A program made the position numbers and the translations under genes. Below the pieces are notes generated by a model, which was not told where the DNA came from, did not search any database, and worked only from the letters and a program-made list of their open reading frames with translations. 64,000 bases of DNA from Desulfocapsa sp. (lineage in GTDB: Bacteria; Desulfobacterota; Desulfobulbia; Desulfobulbales; Desulfocapsaceae), in NCBI GenBank assembly GCA_016765495.1, contig JAESPV010000087.1, positions 1 to 64,000 on the forward strand, written 5' to 3'. Positions 1-64,000 of the stretch are shown one piece after another; position 1 is the stretch's first letter; every line of letters starts with the position of its first letter.

Positions 1-651
1 ATTACCGAACATATTGACAAAAAAGACCCGTATTCCGATGTAGTGAAAGTTATCTCCGTCAATATTCTTTACTTTGATCTTGGCCGGGGAGAAGATTACG
101 TCTATCATGGGACAACACGTTTCGAGGGAATTCACAGTAACGATATTCTTCAGCTATCGGAAGACCAACAGGAGCTGTACAAAAAGGATAGTGTCCATCA
201 AATTTTTCCCGAATATTACCTTATCAAGGTGAAGAACTTCAATGATGTAGCGAAGTCCACCCTTGACGAGTGGATTTACTTTTTGAAAAACGAAGAGATT
301 AAAGAAAATTTTAGTGCCAAAGGTCTGAAAAAGGCTAAGAAGGAACTTGATATCCTCAAACTTCCCGAGCGTGAACGTCTGGCTTATGAACGGTATCAGG
401 ACGATCTTCATTATCAGGCAAGCATGGTAGAGTCTTCGTATACCATTGGTGTTATGAAAGGTGAAAAACGAGGCATTGCGCAGGGCATTGAGCAGGGTAT
501 TGAGCAGGGCATCGTGCAGGGCATGGCAGAAGGTGAGAAGCAAAAAGCGATGGAAATTGCGAGGAATCTTATCGACGTACTCGATTTACGAACAATTGCC
601 TTAAAAACAGGTCTTACAGAACAGGAAATTGTCAAATTGAAATCGCTCTAA
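1..651 (+). CDS. Rpn-family PD-(D/E)XK nuclease / putative transposase, 5' truncated by window edge
   Basis: The reading frame is open from the first base, so the true start lies upstream; a GTG at 43 is internal. About 216 residues are visible. The segment YSDVVKVISVNILYFDLG followed by YVYHGTTRFEGIH matches what is known of the middle of Rpn/YhgA-like proteins (PD-(D/E)XK nuclease family transposase), DNA nucleases linked to recombination. The catalytic N-terminal part is outside the window. Near the C-terminus a run of GIEQG-type pentapeptides is seen, which is typical of this family and length-variable. It lies at the edge of an accessory stretch with toxin-antitoxin genes. Family assignment is by recognition of conserved segments; activity cannot be judged. 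Confidence 0.75.
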   Translation: MTEHIDKKDPYSDVVKVISVNILYFDLGRGEDYVYHGTTRFEGIHSNDILQLSEDQQELYKKDSVHQIFPEYYLIKVKNFNDVAKSTLDEWIYFLKNEEIKENFSAKGLKKAKKELDILKLPERERLAYERYQDDLHYQASMVESSYTIGVMKGEKRGIAQGIEQGIEQGIVQGMAEGEKQKAMEIARNLIDVLDLRTIALKTGLTEQEIVKLKSL

Positions 652-693
652 TGGGGGGCTGGTCAATAAAATCCGAAAATTCGGGAAAAATTC

Positions 694-712
694 GGGGACA
701 CGTTACCTATTC
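694..712 (+). repeat. REP-like motif copy 1 (GGGGACACGTTACCTATTC)
   Basis: First of four near-identical motifs between 0.7 and 2.9 kb, all in the same orientation. It is preceded by AATTCGGG-type short repeats at 675-693. The RAYT-family transposase gene at 2951 is the likely mobiliser of this repeat family (inference). Confidence 0.7.
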
Positions 713-797
713 AATCTAACGCTTATTTTAGCATTTATGCCAAAAGTGCTGGATGATCCACCAATGAAAATTGGAAAAATAATTTTAGGAATATTAG

Positions 798-1037
798 ATG
801 AGTCCTACAGTATTTAGAGGACGTGGGTTTAGATTTTTCTTCTTCTCAAGAGAGGAAGAACGTATGCATGTTCATGTCTTGTCTGGAGACGGAGAGGCAA
901 AATTTTGGCTTAAACCTGAAATTGAACTTTCCCAAAATCACCATTATTCTCGAAAACAATTAAAAGAAATTGAGATACTTATAGAGGAGCATTATAATGA
1001 GCTCACTGGTGCATGGAACAAATACTTTAGCCGTTGA
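798..1037 (+). CDS. DUF4160 domain protein, putative toxin-antitoxin-like partner
   Basis: A 79-residue protein opening MSPTVFRGRGFRFFFFSREEE, then MHVHVLSGDGEAKFWLKP, the recognisable core of DUF4160. No biochemical function is established that I can name. In many genomes DUF4160 genes sit directly before DUF2442 genes, and the same arrangement is seen here with a 41-nt overlap of the two reading frames. This suggests translational coupling and joint function, possibly as a toxin-antitoxin-like pair (inference from small size, overlap and neighbouring VapBC). No strong Shine-Dalgarno is visible before the ATG. Confidence 0.7.
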   Translation: MSPTVFRGRGFRFFFFSREEERMHVHVLSGDGEAKFWLKPEIELSQNHHYSRKQLKEIEILIEEHYNELTGAWNKYFSR

Positions 1038-1257
1038 AGTTACAAATATTACCACACATGGGGTATGGCTCTTAGCTCATGGGAAAGAATTGTTTATGTC
1101 ATATGAAGATTTTCCGTGGTTCAAGAATCAAACTGTCAAATCAATCATTTCGGTGGAAGAGCTGTCTTTAGGGCATTTTTATTGGCCTGACATAGATGTT
1201 GATTTAACAGAAGAGATAATAGAACATCCTAAAAGATTTCCTCTAAAAGTAAAATAA
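997..1257 (+). CDS. DUF2442 domain protein
   Basis: An 86-residue protein with VEVTNITTHGVWLLAHGKELFMSYEDFPWF, the signature of DUF2442, and a C-terminal LSLGHFYWPDIDVDLTEE segment that is also usual for the family. The start ATG at 997 has AGAGGAG about 8 nt upstream, lying inside the end of the DUF4160 gene. The overlap with that gene is out of frame. DUF2442 proteins are proposed partners of DUF4160 proteins; their role is not established. Family call is firm, functional call is not. Confidence 0.72.
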   Translation: MSSLVHGTNTLAVEVTNITTHGVWLLAHGKELFMSYEDFPWFKNQTVKSIISVEELSLGHFYWPDIDVDLTEEIIEHPKRFPLKVK

Positions 1258-1329
1258 TTGGGGTCAGAGGGACAGGCGAAACATGCATCTTGACAACGAA
1301 ATACGGGGGAAATACGGGGACAGAAATAC

Positions 1330-1348
1330 GGGGACACATTACCTATTC
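1330..1348 (+). repeat. REP-like motif copy 2 (GGGGACACATTACCTATTC)
   Basis: Same motif as at 694, one substitution. The sequence just before it (1299-1329) repeats AATACGGGG three times, as if the left part of the motif had been duplicated. A GGGGTCAGAGGGACAGG stretch at about 1260 is a further transposon-associated phrase. Confidence 0.7.
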
Positions 1349-1402
1349 TTAATATCAAACACTCATTTACTGGGGGGTAGGGGAGTCGTTTGTATTTGTT
1401 AA

Positions 1403-1813
1403 TCAATCTGCTTTCGTGGGTAGTAGTACGAACCCTTTTGATTTGCTGGTTTTTTTGTCAAAAGTTATTGTTTCATCGCACTTGTTAAATATATTGGTTC
1501 GACCAACTACATAGTCTGCAAAGTCTGCTGAACCTGTTTTGTAATCTGTTAATGCTTGCCATATTATTTGAGCATTCTCGATGCTGAATTGTGCAATTTG
1601 GAGAATGTGCTGGATGACAGTAATTGTTTTAGGTTTTGATAATTTGTAGCATTTTTTCAATACCCAAACCAGTTCACAGATTACCAGGTGGTTGACGAAA
1701 ATCTTATTACCAGTTGAACAATAGTTTTCAATGAATTCTGTGGCAATGTTGGATTGCAATTCATCATCTTGCGTGATGTAGCGAACGAGTATATTTGTAT
1801 CTATTCCAATCAA
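1403..1813 (-). CDS. vapC: VapC-type PIN-domain toxin ribonuclease
   Basis: A 136-residue protein beginning MIGIDTNILVRYITQDD, the first PIN-domain acidic motif. A second acidic residue is in VICELVWVL and a third in the SADFADYVVG segment, so the usual metal-binding acidic set is present. PIN toxins of this kind cleave RNA, often tRNA, and are held in check by the antitoxin encoded upstream. Its start overlaps the antitoxin stop by 4 nt (ATGA), the standard coupled arrangement. Length is normal for VapC. It looks intact. The RNA target cannot be told from the sequence. Confidence 0.85.
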   Translation of the reverse strand: MIGIDTNILVRYITQDDELQSNIATEFIENYCSTGNKIFVNHLVICELVWVLKKCYKLSKPKTITVIQHILQIAQFSIENAQIIWQALTDYKTGSADFADYVVGRTNIFNKCDETITFDKKTSKSKGFVLLPTKAD

Positions 1814-2049
1814 TATCTTCCACCGTGGTCTCTAATGGCATTTTTCATGTCATCTAGTGATACATATTCGTTGGGTTTTGGAACTAATCCCTTTAGTGCT
1901 GTTATGTCAGTTGTTACTGGTAAGATTGTTACTGAACCCTTGGTGTCCACTAAGAATTCAACTCTGTCTCCTTTGCCAATATTTAAGATGGTTCTGATAT
2001 CTTTCGGAATGGTAATTTGCCCCTTGGTAGTGATGGTTGAGCTTAGCAT
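1810..2049 (-). CDS. vapB: VapB-type antitoxin, SpoVT-AbrB swapped-hairpin fold
   Basis: A 79-residue protein with STITTKGQITIPKDIRTIL, the AbrB/MazE/VapB DNA-binding signature, then GDRVEFLVDTKGSVTI. The C-terminal part (VSLDDMKNAIRDHGGRY) would be the toxin-binding tail. GAGGTG lies 6 nt before the ATG, a good ribosome site. Antitoxins of this class bind both the toxin and their own promoter, so autoregulation from the region 2050-2100 is expected (family knowledge). Antitoxin-first order and 4-nt overlap with vapC support a working pair. Confidence 0.86.
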   Translation of the reverse strand: MLSSTITTKGQITIPKDIRTILNIGKGDRVEFLVDTKGSVTILPVTTDITALKGLVPKPNEYVSLDDMKNAIRDHGGRY

Positions 2050-2146
2050 GTTTCACCTCATAGATGTTGAGTATTTTTCCTTACTTTAAGGTAATGTTTT
2101 CTGGTTGTCAATGTGAAAAATTCCGGATGGAAAACCGGGGAAAACC

Positions 2147-2166
2147 GGGGACATGTTACCTATTTC
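2147..2166 (+). repeat. REP-like motif copy 3 (GGGGACATGTTACCTATTTC)
   Basis: Third copy of the motif, upstream of the vapBC promoter region. It is preceded by a duplicated AAAACCGGGG (2131-2150). Slightly diverged from copies 1 and 4. Confidence 0.65.
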
Positions 2167-2300
2167 TTATGGGTAATTGATTCTTTAGATAGAGAAGCTG
2201 GTTGAATTGGTGTAACTCGCCAATCTATAATCAAAATTTGGTTGGTTGAGCGTTTTGAGGAAAGAGGTGCGAACGGGTGAATATTTTCTGTAAGTATCTG

Positions 2301-2774
2301 TTAAATTAAAGAGAGAGCTTTTAGGAAGGCCCCTGTAACACCTAAGATAGAGATAGTGATTGAAATGGTAAACATTCGTAGGGTGAAGTTGCGCTGTCGC
2401 TCGTCACGGTGATCCAGCTTGTCAGTAAGTTTATCTATCGAGTTGATTATTTGTTCGAATCGTTTGTCGATTTGTTCGAATTGTTTGTCGACCTGTTCAA
2501 ACCTTAAATCGACCTGTTCAAACCTTAAGTCGACCTGTTTAAACCTCTTGTCAATGTCACTCTTCATGTTGTCAAAGGATTTATCAACATCAGAGCGAAA
2601 GTTGATTATGTCATCCTGCATTCGTTCAACTCGATTTTCCAAGTGATCGAAACGTGCTTCAAAATACTTTGATGTCGGAATGATATTGGCTACCAGGATA
2701 TCCAAGGTTTCTTGATTAACTGGTAATTGACCAGGTTTTTGTTTTATACGTTGTTCTTTTTGCTGCTCTGCCAT
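2301..2774 (-). CDS. Coiled-coil protein with C-terminal membrane anchor
   Basis: I place the start at the ATG at 2774 (MAEQQKEQR...), which has GAGGTA 6 nt upstream; an upstream in-frame start at 2795 lacks this. About 157 residues. Residues about 55-120 are a heptad-repeat coiled coil in which the unit (D-x-R-F-E-Q-V) recurs five times with little change. The last 25 residues form a single hydrophobic segment (TISITISILGVTGAFLKAL), so the protein is probably a tail-anchored oligomer with the coil in the cytoplasm. No function recognised; Bdr-like and other phage-type coiled-coil membrane proteins look similar but homology cannot be claimed. It lies between vapBC and a transposase. Confidence 0.6.
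   Translation of the reverse strand: MAEQQKEQRIKQKPGQLPVNQETLDILVANIIPTSKYFEARFDHLENRVERMQDDIINFRSDVDKSFDNMKSDIDKRFKQVDLRFEQVDLRFEQVDKQFEQIDKRFEQIINSIDKLTDKLDHRDERQRNFTLRMFTISITISILGVTGAFLKALSLI
2446..2550 (+). repeat. 21-nt in-gene tandem repeat (about 5 units)
   Basis: Inside the coiled-coil gene, a 21-nt unit beginning TCGACCTGTTCAAACCTTAA is repeated; units at 2488, 2509 and 2530 are nearly identical and two more diverged ones precede them. Each unit adds exactly one heptad to the coil, so copy-number change would keep the frame. Confidence 0.75.
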
Positions 2775-2891
2775 ACTGGATACCTCGAAAATCAAGTTTT
2801 TCTTTTAAGGTTGTATAATATCAACTAACAATATACTTCCCGAGGGTAAAAAAGCAAGACATGTGCAAGGAAGATATTTCTGGAATATTCC

Positions 2892-2910
2892 GGGGACACG
2901 TTACCCATTC
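2892..2910 (+). repeat. REP-like motif copy 4 (GGGGACACGTTACCCATTC), next to transposase
   Basis: Closest copy to the transposase, about 40 nt before its start codon, and preceded by ATTCC. A partial inverted counterpart, GTGTCCCCGG, is at 3611-3620 inside the last codons of the transposase, so the gene is bracketed by inverted copies of GGGGACAC. Confidence 0.75.
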
Positions 2911-2950
2911 CTTGCCATAGAATAACAACTAAGGTAGTATTCATTCTATC

Positions 2951-3643
2951 ATGGCAAGAATAAAACGAATAGTTGTTCCAGGATATCCACACCATGTGGT
3001 CCAGCGTGGTGTACGCTCAATGGATATATTTTTCAACAACCACGACAGACAGGAATACCTCCGCCTGCTTAAAGAACAGGGGCAGCGTTTTGGCGTCCAT
3101 TATATTTCCTACTGCCTGATGGATAACCATGTCCACCTCATTGCCATCCCTGAAAACCCAGAAAGCCTCGCAAAAGCAATCGGTGAATCTCATCGACGAT
3201 ATACCAGAATGATTAATTTTCGCGATAACGTCAGAGGTTTTTTATTTCAAGGACGTTTTTTTTCCTGCCCTGTGTATACTGACAACTCTCTTCTTGCTAC
3301 CGTGCGGTATGTAGAACGTAATCCAGCACGAGCAAAAATGGTAACAGCTCCGTGGGATTATCAATGGTCAAGTGCAAAATACCGAGTTGGCCTGATCTCC
3401 CATGACCCACTTGTCACACACTCCCCATTACTTTCATCTGTCAAGAACTGGCAACAGTTTCTGACCACTGAATCTGACGTTGATAATGAGATACGAGAAA
3501 AGTCTCGTACGGGAAGGCCATTTGGCCCGACAGAGTTCTATGACATAGTAGAAAAGATTACCGGGAAAGATGCACGGCCCAAACGGCCTGGTCGACCGGG
3601 AAACCGTAAAGTGTCCCCGGAAAAAAAATCGGAAAAATGCTAA
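2951..3643 (+). CDS. REP-associated tyrosine transposase (RAYT, IS200-like Y1 family)
   Basis: A 230-residue HUH-type single-strand DNA transposase. Visible features: N-terminal RIVVPGYPHHVVQRG, the HUH metal-binding motif in CLMDNHVHLIAIP (about residues 55-67), and the catalytic tyrosine in ESHRRYTRMIN (about residue 82), followed by FLFQGRFFSCPV and YVERNPARA, all typical of RAYTs. These enzymes act on REP-type hairpins or short repeats. Here the matching repeats are four GGGGACAC motifs upstream and an inverted partial copy inside the 3' end of the gene. The C-terminal tail (NRKVSPEKKSEKC) is partly encoded by that repeat. The ORF looks intact and ends 6 nt from the converging HD gene. 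Confidence 0.88.
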   Translation: MARIKRIVVPGYPHHVVQRGVRSMDIFFNNHDRQEYLRLLKEQGQRFGVHYISYCLMDNHVHLIAIPENPESLAKAIGESHRRYTRMINFRDNVRGFLFQGRFFSCPVYTDNSLLATVRYVERNPARAKMVTAPWDYQWSSAKYRVGLISHDPLVTHSPLLSSVKNWQQFLTTESDVDNEIREKSRTGRPFGPTEFYDIVEKITGKDARPKRPGRPGNRKVSPEKKSEKC

Positions 3644-3649
3644 AAAGAG

Positions 3650-4546
3650 TCAATTAGGCGGTAAGCGTCGCAGGTACTGCTGCAAAGATTCCATGTCATC
3701 ACTACAGGACCGCACAATCGACTGAATATACTTAACATTCTTCTTTATACTCTCGAGATACAGATTTCTGTCAATACTACAACGTTCACGGAAATGAATT
3801 TGCATATATTTTGTGAGATTTCCAAAAACCAGTGATAGGCGGCCAACCACCACATCATGATAAAAAAATGATGTTTTCTGCATAAGCTCCACCGCAGAAT
3901 TGTAATCTACAACTCCGCCCTCCTGATACTCCTGAAAGAGCGAGGGGAGTCGTTCCGGATAGTACCTATCCGCCATCTGGGCAAGAATGTCGGCGGATCC
4001 CACAGCAAAAGAGGCCAGCTTCATTTCGCTGGATGGAAAAGACAGGGAAGTGGGATCTATGCTGAGGTTTGTACACTGAATGATTAGTGAACAATCAGTA
4101 ATAAAAGGCGTACTGAAGTTCTTTGCAGTTAAATAATCCGCCATGAAAGACATGGATCGTTTTTCATGGCCCACGGTAAAAGTTGCTCCGGTAGCAGCAT
4201 CTTCGGAAATTTTAAGCAAGAGCCCGCAGTCATGAAAATAGGCACTATACAGTGCCTTCCGAATGGTCTCTCTTGAGACAGAGCAACCATCACAATAAAG
4301 TCCGTGAAGCAGTCGCAAGGTTGCAAGCACCACACTATAGGTATGATCCAGAGTATGATATTTAGTTCTGCTCTGTTTGTACTCGGGATGTTCACCGCCA
4401 AAAATAAGACCAATTTCCTTATGTAAATCAATGAGCTGTGCACGTTCAAAGTCGGCTTCCATCAGCATTAGTATACCAAGGATCTCATCGAGAGGATCAT
4501 CGGTGTAACCGGAATCCAGCATCTTTGTCAGTGAGAGGTTATCCAT
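3650..4546 (-). CDS. HD-domain phosphohydrolase-like protein
   Basis: A 298-residue cytoplasmic protein. The HD-superfamily ligands appear as Y-H-T-L-D-H (about residue 64) and Y-F-H-D-C-G (about residue 105), followed by a conserved histidine in GHEKRS. HD proteins are metal-dependent phosphohydrolases of varied substrates, including cyclic nucleotides; the substrate here is not indicated. The N-terminal 55 residues have no recognised domain. Transcription is towards the transposase and the gene is followed by a 6-nt convergent gap. A terminal-inverted-repeat element lies just upstream, where its promoter should be. Confidence 0.6.
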   Translation of the reverse strand: MDNLSLTKMLDSGYTDDPLDEILGILMLMEADFERAQLIDLHKEIGLIFGGEHPEYKQSRTKYHTLDHTYSVVLATLRLLHGLYCDGCSVSRETIRKALYSAYFHDCGLLLKISEDAATGATFTVGHEKRSMSFMADYLTAKNFSTPFITDCSLIIQCTNLSIDPTSLSFPSSEMKLASFAVGSADILAQMADRYYPERLPSLFQEYQEGGVVDYNSAVELMQKTSFFYHDVVVGRLSLVFGNLTKYMQIHFRERCSIDRNLYLESIKKNVKYIQSIVRSCSDDMESLQQYLRRLPPN

Positions 4547-4568
4547 CAGGGGAGGAGGGCCATAAGGA

Positions 4569-4706
4569 GTGCGAACATGATGTCCTGCGGGTAGAAGGTA
4601 TCAGTTACCAACGTTCAGTAACTGATAACTGGTAACTTACAGTGGAAACATTTCCATCAACAATTTAACTTTCGATACATGTATATCAAAGTAGTGTAGT
4701 TCGCAC
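4569..4706. repeat. MITE-like element with GTGCGAAC terminal inverted repeats
   Basis: The ends GTGCGAAC (4569-4576) and GTTCGCAC (4699-4706) are exact inverted repeats. Inside are a perfect 10-bp inverted repeat TATCAGTTAC/GTAACTGATA with a 9-nt loop (about 4599-4627), heptamer-like GTAACT GATAACT GGTAACT units, and a GGAAACATTTCC palindrome followed by TTTCGATACATG. A diverged relative is near 62881. It separates the HD gene (upstream side) from the ferredoxin gene (downstream side). Confidence 0.5.
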
Positions 4707-4739
4707 TTTAGGAGAATACAATGCAGGATGCAAAAAAAA

Positions 4740-4928
4740 TTACTCAAAGTGTATACATTTTTTGGGGCAATACGCTGCCGCTTCTTCTACCTTACTGGTT
4801 ATTTCAACGTCAGAATCAATAAGGCAGGCTTTTTCAACCTCGTCCATTGCAAATACCTCGGGACAAATCTCCACGCAGGATCCGCAACCATTGCATTCGT
4901 AAACATCAATAATGATGGATTTCTCCAT
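4740..4928 (-). CDS. Small [4Fe-4S] ferredoxin
   Basis: A 62-residue ferredoxin. C12, C15 and C18 with C54 (followed by Pro) form one [4Fe-4S] site; C22 and C58 are the positions that form a disulfide or second-site remnant in the single-cluster Desulfovibrio-type ferredoxins. The second cluster's CxxC pair is missing, so one cluster is expected. It acts as a soluble low-potential electron carrier. Its start is 9 nt after the stop of purF on the same strand, so the two are probably co-transcribed. PurF here has Fe-S ligand cysteines, but a functional link between the two is only a guess. Confidence 0.88.
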   Translation of the reverse strand: MEKSIIIDVYECNGCGSCVEICPEVFAMDEVEKACLIDSDVEITSKVEEAAAYCPKKCIHFE

Positions 4929-4936
4929 TGTTTTCT

Positions 4937-6358
4937 CTAAAGTTCCAAGGAATCTTTAGTGAAATTTTTGTCAGGTTCAACAGGATACTTCCCATCAAAA
5001 CATGCCAGACAAAAATCATCCCTTGAAAGCCCTGTTGCCTCAACCAAACCGTCAATACTCAAATAATGAAGTGAATCCAAACCCAGATCGGCAGCGATTC
5101 CGTCAACTGAATACTGGGAGGCAATGAGTTGCTCTGATGATGGAAAATCAATCCCGTAATAACAGGCGTGACGAGTTGGAGGACAACTGACCACCATATG
5201 AACCTCCGTGGCTCCGGCTTCTCTTAATGCCTTGACCCTGCTCCTTCCAGTGGTGCCACGAATAATAGAATCTTCAACAATGATCACCCGTTTTCCTTTC
5301 AGCAATGATCGAACCGGGTTTAATTTGACCCGTACATTAAAATCACGCATGGACTGGGTGGGCTGAATGAAAGTTCTTCCCACGTAGTGATTCCTGATCA
5401 TTCCCATTTCAAGAGGAATACCGGATGCTCTGGAAAAACCGATGGCGGCGTAATTTCCTGAATCAGGAAATGGCATAACAAAATCGGCATCCACCTGAAA
5501 CTCGCGGGCCATTATCTCACCCATTCGTTTGCGTGATTCATACACATTTATGCCAAAAATGTCAGAATCAGGACGGGCGAAATAAACCTGTTCAAAAATA
5601 CAAAAACTGGTTTTTTGTTTGGGCCATGGAAAGATCGAACGGATCCCCTGCTGCGTGATGATGAGTACCTCACCAGGCTCAACATCACGAACATATTCAG
5701 CCTCAACCAGATCCAGGGCACATGTTTCCGACGCCACTATCCAAGCGCCATTACTTAATTTTCCAAGACAAAGCGGACGAAAGCCATTGGGATCTCGAAC
5801 GGCAACAAGAGTATCTTCAGTCATCAGCAGGAGCGAATATGCGCCTTTCAGGCAGGAGAATGATTCTATAAGCGCTCTGTCCAAACCCAGATGAGTGGTG
5901 CGAGCCAGGAGATGAAGAACCACCTCACTATCCATGGAAGTCTGAAAGATAGAGCCGTTATTTTCAAGATCTTGTCGTAACTCCAGTGAATTAACCAGAT
6001 TTCCGTTATGCGCCACGGCCAGAGTACATCCTCTGTGGGTAATCAGCAAAGGCTGAGAATTGATAATATTGGAAGCACCTGTAGTGGAGTAACGTACATG
6101 ACCCATGGCCATGGAACCGGGCAGGCCCTGCAGGATATCTTCGGAGAAAATCTCAGGAACAAGTCCCATGGCTTTGTGAATGGATACCTTTCCAGCATCT
6201 GAGGCTACTATGCCGGCGCTCTCCTGTCCTCTGTGCTGCTGGGCATACAGGCCAAAATAGGTCAGTTTGGACGCATCTTCGTGTCCCAGGATACCACAAA
6301 CACCGCATTCATGTTTGGGGCGTCCATCTTCCACAATTTGTACATTATTACGCTTCAT
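4937..6358 (-). CDS. purF: Amidophosphoribosyltransferase, Fe-S (B. subtilis-type) with propeptide
   Basis: A 473-residue PurF, the first committed enzyme of purine synthesis, making phosphoribosylamine from PRPP and glutamine. The N-terminal glutaminase nucleophile is C18 in ECGVCGILGHED, so a 17-residue propeptide must be removed. The PRPP-binding loop is VIIVEDSIIRGTTGR. Cysteines in TSFCIFEQVYFARPDS, RHACYYGIDF and FCLACFDGKYP correspond to the four [4Fe-4S] ligands of the B. subtilis-type enzyme, which is oxygen-labile; this fits an anaerobe. AGGA stands about 6 nt before the ATG. The ferredoxin gene follows directly. A strong hairpin lies in the presumed leader. Confidence 0.96.
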   Translation of the reverse strand: MKRNNVQIVEDGRPKHECGVCGILGHEDASKLTYFGLYAQQHRGQESAGIVASDAGKVSIHKAMGLVPEIFSEDILQGLPGSMAMGHVRYSTTGASNIINSQPLLITHRGCTLAVAHNGNLVNSLELRQDLENNGSIFQTSMDSEVVLHLLARTTHLGLDRALIESFSCLKGAYSLLLMTEDTLVAVRDPNGFRPLCLGKLSNGAWIVASETCALDLVEAEYVRDVEPGEVLIITQQGIRSIFPWPKQKTSFCIFEQVYFARPDSDIFGINVYESRKRMGEIMAREFQVDADFVMPFPDSGNYAAIGFSRASGIPLEMGMIRNHYVGRTFIQPTQSMRDFNVRVKLNPVRSLLKGKRVIIVEDSIIRGTTGRSRVKALREAGATEVHMVVSCPPTRHACYYGIDFPSSEQLIASQYSVDGIAADLGLDSLHYLSIDGLVEATGLSRDDFCLACFDGKYPVEPDKNFTKDSLEL

Positions 6359-6415
6359 TATATCGTCCTGTGGTTGCTGCCCCTGCAGAGAGGCTTACAA
6401 CTCTTTTAAAAAGGG

Positions 6416-6450
6416 AAAGGCACAAAGAAAACGAATATCTTTGTGCCTTT
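6416..6450. terminator. 13-bp hairpin in the purF-selD divergent spacer
   Basis: AAAGGCACAAAGA (6416-6428) pairs perfectly with TCTTTGTGCCTTT (6438-6450). On the minus strand it is followed by CCCTTTTT, about 60 nt before the purF start codon, so it may be a leader attenuator for purF. On the plus strand it is followed by only TTTT. The remaining spacer (to 6698) holds two further inverted repeats, CCTTCTGT/ACAGAAGG (6509-6551) and AAAAACGTT/AACGTTTTT (6588-6622), and presumably both divergent promoters, which I cannot place. Confidence 0.5.
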
Positions 6451-6698
6451 TGTCAAAATCTGATAAAAGGGTTTATTATAAGTTTCATTGAAATTCAACA
6501 ATAAAGCACCTTCTGTCCTGCTTTTTTTCTTTTTACTACCGCAACAGAAGGCATAAAATAATTAAAATAAAGGAAGGGAGCGAAATAAAAAACGTTGCAT
6601 ACTACCTGTATATAACGTTTTTCAAGTACAAGTGGTGGAATAACGAGCAGGTAAGCTGTTCGGATTATTTCGTTACATTCCTAAACATAACTAATAAT

Positions 6699-7751
6699 AT
6701 GATCAGACTTACATCAACAGTCAAGGCCGCCGGCTGAGCAGCTAAACTTGGCCCAGGGGACCTGAGCCAGATACTCTGCGGTATAACCTTACCCAAAGAT
6801 GATAGATTAATTGTCGGAGCTGAAACCTGCGACGATGCCGGGGTATACCTTTTAAACGACGAAACAGCCCTTATTCAGACACTGGATTTCTTTACTCCCA
6901 TTGTTGACGACCCCTATCATTTTGGCCAGATTACCGCAGCCAATGCACTAAGCGATGTGTATGCCATGGGGGGGAAGCCTTTGCTTGCCATGAACATTCT
7001 TGCCTGCCCCATAAAGACCATGGAAATAGAAGTCTTCAGGGAAGTGATCAAAGGCGGCTTGTCCAAAGTAGAAGAGGCAGGTGCGCTTCTGGTTGGTGGC
7101 CATTCAGTGGAAGATGCAGAACTTAAATACGGCCTGTCTGTAACAGGAGTGGTTCATCCGGATCGGGTTCTGCTAAATAGTGGTGCCAAACCGGGAGATC
7201 GTTTAATTCTCACGAAACCTCTTGGTACAGGAATCCTCTCCACGGCCATCAAAGGCAACTTGGCAGGAAGTGAAACTGAAGAGCTTATCACACAAATCAT
7301 GGCGACTTTGAATCGTGCTCCGGCAGATGCTATAACAGCTGTTCGGGACAATGGTTATCCTGTTCATGCCTGTACTGACGTCACTGGCTTTGGCCTGCTT
7401 GGCCACCTTCATGAAATGACAGTGGCATCAGGAGTCAGTGCCAGGCTCATCAAAGAACGGATCCCGATTATTTCAGGTTGTGTTGATTTTGTCAATATGG
7501 GTATAATTCCCGTGGGAGCGTATACGAATCGCAGTTTTTATTCAAAGTGGCTCCGTAACAGTGTTAAAGACGGTGATCCCGTGGAAATGCTCATTGTTGA
7601 TCCACAAACTTCAGGTGGTCTTCTTATTGCTGCCCCACCTGCGACCAGTGAGGTACTTTTGCAAAAGCTGGAAGAATCGGACTATCCATTCTCATGTGTC
7701 GATATTGGTGAAATCGTGGAAGGAGATAGCGGGGCAGTGGTACTTGTATAA
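6699..7751 (+). CDS. selD: Selenide, water dikinase with in-frame UGA (selenocysteine)
   Basis: SelD makes selenophosphate from selenide and ATP, the selenium donor for tRNA-Sec. Reading from the ATG at 6699 gives MIRLTSTVKAAG, then TGA at 6735-6737, then AAKLGPGDLSQIL, in frame with the rest to the stop at 7749. The TGA is exactly where other SelD proteins have the catalytic Cys/Sec, and the conserved Lys follows three residues later (K16). An in-frame TAA at 6687 precludes an earlier start. Further motifs: DDAGVYLL, the QTLDFFTP-type segment, LSDVYAMGG, and VTGFGLLGH. Total 350 residues with Sec13, normal length. A reading that starts at 6957 would lose the active site. Selenocysteine machinery (selA, selB, selC) must exist elsewhere. 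Confidence 0.95.
6735..6770 (+). promoter_or_regulatory. Bacterial SECIS-like hairpin after the selD UGA
   Basis: After the UGA, TTGGC (6748-6752) pairs with GCCAG (6766-6770), a C/A mismatch follows, then CAGG (6754-6757) pairs with CCTG (6761-6764), closing a GGA loop. The loop lies 21-23 nt after the UGA, within the spacing known for bacterial SECIS elements bound by SelB, and G residues in the loop fit the usual pattern. Confidence 0.75.
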
Positions 7752-7827
7752 AAAGTTAATCACCGGTTATACATTGTGCCAGACTCCGTGCCTCATATGC
7801 GATCCGCCTGGGACTGTTTACGGCACG

Positions 7828-8997
7828 TCAAACCTCTATGATCGCCAGCAGCAGTTCGGTTAATTTAGTTAGATCCCGTAAGTCAAGACATTCTTCGGTG
7901 GTATGAACCTTATTCATACCCGTGGCAATAATAGCTGTTCGAAGCCCGTAACTATTAAAGATATTGGCGTCCGATCCCCCGCCTGCGACCTCAAAAACGA
8001 CTTTACGCTCAAGAATATCTGCAGCCTGCTTCACCCGATCCACAACTGTTTCATGGTCACTAAGTCGCATGGCCGGGTAGTCTGTTTCAACCTCGATTTC
8101 CACGGAAGGTTGGTGCTTCCCTTTCACGTGAGTCGCCTCGTGCAACACCACTTTTTGGAAGGCGGCTGTAATTTTCCGGGTATACTCTTTTAGTTTCGCA
8201 GGTGAGTGCGAACGAACCTCTCCTTCAATGGTAATGAGATCAGGGATAATATTTGCTGCAACACCACCATGAATCAAGCCAAAGTTTGCCGTGGACTCCT
8301 CATCAAGGCGTCCGAGGCGAAGACCAGCAATGGCGTGTGCTGCCAGGCAAAAGGCCGAGACTCCCTGTTCCGGATTCAATCCAGCATGAGCTGCGATGCC
8401 ATGTACCGTAATCTTCAGGCGATTTGCTGCAGGGGCACCCACAATAACTCTATCAATGCCGGTTGAGTCAAGGGCATAGCCAATTTTTGCCTGTACAAAA
8501 CCTGGGTTAAAGTTTTTTGCTCCGAGAAGACCCACCTCTTCGCAGGTAGTAAAAATAATTTCGATGGGACCGTGTGGCAGTTTATCTTCGCGTAAAACCC
8601 GTAACATTTCAATAAGGGCTGCGATACCGGACTTATCATCTCCCCCGAGAATCGTATTGCCCCTTGAGGTGAAAATATCACCGGTTCGAAACACTTCTAC
8701 ACCACGTCCCGGATTTACTGTATCCATATGGCAGGCGAAAAAAATCGGTTCTTTTTCGATGGTTCCGGGAAAACGGACGATCAGGTTCCCGCTATTTGAT
8801 CCTGTTTTCTCTGCAGACTCATCCTCAACAACTGATTCTGCTCCCAGATCGGTCATTAGCCTGGTCAGAAAATCAGCAATGTCTCTTTCTTCAAAAGACG
8901 GGCTATCAATTTCGCAGAGTTCGGTAAACGTATCAGTCAATCGTTCTCTGTTGATGGAATATCTGATTGTTGTCTGTGGCTTCATAATCGCGCTCAT
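7828..8997 (-). CDS. M20-family metallopeptidase, PepT-like
   Basis: A 389-residue cytosolic zinc peptidase of the M20/M28 clan. Metal and catalytic motifs: ACHMDTVNPG (metal His and catalytic Asp), GGDDKSGIAA (bridging Asp), TCEEVGLLGAKN (catalytic Glu and metal Glu), DSTGIDR, and near the C-terminus GGGSDANIFN and VHTTEE (metal His). The dimerisation domain occupies about residues 185-295. Closest by eye to the peptidase-T-like group (YqjE/PepT2) rather than DapE. It probably trims small peptides; substrate is not determinable. It converges with selD. Starts at residue 1 or at M5 are both possible. Confidence 0.85.
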   Translation of the reverse strand: MSAIMKPQTTIRYSINRERLTDTFTELCEIDSPSFEERDIADFLTRLMTDLGAESVVEDESAEKTGSNSGNLIVRFPGTIEKEPIFFACHMDTVNPGRGVEVFRTGDIFTSRGNTILGGDDKSGIAALIEMLRVLREDKLPHGPIEIIFTTCEEVGLLGAKNFNPGFVQAKIGYALDSTGIDRVIVGAPAANRLKITVHGIAAHAGLNPEQGVSAFCLAAHAIAGLRLGRLDEESTANFGLIHGGVAANIIPDLITIEGEVRSHSPAKLKEYTRKITAAFQKVVLHEATHVKGKHQPSVEIEVETDYPAMRLSDHETVVDRVKQAADILERKVVFEVAGGGSDANIFNSYGLRTAIIATGMNKVHTTEECLDLRDLTKLTELLLAIIEV

Positions 8998-9047
8998 TTA
9001 GTGAGGTATTTGTTTGAGGATACCTTGAGATCAATTTGTTTGCTGCT

Positions 9048-10214
9048 TCATTTTTTAACCAGAAGAACAACTGCATGACAACTAATCCCTTCCACTCTTC
9101 CTGTGAATCCCATCTTTTCAGTGGTGGTTGCCTTGACGTTCACCTGATTGTTTCCAACTGAGCAGGCCTCTGCAAGAATAGCCTGCATCTTCTGGACAAA
9201 TGGAGCCAGTCTGGGTTGCTGACAGACCACTGTAATATCTGCATTTGAGAGAATATAATTACGTTCTTTTGCCAGTTGCACGACTTGTTTAAGGAGTAAA
9301 ATTGAGTAGATATTCTCAAACTGATTATCAGAATCTGGAAAATGTGCCCCTAAATCTCCTGCCCCCAGGGCACCAAGAATTGCATCACATAGAGCATGAG
9401 TTAAGACATCTGCATCGGAGTGTCCGGCAAGACCCATTTCGTAGGGTATCGTTACTCCCCCAAGCACCAGTTCACGGTCACTCACAAATCGATGCGCATC
9501 GTAGCCATGACCAATTCGCATGGAAGACGTATTGGTTTGTTGCATAATTTTCTCCGCAATAGTCAAATCATCGGGTCGGGTAATCTTGAGATTTGTCTCA
9601 GACCCCTCCACAAGATGTACCCTGGTTCCTGCCAGTTCCAAAAGAGAGGCTTCATCTGTTACATCCCTGTCTCCTGCAGCTTCATAGGCATCCATAAGAA
9701 GCGAGAGCCGGGCAGCTTGAGGTGTCTGTGCCTGCCAGAGATTGTCCCGGTCAACGGTGGCAAGGATGCGATTATCAGCACCACCTTTTTTCAAAGTATC
9801 CTTGACAGGCACTGCAGCAATGGCTGCTCCATACTTTGATACCGCGTTACAACAGTCAGCAATCAGCTTCTGCGTTACCAGGGGACGTGCACCATCATGA
9901 ACAAGAACAGTTTCAATATCACTGCCAAGAAGGTCAAGCCCTGCCTTCACTGAGTCCTGACGTCGTCTACCTCCGGCAATAACCTGTAGAGTATCCGTTG
10001 CCAAATTGTATTCATCCAGCAAATCTAATGTAAAATCAACACGATCTGCTGGCACCACAACCACAATGCTATCAACAGAAGGGGAACTCACAAAGACACG
10101 AACAGTATGAACAAGAATGGGGACGCCAACAAGGAAGTGGTACTGTTTGGGATGGTCCAGGCCCATCCTGCTTCCGCTTCCGGCAGCAGGAATTATGGCA
10201 ACTGTTGAAGACAT
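9048..10214 (-). CDS. ispDF: Bifunctional IspD-IspF (MEP pathway fusion)
   Basis: A 388-residue fusion. Residues 1 to about 228 are IspD (CDP-ME synthase): AIIPAAGSGSRMG with PKQYHFLVG binds CTP, and VLVHDGARPLV and PVKDTLK follow. Residues about 232-388 are IspF (MEcPP synthase): RIGHGYDAHRF with D and H zinc ligands, LAGHSDADVLTHALCDAILGAL and DIGAHFPD-like AHFPDSD, ending in VKATTTEKMGFTGR. Such fusions are known in alpha-, epsilon- and some deltaproteobacteria; they catalyse two non-consecutive steps of isoprenoid precursor synthesis. A 9-nt tandem array begins 3 nt upstream of the ATG and takes the place of a Shine-Dalgarno. Confidence 0.95.
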   Translation of the reverse strand: MSSTVAIIPAAGSGSRMGLDHPKQYHFLVGVPILVHTVRVFVSSPSVDSIVVVVPADRVDFTLDLLDEYNLATDTLQVIAGGRRRQDSVKAGLDLLGSDIETVLVHDGARPLVTQKLIADCCNAVSKYGAAIAAVPVKDTLKKGGADNRILATVDRDNLWQAQTPQAARLSLLMDAYEAAGDRDVTDEASLLELAGTRVHLVEGSETNLKITRPDDLTIAEKIMQQTNTSSMRIGHGYDAHRFVSDRELVLGGVTIPYEMGLAGHSDADVLTHALCDAILGALGAGDLGAHFPDSDNQFENIYSILLLKQVVQLAKERNYILSNADITVVCQQPRLAPFVQKMQAILAEACSVGNNQVNVKATTTEKMGFTGRVEGISCHAVVLLVKK

Positions 10215-10217
10215 TTT

Positions 10218-10250
10218 GATAAATTAGATAAATTAGATAAATTAGATAAA
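10218..10250. repeat. 9-nt tandem repeat at the ispDF translation start
   Basis: GATAAATTA is repeated exactly at 10218, 10227 and 10236, followed by a partial GATAAA. On the minus strand this array ends 3 nt before the ispDF ATG and covers the space where a ribosome binding site would be. No purine-rich Shine-Dalgarno is visible. Confidence 0.85.
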
Positions 10251-10278
10251 AGAACGAATCTCTTAAAAAAAAAGAAAT

Positions 10279-10637
10279 GGAGCGGGCTATAAGCCGAATC
10301 CTGTTCCCCTTACGGGGTCATGATCATTTCACTGGGATGCCGGTCGCCCGACACCTCTTGCAACCTACCCGAAGACTTCGGGCGGGCAGCCCGTGGGACG
10401 TCTTCCTATTTGGTCTTGCTCCGGATGGGGTTTACCCTGCCTTGTATATCACTATACAAGCGGTGAGCTTTTACCTCGCCATTTCACCCTTACCGAATCA
10501 GAAGATCCGGCGGTATATTTTCTGTGGCACTTTCCGCCGGTCACCCGGCGTTCGTGTTACGAACCATCCTGCCCTGCGGAGTTCGGACTTTCCTCTCAGA
10601 TTTTTTTTAAACACCTGAGCGATCATGCACCCGCTCC
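10279..10637 (-). ncRNA. rnpB: RNase P RNA, bacterial class A
   Basis: Read on the minus strand, the 5' GGAGCGGG (10637 end) pairs with the 3' CCCGCTCC (10279 end) as helix P1. Hallmark segments are present: GAGGAAAGTCCGAACTCC near the 5' end, GCAGGATGGTTCGTAAC, the GGTAAGGGTGAAATGG core, and the ACAGGATTCGGCTTATAG segment at the 3' end. Length about 359 nt. A T-rich run (10263-10275) follows the 3' end and can serve as terminator. The RNA is the catalytic subunit that matures tRNA 5' ends. It sits between the zinc-ribbon gene and ispDF on the same strand. Confidence 0.96.
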
Positions 10638-10701
10638 ATTAGTCTCTATAGCGACAATTACTTAAAAAAAAAACAAAAAAACAAAAAAACGCCAGCTGCT
10701 C

Positions 10702-11424
10702 TTATGCCTCAGCCTCTTCCACCGGTTCATGGTACATAATCCGCTGACAGGTTGGGCAATCAAAATGTTCATCACCACGAAGAAGCAGATTGTATTGCTG
10801 AGGCGGGATGGCCATAAAGCAGCCCTGACAAACTCCTTCAAGGACATTTACAACGCCAAGACCATTGCGGTGAGCACGAAGCGTGTCATATTTTTTCAAC
10901 ATCTGAGCCTTTAACTTATTCGCCTGAGTCTTCCGTTTCTTTTTCTGAGTATTTTTCTTTTTATTAATTGCTGCAATTGCCTTCTTGACTTTCTCAGTCT
11001 CTTCCAGAAGCAACTCTGTCTCACCCTTGAAAAGATTTTTATTTTCTTCGATATCGGCGGTAAGTTGTTCTATTTCTTCCAAAATAGCTATAACCTTATC
11101 GTTTTTTTCTTTTACACCCTTTTTCCCGTCCTCGATCTCTTTCAACAGGGCAGTCTGTTCACGTCCGGTCTGAACCTGCATCATCTTGGATTGACGATCT
11201 TTTACATGCACCATTGCATCGGCAATTTCCACTTCCAGCATGCGATATTCTTTTTCGAGAGTTTCGATTTTTTCAGTGAGAGTTCCAATTGTGGCCTCCC
11301 TGTCTGCGAGCTCAGCACTTTTTATATCAAGTGCTTCCTGCTCTCGCTGAATATCGGAATCGATAGTATCAATAATGTGGTCAATGGTCTGCAGCAAGGT
11401 TAGTTGGGCTATTTCTTCGTTCAA
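10702..11424 (-). CDS. Coiled-coil protein with C-terminal C4 zinc ribbon (DUF164-type)
   Basis: A 240-residue protein. The first about 175 residues are a highly charged antiparallel coiled coil rich in Glu/Lys. The C-terminus carries CQGCFMAIPP and DCPTCQRIMY, two CxxC pairs forming a zinc ribbon. This matches the DUF164/zf-RING_7 family, of unknown exact role, thought to bind nucleic acid or protein. The start is TTG at 11424 with AGGAG 8 nt upstream. It lies 55 nt after the Nif3-like gene on the same strand, a pair often seen together in bacteria, so an operon is likely. rnpB follows. Confidence 0.85.
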   Translation of the reverse strand: MNEEIAQLTLLQTIDHIIDTIDSDIQREQEALDIKSAELADREATIGTLTEKIETLEKEYRMLEVEIADAMVHVKDRQSKMMQVQTGREQTALLKEIEDGKKGVKEKNDKVIAILEEIEQLTADIEENKNLFKGETELLLEETEKVKKAIAAINKKKNTQKKKRKTQANKLKAQMLKKYDTLRAHRNGLGVVNVLEGVCQGCFMAIPPQQYNLLLRGDEHFDCPTCQRIMYHEPVEEAEA

Positions 11425-11479
11425 AATTCTTCTCCTGTATCTGAATATTTGCGTATAGGTTTAGTATTTCAATGAAAAT

Positions 11480-12301
11480 TCATTGTTCTTTATTGATAGT
11501 TGTAAAAACCGGTTTCTCCGATTCAGGCTGTAAGATCTGTAGACTCCAGCCCGAAGCTACGGCCTCAGCCTCCAGTTGTTTTTCAAGTAAAACCAAGGCG
11601 GGACGTTCCGTAGCATAGTGCGTCCCGTCAATTACACAAAACCCGATCTCTTCTGCCCAGCGAGCGGTCGAATGTTTGATTTCAGCTGAAAGGTAGACAT
11701 CTGCACCCAGCCTAAAAGCCTCTTCTGTAAGCTCAGAACCACTGCCGCCACACAGCGCAACAGTTCGTACTTCTCTGGGTGATTTACCGGCAAGCATCAC
11801 GTTGTCTCTATCCAGAGCTTTAAACACCTTCTCCATAAATGATTCAAAAGAAAGAGGTTCGGCATACCTTCCGATCCGTCCCAATCCCTGGTTTTTATTT
11901 TCCAATGAAGAACTACAGCGCAGGGGCGATAACTCTTCCAAGTCCAAGAGTCTGGCTAAAGCATCACTGACACCGGGAGCTGCACTGTCAAAATTGGTAT
12001 GACAGGCAATCACATTAATTTTCTCAGCAAGTGCAAGCTCTAAAAAGGCACCATCGGGGGAATGAGTGTGGACAAAGGGCAGTGGATGAAAAATACAGGG
12101 ATGGTGAGTAATAAGAGTATCGGCACCACGACTGATGGCCTCTTTAAGAAGAGGCAGGGTAGGGTCAAGTCCGAGAAGGACAGAGCGGGTGTCCCTTTCT
12201 GGATCACCAATCAAAAGCCCCACATTGTCCCAGCTTTCAGCAAGGTCGAAAGGTGCAATCCTGTTAAGAGCATTTAAGAGCTCAGTCAGCTTGACAACCA
12301 T
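11480..12301 (-). CDS. Nif3-like dinuclear metal-centre protein
   Basis: A 273-residue member of the NIF3/YqfO/YbgI family. Metal-binding segments: ESWDNVGLLIGDP, DTLITHHPCIFHPLP and VIACHTNFDSA in the N-terminal half, then VALCGGSGSE and the C-terminal FCVIDGTHYATERPAL. The family forms a toroidal hexamer with two metal ions per subunit; older annotation as GTP cyclohydrolase I type 2 is poorly supported. This is the short form without the YqfO insertion. GGAGGG lies 5 nt before the ATG. First gene of a probable operon with the zinc-ribbon gene. Confidence 0.9.
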   Translation of the reverse strand: MVVKLTELLNALNRIAPFDLAESWDNVGLLIGDPERDTRSVLLGLDPTLPLLKEAISRGADTLITHHPCIFHPLPFVHTHSPDGAFLELALAEKINVIACHTNFDSAAPGVSDALARLLDLEELSPLRCSSSLENKNQGLGRIGRYAEPLSFESFMEKVFKALDRDNVMLAGKSPREVRTVALCGGSGSELTEEAFRLGADVYLSAEIKHSTARWAEEIGFCVIDGTHYATERPALVLLEKQLEAEAVASGWSLQILQPESEKPVFTTINKEQ

Positions 12302-12334
12302 TGTCCCTCCCGCCTAATTGCTTGGGATCAGGCA

Positions 12335-12370
12335 TAAAAAAAAGGTACAGCCCTTGTGGGATGTACCTTT
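12335..12370 (-). terminator. Intrinsic terminator on minus strand
   Basis: AAAGGTACA (12341-12349) pairs with TGTACCTTT (12362-12370); on the minus strand the stem is followed by eight or nine T. It lies 270 nt downstream of the tRNA and just upstream of the Nif3-like gene, so it may end the tRNA transcript. Between it and the tRNA (12371-12643) I see no convincing gene; an unrecognised small RNA there is possible. Confidence 0.7.
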
Positions 12371-12643
12371 GGATTTCTGGCTCTCTCAAGCAGGATGTCT
12401 TGCCTGCTGGAGCAAAAGCGAGTATGAATGGTGAGGCAACTGACCTCTCTCTGTCTGGAAAAACGTGTATTCTATTCAAGGAACCTGGTCATTTGTGCAG
12501 ATTCTATATCTAACCCGACAAGTCGGAAACTTTTAGTGTCGCTGGATAAGTACCTTGTGGGGATATGTAAACGAGTAATTTCATTTATGCTCTTTAAAAT
12601 TCTTGTTTTTTATTACTGCTTTTATGGAGTAAGGTACTAAAAA

Positions 12644-12719
12644 TGGTGGGCGCAGTAGGATTCGAACCTACGACCGACCGGTTATGAGCCGGTGGCTCTA
12701 CCAACTGAGCTATGCGCCC
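12644..12719 (-). tRNA. tRNA with CAU anticodon (Met; Ile2 not excluded)
   Basis: A complete cloverleaf on the minus strand: acceptor GGGCGCA/TGCGCCC, D-arm with AGCTCAGTTGGTAGAGC, anticodon stem CCGGC/ACCGG-type around CTCATAA (anticodon CAT), T-arm with GGTTCGAATCC, and an encoded CCA (12644-12646). 76 nt. The first base pair G-C excludes initiator tRNA. Elongator Met is more likely than lysidine-modified Ile2, but sequence alone does not settle it. Confidence 0.92.
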
Positions 12720-12884
12720 GCTCCGGCGTAAAAACCTCTTATATAAAATCAGCTGGAGCAAATTGTCAACTAAAAAACACCTCTCTCGGGGGAAAACGCT
12801 GTTTTTTCTTTAAAACAGCTTCTTTTTGTATTCTTCCCTGATTGAGAGGTTCAGATAATCACGATACAGTACACCTTATACCTT

Positions 12885-14714
12885 ATGATCTATAATAATC
12901 TTCTCTTCTTTCTCGTAGCAATATTTCTGTTTACCATGACCAGTGGAACCGAGGCACCCCTGTTTCCATTTTTCGGTTCACTGGGGATATTTTCCACCCT
13001 TCTTTTTATTTTTGACCGTATTGCCAAGCGTCTTTATGGACAGATGGTCAAAAATGGTTCCGATGCATATTTTGATGTGGAAAAACGCCTCTCACTGCTG
13101 GCATTGCTTTTTTATGCAGCAGCTCTTTTTTTCTGCGATATTCATCATTATTTAACGCCACTTTCTTTAGATGGACGGTTTCCTTCTTTTACGAATATCG
13201 GAGGGCTTGTCGTCTTTTTCCTTTTTCTGCTCCTGATGTGGCGACGGGCAAAACCTGCCTACGAGATATTTTTTGAGCGCAGTTATACAACCGCTTCTTT
13301 TCTTATCTCCAACACCAAGACAAATCTGCCCATTGTTTTTCCCTGGGTTTTTCTTTCTCTCGCCAATGATCTCCTGGCTCTGCTACCTTTTCCGGCAGTT
13401 AAGACATTCCTCCATTCGGAGCTTGGTGAGTATGCTTTCTTTATTCTGTTTCTCCTTCTGATTCTGATCTTTTTTCCTCCAATGGTTCGCAGGCTCTGGG
13501 GCTGCACTCCGTTACCCGAAGGAGCATTGCGTGATCATCTGCATCGCTTTTTTAAGAGTCAACGGTTTTCTGCCAGGATCTTTATCTGGCCCCTTTTTGA
13601 GGGAAGAGTCATCACTGCTGCTGTCATGGGAATTGTCCCTGGATTACGGTATGTTATGGTCACACCCGCCTTGCTTCGGCACTTGTCACTTGAGGAATTG
13701 GATGCTGTGATGGCTCACGAGATTGGCCATATCAAGAAAAATCATATGCTGCTCTATCTTTTTATTATTTCAGGATTTTCAATTATGGCCGGGTTTGTCC
13801 TTGAACCATTGACCTTGTTTCTGCTTTCACGAAGCAGTTTTTATACGCTTCTTGAGGTCAGTGGACTCACTGCTGAAAACCTCCTCACTGTATTTATCGT
13901 AATTACTATTCTTACTTCAATGATCCTCTACTTCCGTTTTTTGTTTGGTTATTTTATCAGGAACTTTGAACGTCAGGCTGACCTCCATGTTTTCAAGGCC
14001 ATTGGCAGCAGTACCGCCATTATCTCAGCATTTGAAAAGATTGCCGTACTTTCAGGAAACACCCGAGACCTGCCAAGCTGGCATCACTTCGGAATCGGTC
14101 AACGGGTGGATTATCTTGAAAAATGCGAAGCGGATAAATCGTGGATTACACGTCATAATCGCAAGGTCTGGCTGAGCCTGCTCGCGTATACTGTCCTTAT
14201 TGCGGTTGCAGCTTCCGGGAAAAACTTCCTGCCAACGGAATCCTGGAAGCAGGGCTATGAGGAAAAGTACACAGAATTTTTTCTTGACCAAAAACTTATG
14301 CGGGAGCCAGAGAAGGCTCTGTGGCTAGGTATTGCCGGTGACCTGATGCAGCACAAAAAAATGGAGAAAAAAGCCATTGCTGCCTATGAAGAGGCTCTGA
14401 TACTTGAACCATCCAACCCAAAACTGCTCAACAATCTGGCATGGTTGCTTTTAACGAGCGAAGACCTTCGTTTGCGCAATCCGGAAAAAGCACTCGACCT
14501 TGCCCGACTTGCTGCGATACAGGTTCCTGCTGCGTATGTTCTGGATACTCTGGCAACGGCCTATTGGGCCAATGGGTATATACAAAAAGCAATTGAAACG
14601 GAAAAGCAGGCACTCTTCGTCGACCCCGAGGAGGGTGCGTATTATCGGGCACAAATCCACAAATTCGGCACGGAAAAATATATGCCAATAGAATCGAAAG
14701 AGAATGTAAAATGA
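12885..14714 (+). CDS. M48-family membrane metalloprotease with TPR-like C-terminus
   Basis: A 609-residue integral membrane protein. About six to seven hydrophobic segments lie in residues 1-210 and 285-365. The zinc motif HEIGH is in AVMAHEIGHIKKNH (about residue 280), and the third ligand Glu is in FERQADLHVFKAIG (about residue 365), as in the HtpX/Ste24 group (M48). After a last membrane segment near residue 430, residues about 475-600 form TPR-like helical repeats (KKAIAAYEEALILEPSNPKLL and IQKAIETEKQALFVDPEEG) that would face the periplasm or cytoplasm and bind partners. Likely in membrane protein quality control (inference). It is followed by nfo 25 nt on. Confidence 0.85.
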   Translation: MIYNNLLFFLVAIFLFTMTSGTEAPLFPFFGSLGIFSTLLFIFDRIAKRLYGQMVKNGSDAYFDVEKRLSLLALLFYAAALFFCDIHHYLTPLSLDGRFPSFTNIGGLVVFFLFLLLMWRRAKPAYEIFFERSYTTASFLISNTKTNLPIVFPWVFLSLANDLLALLPFPAVKTFLHSELGEYAFFILFLLLILIFFPPMVRRLWGCTPLPEGALRDHLHRFFKSQRFSARIFIWPLFEGRVITAAVMGIVPGLRYVMVTPALLRHLSLEELDAVMAHEIGHIKKNHMLLYLFIISGFSIMAGFVLEPLTLFLLSRSSFYTLLEVSGLTAENLLTVFIVITILTSMILYFRFLFGYFIRNFERQADLHVFKAIGSSTAIISAFEKIAVLSGNTRDLPSWHHFGIGQRVDYLEKCEADKSWITRHNRKVWLSLLAYTVLIAVAASGKNFLPTESWKQGYEEKYTEFFLDQKLMREPEKALWLGIAGDLMQHKKMEKKAIAAYEEALILEPSNPKLLNNLAWLLLTSEDLRLRNPEKALDLARLAAIQVPAAYVLDTLATAYWANGYIQKAIETEKQALFVDPEEGAYYRAQIHKFGTEKYMPIESKENVK

Positions 14715-14739
14715 AAACTCGATGCAGGAGATACACAAA

Positions 14740-15588
14740 ATGGCGTTATTAGGAGCACATGAATCCGTTGCCGGTGGATTACACCTTGCCTTTGACAGAA
14801 TACAGGCGGTGGGTGGTTCCGCTCTGCAGATTTTTACCCGCAATCAACGGCAATGGACGCCTTCACCGGTGACCGAAGAGGAGCAGGCACTCTTTAGTAA
14901 TGCCTGGAAGAACTGTCCAGACATGGTTGTTGCTTCGCATGTATCCTATCTGGTTAACCTGGCATCGGGGAAGCCTGATCTTGTCAAAAAATCCATCACA
15001 GCTTTTGCCGATGAATTGAAGCGTTGTGAGTTATTAAACATCCCAATGGTGGTTATGCATCCCGGCTCCCATGGTGGAGATGGTGTGGAAACAGGTATTG
15101 CCAGATTCACAGAAAACCTTGATCTGGCACTTGAACGTGCTGACAACAAAGTAACAGTCCTGCTTGAAACCACGGCAGGGCAGGGTACGAGCCTTGGCAG
15201 TCGTTTTGAAGAACTTGCGGCAGTTATTGGCGGTTCAAAATATGAGAACAAACTTGGGGTCTGCGTGGATACCTGCCATATTTTTGCTGCTGGCTATGAC
15301 ATTCGCAGTATGGCAACCTACCAGGCAAGCATGGCAGAATTTGACAAATCAGTAGGAATAGAACGAATCAAATTCTTCCATCTTAATGATTCAAAAAAAG
15401 GACTGGAAAGCAGGGTGGATCGACACGAACATATTGGTCAGGGTGAAATCGGACTGGAAGGCTTCCGAAGCCTCCTGAATGACCCACGTTTTGCAAACCA
15501 CCCCATGACACTTGAAACCCCAAAAGGAAAAGATCTGCAGGAAGACCGGGATAATCTTGCCACTTTACGTGGTCTTCTTGCCTCCTGA
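14740..15588 (+). CDS. nfo: Endonuclease IV (deoxyribonuclease IV)
   Basis: A 282-residue AP endonuclease that cuts 5' to abasic sites, with a trinuclear zinc centre. Zinc-ligand segments are recognisable: LLGAHESVAGG (His near the N-terminus), VVMHPGSHGG, LLETTAGQG (Glu), VCVDTCHIFAAGYD, FHLNDSKKGLESRVDRHEHIGQG and MTLETPKG. I prefer ATG 14740 because AGGAG ends 9 nt upstream and homologues begin at MALLGAHES; an in-frame ATG at 14722 would contain that site. Same strand as the protease gene upstream; converges with purL. Confidence 0.95.
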   Translation: MALLGAHESVAGGLHLAFDRIQAVGGSALQIFTRNQRQWTPSPVTEEEQALFSNAWKNCPDMVVASHVSYLVNLASGKPDLVKKSITAFADELKRCELLNIPMVVMHPGSHGGDGVETGIARFTENLDLALERADNKVTVLLETTAGQGTSLGSRFEELAAVIGGSKYENKLGVCVDTCHIFAAGYDIRSMATYQASMAEFDKSVGIERIKFFHLNDSKKGLESRVDRHEHIGQGEIGLEGFRSLLNDPRFANHPMTLETPKGKDLQEDRDNLATLRGLLAS

Positions 15589-15659
15589 CCCTGAGGAACG
15601 GGAGGGAAATTTGCAAACTTCGTAAATGGGATAAAATATATCTGTCCATGGATCACCTT

Positions 15660-15693
15660 TGAAGAATTTTCCGGTTAACCAGAAAATTCTTCA
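15660..15693. terminator. 34-bp near-perfect palindrome between convergent nfo and purL
   Basis: TGAAGAATTTTC pairs with GAAAATTCTTCA and, after one C/A mismatch, GGTT pairs with AACC at the centre. It lies midway between two converging genes, so a bidirectional terminator is plausible, although the T-run expected of an intrinsic terminator is weak. Confidence 0.5.
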
Positions 15694-15722
15694 AACATCA
15701 ACAGAAGCCGATATTTTTGATA

Positions 15723-18700
15723 TTATTCCCGGCACCACTCATATGCGTTCCGAAACATCTGCATCCAGGGTGACACTTCTAAATCTTTCATATCTTCAGG
15801 TAGGTAATGTGCCTGCCAGGCAAGGAAAACCCGTTCTGGGTGGGGCATCATAGCGAGGTGACGTCCGTCGGGTGAACAGAGAGCGGCCAGCCCGTCAGGC
15901 GAACCATTGGGGTTAAAGGGGTAGGATTCTGTAGCCTTTCCATCATCATCCACATAGCATAGTGGGGCAAGATTTTCTGCAAGCACCCTTTCTTTTACTG
16001 CGCTATCTGGAAAAGAAAGATGTCCTTCCCCGTGATCGACGTGGATACCAAAAATCAGATTTTCCATACCTTTCAGCATGAGAGCAGGGCTTTTGCCAAC
16101 TTTTACCGTGCTCCAGCGAGACTCAAAACGACCCGACAGATTATGAACAAACCGGGGCTGTTTCTCTGCCTCTATGTGCTGCCAGGGAACCAGTCCAAGG
16201 AGAGCAAAGAGCTGACAACCATTACAAACACCAAGGCTGAAGGTGTCGGGACGTTGAAAGAATTCCTGGAACATCTTTTTTAATGTGTCATTATATCGAA
16301 TAGTTGCCGCCCATCCCTTGGCAGATTCAGGAACGTCGGCATAAGAGAATCCTCCGACTGCGGCAAGACCTCTAAAGCCATCCAGGGTGATTCGGCCCGC
16401 CAGGAGATCACTCATGGTGATATCCCAGGGTTCAAAACCTGCGGCATAAAAAGCCGAACTCATCTCACGGTCAGAGTTGGATCCTTCATCACGAAGGATG
16501 GCAACTTTAGGTTTGTCTGTTTTTGTTAAAAGTTCTGCTGGCGCAGGTTCAGGCGTAAAACTGAGAGCATAAGCAGGCCCTTTACGATCATAAGAGTTGT
16601 TCTTTTCCTGATCCGCACAATCCAGGTTTGTCTGGAGCCGTTCAAGCTGATAGCTAGTCTCTTCCCAGGTTGCGCGTAACTTTCGCATGTCCCCATTAAG
16701 CACTGTTTCACCATTTACCCGGATATGGATCTGTTTCTCCTCTGTACTCCTTCCTATAAGCACGAAGTCCACAGCATAACGTGCAAAGACCTGCTGCAAA
16801 GCAGTCAAGTGTTCATCTGCGCATTCAACAACCAGCCCCAGCTCCTCGGAGAACAGCGTTGCAAGTGGTGAATCTGTTGATTGCAGATCAATGTTCAAGC
16901 CACAATTTCCGGAAAATGCCATTTCCAGAACAGTGGTAATCAGTCCACCGTCACTTCGATCATGTCCTGCTGCAAGCAAATCTTTTTTAACGGCCTCCTG
17001 AATCGCAAGGAAGGCCTGCTTCACAACTTTTGGATCCTCCATATCGGGACAATCATTACCAAGGCGGGATCTGGTCTGAGCCAGCGCCGACCCACCCAGT
17101 CTGTTTTTTCCGTTGGCAAGATCAATGAAGAACAGCGATGAACTGCCGGCCTGTTTCATATCGGGTGTCACAATCTTATTGATATCACTCATGGCTGCAT
17201 AAGCGGATATAACAAGTTCACGGGGTGACTTAACCGTTTCATCATCCACCATGGTGGCCATGGAAAGACTGTCCTTTCCACCATCAACGGCCATACCAAT
17301 AGCTATCATGGCATCACACATGCCTTTGGCAGCATCAAAGAGAGCCGCCCCTTCACCGGGCAGCTTAGGCGCCCACATCCAGTTGGCAGAACATTTTACC
17401 TGTTCCAGGTCATCGATGCCCGCCCAGACAAGGTTAGTAAGAGACTCTCCCACTGCCATTCTGGCTCCCTTAGCCGGATCAACAAGCATCTTGATGGGTT
17501 GCTCACCGATGGCAGTTGCACCGCCGCTGATACTGAAATGAGACTGGGCAACCACTGCCACATCACTCACCGGGAGCTGCAATGGCCCACAACACTGCTG
17601 CTGGGCAATAAGCCCGGTAACAGCACGATCAACTTTATTGGTAAGAAAGCGCTTGGAACCGACAGAAACCAGTCGCAATACATCATGGAGAGCATCTGCC
17701 ACACTCAAATCATCGGGCAAGTCCAAAGGCTGCAACTGAGGATTCAGCCGATTATCCTCGAAAGTTTTCACTGGAATGTCGCCCAGCAGTTCCGAAAGAT
17801 CAATGTCAACCGGCGTGGAACCATCAAGTTCATCATGAACCACAAACTGCAGGTCACCGGTTACCTCACCAAGCACTTCACAACCTACTTTTTCCCGCGT
17901 ACAGATTGCCTGGAACTGCTCAATATTTTCAGGACTGATAAGAAAACCGGTTCGCTCCTGATATTCAGCCACATAAATTTCAAGCACCGACATGGTGGGA
18001 TCACCAACCCGTATTTTACGGATCTCGATATATCCACCGGAATGCTCAACAAGCTCTTTTAAGACATTGGCAGGCCCGCCGGCACCCTGATCATGGATAA
18101 CATCGATGATGGTTTTATCACCCATTTCATTACAGGCGCGAATGACACGATTCATTTTCTGTTCCATTTCAGCATCGCCACGCTGGACGGCATTGAAATC
18201 AAGTTCCAGGGTATTTTCACCCTGGAGCATGGAAGATGCAGCACCGCCACCAAAACCGACCCGGTAGGCAGGGCCGCCCACCTGGACGATTTTCATCCCT
18301 GGCATCTCTTTATCTTTTTCTATGTGCCTGTCATCAATTTGTCCGATGCCACCTGTGAACATGATCGGTTTGAGAAATCCCCAGCGTTCGCCATTTTCAA
18401 GGCGCAGATCAAAGGAACGGGTGAACCCCTGAATCATGGGTTCACCGAATTTATTGCCGTAGTCGGAAGCACCGTTACTGGCCTCAATCTCAATATCAAG
18501 TGCCGATGCCAGGTTGTCAGGACATTTGTAGGAATTTTCCCAGGGGAGGGTGTACCCGGGGATATGCAGATTCGCCACACAGTAGCCTGTGGTGCCAGCT
18601 ATGACAAAACCACCTTTTCCGGTTCCCTGGACGTCACGAATACGTCCCCCCGATCCGGTCTCGGCACCCGGAAAAGGCGCTACACCTGTAGGGAAGTTAT

Positions 18701-19526
18701 GGGTTTCTGCGGTGAGGAGCATATGGTAACGTACATCACTTGCCTCTAAGGCACAGGGCAGTCCAGGTGTCTGCGGCATAATGGTGTGGATATCATGCCC
18801 CTCCACTACACTCGAATTATCCTTAAACGCCACCAAACTTCCCTTGGGGTTTTGATTTAAGGTTTCAATAACCAACTCAAAAAGTGTTGCGTCCTGTTTT
18901 TCTCCATCAATCACCTGATGGCCGCGAAAAAAACCGTGTCGGGAATGTTCAGAGTTGGCATTATTCAGATCCATGATTTCAACAATGGTGGGATTACGAT
19001 CATGTTTTTTTACAAAATAATCATAATAAAAGTTACGATCCCGCTCATCCATGGAGATACCGGGAATCTCAAGCAGCGTATCCGGGCCGCCACTTTTCAT
19101 ATCCACATCGTATACGGCCTCCGGTTCAATCCCTGTTTCAAAGGTTGAAAGTGCTTCAGGGTATAAACATTCTGTCATTCGATCATGATTCTCCTGAACA
19201 AATGTTTCAATATCCTGAGTTGCATCTACCAGATATCTGCGTGATCGCTCCACACGGGAAACGCAGCTGAGCCCTGTGGCCTTACAGATAGAAACCATAT
19301 TCGAAGACCAGGCCGTTGCAAAATTAAGACGTGGGCCCATCTCCACCACTCTGTCGCCAGTGAGCAAGGGCTTATCCGTAACTGAATCTGCTAAAAATCC
19401 ATCGGCAAGAATACCCCGTAAACGTTTCTGTTCTTCCTGTGACAGGGGCTGGCTGGATTCGATATTGAAACAATACTCACGATTAGTATCGATCTTTCGA
19501 TATAACTGGCTGACAAGTAGTGACAT
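15723..19526 (-). CDS. purL: Phosphoribosylformylglycinamidine synthase, large single-chain form
   Basis: A 1267-residue PurL, the ATP- and glutamine-dependent fourth step of purine synthesis. An N-terminal FGAM-synthase domain precedes the central FGAR/ATP-binding halves, with NNANSEHSRHGFFRG, ETHNFPTGVAPFPGAETG and DQGAGGPANVLKE; the C-terminal 270 residues are a class I glutaminase with the nucleophile in LGVCNGCQLFALLG and the His-Glu pair in MMPHPERVFL. This is the proteobacterial/eukaryotic large form, not the PurS/Q/L complex. I choose ATG 19526 (MSLLVSQLYRK), with GGGA about 8 nt upstream, over an in-frame start 57 nt earlier whose product has a low-complexity leader. Confidence 0.96.
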   Translation of the reverse strand: MSLLVSQLYRKIDTNREYCFNIESSQPLSQEEQKRLRGILADGFLADSVTDKPLLTGDRVVEMGPRLNFATAWSSNMVSICKATGLSCVSRVERSRRYLVDATQDIETFVQENHDRMTECLYPEALSTFETGIEPEAVYDVDMKSGGPDTLLEIPGISMDERDRNFYYDYFVKKHDRNPTIVEIMDLNNANSEHSRHGFFRGHQVIDGEKQDATLFELVIETLNQNPKGSLVAFKDNSSVVEGHDIHTIMPQTPGLPCALEASDVRYHMLLTAETHNFPTGVAPFPGAETGSGGRIRDVQGTGKGGFVIAGTTGYCVANLHIPGYTLPWENSYKCPDNLASALDIEIEASNGASDYGNKFGEPMIQGFTRSFDLRLENGERWGFLKPIMFTGGIGQIDDRHIEKDKEMPGMKIVQVGGPAYRVGFGGGAASSMLQGENTLELDFNAVQRGDAEMEQKMNRVIRACNEMGDKTIIDVIHDQGAGGPANVLKELVEHSGGYIEIRKIRVGDPTMSVLEIYVAEYQERTGFLISPENIEQFQAICTREKVGCEVLGEVTGDLQFVVHDELDGSTPVDIDLSELLGDIPVKTFEDNRLNPQLQPLDLPDDLSVADALHDVLRLVSVGSKRFLTNKVDRAVTGLIAQQQCCGPLQLPVSDVAVVAQSHFSISGGATAIGEQPIKMLVDPAKGARMAVGESLTNLVWAGIDDLEQVKCSANWMWAPKLPGEGAALFDAAKGMCDAMIAIGMAVDGGKDSLSMATMVDDETVKSPRELVISAYAAMSDINKIVTPDMKQAGSSSLFFIDLANGKNRLGGSALAQTRSRLGNDCPDMEDPKVVKQAFLAIQEAVKKDLLAAGHDRSDGGLITTVLEMAFSGNCGLNIDLQSTDSPLATLFSEELGLVVECADEHLTALQQVFARYAVDFVLIGRSTEEKQIHIRVNGETVLNGDMRKLRATWEETSYQLERLQTNLDCADQEKNNSYDRKGPAYALSFTPEPAPAELLTKTDKPKVAILRDEGSNSDREMSSAFYAAGFEPWDITMSDLLAGRITLDGFRGLAAVGGFSYADVPESAKGWAATIRYNDTLKKMFQEFFQRPDTFSLGVCNGCQLFALLGLVPWQHIEAEKQPRFVHNLSGRFESRWSTVKVGKSPALMLKGMENLIFGIHVDHGEGHLSFPDSAVKERVLAENLAPLCYVDDDGKATESYPFNPNGSPDGLAALCSPDGRHLAMMPHPERVFLAWQAHYLPEDMKDLEVSPWMQMFRNAYEWCRE

Positions 19527-19702
19527 GGATAGTTCCCGTAAATATAAATGAATGTTCTTGTTGGATTTGAAACTGCACAGCATCCAGTTTATACCAGATA
19601 GCTGTCAGAGTTAAAAGTTTCTTGATTAAGTGTGGAAAAAAGAAGACAATAGCAAAACTATTATGCCAATATTCCCAGGATTTTTCAGCATCTTAAAAAA
19701 AT

Positions 19703-21502
19703 ATGACACTACTCAATAGCGACGCCCTCCTCGATATACTCTCGAAAAACGGGTTGATTACCGGAAAACAACGTCAATTTATCACCCTTGAAAAAGGGAA
19801 ACAGCGCCAGAAACTCCTCAGGAAATTTGGTGCAGAGCAGAAATTTGATAAAAGTTTCCCTGATCTTGTAGATATCATAGTATCTTTTAAGCTCGATGCC
19901 GGTGGAAAGAAAGGGCTTGCACTTGATGAAGACATTATCATGCGTGCAGTGAGCAAGGCCTGCAAACTTCCGTTTAAAAAGCTGGATCCCCTCAATCTTG
20001 ACATGGACACGGTAACAAGGACCATTCCAAAGAACTTTGCCATTACTCATCTGCTGCTGCCTTTTAATTTTCAGAATGGAATTCTGGAAATTGCGACCTA
20101 TCACCCTGACAATAAAACAGTTTTGGCTGATATTGAGCAGGCAAATCAGGTTACGGTCAAGCCATACCTGTCTCCAAAGTCAGATATAAAAAAAATCCTT
20201 TCCGAGTTTTTTGGTTTTCAGCGTTCAATCAGTGCAGCGGAAGATCAGTTTGCGGGGCCAGGCGTTGGCGGATCTGTTGATATCGGCAATCTGGAACAGT
20301 TTGTTAAGATTTCCTCTGCCAGAGAGATTTCTTCATCGGATCAGCATATTAAATCCGCCGTTAATCACCTTTTCAACTATGCCCTTGAGCAAAATGCCAG
20401 TGATATCCACATAGAGCCTAAACGTAATAACTGCATGATCCGTTTCCGTATAGACGGTGTTCTTAACACTATTTATAATCTGCCTAAAGCTGTCCACGCA
20501 GCTATTGTGGCTCGTATCAAATTTCTGGCAAGGCTTGATATTGCAGAAAAACGCAGGCCACAGGATGGGCGTATCAAGCTCTCTTTAAGCGGCGGCAAGG
20601 AAGCCGAAGTTCGTGTTTCCACAGTGCCTGTTGCATTTGGCGAAAAGGTTGTCATGCGTATTCTTGATCCTGAGGTGATCTTTCAGGATCTGGATCAACT
20701 CGGATTCTCCAAACGGGATCGTATTGTTTACGATTCATTTATTGCATCCCCACATGGAATTGTACTCGTTACCGGACCTACGGGATCAGGTAAATCAACA
20801 ACCCTCTATTCCACACTGGAAAAAATAGCCACCCCTGAAACAAACATCGTAACCATAGAAGATCCTGTTGAAATGGTGCATGAGGCATTCAATCAGATCT
20901 CTGTACAACCACTTATTGATGTCACCTTTTCCACTATTCTGCGAAATATTCTCCGCCAGGATCCTGACGTTATCATGATCGGTGAAATCCGTGACCTTGA
21001 CACTGCAGCCCATGCAGTACAGGCTGCCATGACCGGGCATCTGGTTTTCTCTACTCTGCATACCAATGACGCAGTTTCCTCCATTATGCGACTGAGAGAT
21101 CTGGGGCTTGAACCATTTCTCATCTCATCCACTCTGCTTGGCTCACTTGCTCAGCGTCTGCTGCGCACCGTTTGTCCCAACTGTGTAGAATCTTTTGATA
21201 TAGAAGGAGGAGAGCTCCTGAAACTTGGATTTCCGGTGGCTGAAAAAGAGATTTACAGCCTGAAACGAGGAAAAGGATGCAGGATATGTCGAGGAACAGG
21301 CTATAAAGGAAGGTGTGGTATTTTTGAGATTTTCCCACTCTCAGAGCAGATGAAAAAAATGATTTCTGCCGGAAGCGACAGTGAAGAGTTGAGACAGCTT
21401 GCAATCCGCGAAGGAATGACTACTTTACGAGAAGATGCTTGGGAAAAGGTAAAGGCTGGAATTACAACTTACGAAGAAGCTATGCGGGTAACTGCTGAAT
21501 AA
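19703..21502 (+). CDS. GspE/PilB-type secretion or pilus assembly ATPase
   Basis: A 599-residue hexameric ATPase of the type II secretion/type IV pilus family. An N-terminal MshEN/GSPII_E domain covers about residues 1-170. The ATPase core shows [11 protein letters not shown], Walker [10 protein letters not shown] (about residue 358), the Asp box TIEDPVE, Walker [13 protein letters not shown] and the His box [17 protein letters not shown] tetracysteine zinc site is CPNC...[14 protein letters not shown] near the C-terminus, as in PulE/GspE/PilB. The rest of the pilus or secretion operon is not here, so the system it serves is unknown. smpB starts 10 nt later. Confidence 0.9.
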
Positions 21503-21512
21503 CGACGGGAAA

Positions 21513-22004
21513 ATGGGAAATAAGGGAACAGACAAGGCAGTAAAAATTGTTTGCAAAAATAAAAAGGCATTCCACGACTACCAAATCGATGCCAGATACG
21601 AGGCGGGTATGGTATTGCGTGGGCCTGAGGTGAAATCGCTGCGAGCCGGTAAGGCCAATCTGCGTGATGGTTATGCTCAGATCGACTCTCGTGGTGAACT
21701 CTATCTTCATAATGTTCATATTTCCATGTACAGTTTTGCCACCCACAACCCGAATGAACCTATGCGGGTGCGTAAACTCCTGCTCCATAAAAGGGAGCTT
21801 CGTAAATTGATAGGAAAATTAAAGGAAAAGGGGCTTGCACTAATTCCTTTAAAGATTTATTTTGTGGGAAATGGTAAAGCTAAAATTGAACTTGGCCTTG
21901 CGCGTGGTAAAAAGCAGTACGATAAACGGGCATCTTTGAAAGAAAAACAGAGTAACCGTGAGCTACAGCGTGTGATGAGACATAATCAGGTGGGTGGTGA
22001 TTGA
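21513..22004 (+). CDS. smpB: SsrA-binding protein SmpB
   Basis: A 163-residue protein that binds the tRNA-like domain of tmRNA and takes it to stalled ribosomes. Conserved segments: [32 protein letters not shown], and the basic C-terminal tail [18 protein letters not shown]. Slightly longer than the 160-residue E. coli protein. Its RNA partner ssrA lies 123 nt downstream on the same strand, a common linkage. The gene follows the GspE-type gene at 10 nt, so they may share a transcript. The start ATG has GGGAA close upstream. Confidence 0.97.
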
Positions 22005-22085
22005 TGCGTTTTTTTCAAAACATGGCACCTGCCTGAAAATGGATAGTAAAAAACTGTAAGCAACAAGCAGTAAACAGCAAAGAAT

Positions 22086-22120
22086 AAAACAAAAAACAAA
22101 AAACAATAAACAAAAAACAG
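22086..22120 (+). repeat. A-rich heptamer array upstream of ssrA
   Basis: About five 7-nt units of the type AAAACAA lie directly before tmRNA, in an AT-rich stretch (22050-22127). They occupy the position where the ssrA promoter would be expected, unless ssrA is transcribed from smpB. Confidence 0.6.
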
Positions 22121-22127
22121 AAATATT

Positions 22128-22488
22128 GGGGGCGAAACGGATTCGACAGGGATGTGTAAGCTTTACGTTGCATGCCGAGCTTTCTATCTGCTCGTTAAAC
22201 TGATGGAAATTTAATTATAATCGCCGACGATTATAACTACGCACTGGCAGCTTAGACTGCTGTGCCGTTCCCCCGGTCTTTGCCCGTAAGACCGGATCGG
22301 AGCGCCGACTCAACGGGCTGGTTCTTTTGCTGCGTCTGCCGGCATAAGAATAAGATTTAGTAGAATAGCGTCAGTGTACTCTGGTTCCGGCGGGGCCCCT
22401 GATGCGAAACTTAAAGCCCGGAACTAAGCATGTAGATACGAAAGGGGAGCATTTTTGGACGCGGGTTCGACTCCCGCCGCCTCCACCA
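22128..22488 (+). ncRNA. ssrA: tmRNA
   Basis: Starts GGGGGCGAAACGG and ends in CGCCTCCACCA, whose 3' half contains GTTCGACTCCC (T-arm), together forming the tRNA-Ala-like domain. The mRNA-like part reads GCC GAC GAT TAT AAC TAC GCA CTG GCA GCT TAG from 22223, giving the tag ADDYNYALAA, which ends in the ALAA degron. About 361 nt, one-piece, with pseudoknot-forming stems downstream of the tag (for example around 22270-22300). With SmpB it rescues stalled ribosomes and tags the nascent chain for proteolysis. Confidence 0.97.
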
Positions 22489-22499
22489 TTTGAAAAAAG

Positions 22500-22547
22500 A
22501 AAACCCGCCTCTTCAGAGTAATTCTCTGGGGAGGCGGGTTTTCTTTT
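22500..22547 (+). terminator. Intrinsic terminator of ssrA
   Basis: AAAACCCGCCTC (22500-22511) pairs perfectly with GAGGCGGGTTTT (22531-22542), with an inner CAGAG/CTCTG stem, and is followed by TTTTCTTTT. It starts 12 nt after the tmRNA 3' end. The stretch from here to about 22740 holds no recognised gene. Confidence 0.92.
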
Positions 22548-22740
22548 GCTTCTTGTATTCAAGGGGGGCTCGGCTGTTTTGATATCTTGCCTGAACCGCT
22601 CTCCATCCGCCATATCCTCAGCATTCTCCCCACGATAATTGTCACTGGAAGAGTGAGTTTGATGCCATGGCGCCAAGTGCGGTTGTTCTGACCTTATTAT
22701 GTCATTTGCGATACCTTCGGGAGTTGCTGCTATAAATATA

Positions 22741-25005
22741 ATGAAAGACATTGGTAAAAAAATGGAATTACTTGCTCCTGGTGGAGACATTGATTCTATA
22801 AAAGCTGCAATACTTGCCGGGGCAGACGCTGTTTACTGTGGTCTGGATAGATTTAACGCACGAAACCGAGCCGATAATCTAACTATTGATGACTTGAATG
22901 GCATATTAAGGCTTGCCCATTCCAGTCATTGTAAAGTATTTCTCACTCTTAATATTATCATAGTTGAGGGTGAAATCCCGGCCCTCATAACTTTGCTGAA
23001 CAGGTTGGTCAATACATCGATTGATGGGGTGATAGTACAGGATCCAGGTCTACTTTACCTGCTCTCAAAATATTTTAAAAACCTTTCAATTCATGCCTCA
23101 ACTCAGCTAACAACTCATAACGAAGGGCAAATACATTTTTTAAGTAAGCTTAACGCTACCCGTGTGAACCTCTCCAGGGAGTTAAGTATAGCTGAAATAA
23201 AAGAGTTAACTGCGATTGCACATAAAAACAACCTTTTAACTGAAGTATTTGTTCATGGTTCAAACTGTCTCTCTTTTTCAGGCATCTGTTATATGAGTTC
23301 TGTTCACGGTGGAAATTCTGGAAATCGAGGAAGGTGCAGCCAACCTTGTAGAAATCAATATGTAAAAACCGCTACCGGGAATGACTTCCCTCTCAATCTA
23401 AAGGATAATTCAGCATTTTCTGATCTGGGGGTGTTATTTGATGCCGACGTTGATTCTATAAAGATTGAAGGGCGAATCAAAAAATGTCATTACGTTTATA
23501 CCGTGGTAAATGTTTTTCGAAAGCAACTCCAAATCGTATATACACAAGAAAAGTTGCAAAGTGAAAGTAATGATCTTTACCGGGTCTATAACAGGGACTT
23601 TTCAAACGCTTTCTTGAAAGGGAATATCAATAAAAGCATGTTTATTGATAACCCTCGTGATAATTCTGCAATCCATCGAGCACAAACACTTGGTGCTTTA
23701 ACTATTGAGAATATAGAAAAAGCCAAACAGGAACTCTATGATGAAAAAACCGAGATTATAAACAGCGTAAAAAGAAGTATTGATAAAGTAAGTATTGAAC
23801 GACTTCCTTTAGTACTAACTGTTTCCGGGAAATCTGGTACTCCTATGAAGATATCAGTGCAGACACCTGATACATCTTTTGTTGTATTTACAGAGAGTAC
23901 TCTTGCAAACGCCAGGAAGGAAAGCAGTGCCGGTTGTCTCAATTGTGAGATGCTGTTGATACGATTCAAAGCATTAAATGATACGGAATATTTTATTAAG
24001 AATCTGGATGTAAAGGATCTTGCAAATGATCTTTTTTTACCTTTTAAAGATCTCACCCGGATAAAGAAGCAAATAGTATGTATTTTAAATGGCTCGAAAA
24101 ATTTTATTGCCCCAATTGATACTCCCCGTTTAAGACGGCAATACACAGGGAAACGAAATCCAACTCTTTCTCTGTTAATTTCTTCGCCAAAAGATGTATC
24201 TCTTTGTGAGCAGAGTACTGCAGATATCTTTTTTCAACTTCCCGGTGGGTTTAAGAAGCAATGTGCTGAATATGTGGATCTGTTTACAAAAAACAAGAAA
24301 TTAATTCCCTGGTTCCCCTCAGTTTTAATAGGCGAAGATTATCAGGCTGCAGTGAAATTTCTGCAAACGATACAAGCAAAACGAATTGTAACGAACAACA
24401 GTGGAATAGCCTATGCAGCCTATAAAAAGCAGATCCCCTGGGTAGCTGGTCCTTGCCTGAATATTGTTAACTCTTTCAGTCTGTTATGTCTAAAAGAGAA
24501 GTTTAATTGTTCAGGTGCATTTATTTCCAATGAGCTTAATAGGCTCCAGATAAAAAGTATAAAAAAACCTGCAAATTTTAAACTGTACTACAGCATGTAT
24601 CACCCGATTACAATGATGACAAGTAGACATTGCCTATCTCACCAGGTCAGCGGATGTGATAAAAGCACGATTGATGACACATGCATTAATCAGTGTGAAC
24701 GGTCTTCATCGCTTACAAATGTGAAGGGTGACTCTTTTTTTGTTAAGAAGACCAGAGGCCATTACCATAAACTGTATAATGAGCTGAATTTTCTGAATAC
24801 AGCGATTATTACAGATATACCGGATGTTTTCTCAAGTTTTTTAATCGATTTAAGAGACATAAATACCAACACCAGGATAGAAGTAAGTAAATCAAGACTC
24901 GTGAAACTTTTTGCAGATCATCTTGCTGGAAATTCCACTGCAACAGATGAAATCAAACAACGTATCCATCCAACTACAAATATTCAATATACTAAGGGAA
25001 TCTAA
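22741..25005 (+). CDS. Peptidase U32 family protein (RlhA/YegQ-like, long form)
   Basis: About 754 residues. The first 350 are a U32 domain: MELLAPGGDIDSIKAAILAG, DAVYCGLDRFNAR, IVQDPGLL, and the cysteine-rich CYMSSVHGGNSGNRGRCSQPCR. The remainder resembles the DUF3656 type C-terminal part of RlhA-like proteins, which hydroxylate 23S rRNA or act in tRNA modification (U32 members TrhP, RlhA). Additional Cys residues occur near the C-terminus (SGCDKSTIDDTCINQCE). The start is uncertain: ATGs at 22699, 22741 and 22762 are in frame and none has a clear ribosome site; homologues suggest a start near 22762. The gene is more AT-rich than its neighbours and follows tmRNA, so acquisition by transfer is possible. 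Confidence 0.75.
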   Translation: MKDIGKKMELLAPGGDIDSIKAAILAGADAVYCGLDRFNARNRADNLTIDDLNGILRLAHSSHCKVFLTLNIIIVEGEIPALITLLNRLVNTSIDGVIVQDPGLLYLLSKYFKNLSIHASTQLTTHNEGQIHFLSKLNATRVNLSRELSIAEIKELTAIAHKNNLLTEVFVHGSNCLSFSGICYMSSVHGGNSGNRGRCSQPCRNQYVKTATGNDFPLNLKDNSAFSDLGVLFDADVDSIKIEGRIKKCHYVYTVVNVFRKQLQIVYTQEKLQSESNDLYRVYNRDFSNAFLKGNINKSMFIDNPRDNSAIHRAQTLGALTIENIEKAKQELYDEKTEIINSVKRSIDKVSIERLPLVLTVSGKSGTPMKISVQTPDTSFVVFTESTLANARKESSAGCLNCEMLLIRFKALNDTEYFIKNLDVKDLANDLFLPFKDLTRIKKQIVCILNGSKNFIAPIDTPRLRRQYTGKRNPTLSLLISSPKDVSLCEQSTADIFFQLPGGFKKQCAEYVDLFTKNKKLIPWFPSVLIGEDYQAAVKFLQTIQAKRIVTNNSGIAYAAYKKQIPWVAGPCLNIVNSFSLLCLKEKFNCSGAFISNELNRLQIKSIKKPANFKLYYSMYHPITMMTSRHCLSHQVSGCDKSTIDDTCINQCERSSSLTNVKGDSFFVKKTRGHYHKLYNELNFLNTAIITDIPDVFSSFLIDLRDINTNTRIEVSKSRLVKLFADHLAGNSTATDEIKQRIHPTTNIQYTKGI

Positions 25006-25030
25006 AGAGCCAGCCATTCGTCAGCATAAA

Positions 25031-25051
25031 ATAGAGAATAGAAAATAGAAC
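25031..25051 (+). repeat. Heptamer array (ATAGAGA/ATAGAAA/ATAGAAC)
   Basis: Three consecutive 7-nt units between the U32 gene and the GGGTCAGA motif at 25056. Confidence 0.55.
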
Positions 25052-25055
25052 ATAA

Positions 25056-25668
25056 GGGTCAGATCACATTAACAGTGCGCCTACCCCCAATAAAAACAAC
25101 CGTTATTTCAATTGATGCGGTTTAGGCGGGGGGGGTGGCTGCCCCCTGTTGTATTCGTTTTTCCCTGACTCGTGCTTAGGGATTTCTCATACAATGCGAC
25201 CAGATGCGAAGCTTGGTGGGGGAGGAAAGGGGCCCTGAAAATTATGAAGTGAAATTTGTATTGGAAGGTGCTAAAATCAGAACTAATCGTTATGATTAAC
25301 AGTAGAAAATTGACTGTCAAATTGCCAAGGGAGAAAGAAATGACCCAAACTGAAACCAAAGTCCTGACCGCACATGTCCCTTTGCCAATCGCTGATAAAG
25401 TCGATGAAATTGCATCGCGACTGGAACGTTCACGTAACTGGATAAGTACGGTCGCTTGCCAAAACACCAACTAAATTGCTGGCAAATCCACGGATAGGTG
25501 AACAACTCTTTGAGTTTGAAGGACGTGAAGTGCGGCGCATCATTGTCAGCAAATATAAAATTCGCTATGAAATACAGGATTCCTGTATTTATATCCTGCG
25601 GATGTGGCATACAAAGGAGCATCGATAGGAAAACAGTGGTCTGACCCCGATTAGTTTGACCCCGATTA
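25056..25668. mobile_element. Small degraded island bounded by inverted GGGTCAGA motifs
   Basis: GGGTCAGA at 25056-25063 and its inverse TCTGACCC at 25640-25647 (followed by a second TTGACCCCGATTAG) bracket about 600 nt that contain a collapsed toxin-antitoxin remnant and a G-rich stretch (25124-25147). Phrases of this type accompany transposase relics and solo repeats in related genomes (recognised pattern). No transposase gene remains inside. The first 280 nt (25056-25335) hold no gene I can support. Confidence 0.4.
25340..25628 (+). pseudogene. ParD/ParE-type toxin-antitoxin remnant fused by internal deletion
   Basis: From ATG 25340 (AGGGAG 6 nt upstream) the reading MTQTETKVLTAHVP then PLPIADKVDEIASRLERS and RNWI is the N-terminal half of a ribbon-helix-helix antitoxin. 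It breaks off after about 35 residues and stops at 25474. From about 25470, in another frame, LANPRIGEQLFEFEGREV followed by RRIIVSKYKIRYEIQD and YILRMWHTKEHR is the C-terminal half of a RelE/ParE toxin, ending at the TAG at 25626. The C-terminal antitoxin half and the N-terminal toxin half are missing, so one deletion explains both. Not expected to be functional as a pair. Confidence 0.8.
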
Positions 25669-25714
25669 GTTATGGAACAGAGGCACAGAAACCAACCATT
25701 GGAAAGGTGAAGAA

Positions 25715-26614
25715 ATGCAGGCAATGATACTGGCCGCCGGGTTTGGCACCCGGCTCCTTCCCTTTACAAAACTACGTCCTAAACCCCTTTTTCCCATCCT
25801 GAATGAGCCGCTTCTGCTTCTCACAATCCGCCGTCTTCAGGCGGCCGGTTTTGATCATATAATTGTTAATTGTCATTATTTGAAAGAGCAGATTGTTTCC
25901 GCTTTATCCGGCATGTCCGGTGTACTTGTACAGGAAGAAGAAACAGTACTGGGCACCGGAGGCGGTTTGCGTTTGGCGCTGTCGAATTTGCGTGACGAAC
26001 CTTTACTTGTAAGCAATGGTGATATTTATCACACAGTTGATTTCCAGAAGCTGTATGCAACGCATCAAGACAATAGTGGATCTGTAACAATGGCCATGCA
26101 TGATTATCCCCGGTTTAATAAGGTTACTGTGCTTGGGGATAGGGTAACAGGGTTTGATGCTGCTCAAGGCGATAATTGCCTGGCTTTTACAGGCCTCCAC
26201 GTTCTGGAACCAGAAGTTTTAGAACAAATCCCACTGGGACAGAATTATTCTATCATTGATTGCTATCGTGAACTGCTCCCGGAAGGAAAAACAATTTCTG
26301 CACTACGGGTTGATGGGTGTTCGTGGACAGATATGGGGACGGTGGAGGATTATCTGTCATTGCACGGTAGGTTGCTAAAACGAGAAATTCCTTTGTGGCC
26401 TGAATTCTCCGATGTGCCGGAAACAGGATTTCTTGTGCATGATGATGCGCTCACAGAAGCAGGGGGGGCGATGCGAGAATGGGTTTGTGTCGGACGTGCT
26501 CAGCTGGAAGAGAATGTTAGCCTGCAACGCTGCATTGTCTGGGACGGTGCGAGAGCAGTTGAGGGTACTGTTTATTGTGATTCCTTACTGGTGCCAGAGG
26601 GGGCGTTCAGGTAA
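25715..26614 (+). CDS. Sugar-1-phosphate nucleotidyltransferase (MurU/RmlA-like)
   Basis: A 299-residue nucleotidyltransferase. The N-terminal QAMILAAGFGTRLLPFTKLRPKPLFPI is the NTP-binding signature with the catalytic Lys; LGTGGGLRLAL and LVSNGDIYHTVDF (metal-binding Asp) follow, and the C-terminus GCSWTDMGTVEDYL is normal. A short partial left-handed beta-helix may follow (VGRAQLEENVSLQRCIVWDGA). This resembles MurU-type and mannose-1-phosphate guanylyl/uridylyltransferases; the exact sugar and nucleotide cannot be set. AAGGTG lies 5-6 nt before the ATG. It stands alone downstream of the degraded island. Confidence 0.8.
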   Translation: MQAMILAAGFGTRLLPFTKLRPKPLFPILNEPLLLLTIRRLQAAGFDHIIVNCHYLKEQIVSALSGMSGVLVQEEETVLGTGGGLRLALSNLRDEPLLVSNGDIYHTVDFQKLYATHQDNSGSVTMAMHDYPRFNKVTVLGDRVTGFDAAQGDNCLAFTGLHVLEPEVLEQIPLGQNYSIIDCYRELLPEGKTISALRVDGCSWTDMGTVEDYLSLHGRLLKREIPLWPEFSDVPETGFLVHDDALTEAGGAMREWVCVGRAQLEENVSLQRCIVWDGARAVEGTVYCDSLLVPEGAFR

Positions 26615-26656
26615 GGAACCACAATATCAAAGTATCTTGAAGCTTTTTTGGAACGC

Positions 26657-28240
26657 TTATTCCTCAGTGACGGAATAATCCTCAAATCCCTGCACAACCA
26701 CGGTGTATTCCGGATCTTCGGCAATATCGACACGGATGAGTTTGTCGGCCTTATCGATTAGTTTTCGACAATCCGAGCTGAGGTGAAACAGGCAAATTTT
26801 CTTTCCTGCCTGCTCATATTTTTTGGCCAGTTGATTGATGGCTTCAATGCCGGAGTGATCGGCAACCCGAGATTCCTTAAAGTCGATAACGATCTGGTCT
26901 GGATCGTTTTCCACATCAAACTTACTGGTGAATAATTGCACCGAACCAAAGAAGAGAGGGCCAAATATCTCATAATGTTTCACTCCTTTTTCATCAATAT
27001 GTTGTCTGACCCGAATGCGCAGAGCATTCTCCCAGGCAAAGACAAGCGCTGAAACAATTACCCCGGCAATAACGGCTATGGCCAAATCGAACATGACGGT
27101 TAAAACAGTAACCAGGAGAATCACCAGGGCGTCTGCCAAGGGGATTTTATCGATTACACTAAAGGTGCTCCAGGCGAATGTGCCAATAACCACCATGAAC
27201 ATGATCCCGACAAGCGCTGCAATGGGGATCATTTCAATGTATGCCGCCCCAAACAGAATGAATATGAGAAGGGATAATGCCGCAACAATCCCCGATAACC
27301 GACCGCGCCCTCCTGATTGAATATTAATGATACTTTGACCGATCATGGCACAGCCCCCCATACCACCCATAAAGCCATTAACAATATTCGCTGTTCCCTG
27401 GGCGATACTTTCTTTGTTTGCATTACCGTGGGTATTCGTCAATCCGTCAATAAGATTTAAGGTCATCAGCGATTCGATTAAACCGATTGCTGCAATAATG
27501 GCGGCATAGGGTGCGATAAAATACAGTGTTTCGAGATTAAACGGAATAACGGGAACATTAAAAACAGGGAGCCCGGCCTGAATACCACTTCCGCCATTGG
27601 CCTGCACAAAAGACAGTACTGTTGCGGTATCAATTCCCGTAAATATTACAAGAAAGGATACCGATGCAATAGCAACAAGAGCTGACGGTACTTTTTTCGT
27701 AACTTTGGGGAAGAGGAACAGGATAGCCATTGTCAAGGCGACCAAACCAAGCATTGTGTATAACTGGGAACCCTGCATCCACATGCCATCAACCTTAAAC
27801 ATTCCCAGTTGAGCTGTGAAAATCACTATTGCCAAGCCATTTACAAAGCCCATCATGACCGGATGCGGTATGAGCCTTACAAATTTCCCAAAGCGAAAAA
27901 CTCCGGCCAGTATCTGAAACAACCCAGCCAGTAAAAGAGTAGCAAAGAGATACTGTAGTCCTGCTCCTTCGCCACCCATCTCTGTGCCTATTTTTACAAG
28001 AGAAACCATAACAATAGCAGTAGCACCTGTGGCACCAGAGATCATTCCTGGCCGGCCTCCTATTATTGAAGTAATCAATCCCATCATAAAAGCGCCATAA
28101 AGTCCTACTATTGGAGAAATACCAGCAATAAAGGCAAAGGCAACCGCTTCAGGAACAAGGGCAAGGGCAACAGTCAGACCTGAAAGAACATCGTCTTTGA
28201 CGGAGCCTGCTTTTCTATCTATTAATTTAAATCTTTTCAT
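26657..28240 (-). CDS. SulP-family inorganic anion transporter with STAS domain
   Basis: A 527-residue inner-membrane protein. The N-terminal AGSVKDDVLSGLTVALALVPEAVAFAFIAGI matches the SulP/SLC26 entry segment; about 10-12 membrane helices follow to residue about 400, including PHPVMMGFVNGLAIVIFTAQ and the conserved GGMGGCAMIGQSIINI. Residues about 425-515 are a STAS domain (IVIDFKESRVADHSGIEAI). SulP proteins carry sulfate, bicarbonate or other anions; many marine SulP are Na+/HCO3- symporters. In a sulfur-metabolising host sulfate is attractive but not shown. Single gene, no partner. Confidence 0.9.
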   Translation of the reverse strand: MKRFKLIDRKAGSVKDDVLSGLTVALALVPEAVAFAFIAGISPIVGLYGAFMMGLITSIIGGRPGMISGATGATAIVMVSLVKIGTEMGGEGAGLQYLFATLLLAGLFQILAGVFRFGKFVRLIPHPVMMGFVNGLAIVIFTAQLGMFKVDGMWMQGSQLYTMLGLVALTMAILFLFPKVTKKVPSALVAIASVSFLVIFTGIDTATVLSFVQANGGSGIQAGLPVFNVPVIPFNLETLYFIAPYAAIIAAIGLIESLMTLNLIDGLTNTHGNANKESIAQGTANIVNGFMGGMGGCAMIGQSIINIQSGGRGRLSGIVAALSLLIFILFGAAYIEMIPIAALVGIMFMVVIGTFAWSTFSVIDKIPLADALVILLVTVLTVMFDLAIAVIAGVIVSALVFAWENALRIRVRQHIDEKGVKHYEIFGPLFFGSVQLFTSKFDVENDPDQIVIDFKESRVADHSGIEAINQLAKKYEQAGKKICLFHLSSDCRKLIDKADKLIRVDIAEDPEYTVVVQGFEDYSVTEE

Positions 28241-28451
28241 ATTTCGAAGACACTTTATGTATTCTTACCTTTCGCAATGGGCAATAGGCCGGCATCGAGT
28301 AAGCTGAACACTCTGAATGTATATACTGAGGGAAAAGGTGCTAAAAAGGTAACAGCGCTTAGTTGGTTTAATCACGGGAACCATTTTTTTACAAGGTAGA
28401 TTTCCCGGCGCCGCGGATCAATAAGTCCATGGTGGTACGTTCCTGAAAAAC

Positions 28452-28480
28452 AAAAAAGCCACAGGGAATCCCTGTGGCTT
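28452..28480 (-). terminator. Intrinsic terminator after dus
   Basis: AAGCCACAGGG (28456-28466) pairs perfectly with CCCTGTGGCTT (28470-28480); on the minus strand it is followed by TTTTTT. It stands 54 nt after the stop codon of dus. Confidence 0.92.
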
Positions 28481-28533
28481 CGAGAAGGGGTTCTATATCG
28501 TATTGTTGCCCTAAGGGCAACAACTTTTCACAT

Positions 28534-29511
28534 TCAAGTCACAAAAGGTGGTGTCTTGTGGTGTATGTGGTGCATATTAAAGAAGTCATTTACAATCTGC
28601 TGGTATTGAGCCTCTGTTCTGCATTTTTTAATCTTTTTCCAGCTCTTGTGTTGAGGTGGAAAGAAAAAACTGAGGTAAGCCCATAGCTGTTTCATACGTC
28701 CAAGAAGATGTGATGAGCCTGAGAGTAATGCTCTGTAGCGATCATAAAGCTCCCGGTGGAAGTTCTCCAGCTGCTCAAGCTTGTTGTCTGTTTGCAATCC
28801 TTTGATTTCACCGGCAAGAAAGGGGTTGCTAAGAACTCCTCTTCCCAGCATCCATTTGTGTACCTTGGGAAATTGTATCTGCAAATCCCTGAATTTTTCC
28901 ACTGAATCAATATCCCCATTATATGCAATACTATGTTTACTGTACTCCAGGCATTGGCCAAATGCTTCCGGATCGGATTCTCCCCGGTAGAGCTGTTTGC
29001 CAATGCGCCCATGGATAATGATCTCAGTTATCGGATAGTCATCAAGACCTGGCAGGAGAGACAGTAATTCGTCTTTTTTCTCATACCCCAGTCGTGTTTT
29101 GATGGAAAGGTCTATGGAAAGTTTTGGGATTACCTGATCCAGAAAGCTAAATATCTGTTCAGGAAATGGTAAGAGACCGGACCCCCGACGTTTAATGGTT
29201 ACCATGGGGGCCGGGCAGCCAAGGTTCCAGTTTACCTCTTTGTAACCAAGTTCTTCCAGGCGATGAGCAAGGAAGAGGAAATCCTGCGCGTCAGTATGGA
29301 GGAGTTGTGGCACAACTGGAAGCATCCGGTTGCTCTCTGGCAGAAGATCTTTTAACTGCTTTGGATTGAAGGATGAAGACCTTTGAGGATTAATAAAAGG
29401 GGCGATGGCTGAATCAAATCCTGGGAAATATTTTTGAAACAGACTGCGAAAGTGGCAGTCTGTGATACCTCGGATGGGGGCCAGAACAAGTTTGGCCTGT
29501 TGTGGGTCCAT
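28534..29511 (-). CDS. dus: tRNA-dihydrouridine synthase
   Basis: A 325-residue FMN-dependent enzyme that reduces uridines in the tRNA D-loop. Visible: LVLAPIRGITDCHFRSL at the N-terminus (FMN site), QLLHTDAQDFL, NWNLGCPAPMVTIKRRGSGL with the catalytic Cys, IKTRLGYE, IIIHGRIGKQLYRG and LGRGVLSNPFL (phosphate-binding). Closest by eye to the DusC-like group. Its start is 2 nt after the stop of the thioredoxin-like gene, so both are co-transcribed, ending at the terminator at 28452. Confidence 0.92.
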   Translation of the reverse strand: MDPQQAKLVLAPIRGITDCHFRSLFQKYFPGFDSAIAPFINPQRSSSFNPKQLKDLLPESNRMLPVVPQLLHTDAQDFLFLAHRLEELGYKEVNWNLGCPAPMVTIKRRGSGLLPFPEQIFSFLDQVIPKLSIDLSIKTRLGYEKKDELLSLLPGLDDYPITEIIIHGRIGKQLYRGESDPEAFGQCLEYSKHSIAYNGDIDSVEKFRDLQIQFPKVHKWMLGRGVLSNPFLAGEIKGLQTDNKLEQLENFHRELYDRYRALLSGSSHLLGRMKQLWAYLSFFFPPQHKSWKKIKKCRTEAQYQQIVNDFFNMHHIHHKTPPFVT

Positions 29512-29512
29512 G

Positions 29513-30004
29513 TTATTTCTCCGCAGCTTCCAGCAGCCATTCTTTAAGCTGAACCGGCGTGGGGTGGATTCCTGCTATTTTCACTTTCCCGTTAATCATA
29601 AGCGCAGGTGTTGTGGTGATACCATACCTGCCGATCTCATCAGGTTCATGAATCATGTCGATATCAGCAGCAATTCCCGCCTTCATCATGGCATCAATTA
29701 CAGCATCCTGTAATCCGTTGCAGGCGATGCAGGCTTTGCCAAAGATACGGATGATTAAATCTTCGTCTTCTGTTACTACTTCCAGTCCCAGCAGCTTTTT
29801 ATATTCTCTTTTTAATGCTGTTTTATATTTCTCTGCCATTCCTGGAGGGATATAGTTCTGGCCGCGAATTTTGCTGTAAAGATATGCAGATACTTCATTA
29901 ACCGGGATATTTTCTGCAAGGGCTTTATTTAAAGCGATATCGAGACCGATTAGGCCAATGGTGGCCTTGCCGACTTTGAGCATACGCTGGGTTGGAGTAT
30001 CCAT
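29513..30004 (-). CDS. Thioredoxin-like redox protein with N-terminal extension
   Basis: A 163-residue protein. The C-terminal 78 residues are a small thioredoxin fold of the MTH895/redox-active disulfide protein 2 type, with the CxxC active site in GKACIACNGLQDAV (about residue 93) and the cis-proline loop in GITTTPALMINGKV. The N-terminal 80 residues are helical (KATIGLIGLDIALNKALAE) and of no known domain; it looks like the fused helical part seen in some anaerobe proteins. Likely a thiol-disulfide reductant in the cytoplasm. The physiological partner is unknown; it shares a transcript with dus. Confidence 0.75.
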   Translation of the reverse strand: MDTPTQRMLKVGKATIGLIGLDIALNKALAENIPVNEVSAYLYSKIRGQNYIPPGMAEKYKTALKREYKKLLGLEVVTEDEDLIIRIFGKACIACNGLQDAVIDAMMKAGIAADIDMIHEPDEIGRYGITTTPALMINGKVKIAGIHPTPVQLKEWLLEAAEK

Positions 30005-30160
30005 ATACGTTTGAATTTTTTTTTAAGTTAACACTGGTGCGCAGTAAGTTAGCCAGTACTCTTTTCAGCATCCCCTTGAGGGTGTAAGGTACTAGAAGTG
30101 GTAAGTTCTTTGGAAACCATCAATATAAACATAAATAACGAAAAAGAAAGAGGAGAGATG

Positions 30161-31642
30161 ATGCTTGTTCATGATATCGCTGAAATACGTAAGCACATAT
30201 CTGACTATCCTCCTCAACTTTTTAAAGCACTGGAAAGTGTGTCGAAGGAACTGGACAGAGAATTGTTTCTGGTGGGCGGCACAGTTCGCGACTGGCTCCT
30301 GGGTACTATTCCCAATGATCTTGATTTCACCGTTGACTGTGACGCGGTACTATGCTGCAGAACTCTTATTCACACACTTAAAGGCGGCACTTTTGTGCCT
30401 CTTGGTACAGCCGAAGAAGATGCCGGGAGGGTTGTATGGAAAGGGTTGACCGTCGATTTCTCAAGTTTTCGCAAAGGAGCAGGTACAATTATAGAAGATT
30501 TGACCCTTCGTGATTTCACCGTGAATGCAATTGGTTTGAGTTATTCTATTTTTTGTAATCAGGCAGAAAAAGTAATACTCCTTGATCCTCTGGATGGTAT
30601 CCGGGATCTTGAAAACGGGATTCTTCGAGTCTGTCCGAATGCTTTTGTCAGTGATCCTTTGCGAATGCTGCGTGGGTATCGCATGTGGGCACGCTTTGGC
30701 TTTAGCTTTGATGGGGAAACTGTCGAGGATCTGTATCTTCATGCCCCACTGCTTTCCAGGGTTTCTGTCGAACGAATCAGTTATGAACTGGATAGTATCA
30801 TGGCATCCAGCAGAGCCCATGAAGTGATCAGTGCCATGGCAGAATCGGGGGTGCTCTTTCAAGTCATCCCGGCTTTAGAAGGTGGTGTGGGGCTGACTCA
30901 GCCTGCGTCACATCACCTTGATGTTTTTGGTCACAGTCTGGCGGCTCTTGGTCACATGGAAGAAATTCTTGCAAACCCTCAATGTTTTTATCCGGAATGC
31001 AACGATTTGCTCCATGAATATCTGGCACGACCGGGTATTGCAGTATTGTTAAAATGGGGGGCTTTTCTTCACGATCTAGGTAAACCCGCAACACGCAAAA
31101 TTCATGAAGACAAAGGCGGACATATCACTTTTTATAATCACGACGAAGTTGGGCGAAAGCTGATTCAGAAGCTTGGTCGTGATCTGCGTTGGTCCAATGA
31201 AAAGCGTGAACGGGTGGCATCTTTAACTGCAATGCACATGCATCCTTTTCATCTCTGTAATGTACGTCGTACTTCCGGATTAAGCAAAAAAGCCTGCCTC
31301 AAACTTGCAAAACGGGCAGGTGATGACTTGATAGGTCTTTTCCTTCTTGCCATGGCAGACAGCCTGGCAGGGAAGGGTGAGGAAAAGCCCGATGCCATGG
31401 AAGAAGAGCTTGGAGCTCTTTTGTGTGAGGTGCTTGAAACCTACAGCAAAGATATTGCACCAGCTCTTAACGGGCCCCGTTTTGTGACTGGAAAGGATCT
31501 GATTGATCTTTTTTCATTGCATCCAGGACCTCTGTTTTCACGTATCCTTGATATGTTACAGGAGGCTCAGGTGGAAGGTGAGGTGAGTAACCGTGAGGAG
31601 GCTTTGGCGTGGGTGAAACATCACTTAAAGTCTCAGGAGTAA
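30161..31642 (+). CDS. cca: CCA tRNA nucleotidyltransferase / poly(A) polymerase family with HD domain
   Basis: About 493 residues from the ATG at 30161, which has AGGAG 5 nt upstream; a frame-open GTG at 30098 lacks one. The nucleotidyltransferase head shows ELFLVGGTVRDWLLG and NDLDFTVD (catalytic carboxylates), then TLRDFTVNAIG and DPLRMLRGYRMWARFGF. From residue about 330 an HD domain is present (WGAFLHDLGKP and THYNHDEVG-like FYNHDEVGRK), as in the bacterial long forms with phosphatase activity. It adds or repairs the tRNA 3' CCA end; some family members only polyadenylate. Followed after 93 nt by rlmE. Confidence 0.88.
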   Translation: MLVHDIAEIRKHISDYPPQLFKALESVSKELDRELFLVGGTVRDWLLGTIPNDLDFTVDCDAVLCCRTLIHTLKGGTFVPLGTAEEDAGRVVWKGLTVDFSSFRKGAGTIIEDLTLRDFTVNAIGLSYSIFCNQAEKVILLDPLDGIRDLENGILRVCPNAFVSDPLRMLRGYRMWARFGFSFDGETVEDLYLHAPLLSRVSVERISYELDSIMASSRAHEVISAMAESGVLFQVIPALEGGVGLTQPASHHLDVFGHSLAALGHMEEILANPQCFYPECNDLLHEYLARPGIAVLLKWGAFLHDLGKPATRKIHEDKGGHITFYNHDEVGRKLIQKLGRDLRWSNEKRERVASLTAMHMHPFHLCNVRRTSGLSKKACLKLAKRAGDDLIGLFLLAMADSLAGKGEEKPDAMEEELGALLCEVLETYSKDIAPALNGPRFVTGKDLIDLFSLHPGPLFSRILDMLQEAQVEGEVSNREEALAWVKHHLKSQE

Positions 31643-31735
31643 CCCAATTCATTCTTGTCAAATGGGGATAAATACGCTAAGAAGTCAGTAGCTCCTTCAC
31701 TGCAAATATTTTGTAAAAACTTCATTTGGGAAATC

Positions 31736-32341
31736 GTGCGTAAGGTAAAAGACTTCTACTATAAAAAAGCAAAAAAAGACAAATATCCGGCAAGATCTGT
31801 ATATAAGCTTGAAGAAGCTTTAAATAAATACAAGTTTATTCGTCGTGGTGATTCCGTTTTGGATCTTGGCTGTTGTCCTGGGAGTTGGTCTCTGTATGCC
31901 TCCGAGGTTGTCGGCTCAAAAGGGATTGTGGTGGGTGTAGACGTGCAGGAAGTTGTTGCTTCCCCTCGACCCGACGGCTGTGAAATTATCTGGCTCAGGA
32001 AAAATATTATGAAACCGGAGCTTCTTGTTGAGGTTCGGAAAATAAGACCTGCTTTCAGGGTGCTTATCGCAGATCTGGCGCCACGTACCACAGGAAACCG
32101 CTGGACGGATCATCAGCAGTCCATGGTACTGGTACGGCAAACCCTGGCACTTGCGTCGGAACTTCTGCTTCCGGGTGGTAATTATTATTGCAAGGCTTTC
32201 CAGGGTGAGGATTATCCGGAATTTGTAAAGGAAGTTGGCGAGCAGTTTCAAAAGGTAAAGACAGTTAAACCCAAAAGTTCCAGGGTAGAGAGCCGTGAGG
32301 TCTTTGTACTGGGGATGGGGTTTCGCAGGAAACGTATATAA
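31736..32341 (+). CDS. rlmE: 23S rRNA (uridine-2'-O-)methyltransferase RlmE
   Basis: A 201-residue FtsJ/RrmJ methyltransferase that modifies U2552 of 23S rRNA with SAM. I choose the GTG at 31736 because the family begins at RKVKDFYYKKAKKDKYPARS; an open frame back to a TTG at 31655 adds 27 residues without homology. Motifs: VLDLGCCPGSWSLYA (SAM-binding), and the K-D-K-E catalytic set in KKDKYPARS, LIADLAP, YYCKAFQG and SRVESREVFVLG. Length matches E. coli RlmE. Located between cca and yebC. Confidence 0.93.
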   Translation: MRKVKDFYYKKAKKDKYPARSVYKLEEALNKYKFIRRGDSVLDLGCCPGSWSLYASEVVGSKGIVVGVDVQEVVASPRPDGCEIIWLRKNIMKPELLVEVRKIRPAFRVLIADLAPRTTGNRWTDHQQSMVLVRQTLALASELLLPGGNYYCKAFQGEDYPEFVKEVGEQFQKVKTVKPKSSRVESREVFVLGMGFRRKRI

Positions 32342-32374
32342 AGAAAAAAAGAAAAACGAGAAAAGGATTTTATT

Positions 32375-33124
32375 ATGTCAGGACATTCCAAGTGGGCTAA
32401 TATTAAGCACAAAAAAGGGGCAGCAGATGCCAAGCGTGGAAAGATTTTCACACGTCTCATTAAAGAGATCACAGTGGCTGCAGGAATGGGCGGTGGTGAT
32501 CCTGACGGGAATCCACGGCTACGCAGTGCAATTGCCACAGCTCGCTCTGAGAATATGCCCAAAGATAATATTACCCGTGCCATAAAAAAAGGAACTGGTG
32601 AGATTGAGGGCGAGATTTATGATGAGATCCTTTATGAAGGGTATGGTCCGGGTGGTGTAGCAGTTCTTGTTGAATGTATGACTGATAACCGGAATCGAAC
32701 AGTTGCTGATATTCGGCATTATTTTGCCAAAAGCGGTGGCAATTTGGGCGAGTCTGGCTGTGTTGCGTATATGTTTGATAAAAAAGGCATGATACTGGTG
32801 GATAAATCAGGCATTACTGAAGAAGAATTGATGGAGCTTGCTATTGATGCAGGTGCCGATGATGTTGTGGAAGAGGAAGAACACTTTCAGATAGTGACTG
32901 CTCCAGAAGATTTTGATGCGGTGCGCGAGGGACTGGAAAAGGCTGGTGTTGCTTTCATGGAGGCATCCCTTACCATGGTTCCTCAGACCATTATTGAAGT
33001 AACTGAAGAAAAACCGGCAAAAGCCCTGCTGAAACTGCTTGACAGCATTGAGGGGCATGACGATGTACAGAATGTTCATGCCAATTTTGATATCGATGAT
33101 GATCTTATGGAGCAGTTATCGTAG
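32375..33124 (+). CDS. yebC: YebC/PmpR family protein
   Basis: A 249-residue protein with [23 protein letters not shown], the hallmark start of the family, and [15 protein letters not shown] and [14 protein letters not shown]. YebC proteins were described as DNA-binding regulators and more recently as ribosome-associated factors helping translation of proline-rich stretches; the choice cannot be made here. It stands directly before ruvC (14 nt), the widespread yebC-ruvCAB order, and is probably in the same transcript. Confidence 0.95.
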
Positions 33125-33138
33125 AACGTATTCCATGT

Positions 33139-33615
33139 GTGCAGCGTATTCTCGGAATTGATCCCGGTTCGCGAATCACCGGTTATGGTATTGTTGATGC
33201 TGGATACGGGAAAGTGGCTTTTGTCTCCTGTGGCGTGATTAAAACCACGACTGGTTTTCCCCTGGCTAATCGTTTGAATGAAATATTTGAGGGAATTAAC
33301 GAGGTTATTCAGCTTCACAATCCGGAAGTTGCTGCTGTTGAGGATGTGTTTATGTCCACCAATGCGGGCTCTGCTTTAAAACTTGGACAGGCAAGAGGCG
33401 CAGCAGTGGTTGCGGCCATGCAGAATGGCCTTGGAGTAACTGATTATAGTGCAAAAAAAGTTAAACGAGCAGTGGTTGGTTACGGACAGGCTGAGAAAGG
33501 CCAGATACAGCGTATAGTCAAGGTTTTACTTGGCCTTTCAGCAGAACCAGGCAGTGATGCTGCTGATGCCTTGGCTGTGGCGATCTGTCACGCCAACCAT
33601 CAAATCCCTTATTGA
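33139..33615 (+). CDS. ruvC: Holliday junction resolvase RuvC
   Basis: A 158-residue endonuclease that cuts Holliday junctions symmetrically within the RuvABC complex. Catalytic acidic residues: D7 in RILGIDPGSRITGYG, Glu in AAVEDVFMSTN, and the Asp pair in GSDAADALAVAICH. Length is typical. The start is a GTG at 33139 with no clear Shine-Dalgarno; translational coupling with yebC is possible. Confidence 0.96.
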   Translation: MQRILGIDPGSRITGYGIVDAGYGKVAFVSCGVIKTTTGFPLANRLNEIFEGINEVIQLHNPEVAAVEDVFMSTNAGSALKLGQARGAAVVAAMQNGLGVTDYSAKKVKRAVVGYGQAEKGQIQRIVKVLLGLSAEPGSDAADALAVAICHANHQIPY

Positions 33616-33666
33616 TAATTGAAAGTTGAAAAGCGATACCTTGAAATCAAACATAATAAATAAATA

Positions 33667-34287
33667 ATGATCGCATCACTAACAGGAATAATTCAACATA
33701 TTGCTTCAGACAGGTGTGTTGTCGATGTGAAAGGTGTCGGTTACGAAGTTTTTTTATCCACCGAAGCTTTGTCTCGTCTGCCGGAGAAAGGTGAGAGTCT
33801 ATTTCTTCATATTCACACCAATGTGCGGGAAGATGCCATTGTTCTTTTTGGTTTTAATGAACGTATGGAAAAGGAGATGTTTCTCATTCTGAAAACAGTC
33901 TCCGGGATTGGCCCAAAACTTGCCCTGGCGATTCTTTCCGGAATGCAGCTGGGTAGTTTAAGTCAGGCGATCATGGCGGGAGATGTTAAAGGTCTTACGA
34001 CTATTTCAGGCGTAGGAAAAAAGACTGCAGAGCGCCTTTGTGTTGAATTGAAAGATAAGGTGGGAGATTTCCAGTCTGCTGCATCACAAACAGCAGTCTC
34101 CACGATTGGTCCACTTGGTGGTGGCACAGCTGTGGTAGATGCTCTGTCTGCTCTTGTGAATCTGGGCTATCCTGACTCTATGGCAAGAGAAGCACTTGCC
34201 AGTGTAAAAAAACAACGTGGTGATGAAACATTTACAGCAATGAAAGTTGAAGAACTTATTCGAGAAGGATTACGGACACTTGCATGA
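33667..34287 (+). CDS. ruvA: Holliday junction DNA helicase subunit RuvA
   Basis: A 206-residue junction-binding protein. Domain I (OB-fold) is residues 1-65, domain II has two helix-hairpin-helix motifs ([16 protein letters not shown] and [16 protein letters not shown]), and domain III ([16 protein letters not shown]) binds RuvB. Stop and the ruvB start overlap by 4 nt (ATGA). Confidence 0.97.
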
Positions 34288-35348
34288 ACGTTGAAGAGGA
34301 AATTAAAGCGCACGACAGACTTGTTGCTCCCACACCTGTCAGGGATGAAAGAATGAGTCCTGATCATGCCTTGCGACCCAAAAGTCTGGCTGAGTATGTC
34401 GGGCAGGAACATTTATGTAAAAGTCTTGATATTTTTATCCGTGCCGCAAAGGCGCGGGGAGAAGCACTTGATCATGTTCTTTTTCATGGTTATCCAGGCC
34501 TTGGGAAAACCACACTTTCCTATATCATTGCAGGTGAAATGGGTGCCGGAATCAAAATGACATCGGGTCCTGTTATTGAGCGACAGGGCGATCTGGCTGC
34601 TATCCTTACCAGTTTGCAGGAAGGTGATGTTCTCTTTATTGATGAAATCCATCGTTTGAATCATGCAGTGGAAGAAATTTTATATCCGGCCATGGAGGAT
34701 TTTCAACTCGATCTGATTATTGGTCAGGGGCCTGGAGCACGATCTGTAAAGATGGATCTCCCTCGTTTTACTCTGGTTGGAGCAACCACCCGTACAGGAT
34801 TGCTGACTCCTCCCTTGCGTGATCGTTTCGGAGTGATTCTTCGCCTGGAACTCTATGAACCTGAAGAATTGGTGCGAATTATTCAACGTTCTGCTGCAAT
34901 TCTAGGGATGCAGGTAGATGCAGCCGGTGCGCTTGAACTTGGCCGCCGGTCCCGGGGAACACCACGTATTGCCAACAGGTTATTAAGAAGAGTACGAGAT
35001 TTTGCTGAGGTGGGAAAACATCCAACGGTTACCCGAAAAGTGGCTGATGAGGCTCTCAAATTGCTTAATGTCGATCGCTTTGGCCTCGATGATATGGATA
35101 GAAGAATCATGCTTTCCATTATTGATAAGTTCCAGGGCGGTCCCATTGGGCTTGAAACATTGGCCACAGTGGTCTGTGAAGAAAAGAACACCTTGGAAGA
35201 TGTGTATGAACCATTCCTGATCCAGTCTGGATTCCTGACAAGAACACCACGAGGAAGAATGGCCACCATGAATGCCTATGAACACTTTGGCAGACCTCTG
35301 CCAAGTAGTATGAAACGACAACCTACTCTGTTTGACCAGGGGGAATAA
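34284..35348 (+). CDS. ruvB: Holliday junction branch-migration helicase RuvB
   Basis: A 354-residue AAA+ motor that drives branch migration at RuvA-bound junctions. Visible: [14 protein letters not shown], Walker [13 protein letters not shown] ([10 protein letters not shown]), Walker [13 protein letters not shown]-like [12 protein letters not shown], sensor 1 [13 protein letters not shown], arginine finger in LRDRFGV, and the C-terminal winged helix ([20 protein letters not shown]). Usual length. panB follows at 3 nt. Confidence 0.97.
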
Positions 35349-35351
35349 GGT

Positions 35352-36188
35352 ATGCAGAAACGTAAAACAGTGGCTGGAATTAAAGGTATGAAAAAAGCGG
35401 GTGAGAAAATTACCATGCTCACAGCCTACGATGCTACCATGGCTGCCATGCTGACAGCAGCTGATGTCGATGTGTTGCTGGTGGGAGATTCTTTAGGGAT
35501 GGTGGTGCTTGGCTATGATTCAACAGTTCCCGTGACCATGGATGAAATGATCCACCATGCTTCTGCTGTGCGTCGCGGAGCACCTTCTGCCTTTGTTGTG
35601 GGTGATATGCCCTTTGGTTCGTATCAAAGTGGAAAGCGTGATGCCATCCTGAATGGTGGGCGCTTCTTAAAAGAAGCTGGTTGTGATGCGGTCAAACTTG
35701 AAGGTGGTCTGGAAGTCTGCGCAACCGTGACGGCTCTTGTTCAGGCTGGTATCTCAGTAATGGGCCATATTGGTCTGACTCCACAAACGGCAACTCAGCT
35801 GGGCGGGTACAAGGTGCAGGGCCGCGATGTTGAGTCTGCTCAAAAACTGGTGGAAGAGGCAAGAGCATTGGAGAAAGCAGGGGTTTTTGCACTGGTACTT
35901 GAGTGTATTCCAGATGGACTTGCGCAGATTCTCACTGAAGAGACCTCCATTCCAACCATTGGTATCGGTGCCGGAGTCCATTGCGATGGCCAGGTACTGG
36001 TTACCCACGATCTCCTTGGTATGTTTGATAAATTTATTCCAAGTTTTGTGAAATCATACTGCAGGCTTGCCCCGACTATTAAAGATGCTGTTGCTGGATA
36101 TAACCGGGAGGTTCGTAGTAGCACTTATCCCGATAAAGAGCATAGCTTTTCCAGTGAACCTAATCTTCGGGAGCTTCTTGGACTTTAA
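35352..36188 (+). CDS. panB: Ketopantoate hydroxymethyltransferase
   Basis: A 278-residue enzyme of pantothenate (CoA) synthesis; it adds a hydroxymethyl group from methylene-THF to ketoisovalerate. Motifs: MLTAYDATMAAMLTAADVDVLLVGDSLGMV (metal-binding Asp), PFGSYQS, VKLEGG, MGHIGLTPQ, and GIGAGVHCDGQVLV, ending with the family-typical YPDKEHSF. The start has AAGG 5 nt upstream. Tightly follows ruvB (3 nt). Other pan genes are not in the window. Confidence 0.96.
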   Translation: MQKRKTVAGIKGMKKAGEKITMLTAYDATMAAMLTAADVDVLLVGDSLGMVVLGYDSTVPVTMDEMIHHASAVRRGAPSAFVVGDMPFGSYQSGKRDAILNGGRFLKEAGCDAVKLEGGLEVCATVTALVQAGISVMGHIGLTPQTATQLGGYKVQGRDVESAQKLVEEARALEKAGVFALVLECIPDGLAQILTEETSIPTIGIGAGVHCDGQVLVTHDLLGMFDKFIPSFVKSYCRLAPTIKDAVAGYNREVRSSTYPDKEHSFSSEPNLRELLGL

Positions 36189-36344
36189 AGTCCGTACATC
36201 GAGTAAAAGGTTCAATCGATCCTCCACTGAAGCAGGCTTGTAGTCTGCTTCCGACTGTCTCAGTATTCTCTTCAGTAATTCACAAACCGGGGTGTAGTCC
36301 GATTGCTCCTGGCTGATTTTTTCCAGAACGTGGAGTTGCAGCAT
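36054..36344 (-). CDS. Uncertain small ORF antisense to the panB 3' end
   Basis: A 96-codon frame whose first 52 codons lie outside panB and read plausibly as a helical, charged peptide (EKISQEQSDYTPVCELLKR, EDRLNLLLDVRTLKSKK). The rest overlaps panB antisense. No family recognised and no good ribosome site at the ATG, although GGAAGGGA lies 24 nt upstream. It could be a remnant or chance. From 36345 to 36740 I see no other gene, only an AT-rich region with a TTGTC/GACAA hairpin near 36448. Confidence 0.2.
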   Translation of the reverse strand: MLQLHVLEKISQEQSDYTPVCELLKRILRQSEADYKPASVEDRLNLLLDVRTLKSKKLPKIRFTGKAMLFIGISATTNLPVISSNSIFNSRGKPAV

Positions 36345-36747
36345 CTTTTGTTGTGATTTTCAATGTCCCTTCCTTGTATTTTGTTATTCCGGCAGTGATT
36401 GTACTGGTTCGCTAAAAATATTTTTTGACCCCGTGCAACAATTATTTGTCACTTTATGACAATTGTAAAAAAATTATCGATGATTTTAATCGAATCTCAT
36501 TTTGTTTGCCCCACTTTCCACCACTCGATATTTTTTCCCTTCAGACAGTTTTTTATAAATTTTTAATCATTCCATATTATCAGCAAGTTCGGGCGATATT
36601 CTCTTTTATTGCTCTGGGGCCTTGAGAGACTGGAACCCTCGCAATATACATCATGTTGTGGCTCTAGGAGTTGTGTGTGCCATATGGTGTATTGTTGTTT
36701 TGTTTTGCTTCGGCTCTTTAAGCGTCTGTAATTTGGGGTGAAATTGC

Positions 36748-36775
36748 TTGACAAGAAGCATGATCTTGCTATAAA
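36748..36775 (+). promoter_or_regulatory. Sigma-70-type promoter of the dcw cluster
   Basis: TTGACA (36748-36753), a 16-nt spacer, and TATAAA (36770-36775). The expected transcription start near 36782 is immediately before the MraZ repeats, and no other promoter of this strength is visible for the operon. Confidence 0.75.
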
Positions 36776-36783
36776 TGTTATGT

Positions 36784-36821
36784 AGGTGGAGTGAAGTGGA
36801 GTAAGGTGGATGAAAAGTGGT
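36784..36821 (+). promoter_or_regulatory. MraZ operator: four helically phased GTGG repeats
   Basis: AGGTGGA, AAGTGGA, AGGTGGA and AAGTGGT begin at 36784, 36794, 36804 and 36815, a 10-11 bp spacing that puts them on one face of the helix. MraZ is known to bind direct GTGG/TGGG-type repeats in its own leader and repress the dcw operon. The repeats lie between the -10 box and the mraZ start and end at the ribosome binding site. Confidence 0.85.
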
Positions 36822-36826
36822 GGGGA

Positions 36827-37297
36827 ATGGGCGAAACTAAAATCATAAAAAGCAGATTTCGCAGTAAGTCTGAGCATACTCTGGATACCAAGGGACGGTT
36901 GAACTTCCCAAGTCGATTTCGTGATGTACTTGCTCAGTACGGCTCTGAAACTCTGATGCTCACCCCCTGGAAAAAACATCTGCGTGCTTATCCTGTGTCT
37001 GAGTGGGAAATTATTGAAGATAAACTTATTGATCAGGGAAGAGAGCAGCCTCGTCTTGCAAGTTTTATCCGTCTGGTTTTCTCCGGTGTAACAGAATGCA
37101 ACCTTGATAAGCAGTGTCGTATTCTCCTCCCTGCAAGCCTTCGCACTGAAACTCGAATTGGAAAAGAAGTTGTTTTGACCGGTATGCGGGACTGGGTTGA
37201 AATATGGGACAAGGAAGCATGGGCGCTCGAGGTTCAGTCTACTCGTGAAAATTTTGACAGTTTTGACGAGGGCTTATCCAAGCTTGGGATCCTGTGA
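36827..37297 (+). CDS. mraZ: Transcriptional regulator MraZ
   Basis: A 156-residue double AbrB-like protein that forms a ring-shaped oligomer and represses the dcw cluster. Two DXXXR repeats are visible: HTLDTKGRLNFPSRFRD and CNLDKQCRILLPASLR. I choose ATG 36827 (MGETKIIKSRF) because TGGGG lies 2-3 nt upstream and the upstream GTG at 36791 falls inside the operator repeats. The stop overlaps the rsmH start. First gene of the dcw operon. Confidence 0.93.
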   Translation: MGETKIIKSRFRSKSEHTLDTKGRLNFPSRFRDVLAQYGSETLMLTPWKKHLRAYPVSEWEIIEDKLIDQGREQPRLASFIRLVFSGVTECNLDKQCRILLPASLRTETRIGKEVVLTGMRDWVEIWDKEAWALEVQSTRENFDSFDEGLSKLGIL

Positions 37298-38196
37298 TGA
37301 TTGAGCAAAGCGAAGCAGCAAAAATTCATTGCCCGGTGTTGCCAGCAGAAGTTCTTTCGTTTCTGGCTCCCAAAAATGATGGGATCTATGTAGATGGAAC
37401 GCTTGGATTGGGCGGGCACACTGAAGCCATTCTCAAAAACAGCGGCCCCCATGGCCGTGTAATTGCATTTGACTGGGATGCAGCAGCCATTGAAAAAAGT
37501 CGGGAAAGGCTGAAATCATTTGGAGATCGGCTGACCATTGTACGAAGGAATTTTTCAGAGATTGCAGAAGGACTGGATGAAATCGGGATCGATAAGGTGG
37601 ATGGAATCCTGATTGATATCGGATTGTCATCCTTGCAGCTTGATATGGGGGGACGTGGATTCAGCTTTCAAAGAGATGAACCACTTGATATGCGAATGGA
37701 CATACGGCGTGAGATAACTGCCGCATCTATTCTCAATAAGGGGAAAGAACAGGAACTTGCTGATATATTTTACTATTATGGCGAGGAAAAGCAGGCTCGG
37801 AGGATCGCATCCTACGTTGTGAAAGAAAGAGTTTTAAACCCTTTTGAAACATCCGGACAGTTTGCAGACCTTGTGGCAAGGGCAGTACCAAGAGCCTTTC
37901 ATCCGAAACGAATTCATGTGGCAACACGTGTGTTTCAGGCCCTGCGGATAGCAGTAAATGCAGAGCTTGAAAATCTTGCAGGCATCCTTGAAAGTGGAGT
38001 GGCGCGACTGCTGCCTGGTGCAAGGTTTTGTGTCATATCCTTCCATTCACTGGAAGACAGAATGGTAAAAAGAAAATTTCGTGACAATGTGGGGCTTAAG
38101 GTACTGACCAAAAAACCCATTGTCGCAACGTCTGCAGAACAGAAACAGAATAGAAGATCACGGAGCGCTCGTTTACGGGTTGCTGAGAAACGTTAA
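37294..38196 (+). CDS. rsmH: 16S rRNA (cytosine(1402)-N4)-methyltransferase RsmH
   Basis: A 300-residue SAM-dependent enzyme (MraW) that methylates C1402 in the ribosomal P-site. Motifs: YVDGTLGLGGHTEAIL (SAM-binding), VIAFDWDAAAIEKSRERL, GILIDIGLSSLQLD, RGFSFQRDEPLDMRMD, and CVISFHSLEDRMVKRKFR. The start is GTG 37294 or the following ATG 37297; both overlap the mraZ stop. Part of the dcw operon. Confidence 0.96.
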   Translation: MMIEQSEAAKIHCPVLPAEVLSFLAPKNDGIYVDGTLGLGGHTEAILKNSGPHGRVIAFDWDAAAIEKSRERLKSFGDRLTIVRRNFSEIAEGLDEIGIDKVDGILIDIGLSSLQLDMGGRGFSFQRDEPLDMRMDIRREITAASILNKGKEQELADIFYYYGEEKQARRIASYVVKERVLNPFETSGQFADLVARAVPRAFHPKRIHVATRVFQALRIAVNAELENLAGILESGVARLLPGARFCVISFHSLEDRMVKRKFRDNVGLKVLTKKPIVATSAEQKQNRRSRSARLRVAEKR

Positions 38197-38212
38197 TGAA
38201 AGAGGTACTCTC

Positions 38213-38578
38213 ATGATTATTAATCCTTCCGCCCATGCAATGATTCCACGCAGGAATTCGTTTCGGAGAGTAGGCATCGGGAGACGTGGGCAAGCACTGT
38301 CTATTCCCGGTGGAAAGCAGTTATGGTTGGGTGTGTCAAAGGTTCTTGCTGGTGCAGTTGCTTTTCTTTTTATGGCGTCTTTTTTTATCAATGGCTCGCT
38401 TACACGAGTTTCTGGAGAAATTGAGCAGCTGGAAGCAATTCATAATGAACTTGTTGAAGCCAATATTTTGCTGCGTGCTCAGAAGGCAAGATTGTTCTCG
38501 CCGGAATCAGTGGGCGTGCTGGCTGACAATCAACTCTCTATCCAGCTTCCGGCATCAGGGCAGTATTATCAGTTGTAG
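38213..38578 (+). CDS. ftsL: FtsL-like septum formation protein
   Basis: A 121-residue bitopic protein: a basic N-terminal tail of about 45 residues, one membrane helix (KVLAGAVAFLFMASFFINGS), and a short periplasmic coiled coil (VSGEIEQLEAIHNELVEANILLRAQKARL). Sequence is poorly conserved, so identification rests on topology and position between rsmH and ftsI. AGAGG is 7 nt before ATG 38213; an open frame back to 38120 overlaps rsmH and is not preferred. FtsL links FtsQ/FtsB to the FtsWI synthase, which is why the state of FtsI here is notable. Confidence 0.75.
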   Translation: MIINPSAHAMIPRRNSFRRVGIGRRGQALSIPGGKQLWLGVSKVLAGAVAFLFMASFFINGSLTRVSGEIEQLEAIHNELVEANILLRAQKARLFSPESVGVLADNQLSIQLPASGQYYQL

Positions 38579-38620
38579 GTTTTGTAGTAATACTATTGAA
38601 ACAGTAATCGTGAAGAGTTA

Positions 38621-40504
38621 ATGGTCAGGAGATCCCGTCTCAATACAGCAAATAATGGAAGACGGCGCCTACGGTTGTTACTGTTTTCTTTGTTGTGTGT
38701 AGTGATTACAGCAGTGGTGTGGCTGAAATATAAAGAACAACTGAAAAATATTGCTACTATCTGGCAGGAAACGTTTCCTGTAGAAACTCAGGCAGTAAAC
38801 TCTTTTAGAGGGACGATTTATGATCGAAACTTTAAAGAGCTGGCTCGGACACTAGAACGTGTATCGCTTTATGTCAGACCCAGAGAAGTAAATGATATTG
38901 CAGGAACTGCAGCTGTTCTGACAGAGTTGCTTGCTCTGTCGGAGTCTGAATTAATAGCTCGGATGCAAAGGGATTCTCATCTTGTCTGGCTTCGTCGAGA
39001 TATCGGCCAGGAAGATGAGGATGCTATTGCAAAATTGAATTTGCCGGGGATTTATCTGCACCGGGAGCTTGCAAGAAGTTACCCCATGCAGGAATACGCA
39101 TCACACCTGCTTGGATACTCTGAAAATAATCAGGGGCTTGCCGGTGTTGAACATTATTACAATCGCCTCCTCAATCATGATCGCGTTCTGCAGAAAGATT
39201 TTCCAGCCATTGACCTGAAAGGGCAGAGGCAGACGAGCAGCAACGGTCATGATCTGGTTCTTACGCTTGATATGAAGATCCAGGCCATTCTTGAAAAGTA
39301 TGTAGCAGGCTTGGGGCAAAAGATGGGAAGTGGCCGGATAACATCCCTTTTGCTTGATACCGCTCAGGGTGAAATTATTGCAGGGGTGAGTTACCCCACC
39401 TACAATTTGAACAGTGTCTGGCAGAATGAAAAAGAGGTTCTGGATAATCTTTTTCTAACCCCCATGGTTGTTCCTGAAGAGATTCGAAAATTCTTTCGGG
39501 ATGCGGCTCTTCTGCAAGGCGGCTGGGAGCAGACTACTCAGGTGTATCCCTGGAGTCTGGTATCAGAGAAAACAAATTTTTCCAGGCAGCTCAGGCTTTG
39601 GGAACGTTTGCAGTTGACCACTGAGCTGAATGTTGATTTTTCAAGTAATAAAACGAATCTTAATGATCTACAACAATATGTGGGGTGCCTTCCCACAGTA
39701 GATTTGGGTACGGTGCCAAAGATAGCAGCACCGTTGAAAGTGCTGCTTGGTATGACTCATCTCTTAAATGGTGGGAAAAAGATTCAACCCCATATCCTGG
39801 ATAGAATCATGGAAAGGCCTGATCAGAGAGATTTCTTTTATGACGTGTTTCATGGTCAATCGAGTGGGCGAAATGTGTTTCCTTCTCTTATTTCGACGGA
39901 GCTTAGACGGTTACTGAAGAGTCAGGGGCGGGCAGGAGTGCTTGGCTCAATATCACTTTCAGGTGATACTGTCTCTTTAGTTAAGGAGGGCTCGAAGAGT
40001 GCGGACAGTTATTATGTCAGGGACCAGATGGCGCTGATTATGATTCCTGCAGAAAAACCGGAGTTGATCCTGCTTCTTGCTGCGCGGTCAAAAGAGTTGG
40101 AGCCGGGAGTTGGCTATTCGTCATTGTGTGATACTATTGATTCTGTTCTTCCATCAATGGTGGCACTGCAGCAGATCAGTCACAATGTGGCTGATGTACT
40201 TGAAATCGAGGGAGGGGGTGAACGGAACTTCAAGGCTGCGGAAAAAAAGTTTGAAGTGAAAACTGAAGCAGGTCTGGCTGGAATGCTTGACCAGCAGGTT
40301 GTGCTTATGCCGAATTTGAAAGGCCTCAGTATCAGAAAAAGTTTGCGTCTTCTGCAACGTGCTGGTTTGAGTATCACTGTAAAGGGAACAGGAAGGATTG
40401 TTTCACAGAGTCCAAAGGCTGGAAAAGCCATACAAAAGGGTGAACATTGTGTGCTCACTCTAAAAACTGATAAAGTTCCCGGAAAGGGAATGTCGAAAAA
40501 CTAA
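38621..40504 (+). CDS. FtsI-like class B PBP homologue with degenerate active site and C-terminal PASTA domain
   Basis: 627 residues: basic tail, one membrane helix (LLLFSLLCVVITAVVW), a PBP dimerisation domain (VNSFRGTIYDRNFKELART; RSYPMQEYASHLLGY; GLAGVEHYYNRLL), a transpeptidase-like region from about 205 (DLVLTLDMKIQAILEKYV; LLLDTAQGEIIAGVSYPTYN), and a PASTA domain (about 560-622). Where FtsI has EPGSTVKP this protein has VPEEIRKFF (284-292): the nucleophile Ser is gone. The SxN region is shortened without a match in context, and the KTGT strand aligns with KEGS (455-458). Length and frame are intact, so it is a conserved pseudo-enzyme rather than a broken gene. Probably a structural divisome protein (inference). 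Confidence 0.8.
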   Translation: MVRRSRLNTANNGRRRLRLLLFSLLCVVITAVVWLKYKEQLKNIATIWQETFPVETQAVNSFRGTIYDRNFKELARTLERVSLYVRPREVNDIAGTAAVLTELLALSESELIARMQRDSHLVWLRRDIGQEDEDAIAKLNLPGIYLHRELARSYPMQEYASHLLGYSENNQGLAGVEHYYNRLLNHDRVLQKDFPAIDLKGQRQTSSNGHDLVLTLDMKIQAILEKYVAGLGQKMGSGRITSLLLDTAQGEIIAGVSYPTYNLNSVWQNEKEVLDNLFLTPMVVPEEIRKFFRDAALLQGGWEQTTQVYPWSLVSEKTNFSRQLRLWERLQLTTELNVDFSSNKTNLNDLQQYVGCLPTVDLGTVPKIAAPLKVLLGMTHLLNGGKKIQPHILDRIMERPDQRDFFYDVFHGQSSGRNVFPSLISTELRRLLKSQGRAGVLGSISLSGDTVSLVKEGSKSADSYYVRDQMALIMIPAEKPELILLLAARSKELEPGVGYSSLCDTIDSVLPSMVALQQISHNVADVLEIEGGGERNFKAAEKKFEVKTEAGLAGMLDQQVVLMPNLKGLSIRKSLRLLQRAGLSITVKGTGRIVSQSPKAGKAIQKGEHCVLTLKTDKVPGKGMSKN

Positions 40505-40624
40505 ATACATCTAGCGGAAAAGGAAAGTGTTGTGGGAATTGTTCCTCTGTGGGGTGTCAGTTACCGAATATCTTCTGCCCGCAGGGCATCATGTTCAGCT
40601 TTACGACCGAAACAGGAAACAAAA

Positions 40625-43600
40625 ATGTCCAATAAAGAACACAGCGACCTCCGCAATAACTGGGTTTGTACAGTCCCCGGTACTGTTGTGTCATCTGCCG
40701 GGGAAACCGCCCTGGAAGTTCTCGTTGAGTCGCTTGATGTTACTGTTATTTCCGGTAATCCTGCAATATGTTCCATCAGTAAAATCACCTATGATTCCAG
40801 AAATGTTTGTCCCGGAACGCTCTTCGTTGCTCTGGTTGGCAGTAAAAGTAATGGCCATGACTTTGTGGATCAGGCAGTGAAGGCTGGGTGTTCTGCTTTG
40901 CTGCTTGAGACGGCTCAGGTGGATTTGTCCCAATATGCTGTCAAAAGTGAGCTTTGTATTCTTGAGCTGAGTGATACCCGAAAGGCCTATGGAGTACTTG
41001 CGGAAACCCTTTTCTTAAATCCTGCGCATGACCTGACTCTGCTCGCCATTACTGGAACAAACGGAAAGACCACCAGCAGTTATTTATTGGAAGAGGTCTT
41101 GCGGCAAAGTGGCAAACAGGTGGGAGTACTTGGTACTATTAATTATCGCTATGATGACTCGCAGGGAGAATTACAGGAGATTCCGTCCTCCTTTACGACA
41201 CCGGAACCCATGCTTCTGCAGCAAAACTTACGGGAAATGGTTGATAGTGGTGTGGATACCGTGATCATGGAAGTTTCATCCCACGGGCTTGAGCAAAATC
41301 GTATAGGGAACCTCCTGTTTGATGTTGCAGCGTTTACGAATCTTTCTCGAGATCACCTCGATTACCATAGTAATATGGAGGATTATTTTGCAGCAAAGTT
41401 GCGATTGTTTACCAGACATTTACAGGATTCCGGGATTGCAGTGGTTACATTTGGAGGGGAAGACACACGGTGGAGTGATCGATTGCACGCAGTCTGTCTT
41501 GATGCTGGCATCACTATGCTTAATTGTGGAGATCCTGATAAGAGTGATATCTATCCCTTAAACGTCAGGGGGGATTTGAGCCAAACAGTAATAAACCTGC
41601 AAACTCCAAAAGGTAAATGTAAAATAATCTCTCCTCTGGCGGGTGATTTTAATGTGGCAAATATCCAGACAACGCTTGCAATGGCCATGGCTTTGGGGAT
41701 TCCAATAGCTGATATTGCAGTATCTCTCAGCCGAGCAGTTGGTGCACCTGGGCGGATGCAGCGAATAGCTGTAAGTTCGCAGGAACAGAGTTTTCGCCCA
41801 ACTGTTTTTGTGGATTACGCACACACTCCCGACGCCTTGGAGCAGGTATTAAAAACTATCAAGGCACTTCCCCATGGAAGCCTTTACTGTATATTTGGCT
41901 GCGGCGGGGATCGGGACAGTGGCAAACGGCAACTGATGGGTGAGATAGCTGGTAATTATTGTGATGTCTCAATTCTTAGCGATGATAATCCACGTTCTGA
42001 AGATTCCGACGTTATCCTTTCTGCCATTGTTGAGGGAATCTCAAAAACAACTCTTGTGCAGAGAGATCAAGCCTGGCTGAATGAAAAAGGGGCTGATGAA
42101 CACGGCTTTGTAGTGATTGCGGATCGTCACCGGGCTATCGCTGATACTGTCGCAGCAGCAGGGAATCATGATATTGTTCTCATCGCAGGAAAGGGGCATG
42201 AACAGTATCAACTCACTCCAAAAGGGCGCAGTTTTTTTGATGATAGCCTTGAGGCAGCAGAAGCGTTGAGCGGCTGGAGAATTGAGTCGCTTGTGAACGC
42301 GACAAAGGGCAAACTCATAGGGACGGATTGTTCTCATAAACCACTTAACTCAATTACAATAGATTCCAGGAAAATTAAAAGTGGCGATGTCTTTGTGGCA
42401 ATTATCGGAGAGCACTTTGACGGCCATGATTTTGCAGAACAGGTTGTAGCGGCAGGTGCAGGCTGTCTGATTGTTGAACGTATACCAGAAATTCCCCTTA
42501 CTCTTCCAGTGGTATTGGTCAAGAATACGGAACAGGCTTTGGGCGATCTTGCTTCTTACCGAAGAGCATGCATGAGAGAGATTTCCACTCCTCAAGTTGC
42601 GGCTATTACCGGCAGCAGTGGTAAAACCACAGTCAAAGAGATGTGTGCTGCAATTTTTCTGCAGCAGTGGCCTGAGCAAGTTGATGCACCAGCCAAAAGA
42701 GTACTGAAAACAGAAGGGAATTTTAACAATTTGATTGGCTTGCCCTTATCACTCCTTCCGGTATCTCCAAAACATAAGGCTGTAATTCTTGAGATGGGAA
42801 TGAATCGCCCCGGTGAGATAAAAAGACTGACTGAGATCGCAGCTCCTGATATTGCCTGTATCTTAAATGTACATGGTGCGCACCTCCTTGGCCTTGGCAG
42901 TATTGAAGGGGTGGCAAGAGCAAAAGAGGAATTGTTTGCGGAGTGTGATAAGGACACTGTTTTGGTAATCAATAACGATGACGTCAGAGTTGTGAGTCTT
43001 TCGCAAAAGTACGAACGGAAGAAACTTTTTTTCGGTTTGGCAAAGGAAAATTCTGATTCACTTGATGTCTATGCAAGTGACAGGAAAAAAGGGGATTTTG
43101 AGGACTTGTTTTTTACCCTTCACGTGGCAGGCCAACAAGCTCCGGTTCATCTTCAGGTACCTGGGCTTCATAATATTTTGAATGGACTTGCAGCGGCAGC
43201 AATTGCCCATGCCGCAGGTATTGATATCGCTGTCATTGCCAGGGGCCTGTCTGCTTTTGTGTCAACTGATCGTCGTATGGAAGTGCTTGATGGCCCCGGT
43301 GGAAGTCGTATTATCAACGACACCTATAACGCCAATCCCGAATCTATGAAGGCAGGGCTTACTACTCTTCGTGGACTTGGAGCCGGAAAACGGTTTGCCA
43401 TTCTTGGTGATATGCTTGAGCTTGGAGGGGACAGTGAGGTCTTGCACAAAGAAATTGGTGCCCATACTGCAGCTGTCGGTATTGATTTTCTAGGAGTTAT
43501 TGGCGAATTTTCTTCGTTTACTGCAAGTGCTGCCATTGAAAATGGTATGGATGAAAACGCAGTGTGTATTTTTTCTAAACAGGATGAGTGTCACGCTTGG

Positions 43601-43711
43601 TTGACAGAAATGCTCGCCAGGCAAAACGCTGAAAAGGGATCGTATGTCCTTGTGAAGGGTTCCCGTGGTATGCATCTTGATAAAATTGTTGAACGACTGA
43701 TAGGAACATAA
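40625..43711 (+). CDS. murE-murF: Fused MurE-MurF: UDP-MurNAc-tripeptide synthetase and D-Ala-D-Ala ligase
   Basis: About 1028 residues. The first about 530 are MurE: ITYDSRNVCPGTLFVAL, ATP-binding AITGTNGKTTSSYLLE, EVSSHGLEQNRI, VDYAHTPDALEQ, and the SDDNPRSED motif for meso-diaminopimelate. The second half is MurF: SITIDSRKIKSGDVFVAI, AITGSSGKTTVKEM, LEMGMNRPGEIKRL, INDTYNANPESMKAGL and FAILGDMLELG. It adds the third, then fourth-fifth residues of the cell-wall stem peptide in one chain. I prefer ATG 40625 (AGGA 7 nt upstream); a GTG at 40532 is in frame. No stop or start lies between the halves. Confidence 0.93.
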   Translation: MSNKEHSDLRNNWVCTVPGTVVSSAGETALEVLVESLDVTVISGNPAICSISKITYDSRNVCPGTLFVALVGSKSNGHDFVDQAVKAGCSALLLETAQVDLSQYAVKSELCILELSDTRKAYGVLAETLFLNPAHDLTLLAITGTNGKTTSSYLLEEVLRQSGKQVGVLGTINYRYDDSQGELQEIPSSFTTPEPMLLQQNLREMVDSGVDTVIMEVSSHGLEQNRIGNLLFDVAAFTNLSRDHLDYHSNMEDYFAAKLRLFTRHLQDSGIAVVTFGGEDTRWSDRLHAVCLDAGITMLNCGDPDKSDIYPLNVRGDLSQTVINLQTPKGKCKIISPLAGDFNVANIQTTLAMAMALGIPIADIAVSLSRAVGAPGRMQRIAVSSQEQSFRPTVFVDYAHTPDALEQVLKTIKALPHGSLYCIFGCGGDRDSGKRQLMGEIAGNYCDVSILSDDNPRSEDSDVILSAIVEGISKTTLVQRDQAWLNEKGADEHGFVVIADRHRAIADTVAAAGNHDIVLIAGKGHEQYQLTPKGRSFFDDSLEAAEALSGWRIESLVNATKGKLIGTDCSHKPLNSITIDSRKIKSGDVFVAIIGEHFDGHDFAEQVVAAGAGCLIVERIPEIPLTLPVVLVKNTEQALGDLASYRRACMREISTPQVAAITGSSGKTTVKEMCAAIFLQQWPEQVDAPAKRVLKTEGNFNNLIGLPLSLLPVSPKHKAVILEMGMNRPGEIKRLTEIAAPDIACILNVHGAHLLGLGSIEGVARAKEELFAECDKDTVLVINNDDVRVVSLSQKYERKKLFFGLAKENSDSLDVYASDRKKGDFEDLFFTLHVAGQQAPVHLQVPGLHNILNGLAAAAIAHAAGIDIAVIARGLSAFVSTDRRMEVLDGPGGSRIINDTYNANPESMKAGLTTLRGLGAGKRFAILGDMLELGGDSEVLHKEIGAHTAAVGIDFLGVIGEFSSFTASAAIENGMDENAVCIFSKQDECHAWLTEMLARQNAEKGSYVLVKGSRGMHLDKIVERLIGT

Positions 43712-43717
43712 ACAAAA

Positions 43718-44797
43718 ATGCTATATCACTTTCTCTATCCACTGCATAACAGTTTCAGTGCATTTAATGTTTTTAGATATATCACCTTCCGTTCCATTGC
43801 TTGTGCCGTGACTGCCTTTCTTCTTATGTTACTTCTCAGCCCATGGTTTATAAGAAAACTGAAACAGTATCAGATCGGGCAGGTTGTTCGTGACGATGGG
43901 CCGGAAACACATCTTGCCAAGAAGGGTGTGCCAACCATGGGCGGGGTGTTAATCCTTTCTTCAATAACGATATCAACACTACTTTGGGCAAAACTTACGA
44001 ACCCCTTAGTCTGGCTTATGCTGTTTGTTGTACTCTTTTTTGGCTGTATTGGCGGCATTGACGATTATCGGAAAATATGCAAAAAGAGCAGTGCCGGGCT
44101 CAGTGCCAGAGGAAAGCTTCTCCTGCAGATTTTTGGTGCTTCAGTGGTTGGACTGTTTGTTCTGCTTCATCCCGGTTATGATGGCTTACTCAGTGTTCCT
44201 TTTTTGAAAAATATCCAGCCTGATCTTTCCTGGTTTTATGTGGTGTTCGCCATATTTGTTATTGTGGGATCATCAAATGCCGTCAATTTAACCGATGGTC
44301 TTGATGGGCTGGCAGCAGGACCAATAGTCATCTCCGCTTCTGTGTACCTTGTTTTTTCCTACCTTGCCGGTCATGTGATTCTTGCCGATTATCTGCAGAT
44401 TCCTTATGTCCAGGGAGCTGGAGAACTCGCTGTTTTTTGCGGGGCCATAGTTGGGGCCTGTCTGGGATTTCTCTGGTTTAACGCTTATCCGGCGCAAATA
44501 TTTATGGGAGATGTCGGCTCACTTGCGCTTGGAGGCGCCCTTGGCGGGGTTGCCATTATAATAAAGCAGGAAATTTTGCTGGCCATTGTTGGCGGAATCT
44601 TTGTTATGGAAGCTCTTTCTGTGATTATTCAAGTTGGATATTTCAAGATCAGTAAGGGAAAACGCATTTTTCTTATGGCCCCTTTTCATCATCACTTTGA
44701 AAAGAAAGGCTGGCATGAATCAAAGGTAGTGGTCAGGTTCTGGATAGTTTCAATTATTCTTGGCCTGATGGCCATAGCAACCTTGAAACTGCGATAA
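43718..44797 (+). CDS. mraY: Phospho-N-acetylmuramoyl-pentapeptide-transferase
   Basis: A 359-residue inner-membrane enzyme making lipid I from UDP-MurNAc-pentapeptide and undecaprenyl phosphate. About ten membrane helices. Conserved loops: [24 protein letters not shown] (acidic pair), [35 protein letters not shown] (catalytic Asp), and [14 protein letters not shown]. The stop TAA shares its last A with the murD start (TAATG). Confidence 0.97.
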
Positions 44798-46185
44798 TGA
44801 ACTGGAATAAGAAAATAAAGGCAGGTGAGCGGGCTGTTGTTGTGGGTATGGGGATATCCGGTCGCGCTGCTGTTGCTTTTCTTTTAGGCAAAGGTGCTGA
44901 AGTTTTTGTAACTGACAGTCGTGATTGTAAAGATCTTCCTGCAAGAGATCAGGCATATTTGCTTGAACAGAATATTATTTTTGAAGGTGGTGGCCATAGT
45001 AAAGCGTTTATGTCGCAGGGTGATTTTATTGTAATCAGCCCAGGGGTTCCCACTGATTTGAAAATTCTTAAAGAACTGCAGGATGCAGACATTCCAATTT
45101 TAGGAGAACTTGCACTTGCCACGCCATATCTTACAGAATCTATAGTGGCAGTCACAGGAACCAACGGGAAAACTACAGTGACGTCGCTTATTGGCGAACT
45201 GCTTCGTGCATCTGGTAAAAAAGTTTTTGTGGGGGGTAATATAGGCACACCAATTCTTGATTATCTGCGGCAGGATGAACGTGCGGAATTTCTGGTGTTA
45301 GAGCTATCAAGTTTTCAATTAGAGTCAGCAGGTAACTTCTGTCCCCATATTGGTGTTCTGTTAAATATTACACCTGACCATCTGGATCGTCATAGGGATA
45401 TGGCTCAATATGTTGCTGCCAAGATGAAAATGTTTAGTCATCAAAAAGCATCTGATAAGGCAATAATTTGTAATGATGATCCGGTGTGCCAGCAGCTTAA
45501 GCCCACGCTTGTTGAGCAGGAGGTGTATTGTTTCGGTAACCGGGAAAGTGCTTGTGCGGCAATTGGAAGCGGGCAAGCGTTTCAGATAAGTATCGCAGGT
45601 CAGGTCGATCACTATTCTCTGTTGGACACAGCGCTGAATTCTTATACAGGATTGTTGAACAGTCAGGCTGCAGTTCTGGCAGTTTCACTTCTTGGAGCAA
45701 AACACGCAGACATTGTAAAAGGCCTGCAATCCTTTAAGACAGCAGAACATCGTTTGCAGCATGTGAGAACCCTGGGCGGTGTAGAGTATTACAATGATTC
45801 CAAAGCGACCAATACCGGAGCAGTACTCAGTGCCCTGGAATCGTTTCCCGGAAATATCATCCTTCTTGCGGGTGGAAGAGACAAAGGGGAAGATTATACA
45901 GTGTTACGGGAAGTAATTGAGGAAAAGGTGAGGGCATTGATTCTTCTTGGTGAGGCCGCAGGTGCGATGGATGAGGCGCTGGGAAAAACAGCTATACGAC
46001 TCAGAGCTTCTTCAATGGATGAGGCTGTGAATCTTGCTACTGGTATTGCACGTTCTGGAGATGTGGTGTTACTGGCTCCTGCGTGTTCAAGTTTTGATAT
46101 GTTTGCTGATTATGGACATCGAGGTGAAGTTTTTATGGAGTCTGTACTGAAATTGCAGGAAGAGCAAAGAGAACAGGTTGCCTGA
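44797..46185 (+). CDS. murD: UDP-N-acetylmuramoylalanine--D-glutamate ligase
   Basis: A 462-residue Mur ligase adding D-Glu to UDP-MurNAc-L-Ala. N-terminal Rossmann part VVVGMGISGRAAVAFLL, ATP site VAVTGTNGKTTVTSLIGELL, then LELSSFQLE, LNITPDHLDRH, YNDSKATNTGAVLSAL and ILLAGGRDKG. The stop TGA overlaps the start of murG (TGATG), leaving no room for ftsW, which stands here in most dcw clusters. Confidence 0.97.
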   Translation: MNWNKKIKAGERAVVVGMGISGRAAVAFLLGKGAEVFVTDSRDCKDLPARDQAYLLEQNIIFEGGGHSKAFMSQGDFIVISPGVPTDLKILKELQDADIPILGELALATPYLTESIVAVTGTNGKTTVTSLIGELLRASGKKVFVGGNIGTPILDYLRQDERAEFLVLELSSFQLESAGNFCPHIGVLLNITPDHLDRHRDMAQYVAAKMKMFSHQKASDKAIICNDDPVCQQLKPTLVEQEVYCFGNRESACAAIGSGQAFQISIAGQVDHYSLLDTALNSYTGLLNSQAAVLAVSLLGAKHADIVKGLQSFKTAEHRLQHVRTLGGVEYYNDSKATNTGAVLSALESFPGNIILLAGGRDKGEDYTVLREVIEEKVRALILLGEAAGAMDEALGKTAIRLRASSMDEAVNLATGIARSGDVVLLAPACSSFDMFADYGHRGEVFMESVLKLQEEQREQVA

Positions 46186-47324
46186 TGAACACTCCTATTC
46201 GACTTATGCTCACAGGCGGTGGTACCGGAGGCCATCTTTTTCCGGCCATTGCCACGGCTGAAGCCCTGTGTGACAGGATTCCCGGCAGCGAGGTGCTTTT
46301 TGTCGGAACAAAACGAAAAATGGATAAGGCAAGCCTTGAGCAGTATGGCTACGCCACCTGTTCCATTCATTCCAGGGGGTTAAAAGGGAAAAGCTTTTTT
46401 TCATTATTGCAGGGAATGTTGGTATTGCCAATCTCCTGTGTGGAAGCCATCTATCACATTTTACGTTTCAAACCTCATCTGGTTGTGGGAGTTGGCGGGT
46501 ATGTGACAGGGCCCGTAGTCGCTGCTGCAAGACTTCTTGGTAAGCCAACCCTTATTCATGAGCAGAATTCTGTACCGGGACTGGCTAATAGAAAACTGGG
46601 AAGCCTGGTTGCGAAGATCTGTCTTTCACTTCCTGGAAGTGAGAAGAGTTTCCCGAGAGAAAAGACTGTTTTAACGGGAAATCCGGTTCGAAAAGAACTG
46701 TTGGAACTTGCCGGAAACCAGACAGCAGAAACGAAAAAAAAGAAGACACTCACTTTGCTGGTTCTTGGTGGAAGCCTTGGTGCACACAGAATAAATGAAA
46801 TAGTCAGTGAAGCGTTTTCTTTGGGCGTGTCTGCTTTGAAAAACGTTAAAGTAATCCATCAAACAGGTTCCCTTGATGTTGATATGGTGAAAAATAAATA
46901 CAATAATAATCATATTGAGTCCATAGTGGCACCATTTTTTACCGATATGGCAGCCATTTACAAAGAAGCCGATTTGCTGGTGTCGCGGGCAGGGGCTACA
47001 ACTCTTGCAGAGTTATCAGTCCTTGGGAAGCCAGCAATACTCATTCCTTACCCCTATGCAGCAGACAATCATCAGGAAAAGAATGGTGAGTATTATGTTC
47101 AGGGCGGCGGGGCGAAAATGTTTATTGAAAAGAACCTCACTCCCGAGCTTCTTGCGGAACAGTTAGAAGTGCTTTTTACAGATCCTGAAAAATTAAAAGA
47201 AATGGGAAAGGCCATGCAGGAACGAGCATTCCCCAAAGCAGCAGAACGAATTGTTGACGAATGTCTCAATCTGTTAAAGCAAAAATCGAAAACCGAAAAC
47301 CGAAAACCGCAATCACATGTATAA
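46185..47324 (+). CDS. murG: UDP-GlcNAc:lipid I N-acetylglucosaminyltransferase
   Basis: A 379-residue peripheral membrane GT28 enzyme that makes lipid II. Motifs: LTGGGTGGHLFPAIATAEAL, GVGGYVTGPVVAAA, IHEQNSVPGLANRKL, VLGGSLGAHRINE, and the nucleotide-sugar site LVSRAGATTLAELSVLGKPAILIPYPYAADNHQ. The last ten residues (KTENRKPQSHV) come from a heptanucleotide repeat and are not conserved. It overlaps murC by 8 nt. Confidence 0.96.
   Translation: MNTPIRLMLTGGGTGGHLFPAIATAEALCDRIPGSEVLFVGTKRKMDKASLEQYGYATCSIHSRGLKGKSFFSLLQGMLVLPISCVEAIYHILRFKPHLVVGVGGYVTGPVVAAARLLGKPTLIHEQNSVPGLANRKLGSLVAKICLSLPGSEKSFPREKTVLTGNPVRKELLELAGNQTAETKKKKTLTLLVLGGSLGAHRINEIVSEAFSLGVSALKNVKVIHQTGSLDVDMVKNKYNNNHIESIVAPFFTDMAAIYKEADLLVSRAGATTLAELSVLGKPAILIPYPYAADNHQEKNGEYYVQGGGAKMFIEKNLTPELLAEQLEVLFTDPEKLKEMGKAMQERAFPKAAERIVDECLNLLKQKSKTENRKPQSHV
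47287..47307 (+). repeat. CGAAAAC heptamer array at the murG 3' end
   Basis: Three exact 7-nt units at 47287, 47294 and 47301. They encode the end of MurG and lie just before the murC start, in the region where its ribosome site would be. Confidence 0.75.
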
Positions 47325-48696
47325 TAAAACCCAGAAAATTCACTTTGTAGGAATCGGTGGCATCGGTATGAGCGGGATCGCGGAACTTCTCCTTAATCTG
47401 GGCTACGAAGTATCGGGTTCCGATCTGAGCGACTCCGAAACCACAAGAAGATTGCGGGCAATAGGTGGCGTTATACACAAGGGCCATGATGGGAGATGGG
47501 CGAGAGATGTCGATGTGGTTGTTACATCATCTGCCATTAAAATAGACAATCCTGAGGTTGTGACAGCACTTTCAGCAGGAATACCAGTGATTCAGCGGGC
47601 AGAAATGCTGGCTGAATTGATGCGTCTTAAAAAATATGGGATAGCGATTGCCGGAAGTCATGGAAAAACTTCCACCACCTCCATGCTGGGCTGGGTGATG
47701 GCCGAGGCGAATCTTGATCCAACGATTGTTGTTGGCGGGAAGGTAGACAGTCTAGGTGGAAATGCAAAACTGGGGAAAGGTGATTTTCTTGTTGCTGAAG
47801 CCGATGAGAGTGACGGCTCTTTCTTGAAACTCTCACCTGTTTTGGAGGTAGTCACAAATATTGATCTGGAACATATGGATTATTATAATGATATCGAGCA
47901 TATCAAGGCAACGTTTCTCGAGTTTATTGATAGAATTCCATTCTATGGTGCTGTTATTCTTTGTCTTGATAATCCCAATGTTGCAGATATTCTGCCGCGA
48001 ATACAAAAAAGAAAGCTGACCTATGGCTTAACTGCTCAGGCAGATTTGTACGCAGAACATCTTGAGACAGAGGATGGGAGAGTTGAATTTATCGTTAGTC
48101 GTAGAGGGGAGATTCTTGGTGAAGTCAATCTTTCCCTTCCTGGAAAGCATAATGTTTATAACGCCTTGGCTGCTATTTCAGTGGGGCTGGAACTTGAAAT
48201 TCCTTTTAGAACCATTAGAACAGCACTGCACAGTTTTCAGGGAGTGCAGAGGCGCATGCAGCTCAAGGGAGAAGCCAAAGGGATTACGGTTATGGATGAT
48301 TACGGGCATCATCCAACGGAAATCAGGGCAACACTGTCCGCCATCAAAGATGGTTGGCCGGATAAGCGATTGGTAGTGCTCTTTCAACCACATAGATACT
48401 CAAGAACTCTGGCCCTGATTTCAGAGTTTAAGACCTGCTTTCATCAGGCAGATTATCTTATTATGACAGAAATTTATGCGGCAAGTGAACAGCCTGATAG
48501 CAGAATATCAGGAGAAATTCTGCTTGATGAGGTGAAAAAATACGGGCAGCGAAATACCGGATTTGTTTCTTCTGTTGCGGATCTTGCCGAAGCGCTTTTA
48601 CCGGAACTTAAAGAAGGGGATCTGGTTTTAACTCTTGGGGCTGGAAATATAGTAAGGGCTGGTGACGAGCTGGTTAAACTTTTAAAGGTGCAGTAA
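47317..48696 (+). CDS. murC: UDP-N-acetylmuramate--L-alanine ligase
   Basis: A 459-residue Mur ligase adding L-Ala to UDP-MurNAc. N-terminal HFVGIGGIGMSGIAELLLNLG, ATP site IAGSHGKTSTTSMLGWVM, VAEADESDGSFLKLSP, VMDDYGHHPTEIRATL and LFQPHRYSRT. The start ATG overlaps the murG end by 8 nt. No ddl gene follows; D-Ala-D-Ala ligase must be encoded elsewhere. Confidence 0.97.
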   Translation: MYNKTQKIHFVGIGGIGMSGIAELLLNLGYEVSGSDLSDSETTRRLRAIGGVIHKGHDGRWARDVDVVVTSSAIKIDNPEVVTALSAGIPVIQRAEMLAELMRLKKYGIAIAGSHGKTSTTSMLGWVMAEANLDPTIVVGGKVDSLGGNAKLGKGDFLVAEADESDGSFLKLSPVLEVVTNIDLEHMDYYNDIEHIKATFLEFIDRIPFYGAVILCLDNPNVADILPRIQKRKLTYGLTAQADLYAEHLETEDGRVEFIVSRRGEILGEVNLSLPGKHNVYNALAAISVGLELEIPFRTIRTALHSFQGVQRRMQLKGEAKGITVMDDYGHHPTEIRATLSAIKDGWPDKRLVVLFQPHRYSRTLALISEFKTCFHQADYLIMTEIYAASEQPDSRISGEILLDEVKKYGQRNTGFVSSVADLAEALLPELKEGDLVLTLGAGNIVRAGDELVKLLKVQ

Positions 48697-48722
48697 TACA
48701 ATACACAAAAAGCACACAAACA

Positions 48723-49649
48723 ATGGAGAAACGACTGAAACAGAGACTTGAAAAGCTTGCTGAAAATCCGGTAAAGTGGGGATGTCAACTTGCGCCTTTC
48801 ACCTCTTTTGGCATTGGCGGTCCGGCTGATGCCCTTGTGCAGGTTGAAAGATGTGAAGAGCTGAGCAATCTGCTGGATTTTTTTGCAGAGAATGATCTTG
48901 CCTGGAGATTTATTGGCAGGGGCAGTAATCTTCTTGTGTCAGATAGTGGTTTTGCAGGTGTTGTCCTTCTGTTTGGAAAAGCACTCTCGCAAATCGAGCT
49001 TTTAAGTGACGCAGAATCTGCTGATATTCGCATTCGGGTTGGTGCTGGATGCAGCTTGGCAAGGCTTCTGAACTGGTGTGCTGATAACAGTTATTCAGGT
49101 CTTGAATTTGCGGCAGGAATTCCCGGTTCCCTGGGGGGAGCAGTCGTTATGAATGGAGGTGCTCGGGGAGGGGAGATCGCTGACGTTATAGATTCAATAC
49201 GTGTTGTGTCACATCATTCCGGTGCCGAACATCTGGAGCGTAGTGAACTTGATTTTCGCTATAGAGTATGGAGAAATCAGGGAAGTGGTGAAAAAAAACG
49301 AATAGTACTGTCGGCAGATATGCGCTTGAAGCCTGGAAACAAAGAGGACATACAGAAAGAATGTCGGGAGTATTTGGAACAACGCAAAGTAAAACAACCA
49401 AAAGGTACCAGAAATGCTGGTTCGTTTTTTAAAAATCCGGAAGGAGACTCTGCAGGTCGTTTGATCGAAGCTTCTGGACTGAAGGGAAAAAGCTGCGGAG
49501 GAGCCATGGTTTCACCGGTTCATGCAAATTTTCTTGTGAACACTGGAAAGGCTACAGCCAACGATGTTTACAAGCTTATGGATACTGTGATCAGGCAGGT
49601 AAAAAAAGATAGTGGTGTCCAACTTTTTCCAGAAGTACATTTTCTTTGA
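48723..49649 (+). CDS. murB: UDP-N-acetylenolpyruvoylglucosamine reductase
   Basis: A 308-residue FAD enzyme. FAD-binding segments: FTSFGIGGPADALVQV, WRFIGRGSNLLVSDSGFAGVVL, and LEFAAGIPGSLGGAVVMNGGARGGE. The catalytic Ser is in GTRNAGSFFKNP and the acid in LFPEVHFL at the end. It matches the type II (short, B. subtilis-like) form by the FKNP segment. No Shine-Dalgarno is obvious before the ATG. Confidence 0.95.
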   Translation: MEKRLKQRLEKLAENPVKWGCQLAPFTSFGIGGPADALVQVERCEELSNLLDFFAENDLAWRFIGRGSNLLVSDSGFAGVVLLFGKALSQIELLSDAESADIRIRVGAGCSLARLLNWCADNSYSGLEFAAGIPGSLGGAVVMNGGARGGEIADVIDSIRVVSHHSGAEHLERSELDFRYRVWRNQGSGEKKRIVLSADMRLKPGNKEDIQKECREYLEQRKVKQPKGTRNAGSFFKNPEGDSAGRLIEASGLKGKSCGGAMVSPVHANFLVNTGKATANDVYKLMDTVIRQVKKDSGVQLFPEVHFL

Positions 49650-49664
49650 TCGGGTTGGATAAGC

Positions 49665-50669
49665 GTGCAAAACAAAACAGTATTTGAGAAAGTTAAAACA
49701 TTCTTTGAGAGGCGAAGCAAAAGCGAAAGAACATCTTCGCCGTTGGCACAAAAGTTTTCAAATGGGCAATCGTATAAAAACGGTCATTCCGGGTCCGGAA
49801 CCAGAAAAAAAAGTTTCCTGGAAAAATGGAGAACAAAAAAGGAAAAGCGTCTACAGAAAAAACCAATTTTCCCAGTAGGAAGAAATACAGAAAAACAGAA
49901 CCGGCTTCCTCTTAACGGTTTCCTGTTCATTGGCGTTATGTTGACTGGAGTATATCTGTTTGTGATGGGTCCTATGCAGTCGCTTTACGGGAACCTGCAA
50001 TATTTTCGTATTCATGAGATAGAAGTAAGTGGGTGTGTGATGACAACTCCGGCTGCTTTAAGGAAATTTGCAGATATTTCCTATGAGTTGAATATGCTCA
50101 GCATTGACCCGGATGCTATGCAAAATCGTCTTCTGAAACATCCCTGGGTTGCAGGGGCGGCTATTCGACGAATATGGCCAGACAGACTCAATGTGGTCAT
50201 TCGTGAATATCGCCCGCACGCTCTGGTGGTACAGGAAGATAAGGATGGCTTTGAATATCTTGATCGAAAGGGGACAGTTTTTGCAACGGTGATCCCCGGA
50301 CAGGATATTGATTTTCCAGTTATAAGCGGGCTGGATGCATTTGACACGGAAGCAGAAAAGAAAGAGCTGTTGAATGTGGCAACTTCATTTTTGAGCTTGG
50401 CTGCACGGAATAATCCAAATTTGCCTACTCAGAATATCTCGGAAATTCATTTTAGCAGTGATGGCGAATTAATTCTGTATCTGGTTGATCATCCCTTTCC
50501 GATATACTTTGGCAAGGGTGAGATTAAACGAAAATATTATCAGTTACGTGATGTGTTGGGAGTTTTGTATAGGAAGAAAAGAGGTGTGTCCATGATTGAT
50601 AAAGTGGCGTATATTCGGATGGATTACCAGAAAAATAAAGTTCTAGTAGCGAAAAATCAGGCAGGGTAA
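49665..50669 (+). CDS. ftsQ: FtsQ-type divisome protein
   Basis: A 334-residue bitopic protein. A long basic cytoplasmic tail of about 80 residues precedes one membrane helix (GFLFIGVMLTGVYLFVMG), a POTRA domain (FRIHEIEVSGCVMTTPAALRKFADI; LLKHPWVAGAAIRRIWPDRLNVVIREYRP) and the FtsQ/DivIB beta domain. Its start is a GTG at 49665. It links FtsB/FtsL to the septal machinery. The family is well recognised from the POTRA segment. Confidence 0.92.
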   Translation: MQNKTVFEKVKTFFERRSKSERTSSPLAQKFSNGQSYKNGHSGSGTRKKSFLEKWRTKKEKRLQKKPIFPVGRNTEKQNRLPLNGFLFIGVMLTGVYLFVMGPMQSLYGNLQYFRIHEIEVSGCVMTTPAALRKFADISYELNMLSIDPDAMQNRLLKHPWVAGAAIRRIWPDRLNVVIREYRPHALVVQEDKDGFEYLDRKGTVFATVIPGQDIDFPVISGLDAFDTEAEKKELLNVATSFLSLAARNNPNLPTQNISEIHFSSDGELILYLVDHPFPIYFGKGEIKRKYYQLRDVLGVLYRKKRGVSMIDKVAYIRMDYQKNKVLVAKNQAG

Positions 50670-50672
50670 AGC

Positions 50673-51950
50673 ATGAATGACAGAGAAGATATAAAGTCAA
50701 TTGAGGAAATTGAGATTGACCTTCATGACGAGGTCAGGGAGGAGCGTGAGCCGGGTGAGCTTGTAGTTGGTCTGGATATCGGCACTACAAAAATCTGTTG
50801 TGTGGTGGGTGAAATATTTGAAGATGGAATTGATATTATTGGTGTTGGAACTGCTCCCTCTGTCGGCTTGAAAAAAGGGGTGGTGGTGAATATCGAATCG
50901 ACGGTGAAATCTATTCGTCAAGCTGTAAAACAGGCTGAAGAATCTGCCGGGTGCGATCTTCGTACTGTCTATGTGGGAATTGCGGGGAATCATATCAAGG
51001 GATTTAACAGTCCCGGAATCCTGGCTATTAATGGCAAGGAGATCAGGGAGAACGATGTTGAGGATGTAATTGTTGCTGCCCGTACTGTAAAGATTTCTGA
51101 AAATCAGCAGATTCTCCACGTTTTGCCTCAGGAATATATGGTTGATGATCACACCGGGATTCAAAATCCACTGGGAATGACCGGGGTCAGGTTAGTAACC
51201 AATGTTCACATAGTTACAGCAGATATGGCGGCTGTTCATAATCTCTATACCTGCTGTGATAAGGCAGGACTTGAAGTTGCCGATATGGTTCTTGAATCCA
51301 TTGCATCAGCTCACGCGACACTGGCTCCGGATGAAATGGAATTAGGTGTCGTGCTGCTCGATATCGGTGGTGGTACCACAGACCTTGCTGTGTTTTGTGA
51401 TGGAACCATTCGGCACACCTGTGAAATTGGACTTGGCGGACACAATCTTACCAATGATATTTCTGTTGGTTTGCGAACTCCACTTCAGGATGCTGAACGT
51501 TTAAAAGAAGATTTTGGCTGTGCCATTTCTTCATTGATAAAACCAAGTCATGTTGTGAATGTTCCAACTGTTGGTGATCGGGAACCTCGAAAGGTGACAC
51601 AGAAGGTGCTGGTTGATATTATACAGGCAAGGATGGTTGAGATTCTGGAAATGGTAAATCAGGATCTGATTAATTGCGGATTAAAGAACAGGATCAATGG
51701 CGGCATTGTTCTTACTGGTGGAACAGCACTTCTTGCCAATCTTGCAGAGCTTGCCGAGCAGATTTTTGATTTGCCTGTACGTATCGGATATCCGGTGCAG
51801 ATAGGCGGTAAAGTACAGGAAGTTCAGACTCCACGCTGTACAACAGGGGTCGGGCTTGTAATGTATGGGCGTCAGCACCAGGCAGACAGTCGTTACAGTG
51901 AGAGTTCCATGGTTGGCAGGATGAAAGATTGGCTTAGAAAAATAATGTGA
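50673..51950 (+). CDS. ftsA: Cell division protein FtsA
   Basis: A 425-residue actin-like protein that anchors FtsZ to the membrane. Motifs: LVVGLDIGTTKICCVVGE (phosphate 1), LLDIGGGTTDLAVF (phosphate 2), LTGGTALLANLAELAEQIF (adenosine). The C-terminal amphipathic helix is MVGRMKDWLRKIM, the membrane-targeting sequence. An unusually acidic 28-residue N-terminal extension (SIEEIEIDLHDEVREE) precedes the actin fold. Follows ftsQ at 3 nt. Confidence 0.96.
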   Translation: MNDREDIKSIEEIEIDLHDEVREEREPGELVVGLDIGTTKICCVVGEIFEDGIDIIGVGTAPSVGLKKGVVVNIESTVKSIRQAVKQAEESAGCDLRTVYVGIAGNHIKGFNSPGILAINGKEIRENDVEDVIVAARTVKISENQQILHVLPQEYMVDDHTGIQNPLGMTGVRLVTNVHIVTADMAAVHNLYTCCDKAGLEVADMVLESIASAHATLAPDEMELGVVLLDIGGGTTDLAVFCDGTIRHTCEIGLGGHNLTNDISVGLRTPLQDAERLKEDFGCAISSLIKPSHVVNVPTVGDREPRKVTQKVLVDIIQARMVEILEMVNQDLINCGLKNRINGGIVLTGGTALLANLAELAEQIFDLPVRIGYPVQIGGKVQEVQTPRCTTGVGLVMYGRQHQADSRYSESSMVGRMKDWLRKIM

Positions 51951-52073
51951 TTATTTTTGTTTTTTGTAAAAAGATGTTTCAGTGACAGACCATAAATGCT
52001 ATAATTTATATGTTTAAATTTTATAGAAATGAAGCCTTTGAATGCTTTGTTTTTTGTGAACACGGGAGAGAAT

Positions 52074-53303
52074 ATGCCGTTTAGAATGGCGGAAACAGAA
52101 GGCGTTGCGGTTGTTAAGGTTATTGGCATAGGTGGTGGTGGCGGAAATGCCATCAATACCATGGTTGAAAATCGCCTGCAGGGGGTCGAGTTTATAACTG
52201 CCAACACGGATAAACAGGCACTCGATCAATCCCGTGCGGATGTGTGCTTACAGATTGGTCCGGGGATTACCAAAGGGCTGGGCGCCGGAGCTGATCCTGA
52301 AATTGGTGAACAGGCTGCCGGCGAATCCATTGATGAGCTGACCGACAGTCTCAAGGGCGCAGATATGGTTTTTGTAGCTGCAGGACTTGGCGGTGGAACC
52401 GGCACAGGGGCTGCACCTGTTGTGGCAAAAATTGCCAAAGAATTAGGTGCGCTAACTGTGGCCGTTGTCACAAAGCCCTTCCATTTTGAGGGGAAGTTTC
52501 GCATGCGTAATGCTGAGCAGGGCTGGGCTGAATTGCGCAAGTATGCCGATACAATTATCACAGTTCCCAATGATCGTCTGCTTTCTCTTATGCAGAAGAA
52601 TTCCAGGCTCGCCGATATGCTCAGTATGGCTGATAAGGTCTTGTTGCAGGCAGTAAAAGGAATTACTGATCTGATAAATGTTCCGGGACTTATGAATGCT
52701 GACTTTGCTGATCTGCGTACTGTTATGCGGGAGGTTGGCCCTGCTATAATGGGATCCGGTTTTGCCGTTGGTGAAAATCGTGCAACTGAGGCTGCAAACC
52801 GGGCCATTGATAATCAACTTCTGGAAGATGTGGGGATTGATGGTGCACATGGATTACTTATTAACGTTTCCGCCTCCGAAGAGTCTTTCACACTAGCTGA
52901 ATTTATGGAAGCATCTGCCCTTATTCAGGCTAAAGTAGATGATGAAGCTAAAGTGGTTATCGGTGCTCTATATGATGATGCACTTGGTGATGAATTACAC
53001 GTAACTGTTATTGCAACGGGAGTTGGTGAGTCGGTTCCTGACAAAAAGAACCTTGTTAATGTTACAGTTCCAGCAAAGCAGGCACCACAAAAGGAAGAGC
53101 CAGAACAAGTGCGTACCGGAAATCTGACTCCTGCTTCACCTAATCGACCTTCCGGGACGTCCATTTTCCCTTCATCGAACTTTAATGGATTTGAAAATCA
53201 CGGTATTTCCTCGGGGGAGAATGCTCAGTCTGGCACGGGTGCGAAACCCTGGAATGAGGATTATATGGAAACACCAACGTACCTCAGGAAAAAGGCCAAC
53301 TAA
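52074..53303 (+). CDS. ftsZ: Cell division protein FtsZ
   Basis: A 409-residue tubulin-like GTPase that forms the Z ring. Motifs: VIGIGGGGGNAINTM, the tubulin signature AAGLGGGTGTGAAPVVA, and T7-loop residues NVPGLMNADFADLR. The variable linker from about residue 320 is followed by the conserved C-terminal peptide TPTYLRKK, which binds FtsA and other partners. I place the start at ATG 52074, with GGGAG 5 nt upstream; an open frame back to 52029 lacks a site. Last gene of the dcw cluster. Confidence 0.97.
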   Translation: MPFRMAETEGVAVVKVIGIGGGGGNAINTMVENRLQGVEFITANTDKQALDQSRADVCLQIGPGITKGLGAGADPEIGEQAAGESIDELTDSLKGADMVFVAAGLGGGTGTGAAPVVAKIAKELGALTVAVVTKPFHFEGKFRMRNAEQGWAELRKYADTIITVPNDRLLSLMQKNSRLADMLSMADKVLLQAVKGITDLINVPGLMNADFADLRTVMREVGPAIMGSGFAVGENRATEAANRAIDNQLLEDVGIDGAHGLLINVSASEESFTLAEFMEASALIQAKVDDEAKVVIGALYDDALGDELHVTVIATGVGESVPDKKNLVNVTVPAKQAPQKEEPEQVRTGNLTPASPNRPSGTSIFPSSNFNGFENHGISSGENAQSGTGAKPWNEDYMETPTYLRKKAN

Positions 53304-53308
53304 CCCAT

Positions 53309-55096
53309 TTGCCTGGCAGAAAACAGAAAAAAAAAGGCGGGCCCACTCTTCGGTTGCTCGATCAGGAAAGTGGTACCTGCCTTAAAAAATGGAAGGGGCG
53401 GCTTCCGGTTGCCCTGCTCTATCCCAATAGTTACGCTGTTGGTGTTTCGAGTCTGGGGTTCCAGCTGGTTTATTCCCTCCTGAATGACTTTGATCACCTG
53501 GTTTGCGAACGGTTTTTTCTGCCGGAAAATTCCCACACCTCTCTGAGATCCTTTGAATCAGGTAGGCTTCTCACCGATTTTCCTCTTCTGTTTTACTCCA
53601 TAAGTTTTGAACATGATTATGTGAACCTTGCCCGGTTACTCTTAGGAGGAGGGATCACACTTTTTGCTGAGGATCGCAAAGATGATCTGATCACTCCTGC
53701 AAATCCTCTGGTTATTGGTGGCGGGGTTGCAACATTTATGAACCCTGAACCTCTGGCTCCATTTAGCGATTTGTTCCTTCTTGGTGAAGCAGAGGGAATC
53801 CTGCCTTCTCTTGTAACACTGTTAAGTAAACAGCTTGGCAATCATAAGCGATCCGAACTCCTGTTTCGTATTCAGCAAGAAATAACAGGAGCATATGTTC
53901 CATCTTTGCATAAACCCGTTTATGATGAGAAAAGCGGACGGCTTTGTGCTTCCATTCCTGCGGAAGGAATAGCGGCCAGAGTGAGAAAACACACTGTAGA
54001 TGCTGTCGAAAAGGCTTCCCATTCGCAGCTCCTGAGTCCAGCTGCTGAGTTTGCAAATCTGTATGTTACTGAACTTGGAAGAGGGTGTTCCAGGGGCTGC
54101 AGGTTCTGTGCTGCAGGATTTATTTATCGCCCGCCCAGGCTTTGGGACGCTGATGCTGTGGTTGCAGGGATTGCAGAACGTAGTGAAAATGTAAAACGTA
54201 TAGGCTTGCTTGGGATGGAAATGGCACACAAAGAAGAGTTGGAAACGCTTTCTTCCTACCTTTTGGAGAGTGGCTGTTCCCTTTCATTTTCATCCCTTAG
54301 GGCCGATCGAATTTCAGGGCCGCTGCTGGAACTTCTTGGTCGTAGCGGGTTGAAAAGTGTAGCCATTGCCCCCGATGGGGCTTCAGAACGTTTGCGACGT
54401 GTGATTAATAAGAATCTGACGGAAGAGGACATCCTGCTTGCTGCTGAACGTCTTGCAGGTGTTGGCTTGTATAAGTTAAAGATTTACCTGATGATTGGGC
54501 TACCTACTGAAACCTTTGATGATTTGCAGGAAATGCTCGATCTGATAAAAAAAATCAGAGAATGCATGCTGCCGGTTGGCCGGGCCAGGGGACGGCTGTG
54601 TGAGATAACTCTTTCCGTAAACTGTTTTGCACCAAAACCCTGGACACCTTTCCAGTTTCATCCCTTTGGCGGAGAGGAGATTCAAAATCACGAGGAGGGA
54701 TCAGCTGCCAGCGCCATAAGGTCATTAAAAGCAAAGATATCCTACTTGAAGAAAGGTCTTCGCAATGAAGCAAATATTCGTTTCAACCACGATAAACCAG
54801 AGAATGTACTTTTCCAGGCAGTTCTGGCAAGAGGTGACAGACGTCTTGCTCTTGTGCTTGCCCGAATGGCACGTGATGGAGTCCCTTGGAAACAGGCAAT
54901 GCGTAAAGAAAAGCTGACACCTGAAGTGTATGCGGTTCATCAATATGGAAAGGAAGATTATTTTCCATGGAATATAGTGGATCACTCCATCAGGCAGGAC
55001 TATCTTTGGCAAGAGTATCAGAAGAGTTTTCTTGCTCAAACAACTGTTCCCTGTGACACAAGTGTCTGTAAACGTTGCGGAGTGTGTGGTGACTGA
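53309..55096 (+). CDS. B12-binding radical SAM protein, TIGR03960-like
   Basis: A 595-residue protein with an N-terminal B12-binding-like fold (ALLYPNSYAVGVSSLGFQLVY) and a radical SAM domain whose cluster motif is GCSRGCRFCAAGF (about residue 264). The C-terminus CDTSVCKRCGVCGD is an extra cysteine set typical of the TIGR03960 group. Related proteins are often found with a small DUF2344 partner, not seen here. Reaction unknown. The TTG start is 6 nt after the ftsZ stop, so it may be read through from the dcw operon. It overlaps the histidine kinase by 8 nt. Confidence 0.88.
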   Translation: MPGRKQKKKGGPTLRLLDQESGTCLKKWKGRLPVALLYPNSYAVGVSSLGFQLVYSLLNDFDHLVCERFFLPENSHTSLRSFESGRLLTDFPLLFYSISFEHDYVNLARLLLGGGITLFAEDRKDDLITPANPLVIGGGVATFMNPEPLAPFSDLFLLGEAEGILPSLVTLLSKQLGNHKRSELLFRIQQEITGAYVPSLHKPVYDEKSGRLCASIPAEGIAARVRKHTVDAVEKASHSQLLSPAAEFANLYVTELGRGCSRGCRFCAAGFIYRPPRLWDADAVVAGIAERSENVKRIGLLGMEMAHKEELETLSSYLLESGCSLSFSSLRADRISGPLLELLGRSGLKSVAIAPDGASERLRRVINKNLTEEDILLAAERLAGVGLYKLKIYLMIGLPTETFDDLQEMLDLIKKIRECMLPVGRARGRLCEITLSVNCFAPKPWTPFQFHPFGGEEIQNHEEGSAASAIRSLKAKISYLKKGLRNEANIRFNHDKPENVLFQAVLARGDRRLALVLARMARDGVPWKQAMRKEKLTPEVYAVHQYGKEDYFPWNIVDHSIRQDYLWQEYQKSFLAQTTVPCDTSVCKRCGVCGD

Positions 55097-56552
55097 GAAA
55101 GACGATTATCTTTCAGAAATAGATGACCCGGAGCAGCTTGAAAGCCTTAAATCCGGGCTTATGCCCTTTCAACTGGTTAAATATTTTTCTTTTACCAGTC
55201 TTGGTGTTATTCTTATTTTCACGCTGTTCCTTTCCTGGCTTATTTCCAATAATGCCCGAAACGTTATGCTTGACCAGAGTGAGGCATACTCACTTCTTCT
55301 TGCAGAAAACCTTAACCAATTGGTATTCAGAGGATTTGTCCTGCCCACAGCTGTTCTCTATGGCAAAATCTCTCTGTCCAACCCTGAACAGTTTGAGAGG
55401 CTTGACAGGATTATCCGTAACGCTACTGCCACTATGAAGATGGAGGCTGTGACTATCTACGATTCTAATGTTAATATCATTTCCTATTCCACCCAGAAAC
55501 CCTTGATTGGCAAAAAGAATATGGGCGGCTTGGAATATAAAAAGGCTTTAACGGGAAAATCGAATTCGCAAATAGTTTCAAGTGGTACAATTTTAAGCCT
55601 GCTTCCTGGTGCTGAGCCAATAAGCTGTCGCCTGAAAACCTTTATTCCGTTTCGTCAGGTGCGAGACGATGCCAGTATAGAGGGACAAATCATGGGGGTT
55701 ATAGAAATAACTCAGGATCTTTCCCTGGAATATGAGGCGATTGTACGATTGCAATGGCGTATCATTCTGGTTTCCTCCACTGTTATGGCAATTCTTTTTC
55801 TAGTTTTATTGACCATCGTTGGTCGAGCTGGAAAAATCATGGAAAAGAGAGCCAGGGAACGCATTAACCTTGAGCAAAAACTCAGCAATGCCCAACGATT
55901 GGCGCATCTTGGAACCATGGTGGCAACGGTATCCCATGAAATTAAAAGCCCTTTGGGGATTGTGCGCTCCACTGCTGAAATTCTTGTGAAAAGAATCAAA
56001 AAAGTAGCACCCGGAAATGAAAAACTTGCAGAAATTATTGTGTCAGAGACCATAAGACTTAACAATATTGTGCTTGAATTCCTCGATTTTGCAAGACCGC
56101 AAAAAGTAAAACTGGTTCCCGTAGATATTAATAACTCCATAACTCAGGCCTTACAGTTTATGGAACTGGAACTTACCGGGAAAAATATTACAATTGAAAC
56201 GGATCTGGATTTAAGCATAGGAAAAACAGCAATCGACACTGACATGTTTTATCGTGCTCTTCTTAATATTTTGGTGAACGGAGCTCAGGCCATGCCGGAT
56301 GGTGGGGTACTGCGTGTAAAAACCGGTATAACAAAAAGTGATGGATCAATTGACATTTCAATTCAGGACAGTGGCATTGGGATGAGTGAGGAACACACAG
56401 CTCAGATTTTTAAACCCTTTTTCACTGATAAAAACAGAGGTACCGGTCTTGGTTTAGCCATTACCAAAAATATTATCGATCAGCATCACGGAAGTATTTC
56501 CGTAAGTTCTGAGGTTGGTAAAGGAACCACCTTTACCATCACTTTACCGTAA
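55089..56552 (+). CDS. Membrane sensor histidine kinase (orphan)
   Basis: About 487 residues from GTG 55089 (GGAG 6 nt upstream). Two membrane helices at about residues 32-52 and 223-245 enclose a periplasmic sensor domain of about 170 residues. The cytoplasmic part has a DHp helix with HEIKSPLGIVRST (phospho-acceptor His, about 288) and a HATPase_c domain (NILVNGAQAMPDGG, DSGIGMSEEH, GTGLGLAITKNI). No response regulator is adjacent. It overlaps the radical SAM gene by 8 nt, so both are co-translated. Signal unknown. Confidence 0.88.
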   Translation: MTEKDDYLSEIDDPEQLESLKSGLMPFQLVKYFSFTSLGVILIFTLFLSWLISNNARNVMLDQSEAYSLLLAENLNQLVFRGFVLPTAVLYGKISLSNPEQFERLDRIIRNATATMKMEAVTIYDSNVNIISYSTQKPLIGKKNMGGLEYKKALTGKSNSQIVSSGTILSLLPGAEPISCRLKTFIPFRQVRDDASIEGQIMGVIEITQDLSLEYEAIVRLQWRIILVSSTVMAILFLVLLTIVGRAGKIMEKRARERINLEQKLSNAQRLAHLGTMVATVSHEIKSPLGIVRSTAEILVKRIKKVAPGNEKLAEIIVSETIRLNNIVLEFLDFARPQKVKLVPVDINNSITQALQFMELELTGKNITIETDLDLSIGKTAIDTDMFYRALLNILVNGAQAMPDGGVLRVKTGITKSDGSIDISIQDSGIGMSEEHTAQIFKPFFTDKNRGTGLGLAITKNIIDQHHGSISVSSEVGKGTTFTITLP

Positions 56553-56572
56553 ACACTTACACTGCAGGGCTG

Positions 56573-56678
56573 GTTCAAATCCTAAGGAACGGGAACACAG
56601 GGCAAGTAGGTGAGCGCAGACTCCGAGATGTTCAAGTTATTTGGTGTACGTTCCTAAGGTCTGGTGAACGGTTTGAAC
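56573..56678. repeat. Terminal-inverted-repeat element, copy 1 (CCTAAGGAACG)
   Basis: GTTCAAA (56573) and TTTGAAC (56672) are the outer, and CCTAAGGAACG (56581-56591) and CGTTCCTAAGG (56649-56659) the inner, inverted repeats. The interior is unrelated to neighbouring genes. A diverged relative is at 61783-61846. Confidence 0.55.
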
Positions 56679-56692
56679 GAGAAGATGGAATA

Positions 56693-57316
56693 ATGAAAAC
56701 TATGGAAGGACTTTCGCTTGTTAATCTCTCTTTTCTTGAAAATGGGCCTTACAGTTTAACCATCGAAGCAGGTGAATGTATTGGCCTGACAGGAAAATCA
56801 GGTGTCGGAAAAAGCCAACTCCTGCGTGCTGTGGCTGATGTGATTGTGCATGGTGGGGATTGTTATCTGAATGGTAGATCATGTCTTGATATGTCTCCCC
56901 CGAAATGGCGATCAATGGTTGCCATGGTTCCGGCAGAATCCTTCTGGTGGTATGACACGGTGGGATCTCACTTTGATCCCGAACTGGAACGGGTGGATTC
57001 TGTGGAATTACTCGAAAAATTAGGTTTTACTTCCGATGTCATGAATTGGCAGGTTAGTCGTTTGTCAACTGGCGAGCGGCAACGACTTGCACTTGTACGG
57101 ACGCTTGTCACCGGGCCGAAAGTGCTCCTCCTTGATGAGCCGACTTCGTCACTCGATAAAAAAATGGTAGATGTTGTTGAGCAGCTTCTGGCTGACATCT
57201 GCTCGCTTCGAAGAACTGCCTGTCTCTGGGTTGGTCATGATCTTGAGCAACTCTTCCGTGTGGCGAGCAGAGTCTTTCGCCTAGAGCAAAATGGCCTTAC
57301 TGAGGAGGCGTGTTAA
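56693..57316 (+). CDS. ABC transporter ATP-binding protein, FetA-like
   Basis: A 207-residue ATPase. Walker A GLTGKSGVGKSQLLRA, signature LSTGERQRLALVRTL, Walker B KVLLLDEPTSSLDKK, and the switch His in LWVGHDLEQ. It is shorter than average, as FetA is. It is paired directly with a FetB-like permease that starts on the base after its stop. E. coli FetAB exports iron; substrate here is inferred only. Confidence 0.85.
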   Translation: MKTMEGLSLVNLSFLENGPYSLTIEAGECIGLTGKSGVGKSQLLRAVADVIVHGGDCYLNGRSCLDMSPPKWRSMVAMVPAESFWWYDTVGSHFDPELERVDSVELLEKLGFTSDVMNWQVSRLSTGERQRLALVRTLVTGPKVLLLDEPTSSLDKKMVDVVEQLLADICSLRRTACLWVGHDLEQLFRVASRVFRLEQNGLTEEAC

Positions 57317-58123
57317 ATGGACGTACTATCACTTTCAGCATTTGACCTGTCCCTCGCTGCCATCCTTTTATTAATGCTGGCTGTAACCAGTTTTTGCATA
57401 GGTCTTGGTCTTGAAAAACGATTGGTGATATCCGGTATACGGATGACTTTGCAGTTGCTGCTGATCGGATTGGTTTTACAATTCCTGTTTGCAAATGCAA
57501 GTTTTGTTCTTGTTTTTTTTCTGTCGATTTGCATGTTACTGATTGCAGGATATGAAGTTTGGGCCAGGCAGAAACGAAAACTTCGCGGTACAGCGGGCTA
57601 TCTTATCAGTACCGGTTCGATGCTGGTCTCTTCCTTTACTGTGACCTTTCTTGCGCTTACTGTAATGGTCGGGGTAGATCCCTGGTACACTCCACAGTAT
57701 GCAATCCCGCTCCTTGGTATGCTGCTCGGTAATACTATGACCGGTGTTGCTTTGGCAGCGGACAGATTGACAACCGAAATGTATAGCCAAAGAGGGATGG
57801 TGGAGCAACGTTTGCTTCTTGGCCAAAACTGGCAGGAGGCAAGCGGTGATATCAGGAGAGATTGTATGCGCACTGGAATGATCCCCGTTATTAATTCCAT
57901 GGCAGCAGCAGGAGTTGTGAGTCTACCGGGTATGATGACCGGTCAGATTCTTGGTGGCTCCTCACCGTTAGATGCTATTAAATATCAAATTCTAATTATG
58001 TTTCTCATCGCTGCCGGTACAGGATTTGGAGTTCTTACTGCTATCTGGCTTATCAGCCGCCGACTATTTGATGAGCGTCAACGTCTTGTCCTGGAATGTC
58101 TCGAAAGTCCCAGGCAACCATAA
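57317..58123 (+). CDS. FetB/UPF0014-type ABC permease
   Basis: A 268-residue membrane protein with about seven helices. Conserved segments of the UPF0014/FetB family: IRMTLQLLLIGLVLQ, PLLGMLLGNTMTGVALAADRLT, and GVVSLPGMMTGQILGGSSPLDAIKYQI. AGGAGG lies 8 nt before the ATG. With the upstream ATPase it forms a compact exporter operon. Iron or heavy-metal export is the known role of E. coli FetAB. Confidence 0.88.
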   Translation: MDVLSLSAFDLSLAAILLLMLAVTSFCIGLGLEKRLVISGIRMTLQLLLIGLVLQFLFANASFVLVFFLSICMLLIAGYEVWARQKRKLRGTAGYLISTGSMLVSSFTVTFLALTVMVGVDPWYTPQYAIPLLGMLLGNTMTGVALAADRLTTEMYSQRGMVEQRLLLGQNWQEASGDIRRDCMRTGMIPVINSMAAAGVVSLPGMMTGQILGGSSPLDAIKYQILIMFLIAAGTGFGVLTAIWLISRRLFDERQRLVLECLESPRQP

Positions 58124-58227
58124 TACATTCTTTCGGCTTGTTTTTTTTTCTGATACGATTATTCATATTGTCAATATAATGTAATGGTTAAGCACTAACA
58201 TTTTCTTTTCATATCTGGAGGCTTGAG

Positions 58228-59952
58228 GTGGGTAAAAAAATAGTTATTATTGGTGGGGTAGCAGCAGGCCCTAAGGCGGCATGTCGCGTAAAACGGTTAA
58301 TGCAGGACGCAGAGGTCACAATCATTGAACAGGATACCCTGTTTTCCTATGGCGGTTGTGGTATTCCCTATTATGTTGCCGGTGATGTATCAGATGAGGC
58401 GGAACTACGTTCCACGAGTTTTCATATGGTACGGAATGAAGATTTTTTCGAGAATGCCAAGGGCGTAATGATCATGAGTGGCACCAGGGCCATGGCTATT
58501 GATCGCAAGAAAAAAACGGTAAAAGTGCAAAATGTTGCAAGTGGAGAAGAACAGGAAGTCCCATACGATACCCTTATGATAGCCACTGGATCCAAGCCCT
58601 TCATCTTGCCAATTCCCGGTGTCGATCTCGATGGTGTTTTTACCATTTCCGATTTACATAAAGCCATTGAAATTAAAGATCGTATCGCCAGGGGAAAAGT
58701 AGACAACGCAGTGGTTGTTGGTGGTGGTGCAACGGGTCTTGAAATGGCTGAGGCGTTTAAAGATTTATGGGGAGTTAAAACCACGGTTGTGGAATTTATG
58801 CCTCAGATATTACCAGGAATTGTCGATAAGCCGTTCGCCGCTATGCTGACAAAGCATATGCGTGATAATGAGGTTGATGTTTTCCTGAACGAAGGTGCAG
58901 CAGAAATAGTAGGAGAGGCTGGAAAGGTTGTCGGCCTGCGTACAGCGAATAGAACCATTGCTGCTGATATTGTGATTATGGCGACAGGTGTACGACCACG
59001 ATCAGAAATTGCTGTGGATGCTGGTCTTCAAATATCCCCCATGGGGGCAATTGTTGTTAACGAACGGATGCAGACGTCAGATCCATCCATCTATGCAGCA
59101 GGTGACTGTATTGAAGTGATGCATCTGGTAACCGGGAAAAAATTCTACGCACCACTTGGTTCGCTCGCCAATAAAGAAGGACGTGTTGCGGGTGACAACA
59201 TGGCTGGTATCCCTTCAACGTTTAAGGGTGCCATCGGAAGTTTTATTATGAAGGCCTTTGATGTATGTATTGGCGCCACCGGTCTTAGTCTGGATGCTGC
59301 ACTTGCTGAAGGCTATGATGCTGATGTGGCACTTACCGCACCTTCTGATCGGGCTCATTTTTTTCCCACAGAATCCATTGTTTGTTTCCAGATGGTTTTC
59401 GATCGTCGTACCAGGAAGGTTCTGGGGGTGCAGGGATTTGGGCCAATGGGTGATGGGATATCCGCCAGAATTGATGCAGCGGCAGCATATATTTCCATGG
59501 GAGCAAGCATTGATGATTTTGGAACTCTTGAAATGGCATATGCCCCACCATTTTCAGCAGCCATTGACACCATCAACGCCATTGCCTATGTGGCAGAAAA
59601 TCTATGTGATGGACGCCTGCGAAAGACAAGCCTTGAGTCCTTTTTGGCCTGGATGGAAGACTTTGAAAGCGAGTCCGAGTGGGTGGTACTCGATATCAGA
59701 CATTTAATTGAGGCAAGCCCGTTTGTTGAGAAATTTGGTGCTGAAAAATGGCTTGCAGTTCCTTATAGTGAGATCAGGGCACGATACAAAGAACTTCCAC
59801 AGGATAAAATACTTATTATTATGTGTGGTTCCGGTACCAGATCTTTTGAGATACAATCTTTCCTGGACAGCGTTGATTATCCAAATACTTTAGTCGTAAG
59901 CGGTGGATTGAATATGCTTCGGCGCATGGGAGTGGATTGGTATCTTGGCTAA
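58228..59952 (+). CDS. CoA-disulfide reductase / persulfide reductase with C-terminal rhodanese domain
   Basis: A 574-residue FAD/NAD(P)H oxidoreductase fused to a rhodanese domain. FAD site: KIVIIGGVAAGPKAACRV; redox cysteine in SYGGCGIPYYVAGD (about residue 44); NAD site VVVGGGATGLEMAEAF; FAD site IYAAGDCIE. The C-terminal about 100 residues (LDIRHLIEA, MCGSGTRSFE with the catalytic Cys) are rhodanese. This matches the CoADR-RHD/Npsr group that reduces CoA disulfides, persulfides or polysulfide. In this host, use in polysulfide or persulfide metabolism is likely (inference). GTG start with GGAGG 7 nt upstream. Confidence 0.92.
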   Translation: MGKKIVIIGGVAAGPKAACRVKRLMQDAEVTIIEQDTLFSYGGCGIPYYVAGDVSDEAELRSTSFHMVRNEDFFENAKGVMIMSGTRAMAIDRKKKTVKVQNVASGEEQEVPYDTLMIATGSKPFILPIPGVDLDGVFTISDLHKAIEIKDRIARGKVDNAVVVGGGATGLEMAEAFKDLWGVKTTVVEFMPQILPGIVDKPFAAMLTKHMRDNEVDVFLNEGAAEIVGEAGKVVGLRTANRTIAADIVIMATGVRPRSEIAVDAGLQISPMGAIVVNERMQTSDPSIYAAGDCIEVMHLVTGKKFYAPLGSLANKEGRVAGDNMAGIPSTFKGAIGSFIMKAFDVCIGATGLSLDAALAEGYDADVALTAPSDRAHFFPTESIVCFQMVFDRRTRKVLGVQGFGPMGDGISARIDAAAAYISMGASIDDFGTLEMAYAPPFSAAIDTINAIAYVAENLCDGRLRKTSLESFLAWMEDFESESEWVVLDIRHLIEASPFVEKFGAEKWLAVPYSEIRARYKELPQDKILIIMCGSGTRSFEIQSFLDSVDYPNTLVVSGGLNMLRRMGVDWYLG

Positions 59953-59968
59953 AAGCTATAGGGTACTC

Positions 59969-59994
59969 ACAGGAGAGGGGCTCACCTCTTCTGT
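59969..59994 (+). terminator. Hairpin terminator after the CoA-disulfide reductase gene
   Basis: ACAGGAGAGG pairs with CCTCTTCTGT (one G-U), closing a 6-nt loop, with an ATTTTTTT run about 12 nt later. The T-run is a little distant, so efficiency is uncertain. Confidence 0.6.
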
Positions 59995-60155
59995 GTTTAC
60001 CATATTTTTTTATCTCTTTCTCGACATTCTATTCTTTTTTGTGATATCATTATTTGTACCGGAGAGTTAACCGGTTTACCTATGCACCATTAATGTGTTT
60101 ATTGCTTGACTTTAAATAAAAGTACAATGAAAATATATTCACTTGAGGGACCTAT

Positions 60156-61772
60156 ATGGCCGATGTAAATACTCAATATATGATAGATGAGATTCGTGAT
60201 AATATCCAGACTGGTGATATCTTAAAAACAAAACTTGTATTGTCGCACCTTGAGGAGGTTGACCAGAAGACCCGGAACAGGCTGATCTATGAGCTTTCTC
60301 GTGGTGATGTACGATTTACGGTACCTATTCTCCTGCACTTGATGACAGAGCATGTTGAAATTGCAGATGAATTACCGGTAATCAAAGAGACCCTGCTCTC
60401 TAATCTTCTTGCTTACCCGGAACTTCTTATTGAGTTCCTTTCAGATCCATCTATTAAAGATAAAACTCACCTTATTAACGTGGCGGGAGAGCTGCGTTTT
60501 GAAGAGGCCGTTCCTGCCCTGTTGTATCTGGTTGCAAATTCACAGGATGAATCTGAAATCAAACGGATCATTGAAACCCTCGGGATGATCGGTGATCCAC
60601 AGGCGATAAATACATTGACTGATTATCTCTATGCCGCAAATCGGGATCTGATCATTACGGCTATACAGGCACTGGGTCATGTGGCTACGCAGTCAGCAAT
60701 GCACAGGCTTGCTGAACGAATGGGAACGGATAATGAGATGGATTATATGATTCTTTCCATCTTTGCCGATGTTCAGGATCCTGTCTCTTTAGAAAAATTA
60801 AATGACACCCTGGCCTCGCATTACGCCCATATGCGTATCTATGCCAAGCAGGAACTCGTAAGGATTGGATCAAAATCAGTTCCTGCACTTATCGAGAATC
60901 TTCTTCAGGATGATCCCGACTTTATCATTCACACTTTGAATGTTCTTGGTGATATTGGTGATGAGTCAGCCATTATGCCAATCAGAAAACTCCTTGGGAA
61001 AGAGCCTAAGAATGCAAATGTTCGTTTTGCAGCCTATGAAGCACTTGCTCTGCTTCCCCTTAGAAAAGGAGCATATACCTTAACAGCAGGACTTACAGAT
61101 GCTGAAGATCATGTATGTGTGGCGGCGGCAAGAGCCATAGATCAGAACTATTCTGAGATATTAACTGCGGGAATTAAAAATTTATTGCGTAACAAGGATG
61201 ATGAGGCAAGGCACATCACCAAAATCATTGTCAATGCTCAAGTCGATAAGGTGTTCTTAAGTTTGGTTGGAGAGGATTTTTTCCAGGAACTCTCTCTTAT
61301 CTATCTTCCCCATGCTCATAAGGATACCAGGGAGCATTATATAAAAATACTGGAGGAAAATGGATTTGCTGATTTTGCGGGTAAGCTCAAAGGTGACGAG
61401 ATTGTAACCAATACGGTCAAAGTCGTTGCTGTCGATGATTCTCGTATGATTTTAAATATTTACAAGTCGACTCTGCACGAGCTTGGGTTTGAACCTGTTC
61501 TTTTTGAATTTCCGGCTACGGCTATAGAGTGGTTACAGAAAGAGAAACCGGCCATGGTGCTCACTGATCTGAATATGCCGGAAATTACAGGTATTATGAT
61601 GTCAGCTGAAATTCGAAAGAAGTACAGCCCAAAAGAACTTCCCATTATCATGGTCACCACACAGAACGAGTCCAATGATCATGATGCAGCCTATATAGCT
61701 GGAGTAAATAAGGTTATACAAAAACCTTTTAATGCCAAGTCATTGAAGGCTGCAATGGGTGAATATTTATAG
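60156..61772 (+). CDS. HEAT-repeat protein with C-terminal receiver domain
   Basis: A 538-residue soluble protein. Residues about 20-400 are HEAT-like helical repeats (for example FEEAVPALLYLVANSQDESE, MIGDPQAINTLTDYLYAANRD, GDIGDESAIMPIRKLLG). Residues about 418-538 are a response-regulator receiver: VVAVDDSRMIL (acidic pair), LTDLNMPEI (phospho-acceptor Asp), MVTTQNES and IQKPFN (Lys). No output domain follows, so the HEAT array is the likely effector or scaffold, controlled by phosphorylation. No kinase is next to it; the kinase at 55089 is a possible partner. GAGGG lies about 6 nt before the ATG. Confidence 0.85.
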   Translation: MADVNTQYMIDEIRDNIQTGDILKTKLVLSHLEEVDQKTRNRLIYELSRGDVRFTVPILLHLMTEHVEIADELPVIKETLLSNLLAYPELLIEFLSDPSIKDKTHLINVAGELRFEEAVPALLYLVANSQDESEIKRIIETLGMIGDPQAINTLTDYLYAANRDLIITAIQALGHVATQSAMHRLAERMGTDNEMDYMILSIFADVQDPVSLEKLNDTLASHYAHMRIYAKQELVRIGSKSVPALIENLLQDDPDFIIHTLNVLGDIGDESAIMPIRKLLGKEPKNANVRFAAYEALALLPLRKGAYTLTAGLTDAEDHVCVAAARAIDQNYSEILTAGIKNLLRNKDDEARHITKIIVNAQVDKVFLSLVGEDFFQELSLIYLPHAHKDTREHYIKILEENGFADFAGKLKGDEIVTNTVKVVAVDDSRMILNIYKSTLHELGFEPVLFEFPATAIEWLQKEKPAMVLTDLNMPEITGIMMSAEIRKKYSPKELPIIMVTTQNESNDHDAAYIAGVNKVIQKPFNAKSLKAAMGEYL

Positions 61773-61782
61773 CAGAAACGAG

Positions 61783-61846
61783 TAAGGAGCGGACACGGGA
61801 TAACGTGAAGAGCGTACACTGCAATTTTTTTCGTTCCCGTTCCTTA
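61783..61846. repeat. Terminal-inverted-repeat element, copy 2
   Basis: TAAGGAGCGG (61783-61792) and CCGTTCCTTA (61837-61846) are near-inverted ends; the right end, read backwards as CTAAGGAACGGGAAC, matches the element at 56581. It fills the gap between the converging receiver-domain and PHP genes. Confidence 0.45.
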
Positions 61847-62641
61847 GATGTTTTTAAGGTAACTTGGGAGTAGATCAAAATCCCTGCCCACATCTTCGGG
61901 TTTGTGGGCATCCGAACCGGGCAGTAGTGGAATTCCAAGCAGTAGTGCCTCATGGATGATAAAGGGGGCAGGAAAAGGGATTCCTCTAATGGGGAATCCA
62001 GAGGTGTTAATTTCCAGTGCCATTCCTTTTCGTTTTACTTCCTTAAGCAATGTGCTGATTTGTCCTGTATATTCTTCATCTATATTGATTCCCGGTTGAA
62101 AACGTAGAGCTGCGTCCAGATGACAGAGGACTGTTCCGGGAAGTACTTGAACGGCTTCGGTAAGTGTTTCGAAATAGTCCTTCAGTGTCTGCTTGCACCC
62201 AATTGTTTTAATCGCCCGAATGTTTTGTTCTTTTCTGCTGAGAAGGTTGAGATGCTGTGTTCCTTTTACCTGGGGGATATAGTGATAGGACACTCCGACT
62301 CGATCCCATTTTCTTTTTGCTAAACGTTCCAGCAATTCCTCTTTGTGGGTGGGGCTGTATCCCACCTCCACGCCAAGTGAAATCTTGATTTTATGTGCAT
62401 ATTTTTTCTGCAGTAGCTGACCTTCTGCAAAATATATGTCAAAATCAGTTTCTGTAAGCCAGGTAGATTCAAAATACTGTACCCCGGCCTCCATATGTTC
62501 AAGGAATATAATTTCTTTTAATCCTTTGGAGATGGCGCTGAGGACGTACTCCTCCATCTCCCCTCTGGCATGATGGCAATACTTTGTATGGACATGTCCA
62601 TCGGTTAGCAGGCTAAGTTTTCCTGGAAGTGGGCTGGTCAT
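61844..62641 (-). CDS. PHP-domain phosphatase, histidinol-phosphatase-like
   Basis: A 265-residue metallo-phosphatase. Metal motifs: LTDGHVHTKYCHHARGEMEEY (first His pair), FLEHMEAG, LGVEVGYSP, VGVSYHYIP, LCHLDAALR and PLLPGSDAHKPEDVG. This is the arrangement of the HisK/HisJ type histidinol-phosphate phosphatases, but PHP proteins vary, and no his genes are adjacent. Function at family level is sound; histidine synthesis is a hypothesis. A small gene precedes it by 20 nt. Confidence 0.8.
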   Translation of the reverse strand: MTSPLPGKLSLLTDGHVHTKYCHHARGEMEEYVLSAISKGLKEIIFLEHMEAGVQYFESTWLTETDFDIYFAEGQLLQKKYAHKIKISLGVEVGYSPTHKEELLERLAKRKWDRVGVSYHYIPQVKGTQHLNLLSRKEQNIRAIKTIGCKQTLKDYFETLTEAVQVLPGTVLCHLDAALRFQPGINIDEEYTGQISTLLKEVKRKGMALEINTSGFPIRGIPFPAPFIIHEALLLGIPLLPGSDAHKPEDVGRDFDLLPSYLKNI

Positions 62642-62661
62642 TGACGATGCCGATGGAAAAT

Positions 62662-62856
62662 TCAGGCGTTCCCTTTAGGAAAGAAGTGAATAACACCATC
62701 TATTTCAGAGGTGTCACAGACGTGGCCAGTGTTCAATTCAATCTGAAGAAATTCTTCAATTCCCTCAGGTGGCAGTGCAAGGCTTGAGCCTTCTGGCAGG
62801 TGATATACCAGTGTATGGACTTTGGTAAAATCCACGGGGGGAACAAAGAGTTTCAT
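62662..62856 (-). CDS. Small protein of unknown function
   Basis: A 64-residue protein, MKLFVPPVDFTKVHTLVYHL followed by a Pro-rich, acidic middle (PPEGIEEFLQIELNTGHVCD). No family recognised, no membrane segment and no clear nucleic-acid-binding motif. It lies 20 nt upstream of the PHP gene on the same strand, probably in one transcript. GGAT lies 9 nt before the ATG. It reads like a real gene (coherent composition), but evidence is limited. Confidence 0.5.
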   Translation of the reverse strand: MKLFVPPVDFTKVHTLVYHLPEGSSLALPPEGIEEFLQIELNTGHVCDTSEIDGVIHFFPKGNA

Positions 62857-62880
62857 GCAATAAGTATCCGTATTGAAAAG

Positions 62881-62975
62881 AACATAATGCCCTGTGGGCA
62901 GTAGCTGACAGCTAGTATAGGAAAAATTCCCACAGAAACGTTAATTTTCCGATACATGGTGATATTCCTTAAAAG
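62881..62975. repeat. Diverged relative of the 4569 element
   Basis: GAACATAATGCCCTGTGGGCAG at the left, a TAGCTG/CAGCTA inverted repeat, a GGAAAAATTCC palindrome, and TTTTCCGATACATG at the right follow the same order as in 4573-4681. The terminal inverted repeats are not preserved. It lies upstream of the minus-strand gene pair. The rest of the gap (62976-63202) holds only a 23-codon coherent fragment near 63001 and the ribosome site of the next gene. Confidence 0.4.
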
Positions 62976-63202
62976 AACACAACCAGTATGGGGCTAAATT
63001 GTTGAATGCGATTATAAGTACCCTTGAGGTAAACCGCAAGGAAATTGACGAAAAATTACGGATAATCTGAAATGCCGAAAACCTCATGGGAAATAGGTTT
63101 GACACCGACCTGCTATGTGTTTATTGTATGACGGCCAATGAATGGGTATTCACTTCTCCAGTAGTGATATGATGATACTGAAAAAAAATAAAAGGTGTTT
63201 AG

Positions 63203-64000
63203 ATGAGCGAGCAAGAAATGTCCGGTAAGGAAAAAACGTTGTTTGGCAAGGGGCTCAACCCTTCCAATATTCTTCCCCAGAAATTAACTCTGGATTCCAA
63301 AATTAAATTTCGTTGTCATCCTGACGTGGAATGTTTTACTGCCTGTTGTCGTGGCATTAAGATTGTTCTTACACCCTACGATATTCTGATGCTTAAAAAT
63401 CGTTTGGGGCTGCCTGCTCACGAATTCCTTCAGGAATATACAACCCCCGTATATCTGGAAAAAACTGATATGCCCGGCGTTGCCCTGAAACTTCGCGAAG
63501 ATGATGAGAACACATGTCCCTTTGTTACTCCAGAAGGGTGTACCGTGTATACTGATCGTCCGTCAGCTTGTCGATATTATCCTGTTGGGATGGCTGATTT
63601 CCACGAAGGCCAGGGAAGCATGGGGAAAGGTGCGGATCATAAAGACGAAGAAAAGTTTTTCTTTATTGTAAAAGAAGATCACTGCAAGGGGTTTAAAGAG
63701 GATAAAGAGTGGACCGTTGCCGAGTGGCGTAAAGACCAGGGTGTTGATGTTCGTGATGAAATGAATAAAGAATGGCTGCGTCTGGTTATGCGCCGTAAAT
63801 CCTTTGGTCATCAGGCGTCTCTTTCAGAACAGGCAAAACGGATGTTCTTTATGACTTCTACTGATCTTGATCATTTTCGTAGATTTGTTCTTGAGAGTTC
63901 TTTTCTTGATACGTACATCATTGATGATGAAACAGTTGAGAAAATCAAGAATGATGATGTGGAATTGATGCTCTTCTCCTTTAAGTACTTGGCCAATGCT
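63203..64000 (+). CDS. YkgJ-family cysteine-cluster protein, 3' truncated by window edge
   Basis: 266 codons are visible and the frame is still open at 64000. The N-terminal half carries ECFTACCRGIKIVLTPYDI, then CPFVTPEGCTVYTDRPSACRYYPVG, the CxxxCC...C...C pattern of YkgJ (zinc or Fe-S binding, formerly UPF0153). The region after residue 130 is less conserved and may be another domain. The start ATG has AGGTG about 6 nt upstream. Function unknown. Confidence 0.82.
   Translation, partial: MSEQEMSGKEKTLFGKGLNPSNILPQKLTLDSKIKFRCHPDVECFTACCRGIKIVLTPYDILMLKNRLGLPAHEFLQEYTTPVYLEKTDMPGVALKLREDDENTCPFVTPEGCTVYTDRPSACRYYPVGMADFHEGQGSMGKGADHKDEEKFFFIVKEDHCKGFKEDKEWTVAEWRKDQGVDVRDEMNKEWLRLVMRRKSFGHQASLSEQAKRMFFMTSTDLDHFRRFVLESSFLDTYIIDDETVEKIKNDDVELMLFSFKYLANA

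Follow-up and report, generated by a model that had tools for sequence, protein, structure and literature searches.

An FtsI homologue without transpeptidase motifs in the dcw cluster of Desulfocapsa sp. and among its relatives in the order Desulfobulbales

FtsW with FtsI is regarded as the septal wall synthase of nearly all bacteria and as a main beta-lactam target. A gene that occupies the place of ftsI in a dcw cluster, while encoding a protein without catalytic motifs, raises the question of what such a protein is kept for and which enzymes then build the septum. One such gene lies in the stretch of DNA analysed here (hereafter the window), the 64,000 nucleotides from position 1 to 64,000 on the forward strand of contig JAESPV010000087.1 in an assembly of the sulfur-cycle bacterium Desulfocapsa sp. 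(GCA_016765495.1). The source bin comprises 108 contigs and is 99.96% complete and 7.28% contaminated.

The dcw locus and its FtsI homologue

The dcw genes of the window run in the order mraZ, rsmH, an open reading frame at the ftsL position, ftsI, a murE-murF fusion, mraY, murD, murG, murC, murB, ftsQ, ftsA and ftsZ. The following features are relevant to the argument.

38213..38578, + strand: small open reading frame, 121 aa, at the ftsL position (named by position only)
38621..40504, + strand: ftsI homologue without catalytic motifs (pseudo-transpeptidase), P0001, 627 aa (Pfam, MAFFT, hhalign, motif counts)
38798..39127, + strand: pedestal or PBP_dimer domain, residues 60-169, conserved (Pfam)
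39470..39496, + strand: VPEEIRKFF, residues 284-292, at the SxxK motif position, with Ser replaced by Glu287 (hhalign, column counts)
39965..39976, + strand: DTVS, residues 449-452, at the KTGT motif position (hhalign)
40301..40444, + strand: PASTA domain, residues 561-608, several columns of which are invariant across the order rows compared (Pfam)
46185..46185, + strand: murD-murG junction, the ftsW site in related clusters having ftsW; murD and murG abut here
49665..50669, + strand: ftsQ (POTRA_1 and FtsQ_DivIB_C)
50673..51950, + strand: ftsA
52029..53303, + strand: ftsZ

The frame at the ftsL position gave no Pfam match from its residue 3 on (38219-38575).

Its place in the dcw cluster and its class B architecture (N-terminal anchor and pedestal) mark P0001 as an orthologue of FtsI by descent. 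It resembles Escherichia coli FtsI/PBP3 (b0084) in its position before murE, its membrane helix, its near full-length profile alignment and the pedestal motifs RGxIxDR..LA, RxYP and GxxGxE. The 627-codon frame is intact at 38621-40504 (+), as the original prediction had stated, and the dimerisation and C-terminal PASTA domains that it had named both score above their Pfam cut-offs (45.8 bits over residues 60-169 and 41.3 bits over residues 561-608, respectively). The match to Pfam Transpeptidase reaches 15.8 bits, under the cut-off of 22.1. Sequence matches in the PDB are class B PBPs, mainly over the pedestal and the start of the transpeptidase (TP) domain. An AlphaFold2 model built from a two-row alignment of P0001 and a congeneric protein (L005) was unusable (mean pLDDT 32, pTM 0.20), and nothing was drawn from it.

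The motif register in P0001 was read from a family-level hhalign alignment of 31 sequences against 22 canonical ones (100% probability, E = 4.6e-59); for 50 sequences from the order against 22 canonical ones the probability was 100% (E = 1.4e-76) and the alignment covered E. coli residues 7-561. VPEEIRKFF lies opposite EPGSTVKPM, Ser307 facing Glu287 and Lys310 facing Lys290, and the MAFFT register there is the same, in agreement with the earlier placement of the degenerate SxxK at residues 284-292. The SxN segment, expected to be shortened, is indeed mostly deleted in the hhalign alignment; an SSN string at residues 341-343 falls outside the aligned SxN position, and most congeners have SGGK or similar there. 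KTGT had been equated with KEGS at 455-458, an assignment that does not hold, as hhalign sets D449-T450-V451-S452 opposite it, six residues off, and the MAFFT alignment also has DTVSLV in this position, with a gap. P0001 differs from E. coli FtsI in that SxxK, SxN and KTG are all absent and in that no FtsW partner was found in its genome.

Motif states and selection among relatives

P0001 is 76% identical to L005, from an uncultured Desulfocapsa of the order Desulfobulbales; the order name for the compared genomes rests on L005, whose sequence is identical to that of genome G015 (L007). Across this order the dead state of FtsI seems to be general. The Ser and Lys pair occurs in 0/53 aligned order rows (52 distinct), in 0/9 rows from five genomes of a separate lineage, family f28, and in 46/46 rows from 37 other Desulfobacterota genomes, and it was absent from all 33 further order genomes; the order contributed 85 distinct sequences in all. 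Since the pair is present in 0/53 and 0/33 in the order and in 46/46 of the other Desulfobacterota rows, its loss in P0001 is not chance. The survey of homologues proposed with the original prediction gave a loss of the pair in every order row counted, against intact motifs in those 46 rows. Serine stands at the Ser307 column in 1/53 order, 0/9 f28 and 46/46 other rows, and lysine at the Lys310 column in 9/53, 0/9 and 46/46; because only nine order rows have lysine there, Lys290 is not kept among the relatives. At the remaining motif columns of the 53 order rows, Ser359 is serine in 22, Asn361 asparagine in two and Lys494 lysine in one.

These counts span 13 of the order's 15 families, and the motif alignment leaves out L057 and L059 (duplicates of L039 and L042) as well as L001 and L002 (MrdA). 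Contig-edge frames of 385-487 aa from families f2 and f11 (L302-L304, plus L305) are without an EPGSxxK or KTG string, and were left out of the counts as their alignment is ragged. No SxxK was found between -15 and +20 of the motif site among the 53 order rows, while a wider span of 75 residues gave scattered SxxK strings at unaligned sites in five of the 33 further rows; the recurrent S..K string in the order is SLRK, inside the PASTA domain. Six order members (L011, L027, L035, L054, L283 and L297), none of them with the Ser and Lys pair, have a KTG-like string. The KSGT or KTGS string of L054, L283 and L297 may be chance or a remnant. Pfam Transpeptidase matches at E <= 0.01 in 16 of 28 members count against full erosion of the domain, and its cut-off is exceeded by the dcw FtsI of at least five order genomes (G034, G040, G041, G042 and G053), whose aligned rows have no Ser and Lys pair.

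The order forms one clade with support 1.00, with f28 nearby (FastTree), and a single clade of order plus f28 is not rejected (p-AU 0.421; LG+G4, 19 rows). The intact sequence L147 joins f28 with FastTree support of 0.04 and with SH-aLRT 60 in a mixture-model tree. A single shared loss is compatible with the trees, and two losses are possible. Among the relatives of f28 that were drawn, the f28 family code is found in genus g48 only.

Purifying selection is evident in congeners. The eight closest congener pairs, the window protein not included, have dN/dS of 0.10-0.18 over the whole protein and 0.07-0.14 over residues 206-530, and the latter range, within the formerly catalytic domain, argues against decay. 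Six f28 pairs, with few changes, gave 0.19-0.27 and 0.19-0.33, respectively. The motifs are gone, yet the former TP domain is not free to decay, and surfaces elsewhere are conserved. Mean pairwise identity among 50 order rows is 0.40 in the pedestal and 0.28 in the TP domain; in 21 intact homologues it is 0.43 and 0.49, the TP domain being the more conserved, the reverse of the order. PBP_dimer and PASTA are present in 28/28 members scanned, and most of the invariant columns belong to the pedestal, to the first part of the TP domain or to PASTA (L007, L026 and L038 were left out of the hhalign, invariant-column and identity comparisons). P0001 therefore has the attributes of a pseudoenzyme: a homologous fold (by sequence profile only), lost catalytic residues and purifying selection in congeners. 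The claim that a retained septal PBP would have lost its transpeptidase activity is strongly supported by the motif census, purifying selection and the shift of conservation from catalytic domain to pedestal.

Absence of ftsW and the remaining wall synthases

No ftsW was found in the window genome, which leaves a septal SEDS-class B pair without its cognate FtsW. A SEDS gene lies between murD and murG in none of the 21 order clusters (those on a long enough contig) and none of the four f28 clusters, in which SxxK is also absent, and 16/16 others have the SEDS gene and all three motifs; these 16 were chosen from the best P0001 matches, not randomly. Across the 41 clusters, FtsI is dead in 25/25 without ftsW and intact in 16/16 with it. 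Both the absence of ftsW and the order-wide spread of the dead FtsI state were overlooked in the original prediction. The murE-murF fusion of the window (40532-43711, 1059 aa) recurs in the order: 13 of the 21 order clusters carry such a fusion (families f1, f4 and f12), and none of the other eight or the four f28 clusters does; it is possibly a marker of one sub-clade.

Among order genomes at least 95% complete, 101/105 have exactly one SEDS gene, the exceptions being G000 with two (one a strain duplicate), G045 with one gene in two pieces, G173 with one and a fragment, and G155 with none. A PF01098 search of 56 relatives gave exactly one SEDS gene in 52, two in G000 and G045 and none in G017 and G026. 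In the SEDS tree all 17 dcw proteins, E. coli FtsW among them, form one clade (support 1.0), and on the opposite side (51/51, support 0.855) stand 35 order sequences (two genomes represented twice), three from f28, 12 other non-dcw sequences and E. coli RodA. This placement identifies the retained SEDS protein, among those examined, as RodA. One SEDS gene each was found in four f28 genomes of the phylum draw, and the three looked at adjoin mrdA. Four small, single-contig genomes of family f39 (G079, G114, G141 and G165) gave no P0001 match and one low-scoring SEDS gene.

Of the 105 order genomes, 102 have exactly two class B PBPs (PBP_dimer proteins); G000 has three (MrdA twice) and G155 and G039 have one each, the FtsI of G039 being visible only as a contig-edge piece. 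Among the matches listed, each genome has one high-scoring class B PBP, MrdA, and one low-scoring, the dcw FtsI. The motifs SxxK, SCD and KTG[TS] of MrdA are intact in 30/30 examined, loci L086-L115 being excluded because they cut mrdA. In the window genome mrdA lies beside mreD and rodA (contig C45, with a strain copy on C33), so that the second class B PBP sought with the original prediction does exist, and is MrdA beside rodA rather than a division-type enzyme. The mreD-mrdA-rodA locus is present twice in this bin (G000), the copy on C33 (L002) being full of ambiguous bases compared with that on C45 (L001), and the bin therefore probably mixes strains. G155 (family f12, 99% complete) has no SEDS match and a dead FtsI as its sole class B PBP, which reflects either missing assembly at mrdA-rodA or a cell that has no SEDS-class B pair at all.

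The window genome also encodes, by PF00905, one PBP1A and one PBP1B, and a large class A PBP was found through its GT51 domain. Among the matches listed, 54 of 56 relatives have a class A PBP whose frame size is PBP1A-like (labelled by frame length and score), the exceptions being G007 (85% complete) and G014 (88% complete). The large class A PBP, P0002 (L156:2359-5718, -; 1,119 aa), has GT51, SxxK and KTGT with a large insert in its TP domain, and is followed by a TPR lipoprotein of 612 aa (L156:404-2242, -), with which it possibly forms an activator pair. GT51 matches in frames of at least 1,079 aa occur in 50 of 56 relatives among the matches listed; such long frames are common in the order and are present in some other Desulfobacterota. 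P0002 was considered as a unique replacement septal polymerase and rejected: long matches are also present in intact-FtsI genomes (G071, G084 and G107; also in G118, G144 and G169, whose FtsI was unaligned), and no full-length large class A PBP was found in the four f28 genomes searched or in the complete genome G008. With no such match in f28 or G008, no single replacement tracks the loss.

Probable division without a catalytic FtsI

At the sequence level these genomes have an FtsI without catalytic motifs, no ftsW that could be found, RodA and MrdA intact where examined, and FtsZ, FtsA and FtsQ. With the dead FtsI under selection and FtsW gone, division is probably carried out by other wall-building enzymes. 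The best explanation, with a probability of about 0.7, is an ancient loss of the septal FtsW-FtsI synthase, FtsI being kept as a non-catalytic divisome scaffold or regulator and the septum being made by class A PBPs and/or RodA-MrdA. The transpeptidase site would have been destroyed long ago in the ancestor of the Desulfobulbales, in step with loss of the partner polymerase FtsW, and the dead protein would stay in an FtsZ-FtsA-FtsQ divisome, its membrane anchor and pedestal serving partner binding and PASTA perhaps sensing the wall. A scaffold role is plausible by analogy with known systems. Septal peptidoglycan would come from the synthases still present: polymerisation would most likely fall to a class A PBP, and cross-linking to that protein's own domain or to MrdA. 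That the whole order and f28 divide without FtsW-FtsI, pseudo-FtsI acting as a non-catalytic hub that directs class A PBPs and/or RodA-MrdA, is a probable, somewhat less secure extension; it would take in the septa of cable bacteria, the FtsI sequences compared including that of no named cable bacterium.

The main alternative for septal synthesis is that RodA-MrdA is called to midcell, the sole SEDS-class B pair thereby performing both elongation and septation with pseudo-FtsI as its adaptor to FtsQ and FtsA. In its favour, the remaining SEDS enzyme is RodA and the remaining class B enzyme an active MrdA, and both, unlike the large class A PBP, are common to the order and f28. Against this, in Clostridioides difficile, where the canonical FtsW/FtsI pair is also absent, a class A PBP is described as dividing the cell and the essential SEDS-class B pair as elongating it (PMC10693644), and G155 shows no SEDS gene and a single class B PBP, although one assembly gap could account for both. 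Because of the C. difficile precedent class A PBPs are favoured as the septal synthase, at something like even odds, and RodA-MrdA is a tentative second choice.

That P0001 retains enzymatic function, through a rewired active site (e.g. Glu287/Lys290) or as another activity, is very improbable. Purifying selection does reach the former TP region, and conservation of P285, P310 and W311 is at least 90% across 28 members, but the order varies freely at the catalytic positions (the Ser column holds 12 residue types and the Lys column 15), no Ser, Cys, Lys or Glu of the motif region is invariant in the conserved-column comparisons, and MrdA with intact motifs exists. Slightly less probable still is a relic with no function, which operon structure would retain as a passenger of the dcw cluster. 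In its favour, the TP domain has diverged much more than that of intact homologues, the gene is in two frames in G033 and G017 is listed with one stop; most order members nevertheless have long open frames and low dN/dS, pedestal and PASTA columns are invariant or nearly so across families, and a relic would hardly persist through so many families (motifs aligned in 13/15). In the single contig of G033 (L122) ftsI and murB are each split in two frames, so these look like sequencing indels rather than decay. An artefact of a mixed metagenome bin, with the true ftsI and ftsW elsewhere or lost in assembly, would accord with the 7.28% contamination and the duplicated mrdA-rodA locus with ambiguous bases, and is contradicted by complete, single-contig genomes in the same state (G024, G031, G038, G183 and G184) and by the same dead FtsI in the named record L005.

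A retained, non-catalytic FtsI, the preferred reading, has precedents in the B. subtilis PBP 2B S309A mutant and C. difficile PBP3 (PMC5656894, PMC12539705, PMC10693644). In Bacillus subtilis PBP 2B S309A catalysis is likewise dispensable and the structural role in the division complex kept; that protein is a laboratory mutant with PBP 3 as backup, whereas the Desulfobulbales case is natural and fixed, and no further class B PBP of the division type was found. The PBP1-driven C. difficile divisome is similar in having no canonical FtsW/FtsI pair, as is predicted here for a functional one, and a class B PBP that is non-catalytic in division. It differs in that its dcw-encoded synthases are retained and serve sporulation and FtsA, according to PMC10693644, is missing, whereas in the Desulfobulbales the dcw class B PBP itself is naturally dead across the order, FtsA, FtsQ and FtsZ are kept and ftsW is gone.

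FtsW has already been reported absent, together with ftsN and zipA, from four genomes of the Desulfobulbaceae (two of Electrothrix, two of Desulfobulbus); the available parts of that paper list FtsI among recruited divisome proteins without mention of its motifs (PMC7873302). To that Ca. Electrothrix/Desulfobulbus list the present analysis adds the dead site, and the link between it and the loss of ftsW, across the order. A literature search (titles and abstract starts, with most subscription papers and all preprints outside it) found no naturally dead FtsI in this group.

A natural, clade-wide case allows the structural role of FtsI to be told apart from its catalytic one, a question so far approached via point mutants, and warns that the place and name of FtsI can belong to a protein without an active site. 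The dead FtsI predicts indifference to FtsI-specific beta-lactams. In the Desulfobulbales, division independent of FtsW/FtsI can be studied in bacteria that retain FtsZ and FtsA, and the finding would alter how septation in cable bacteria is modelled.
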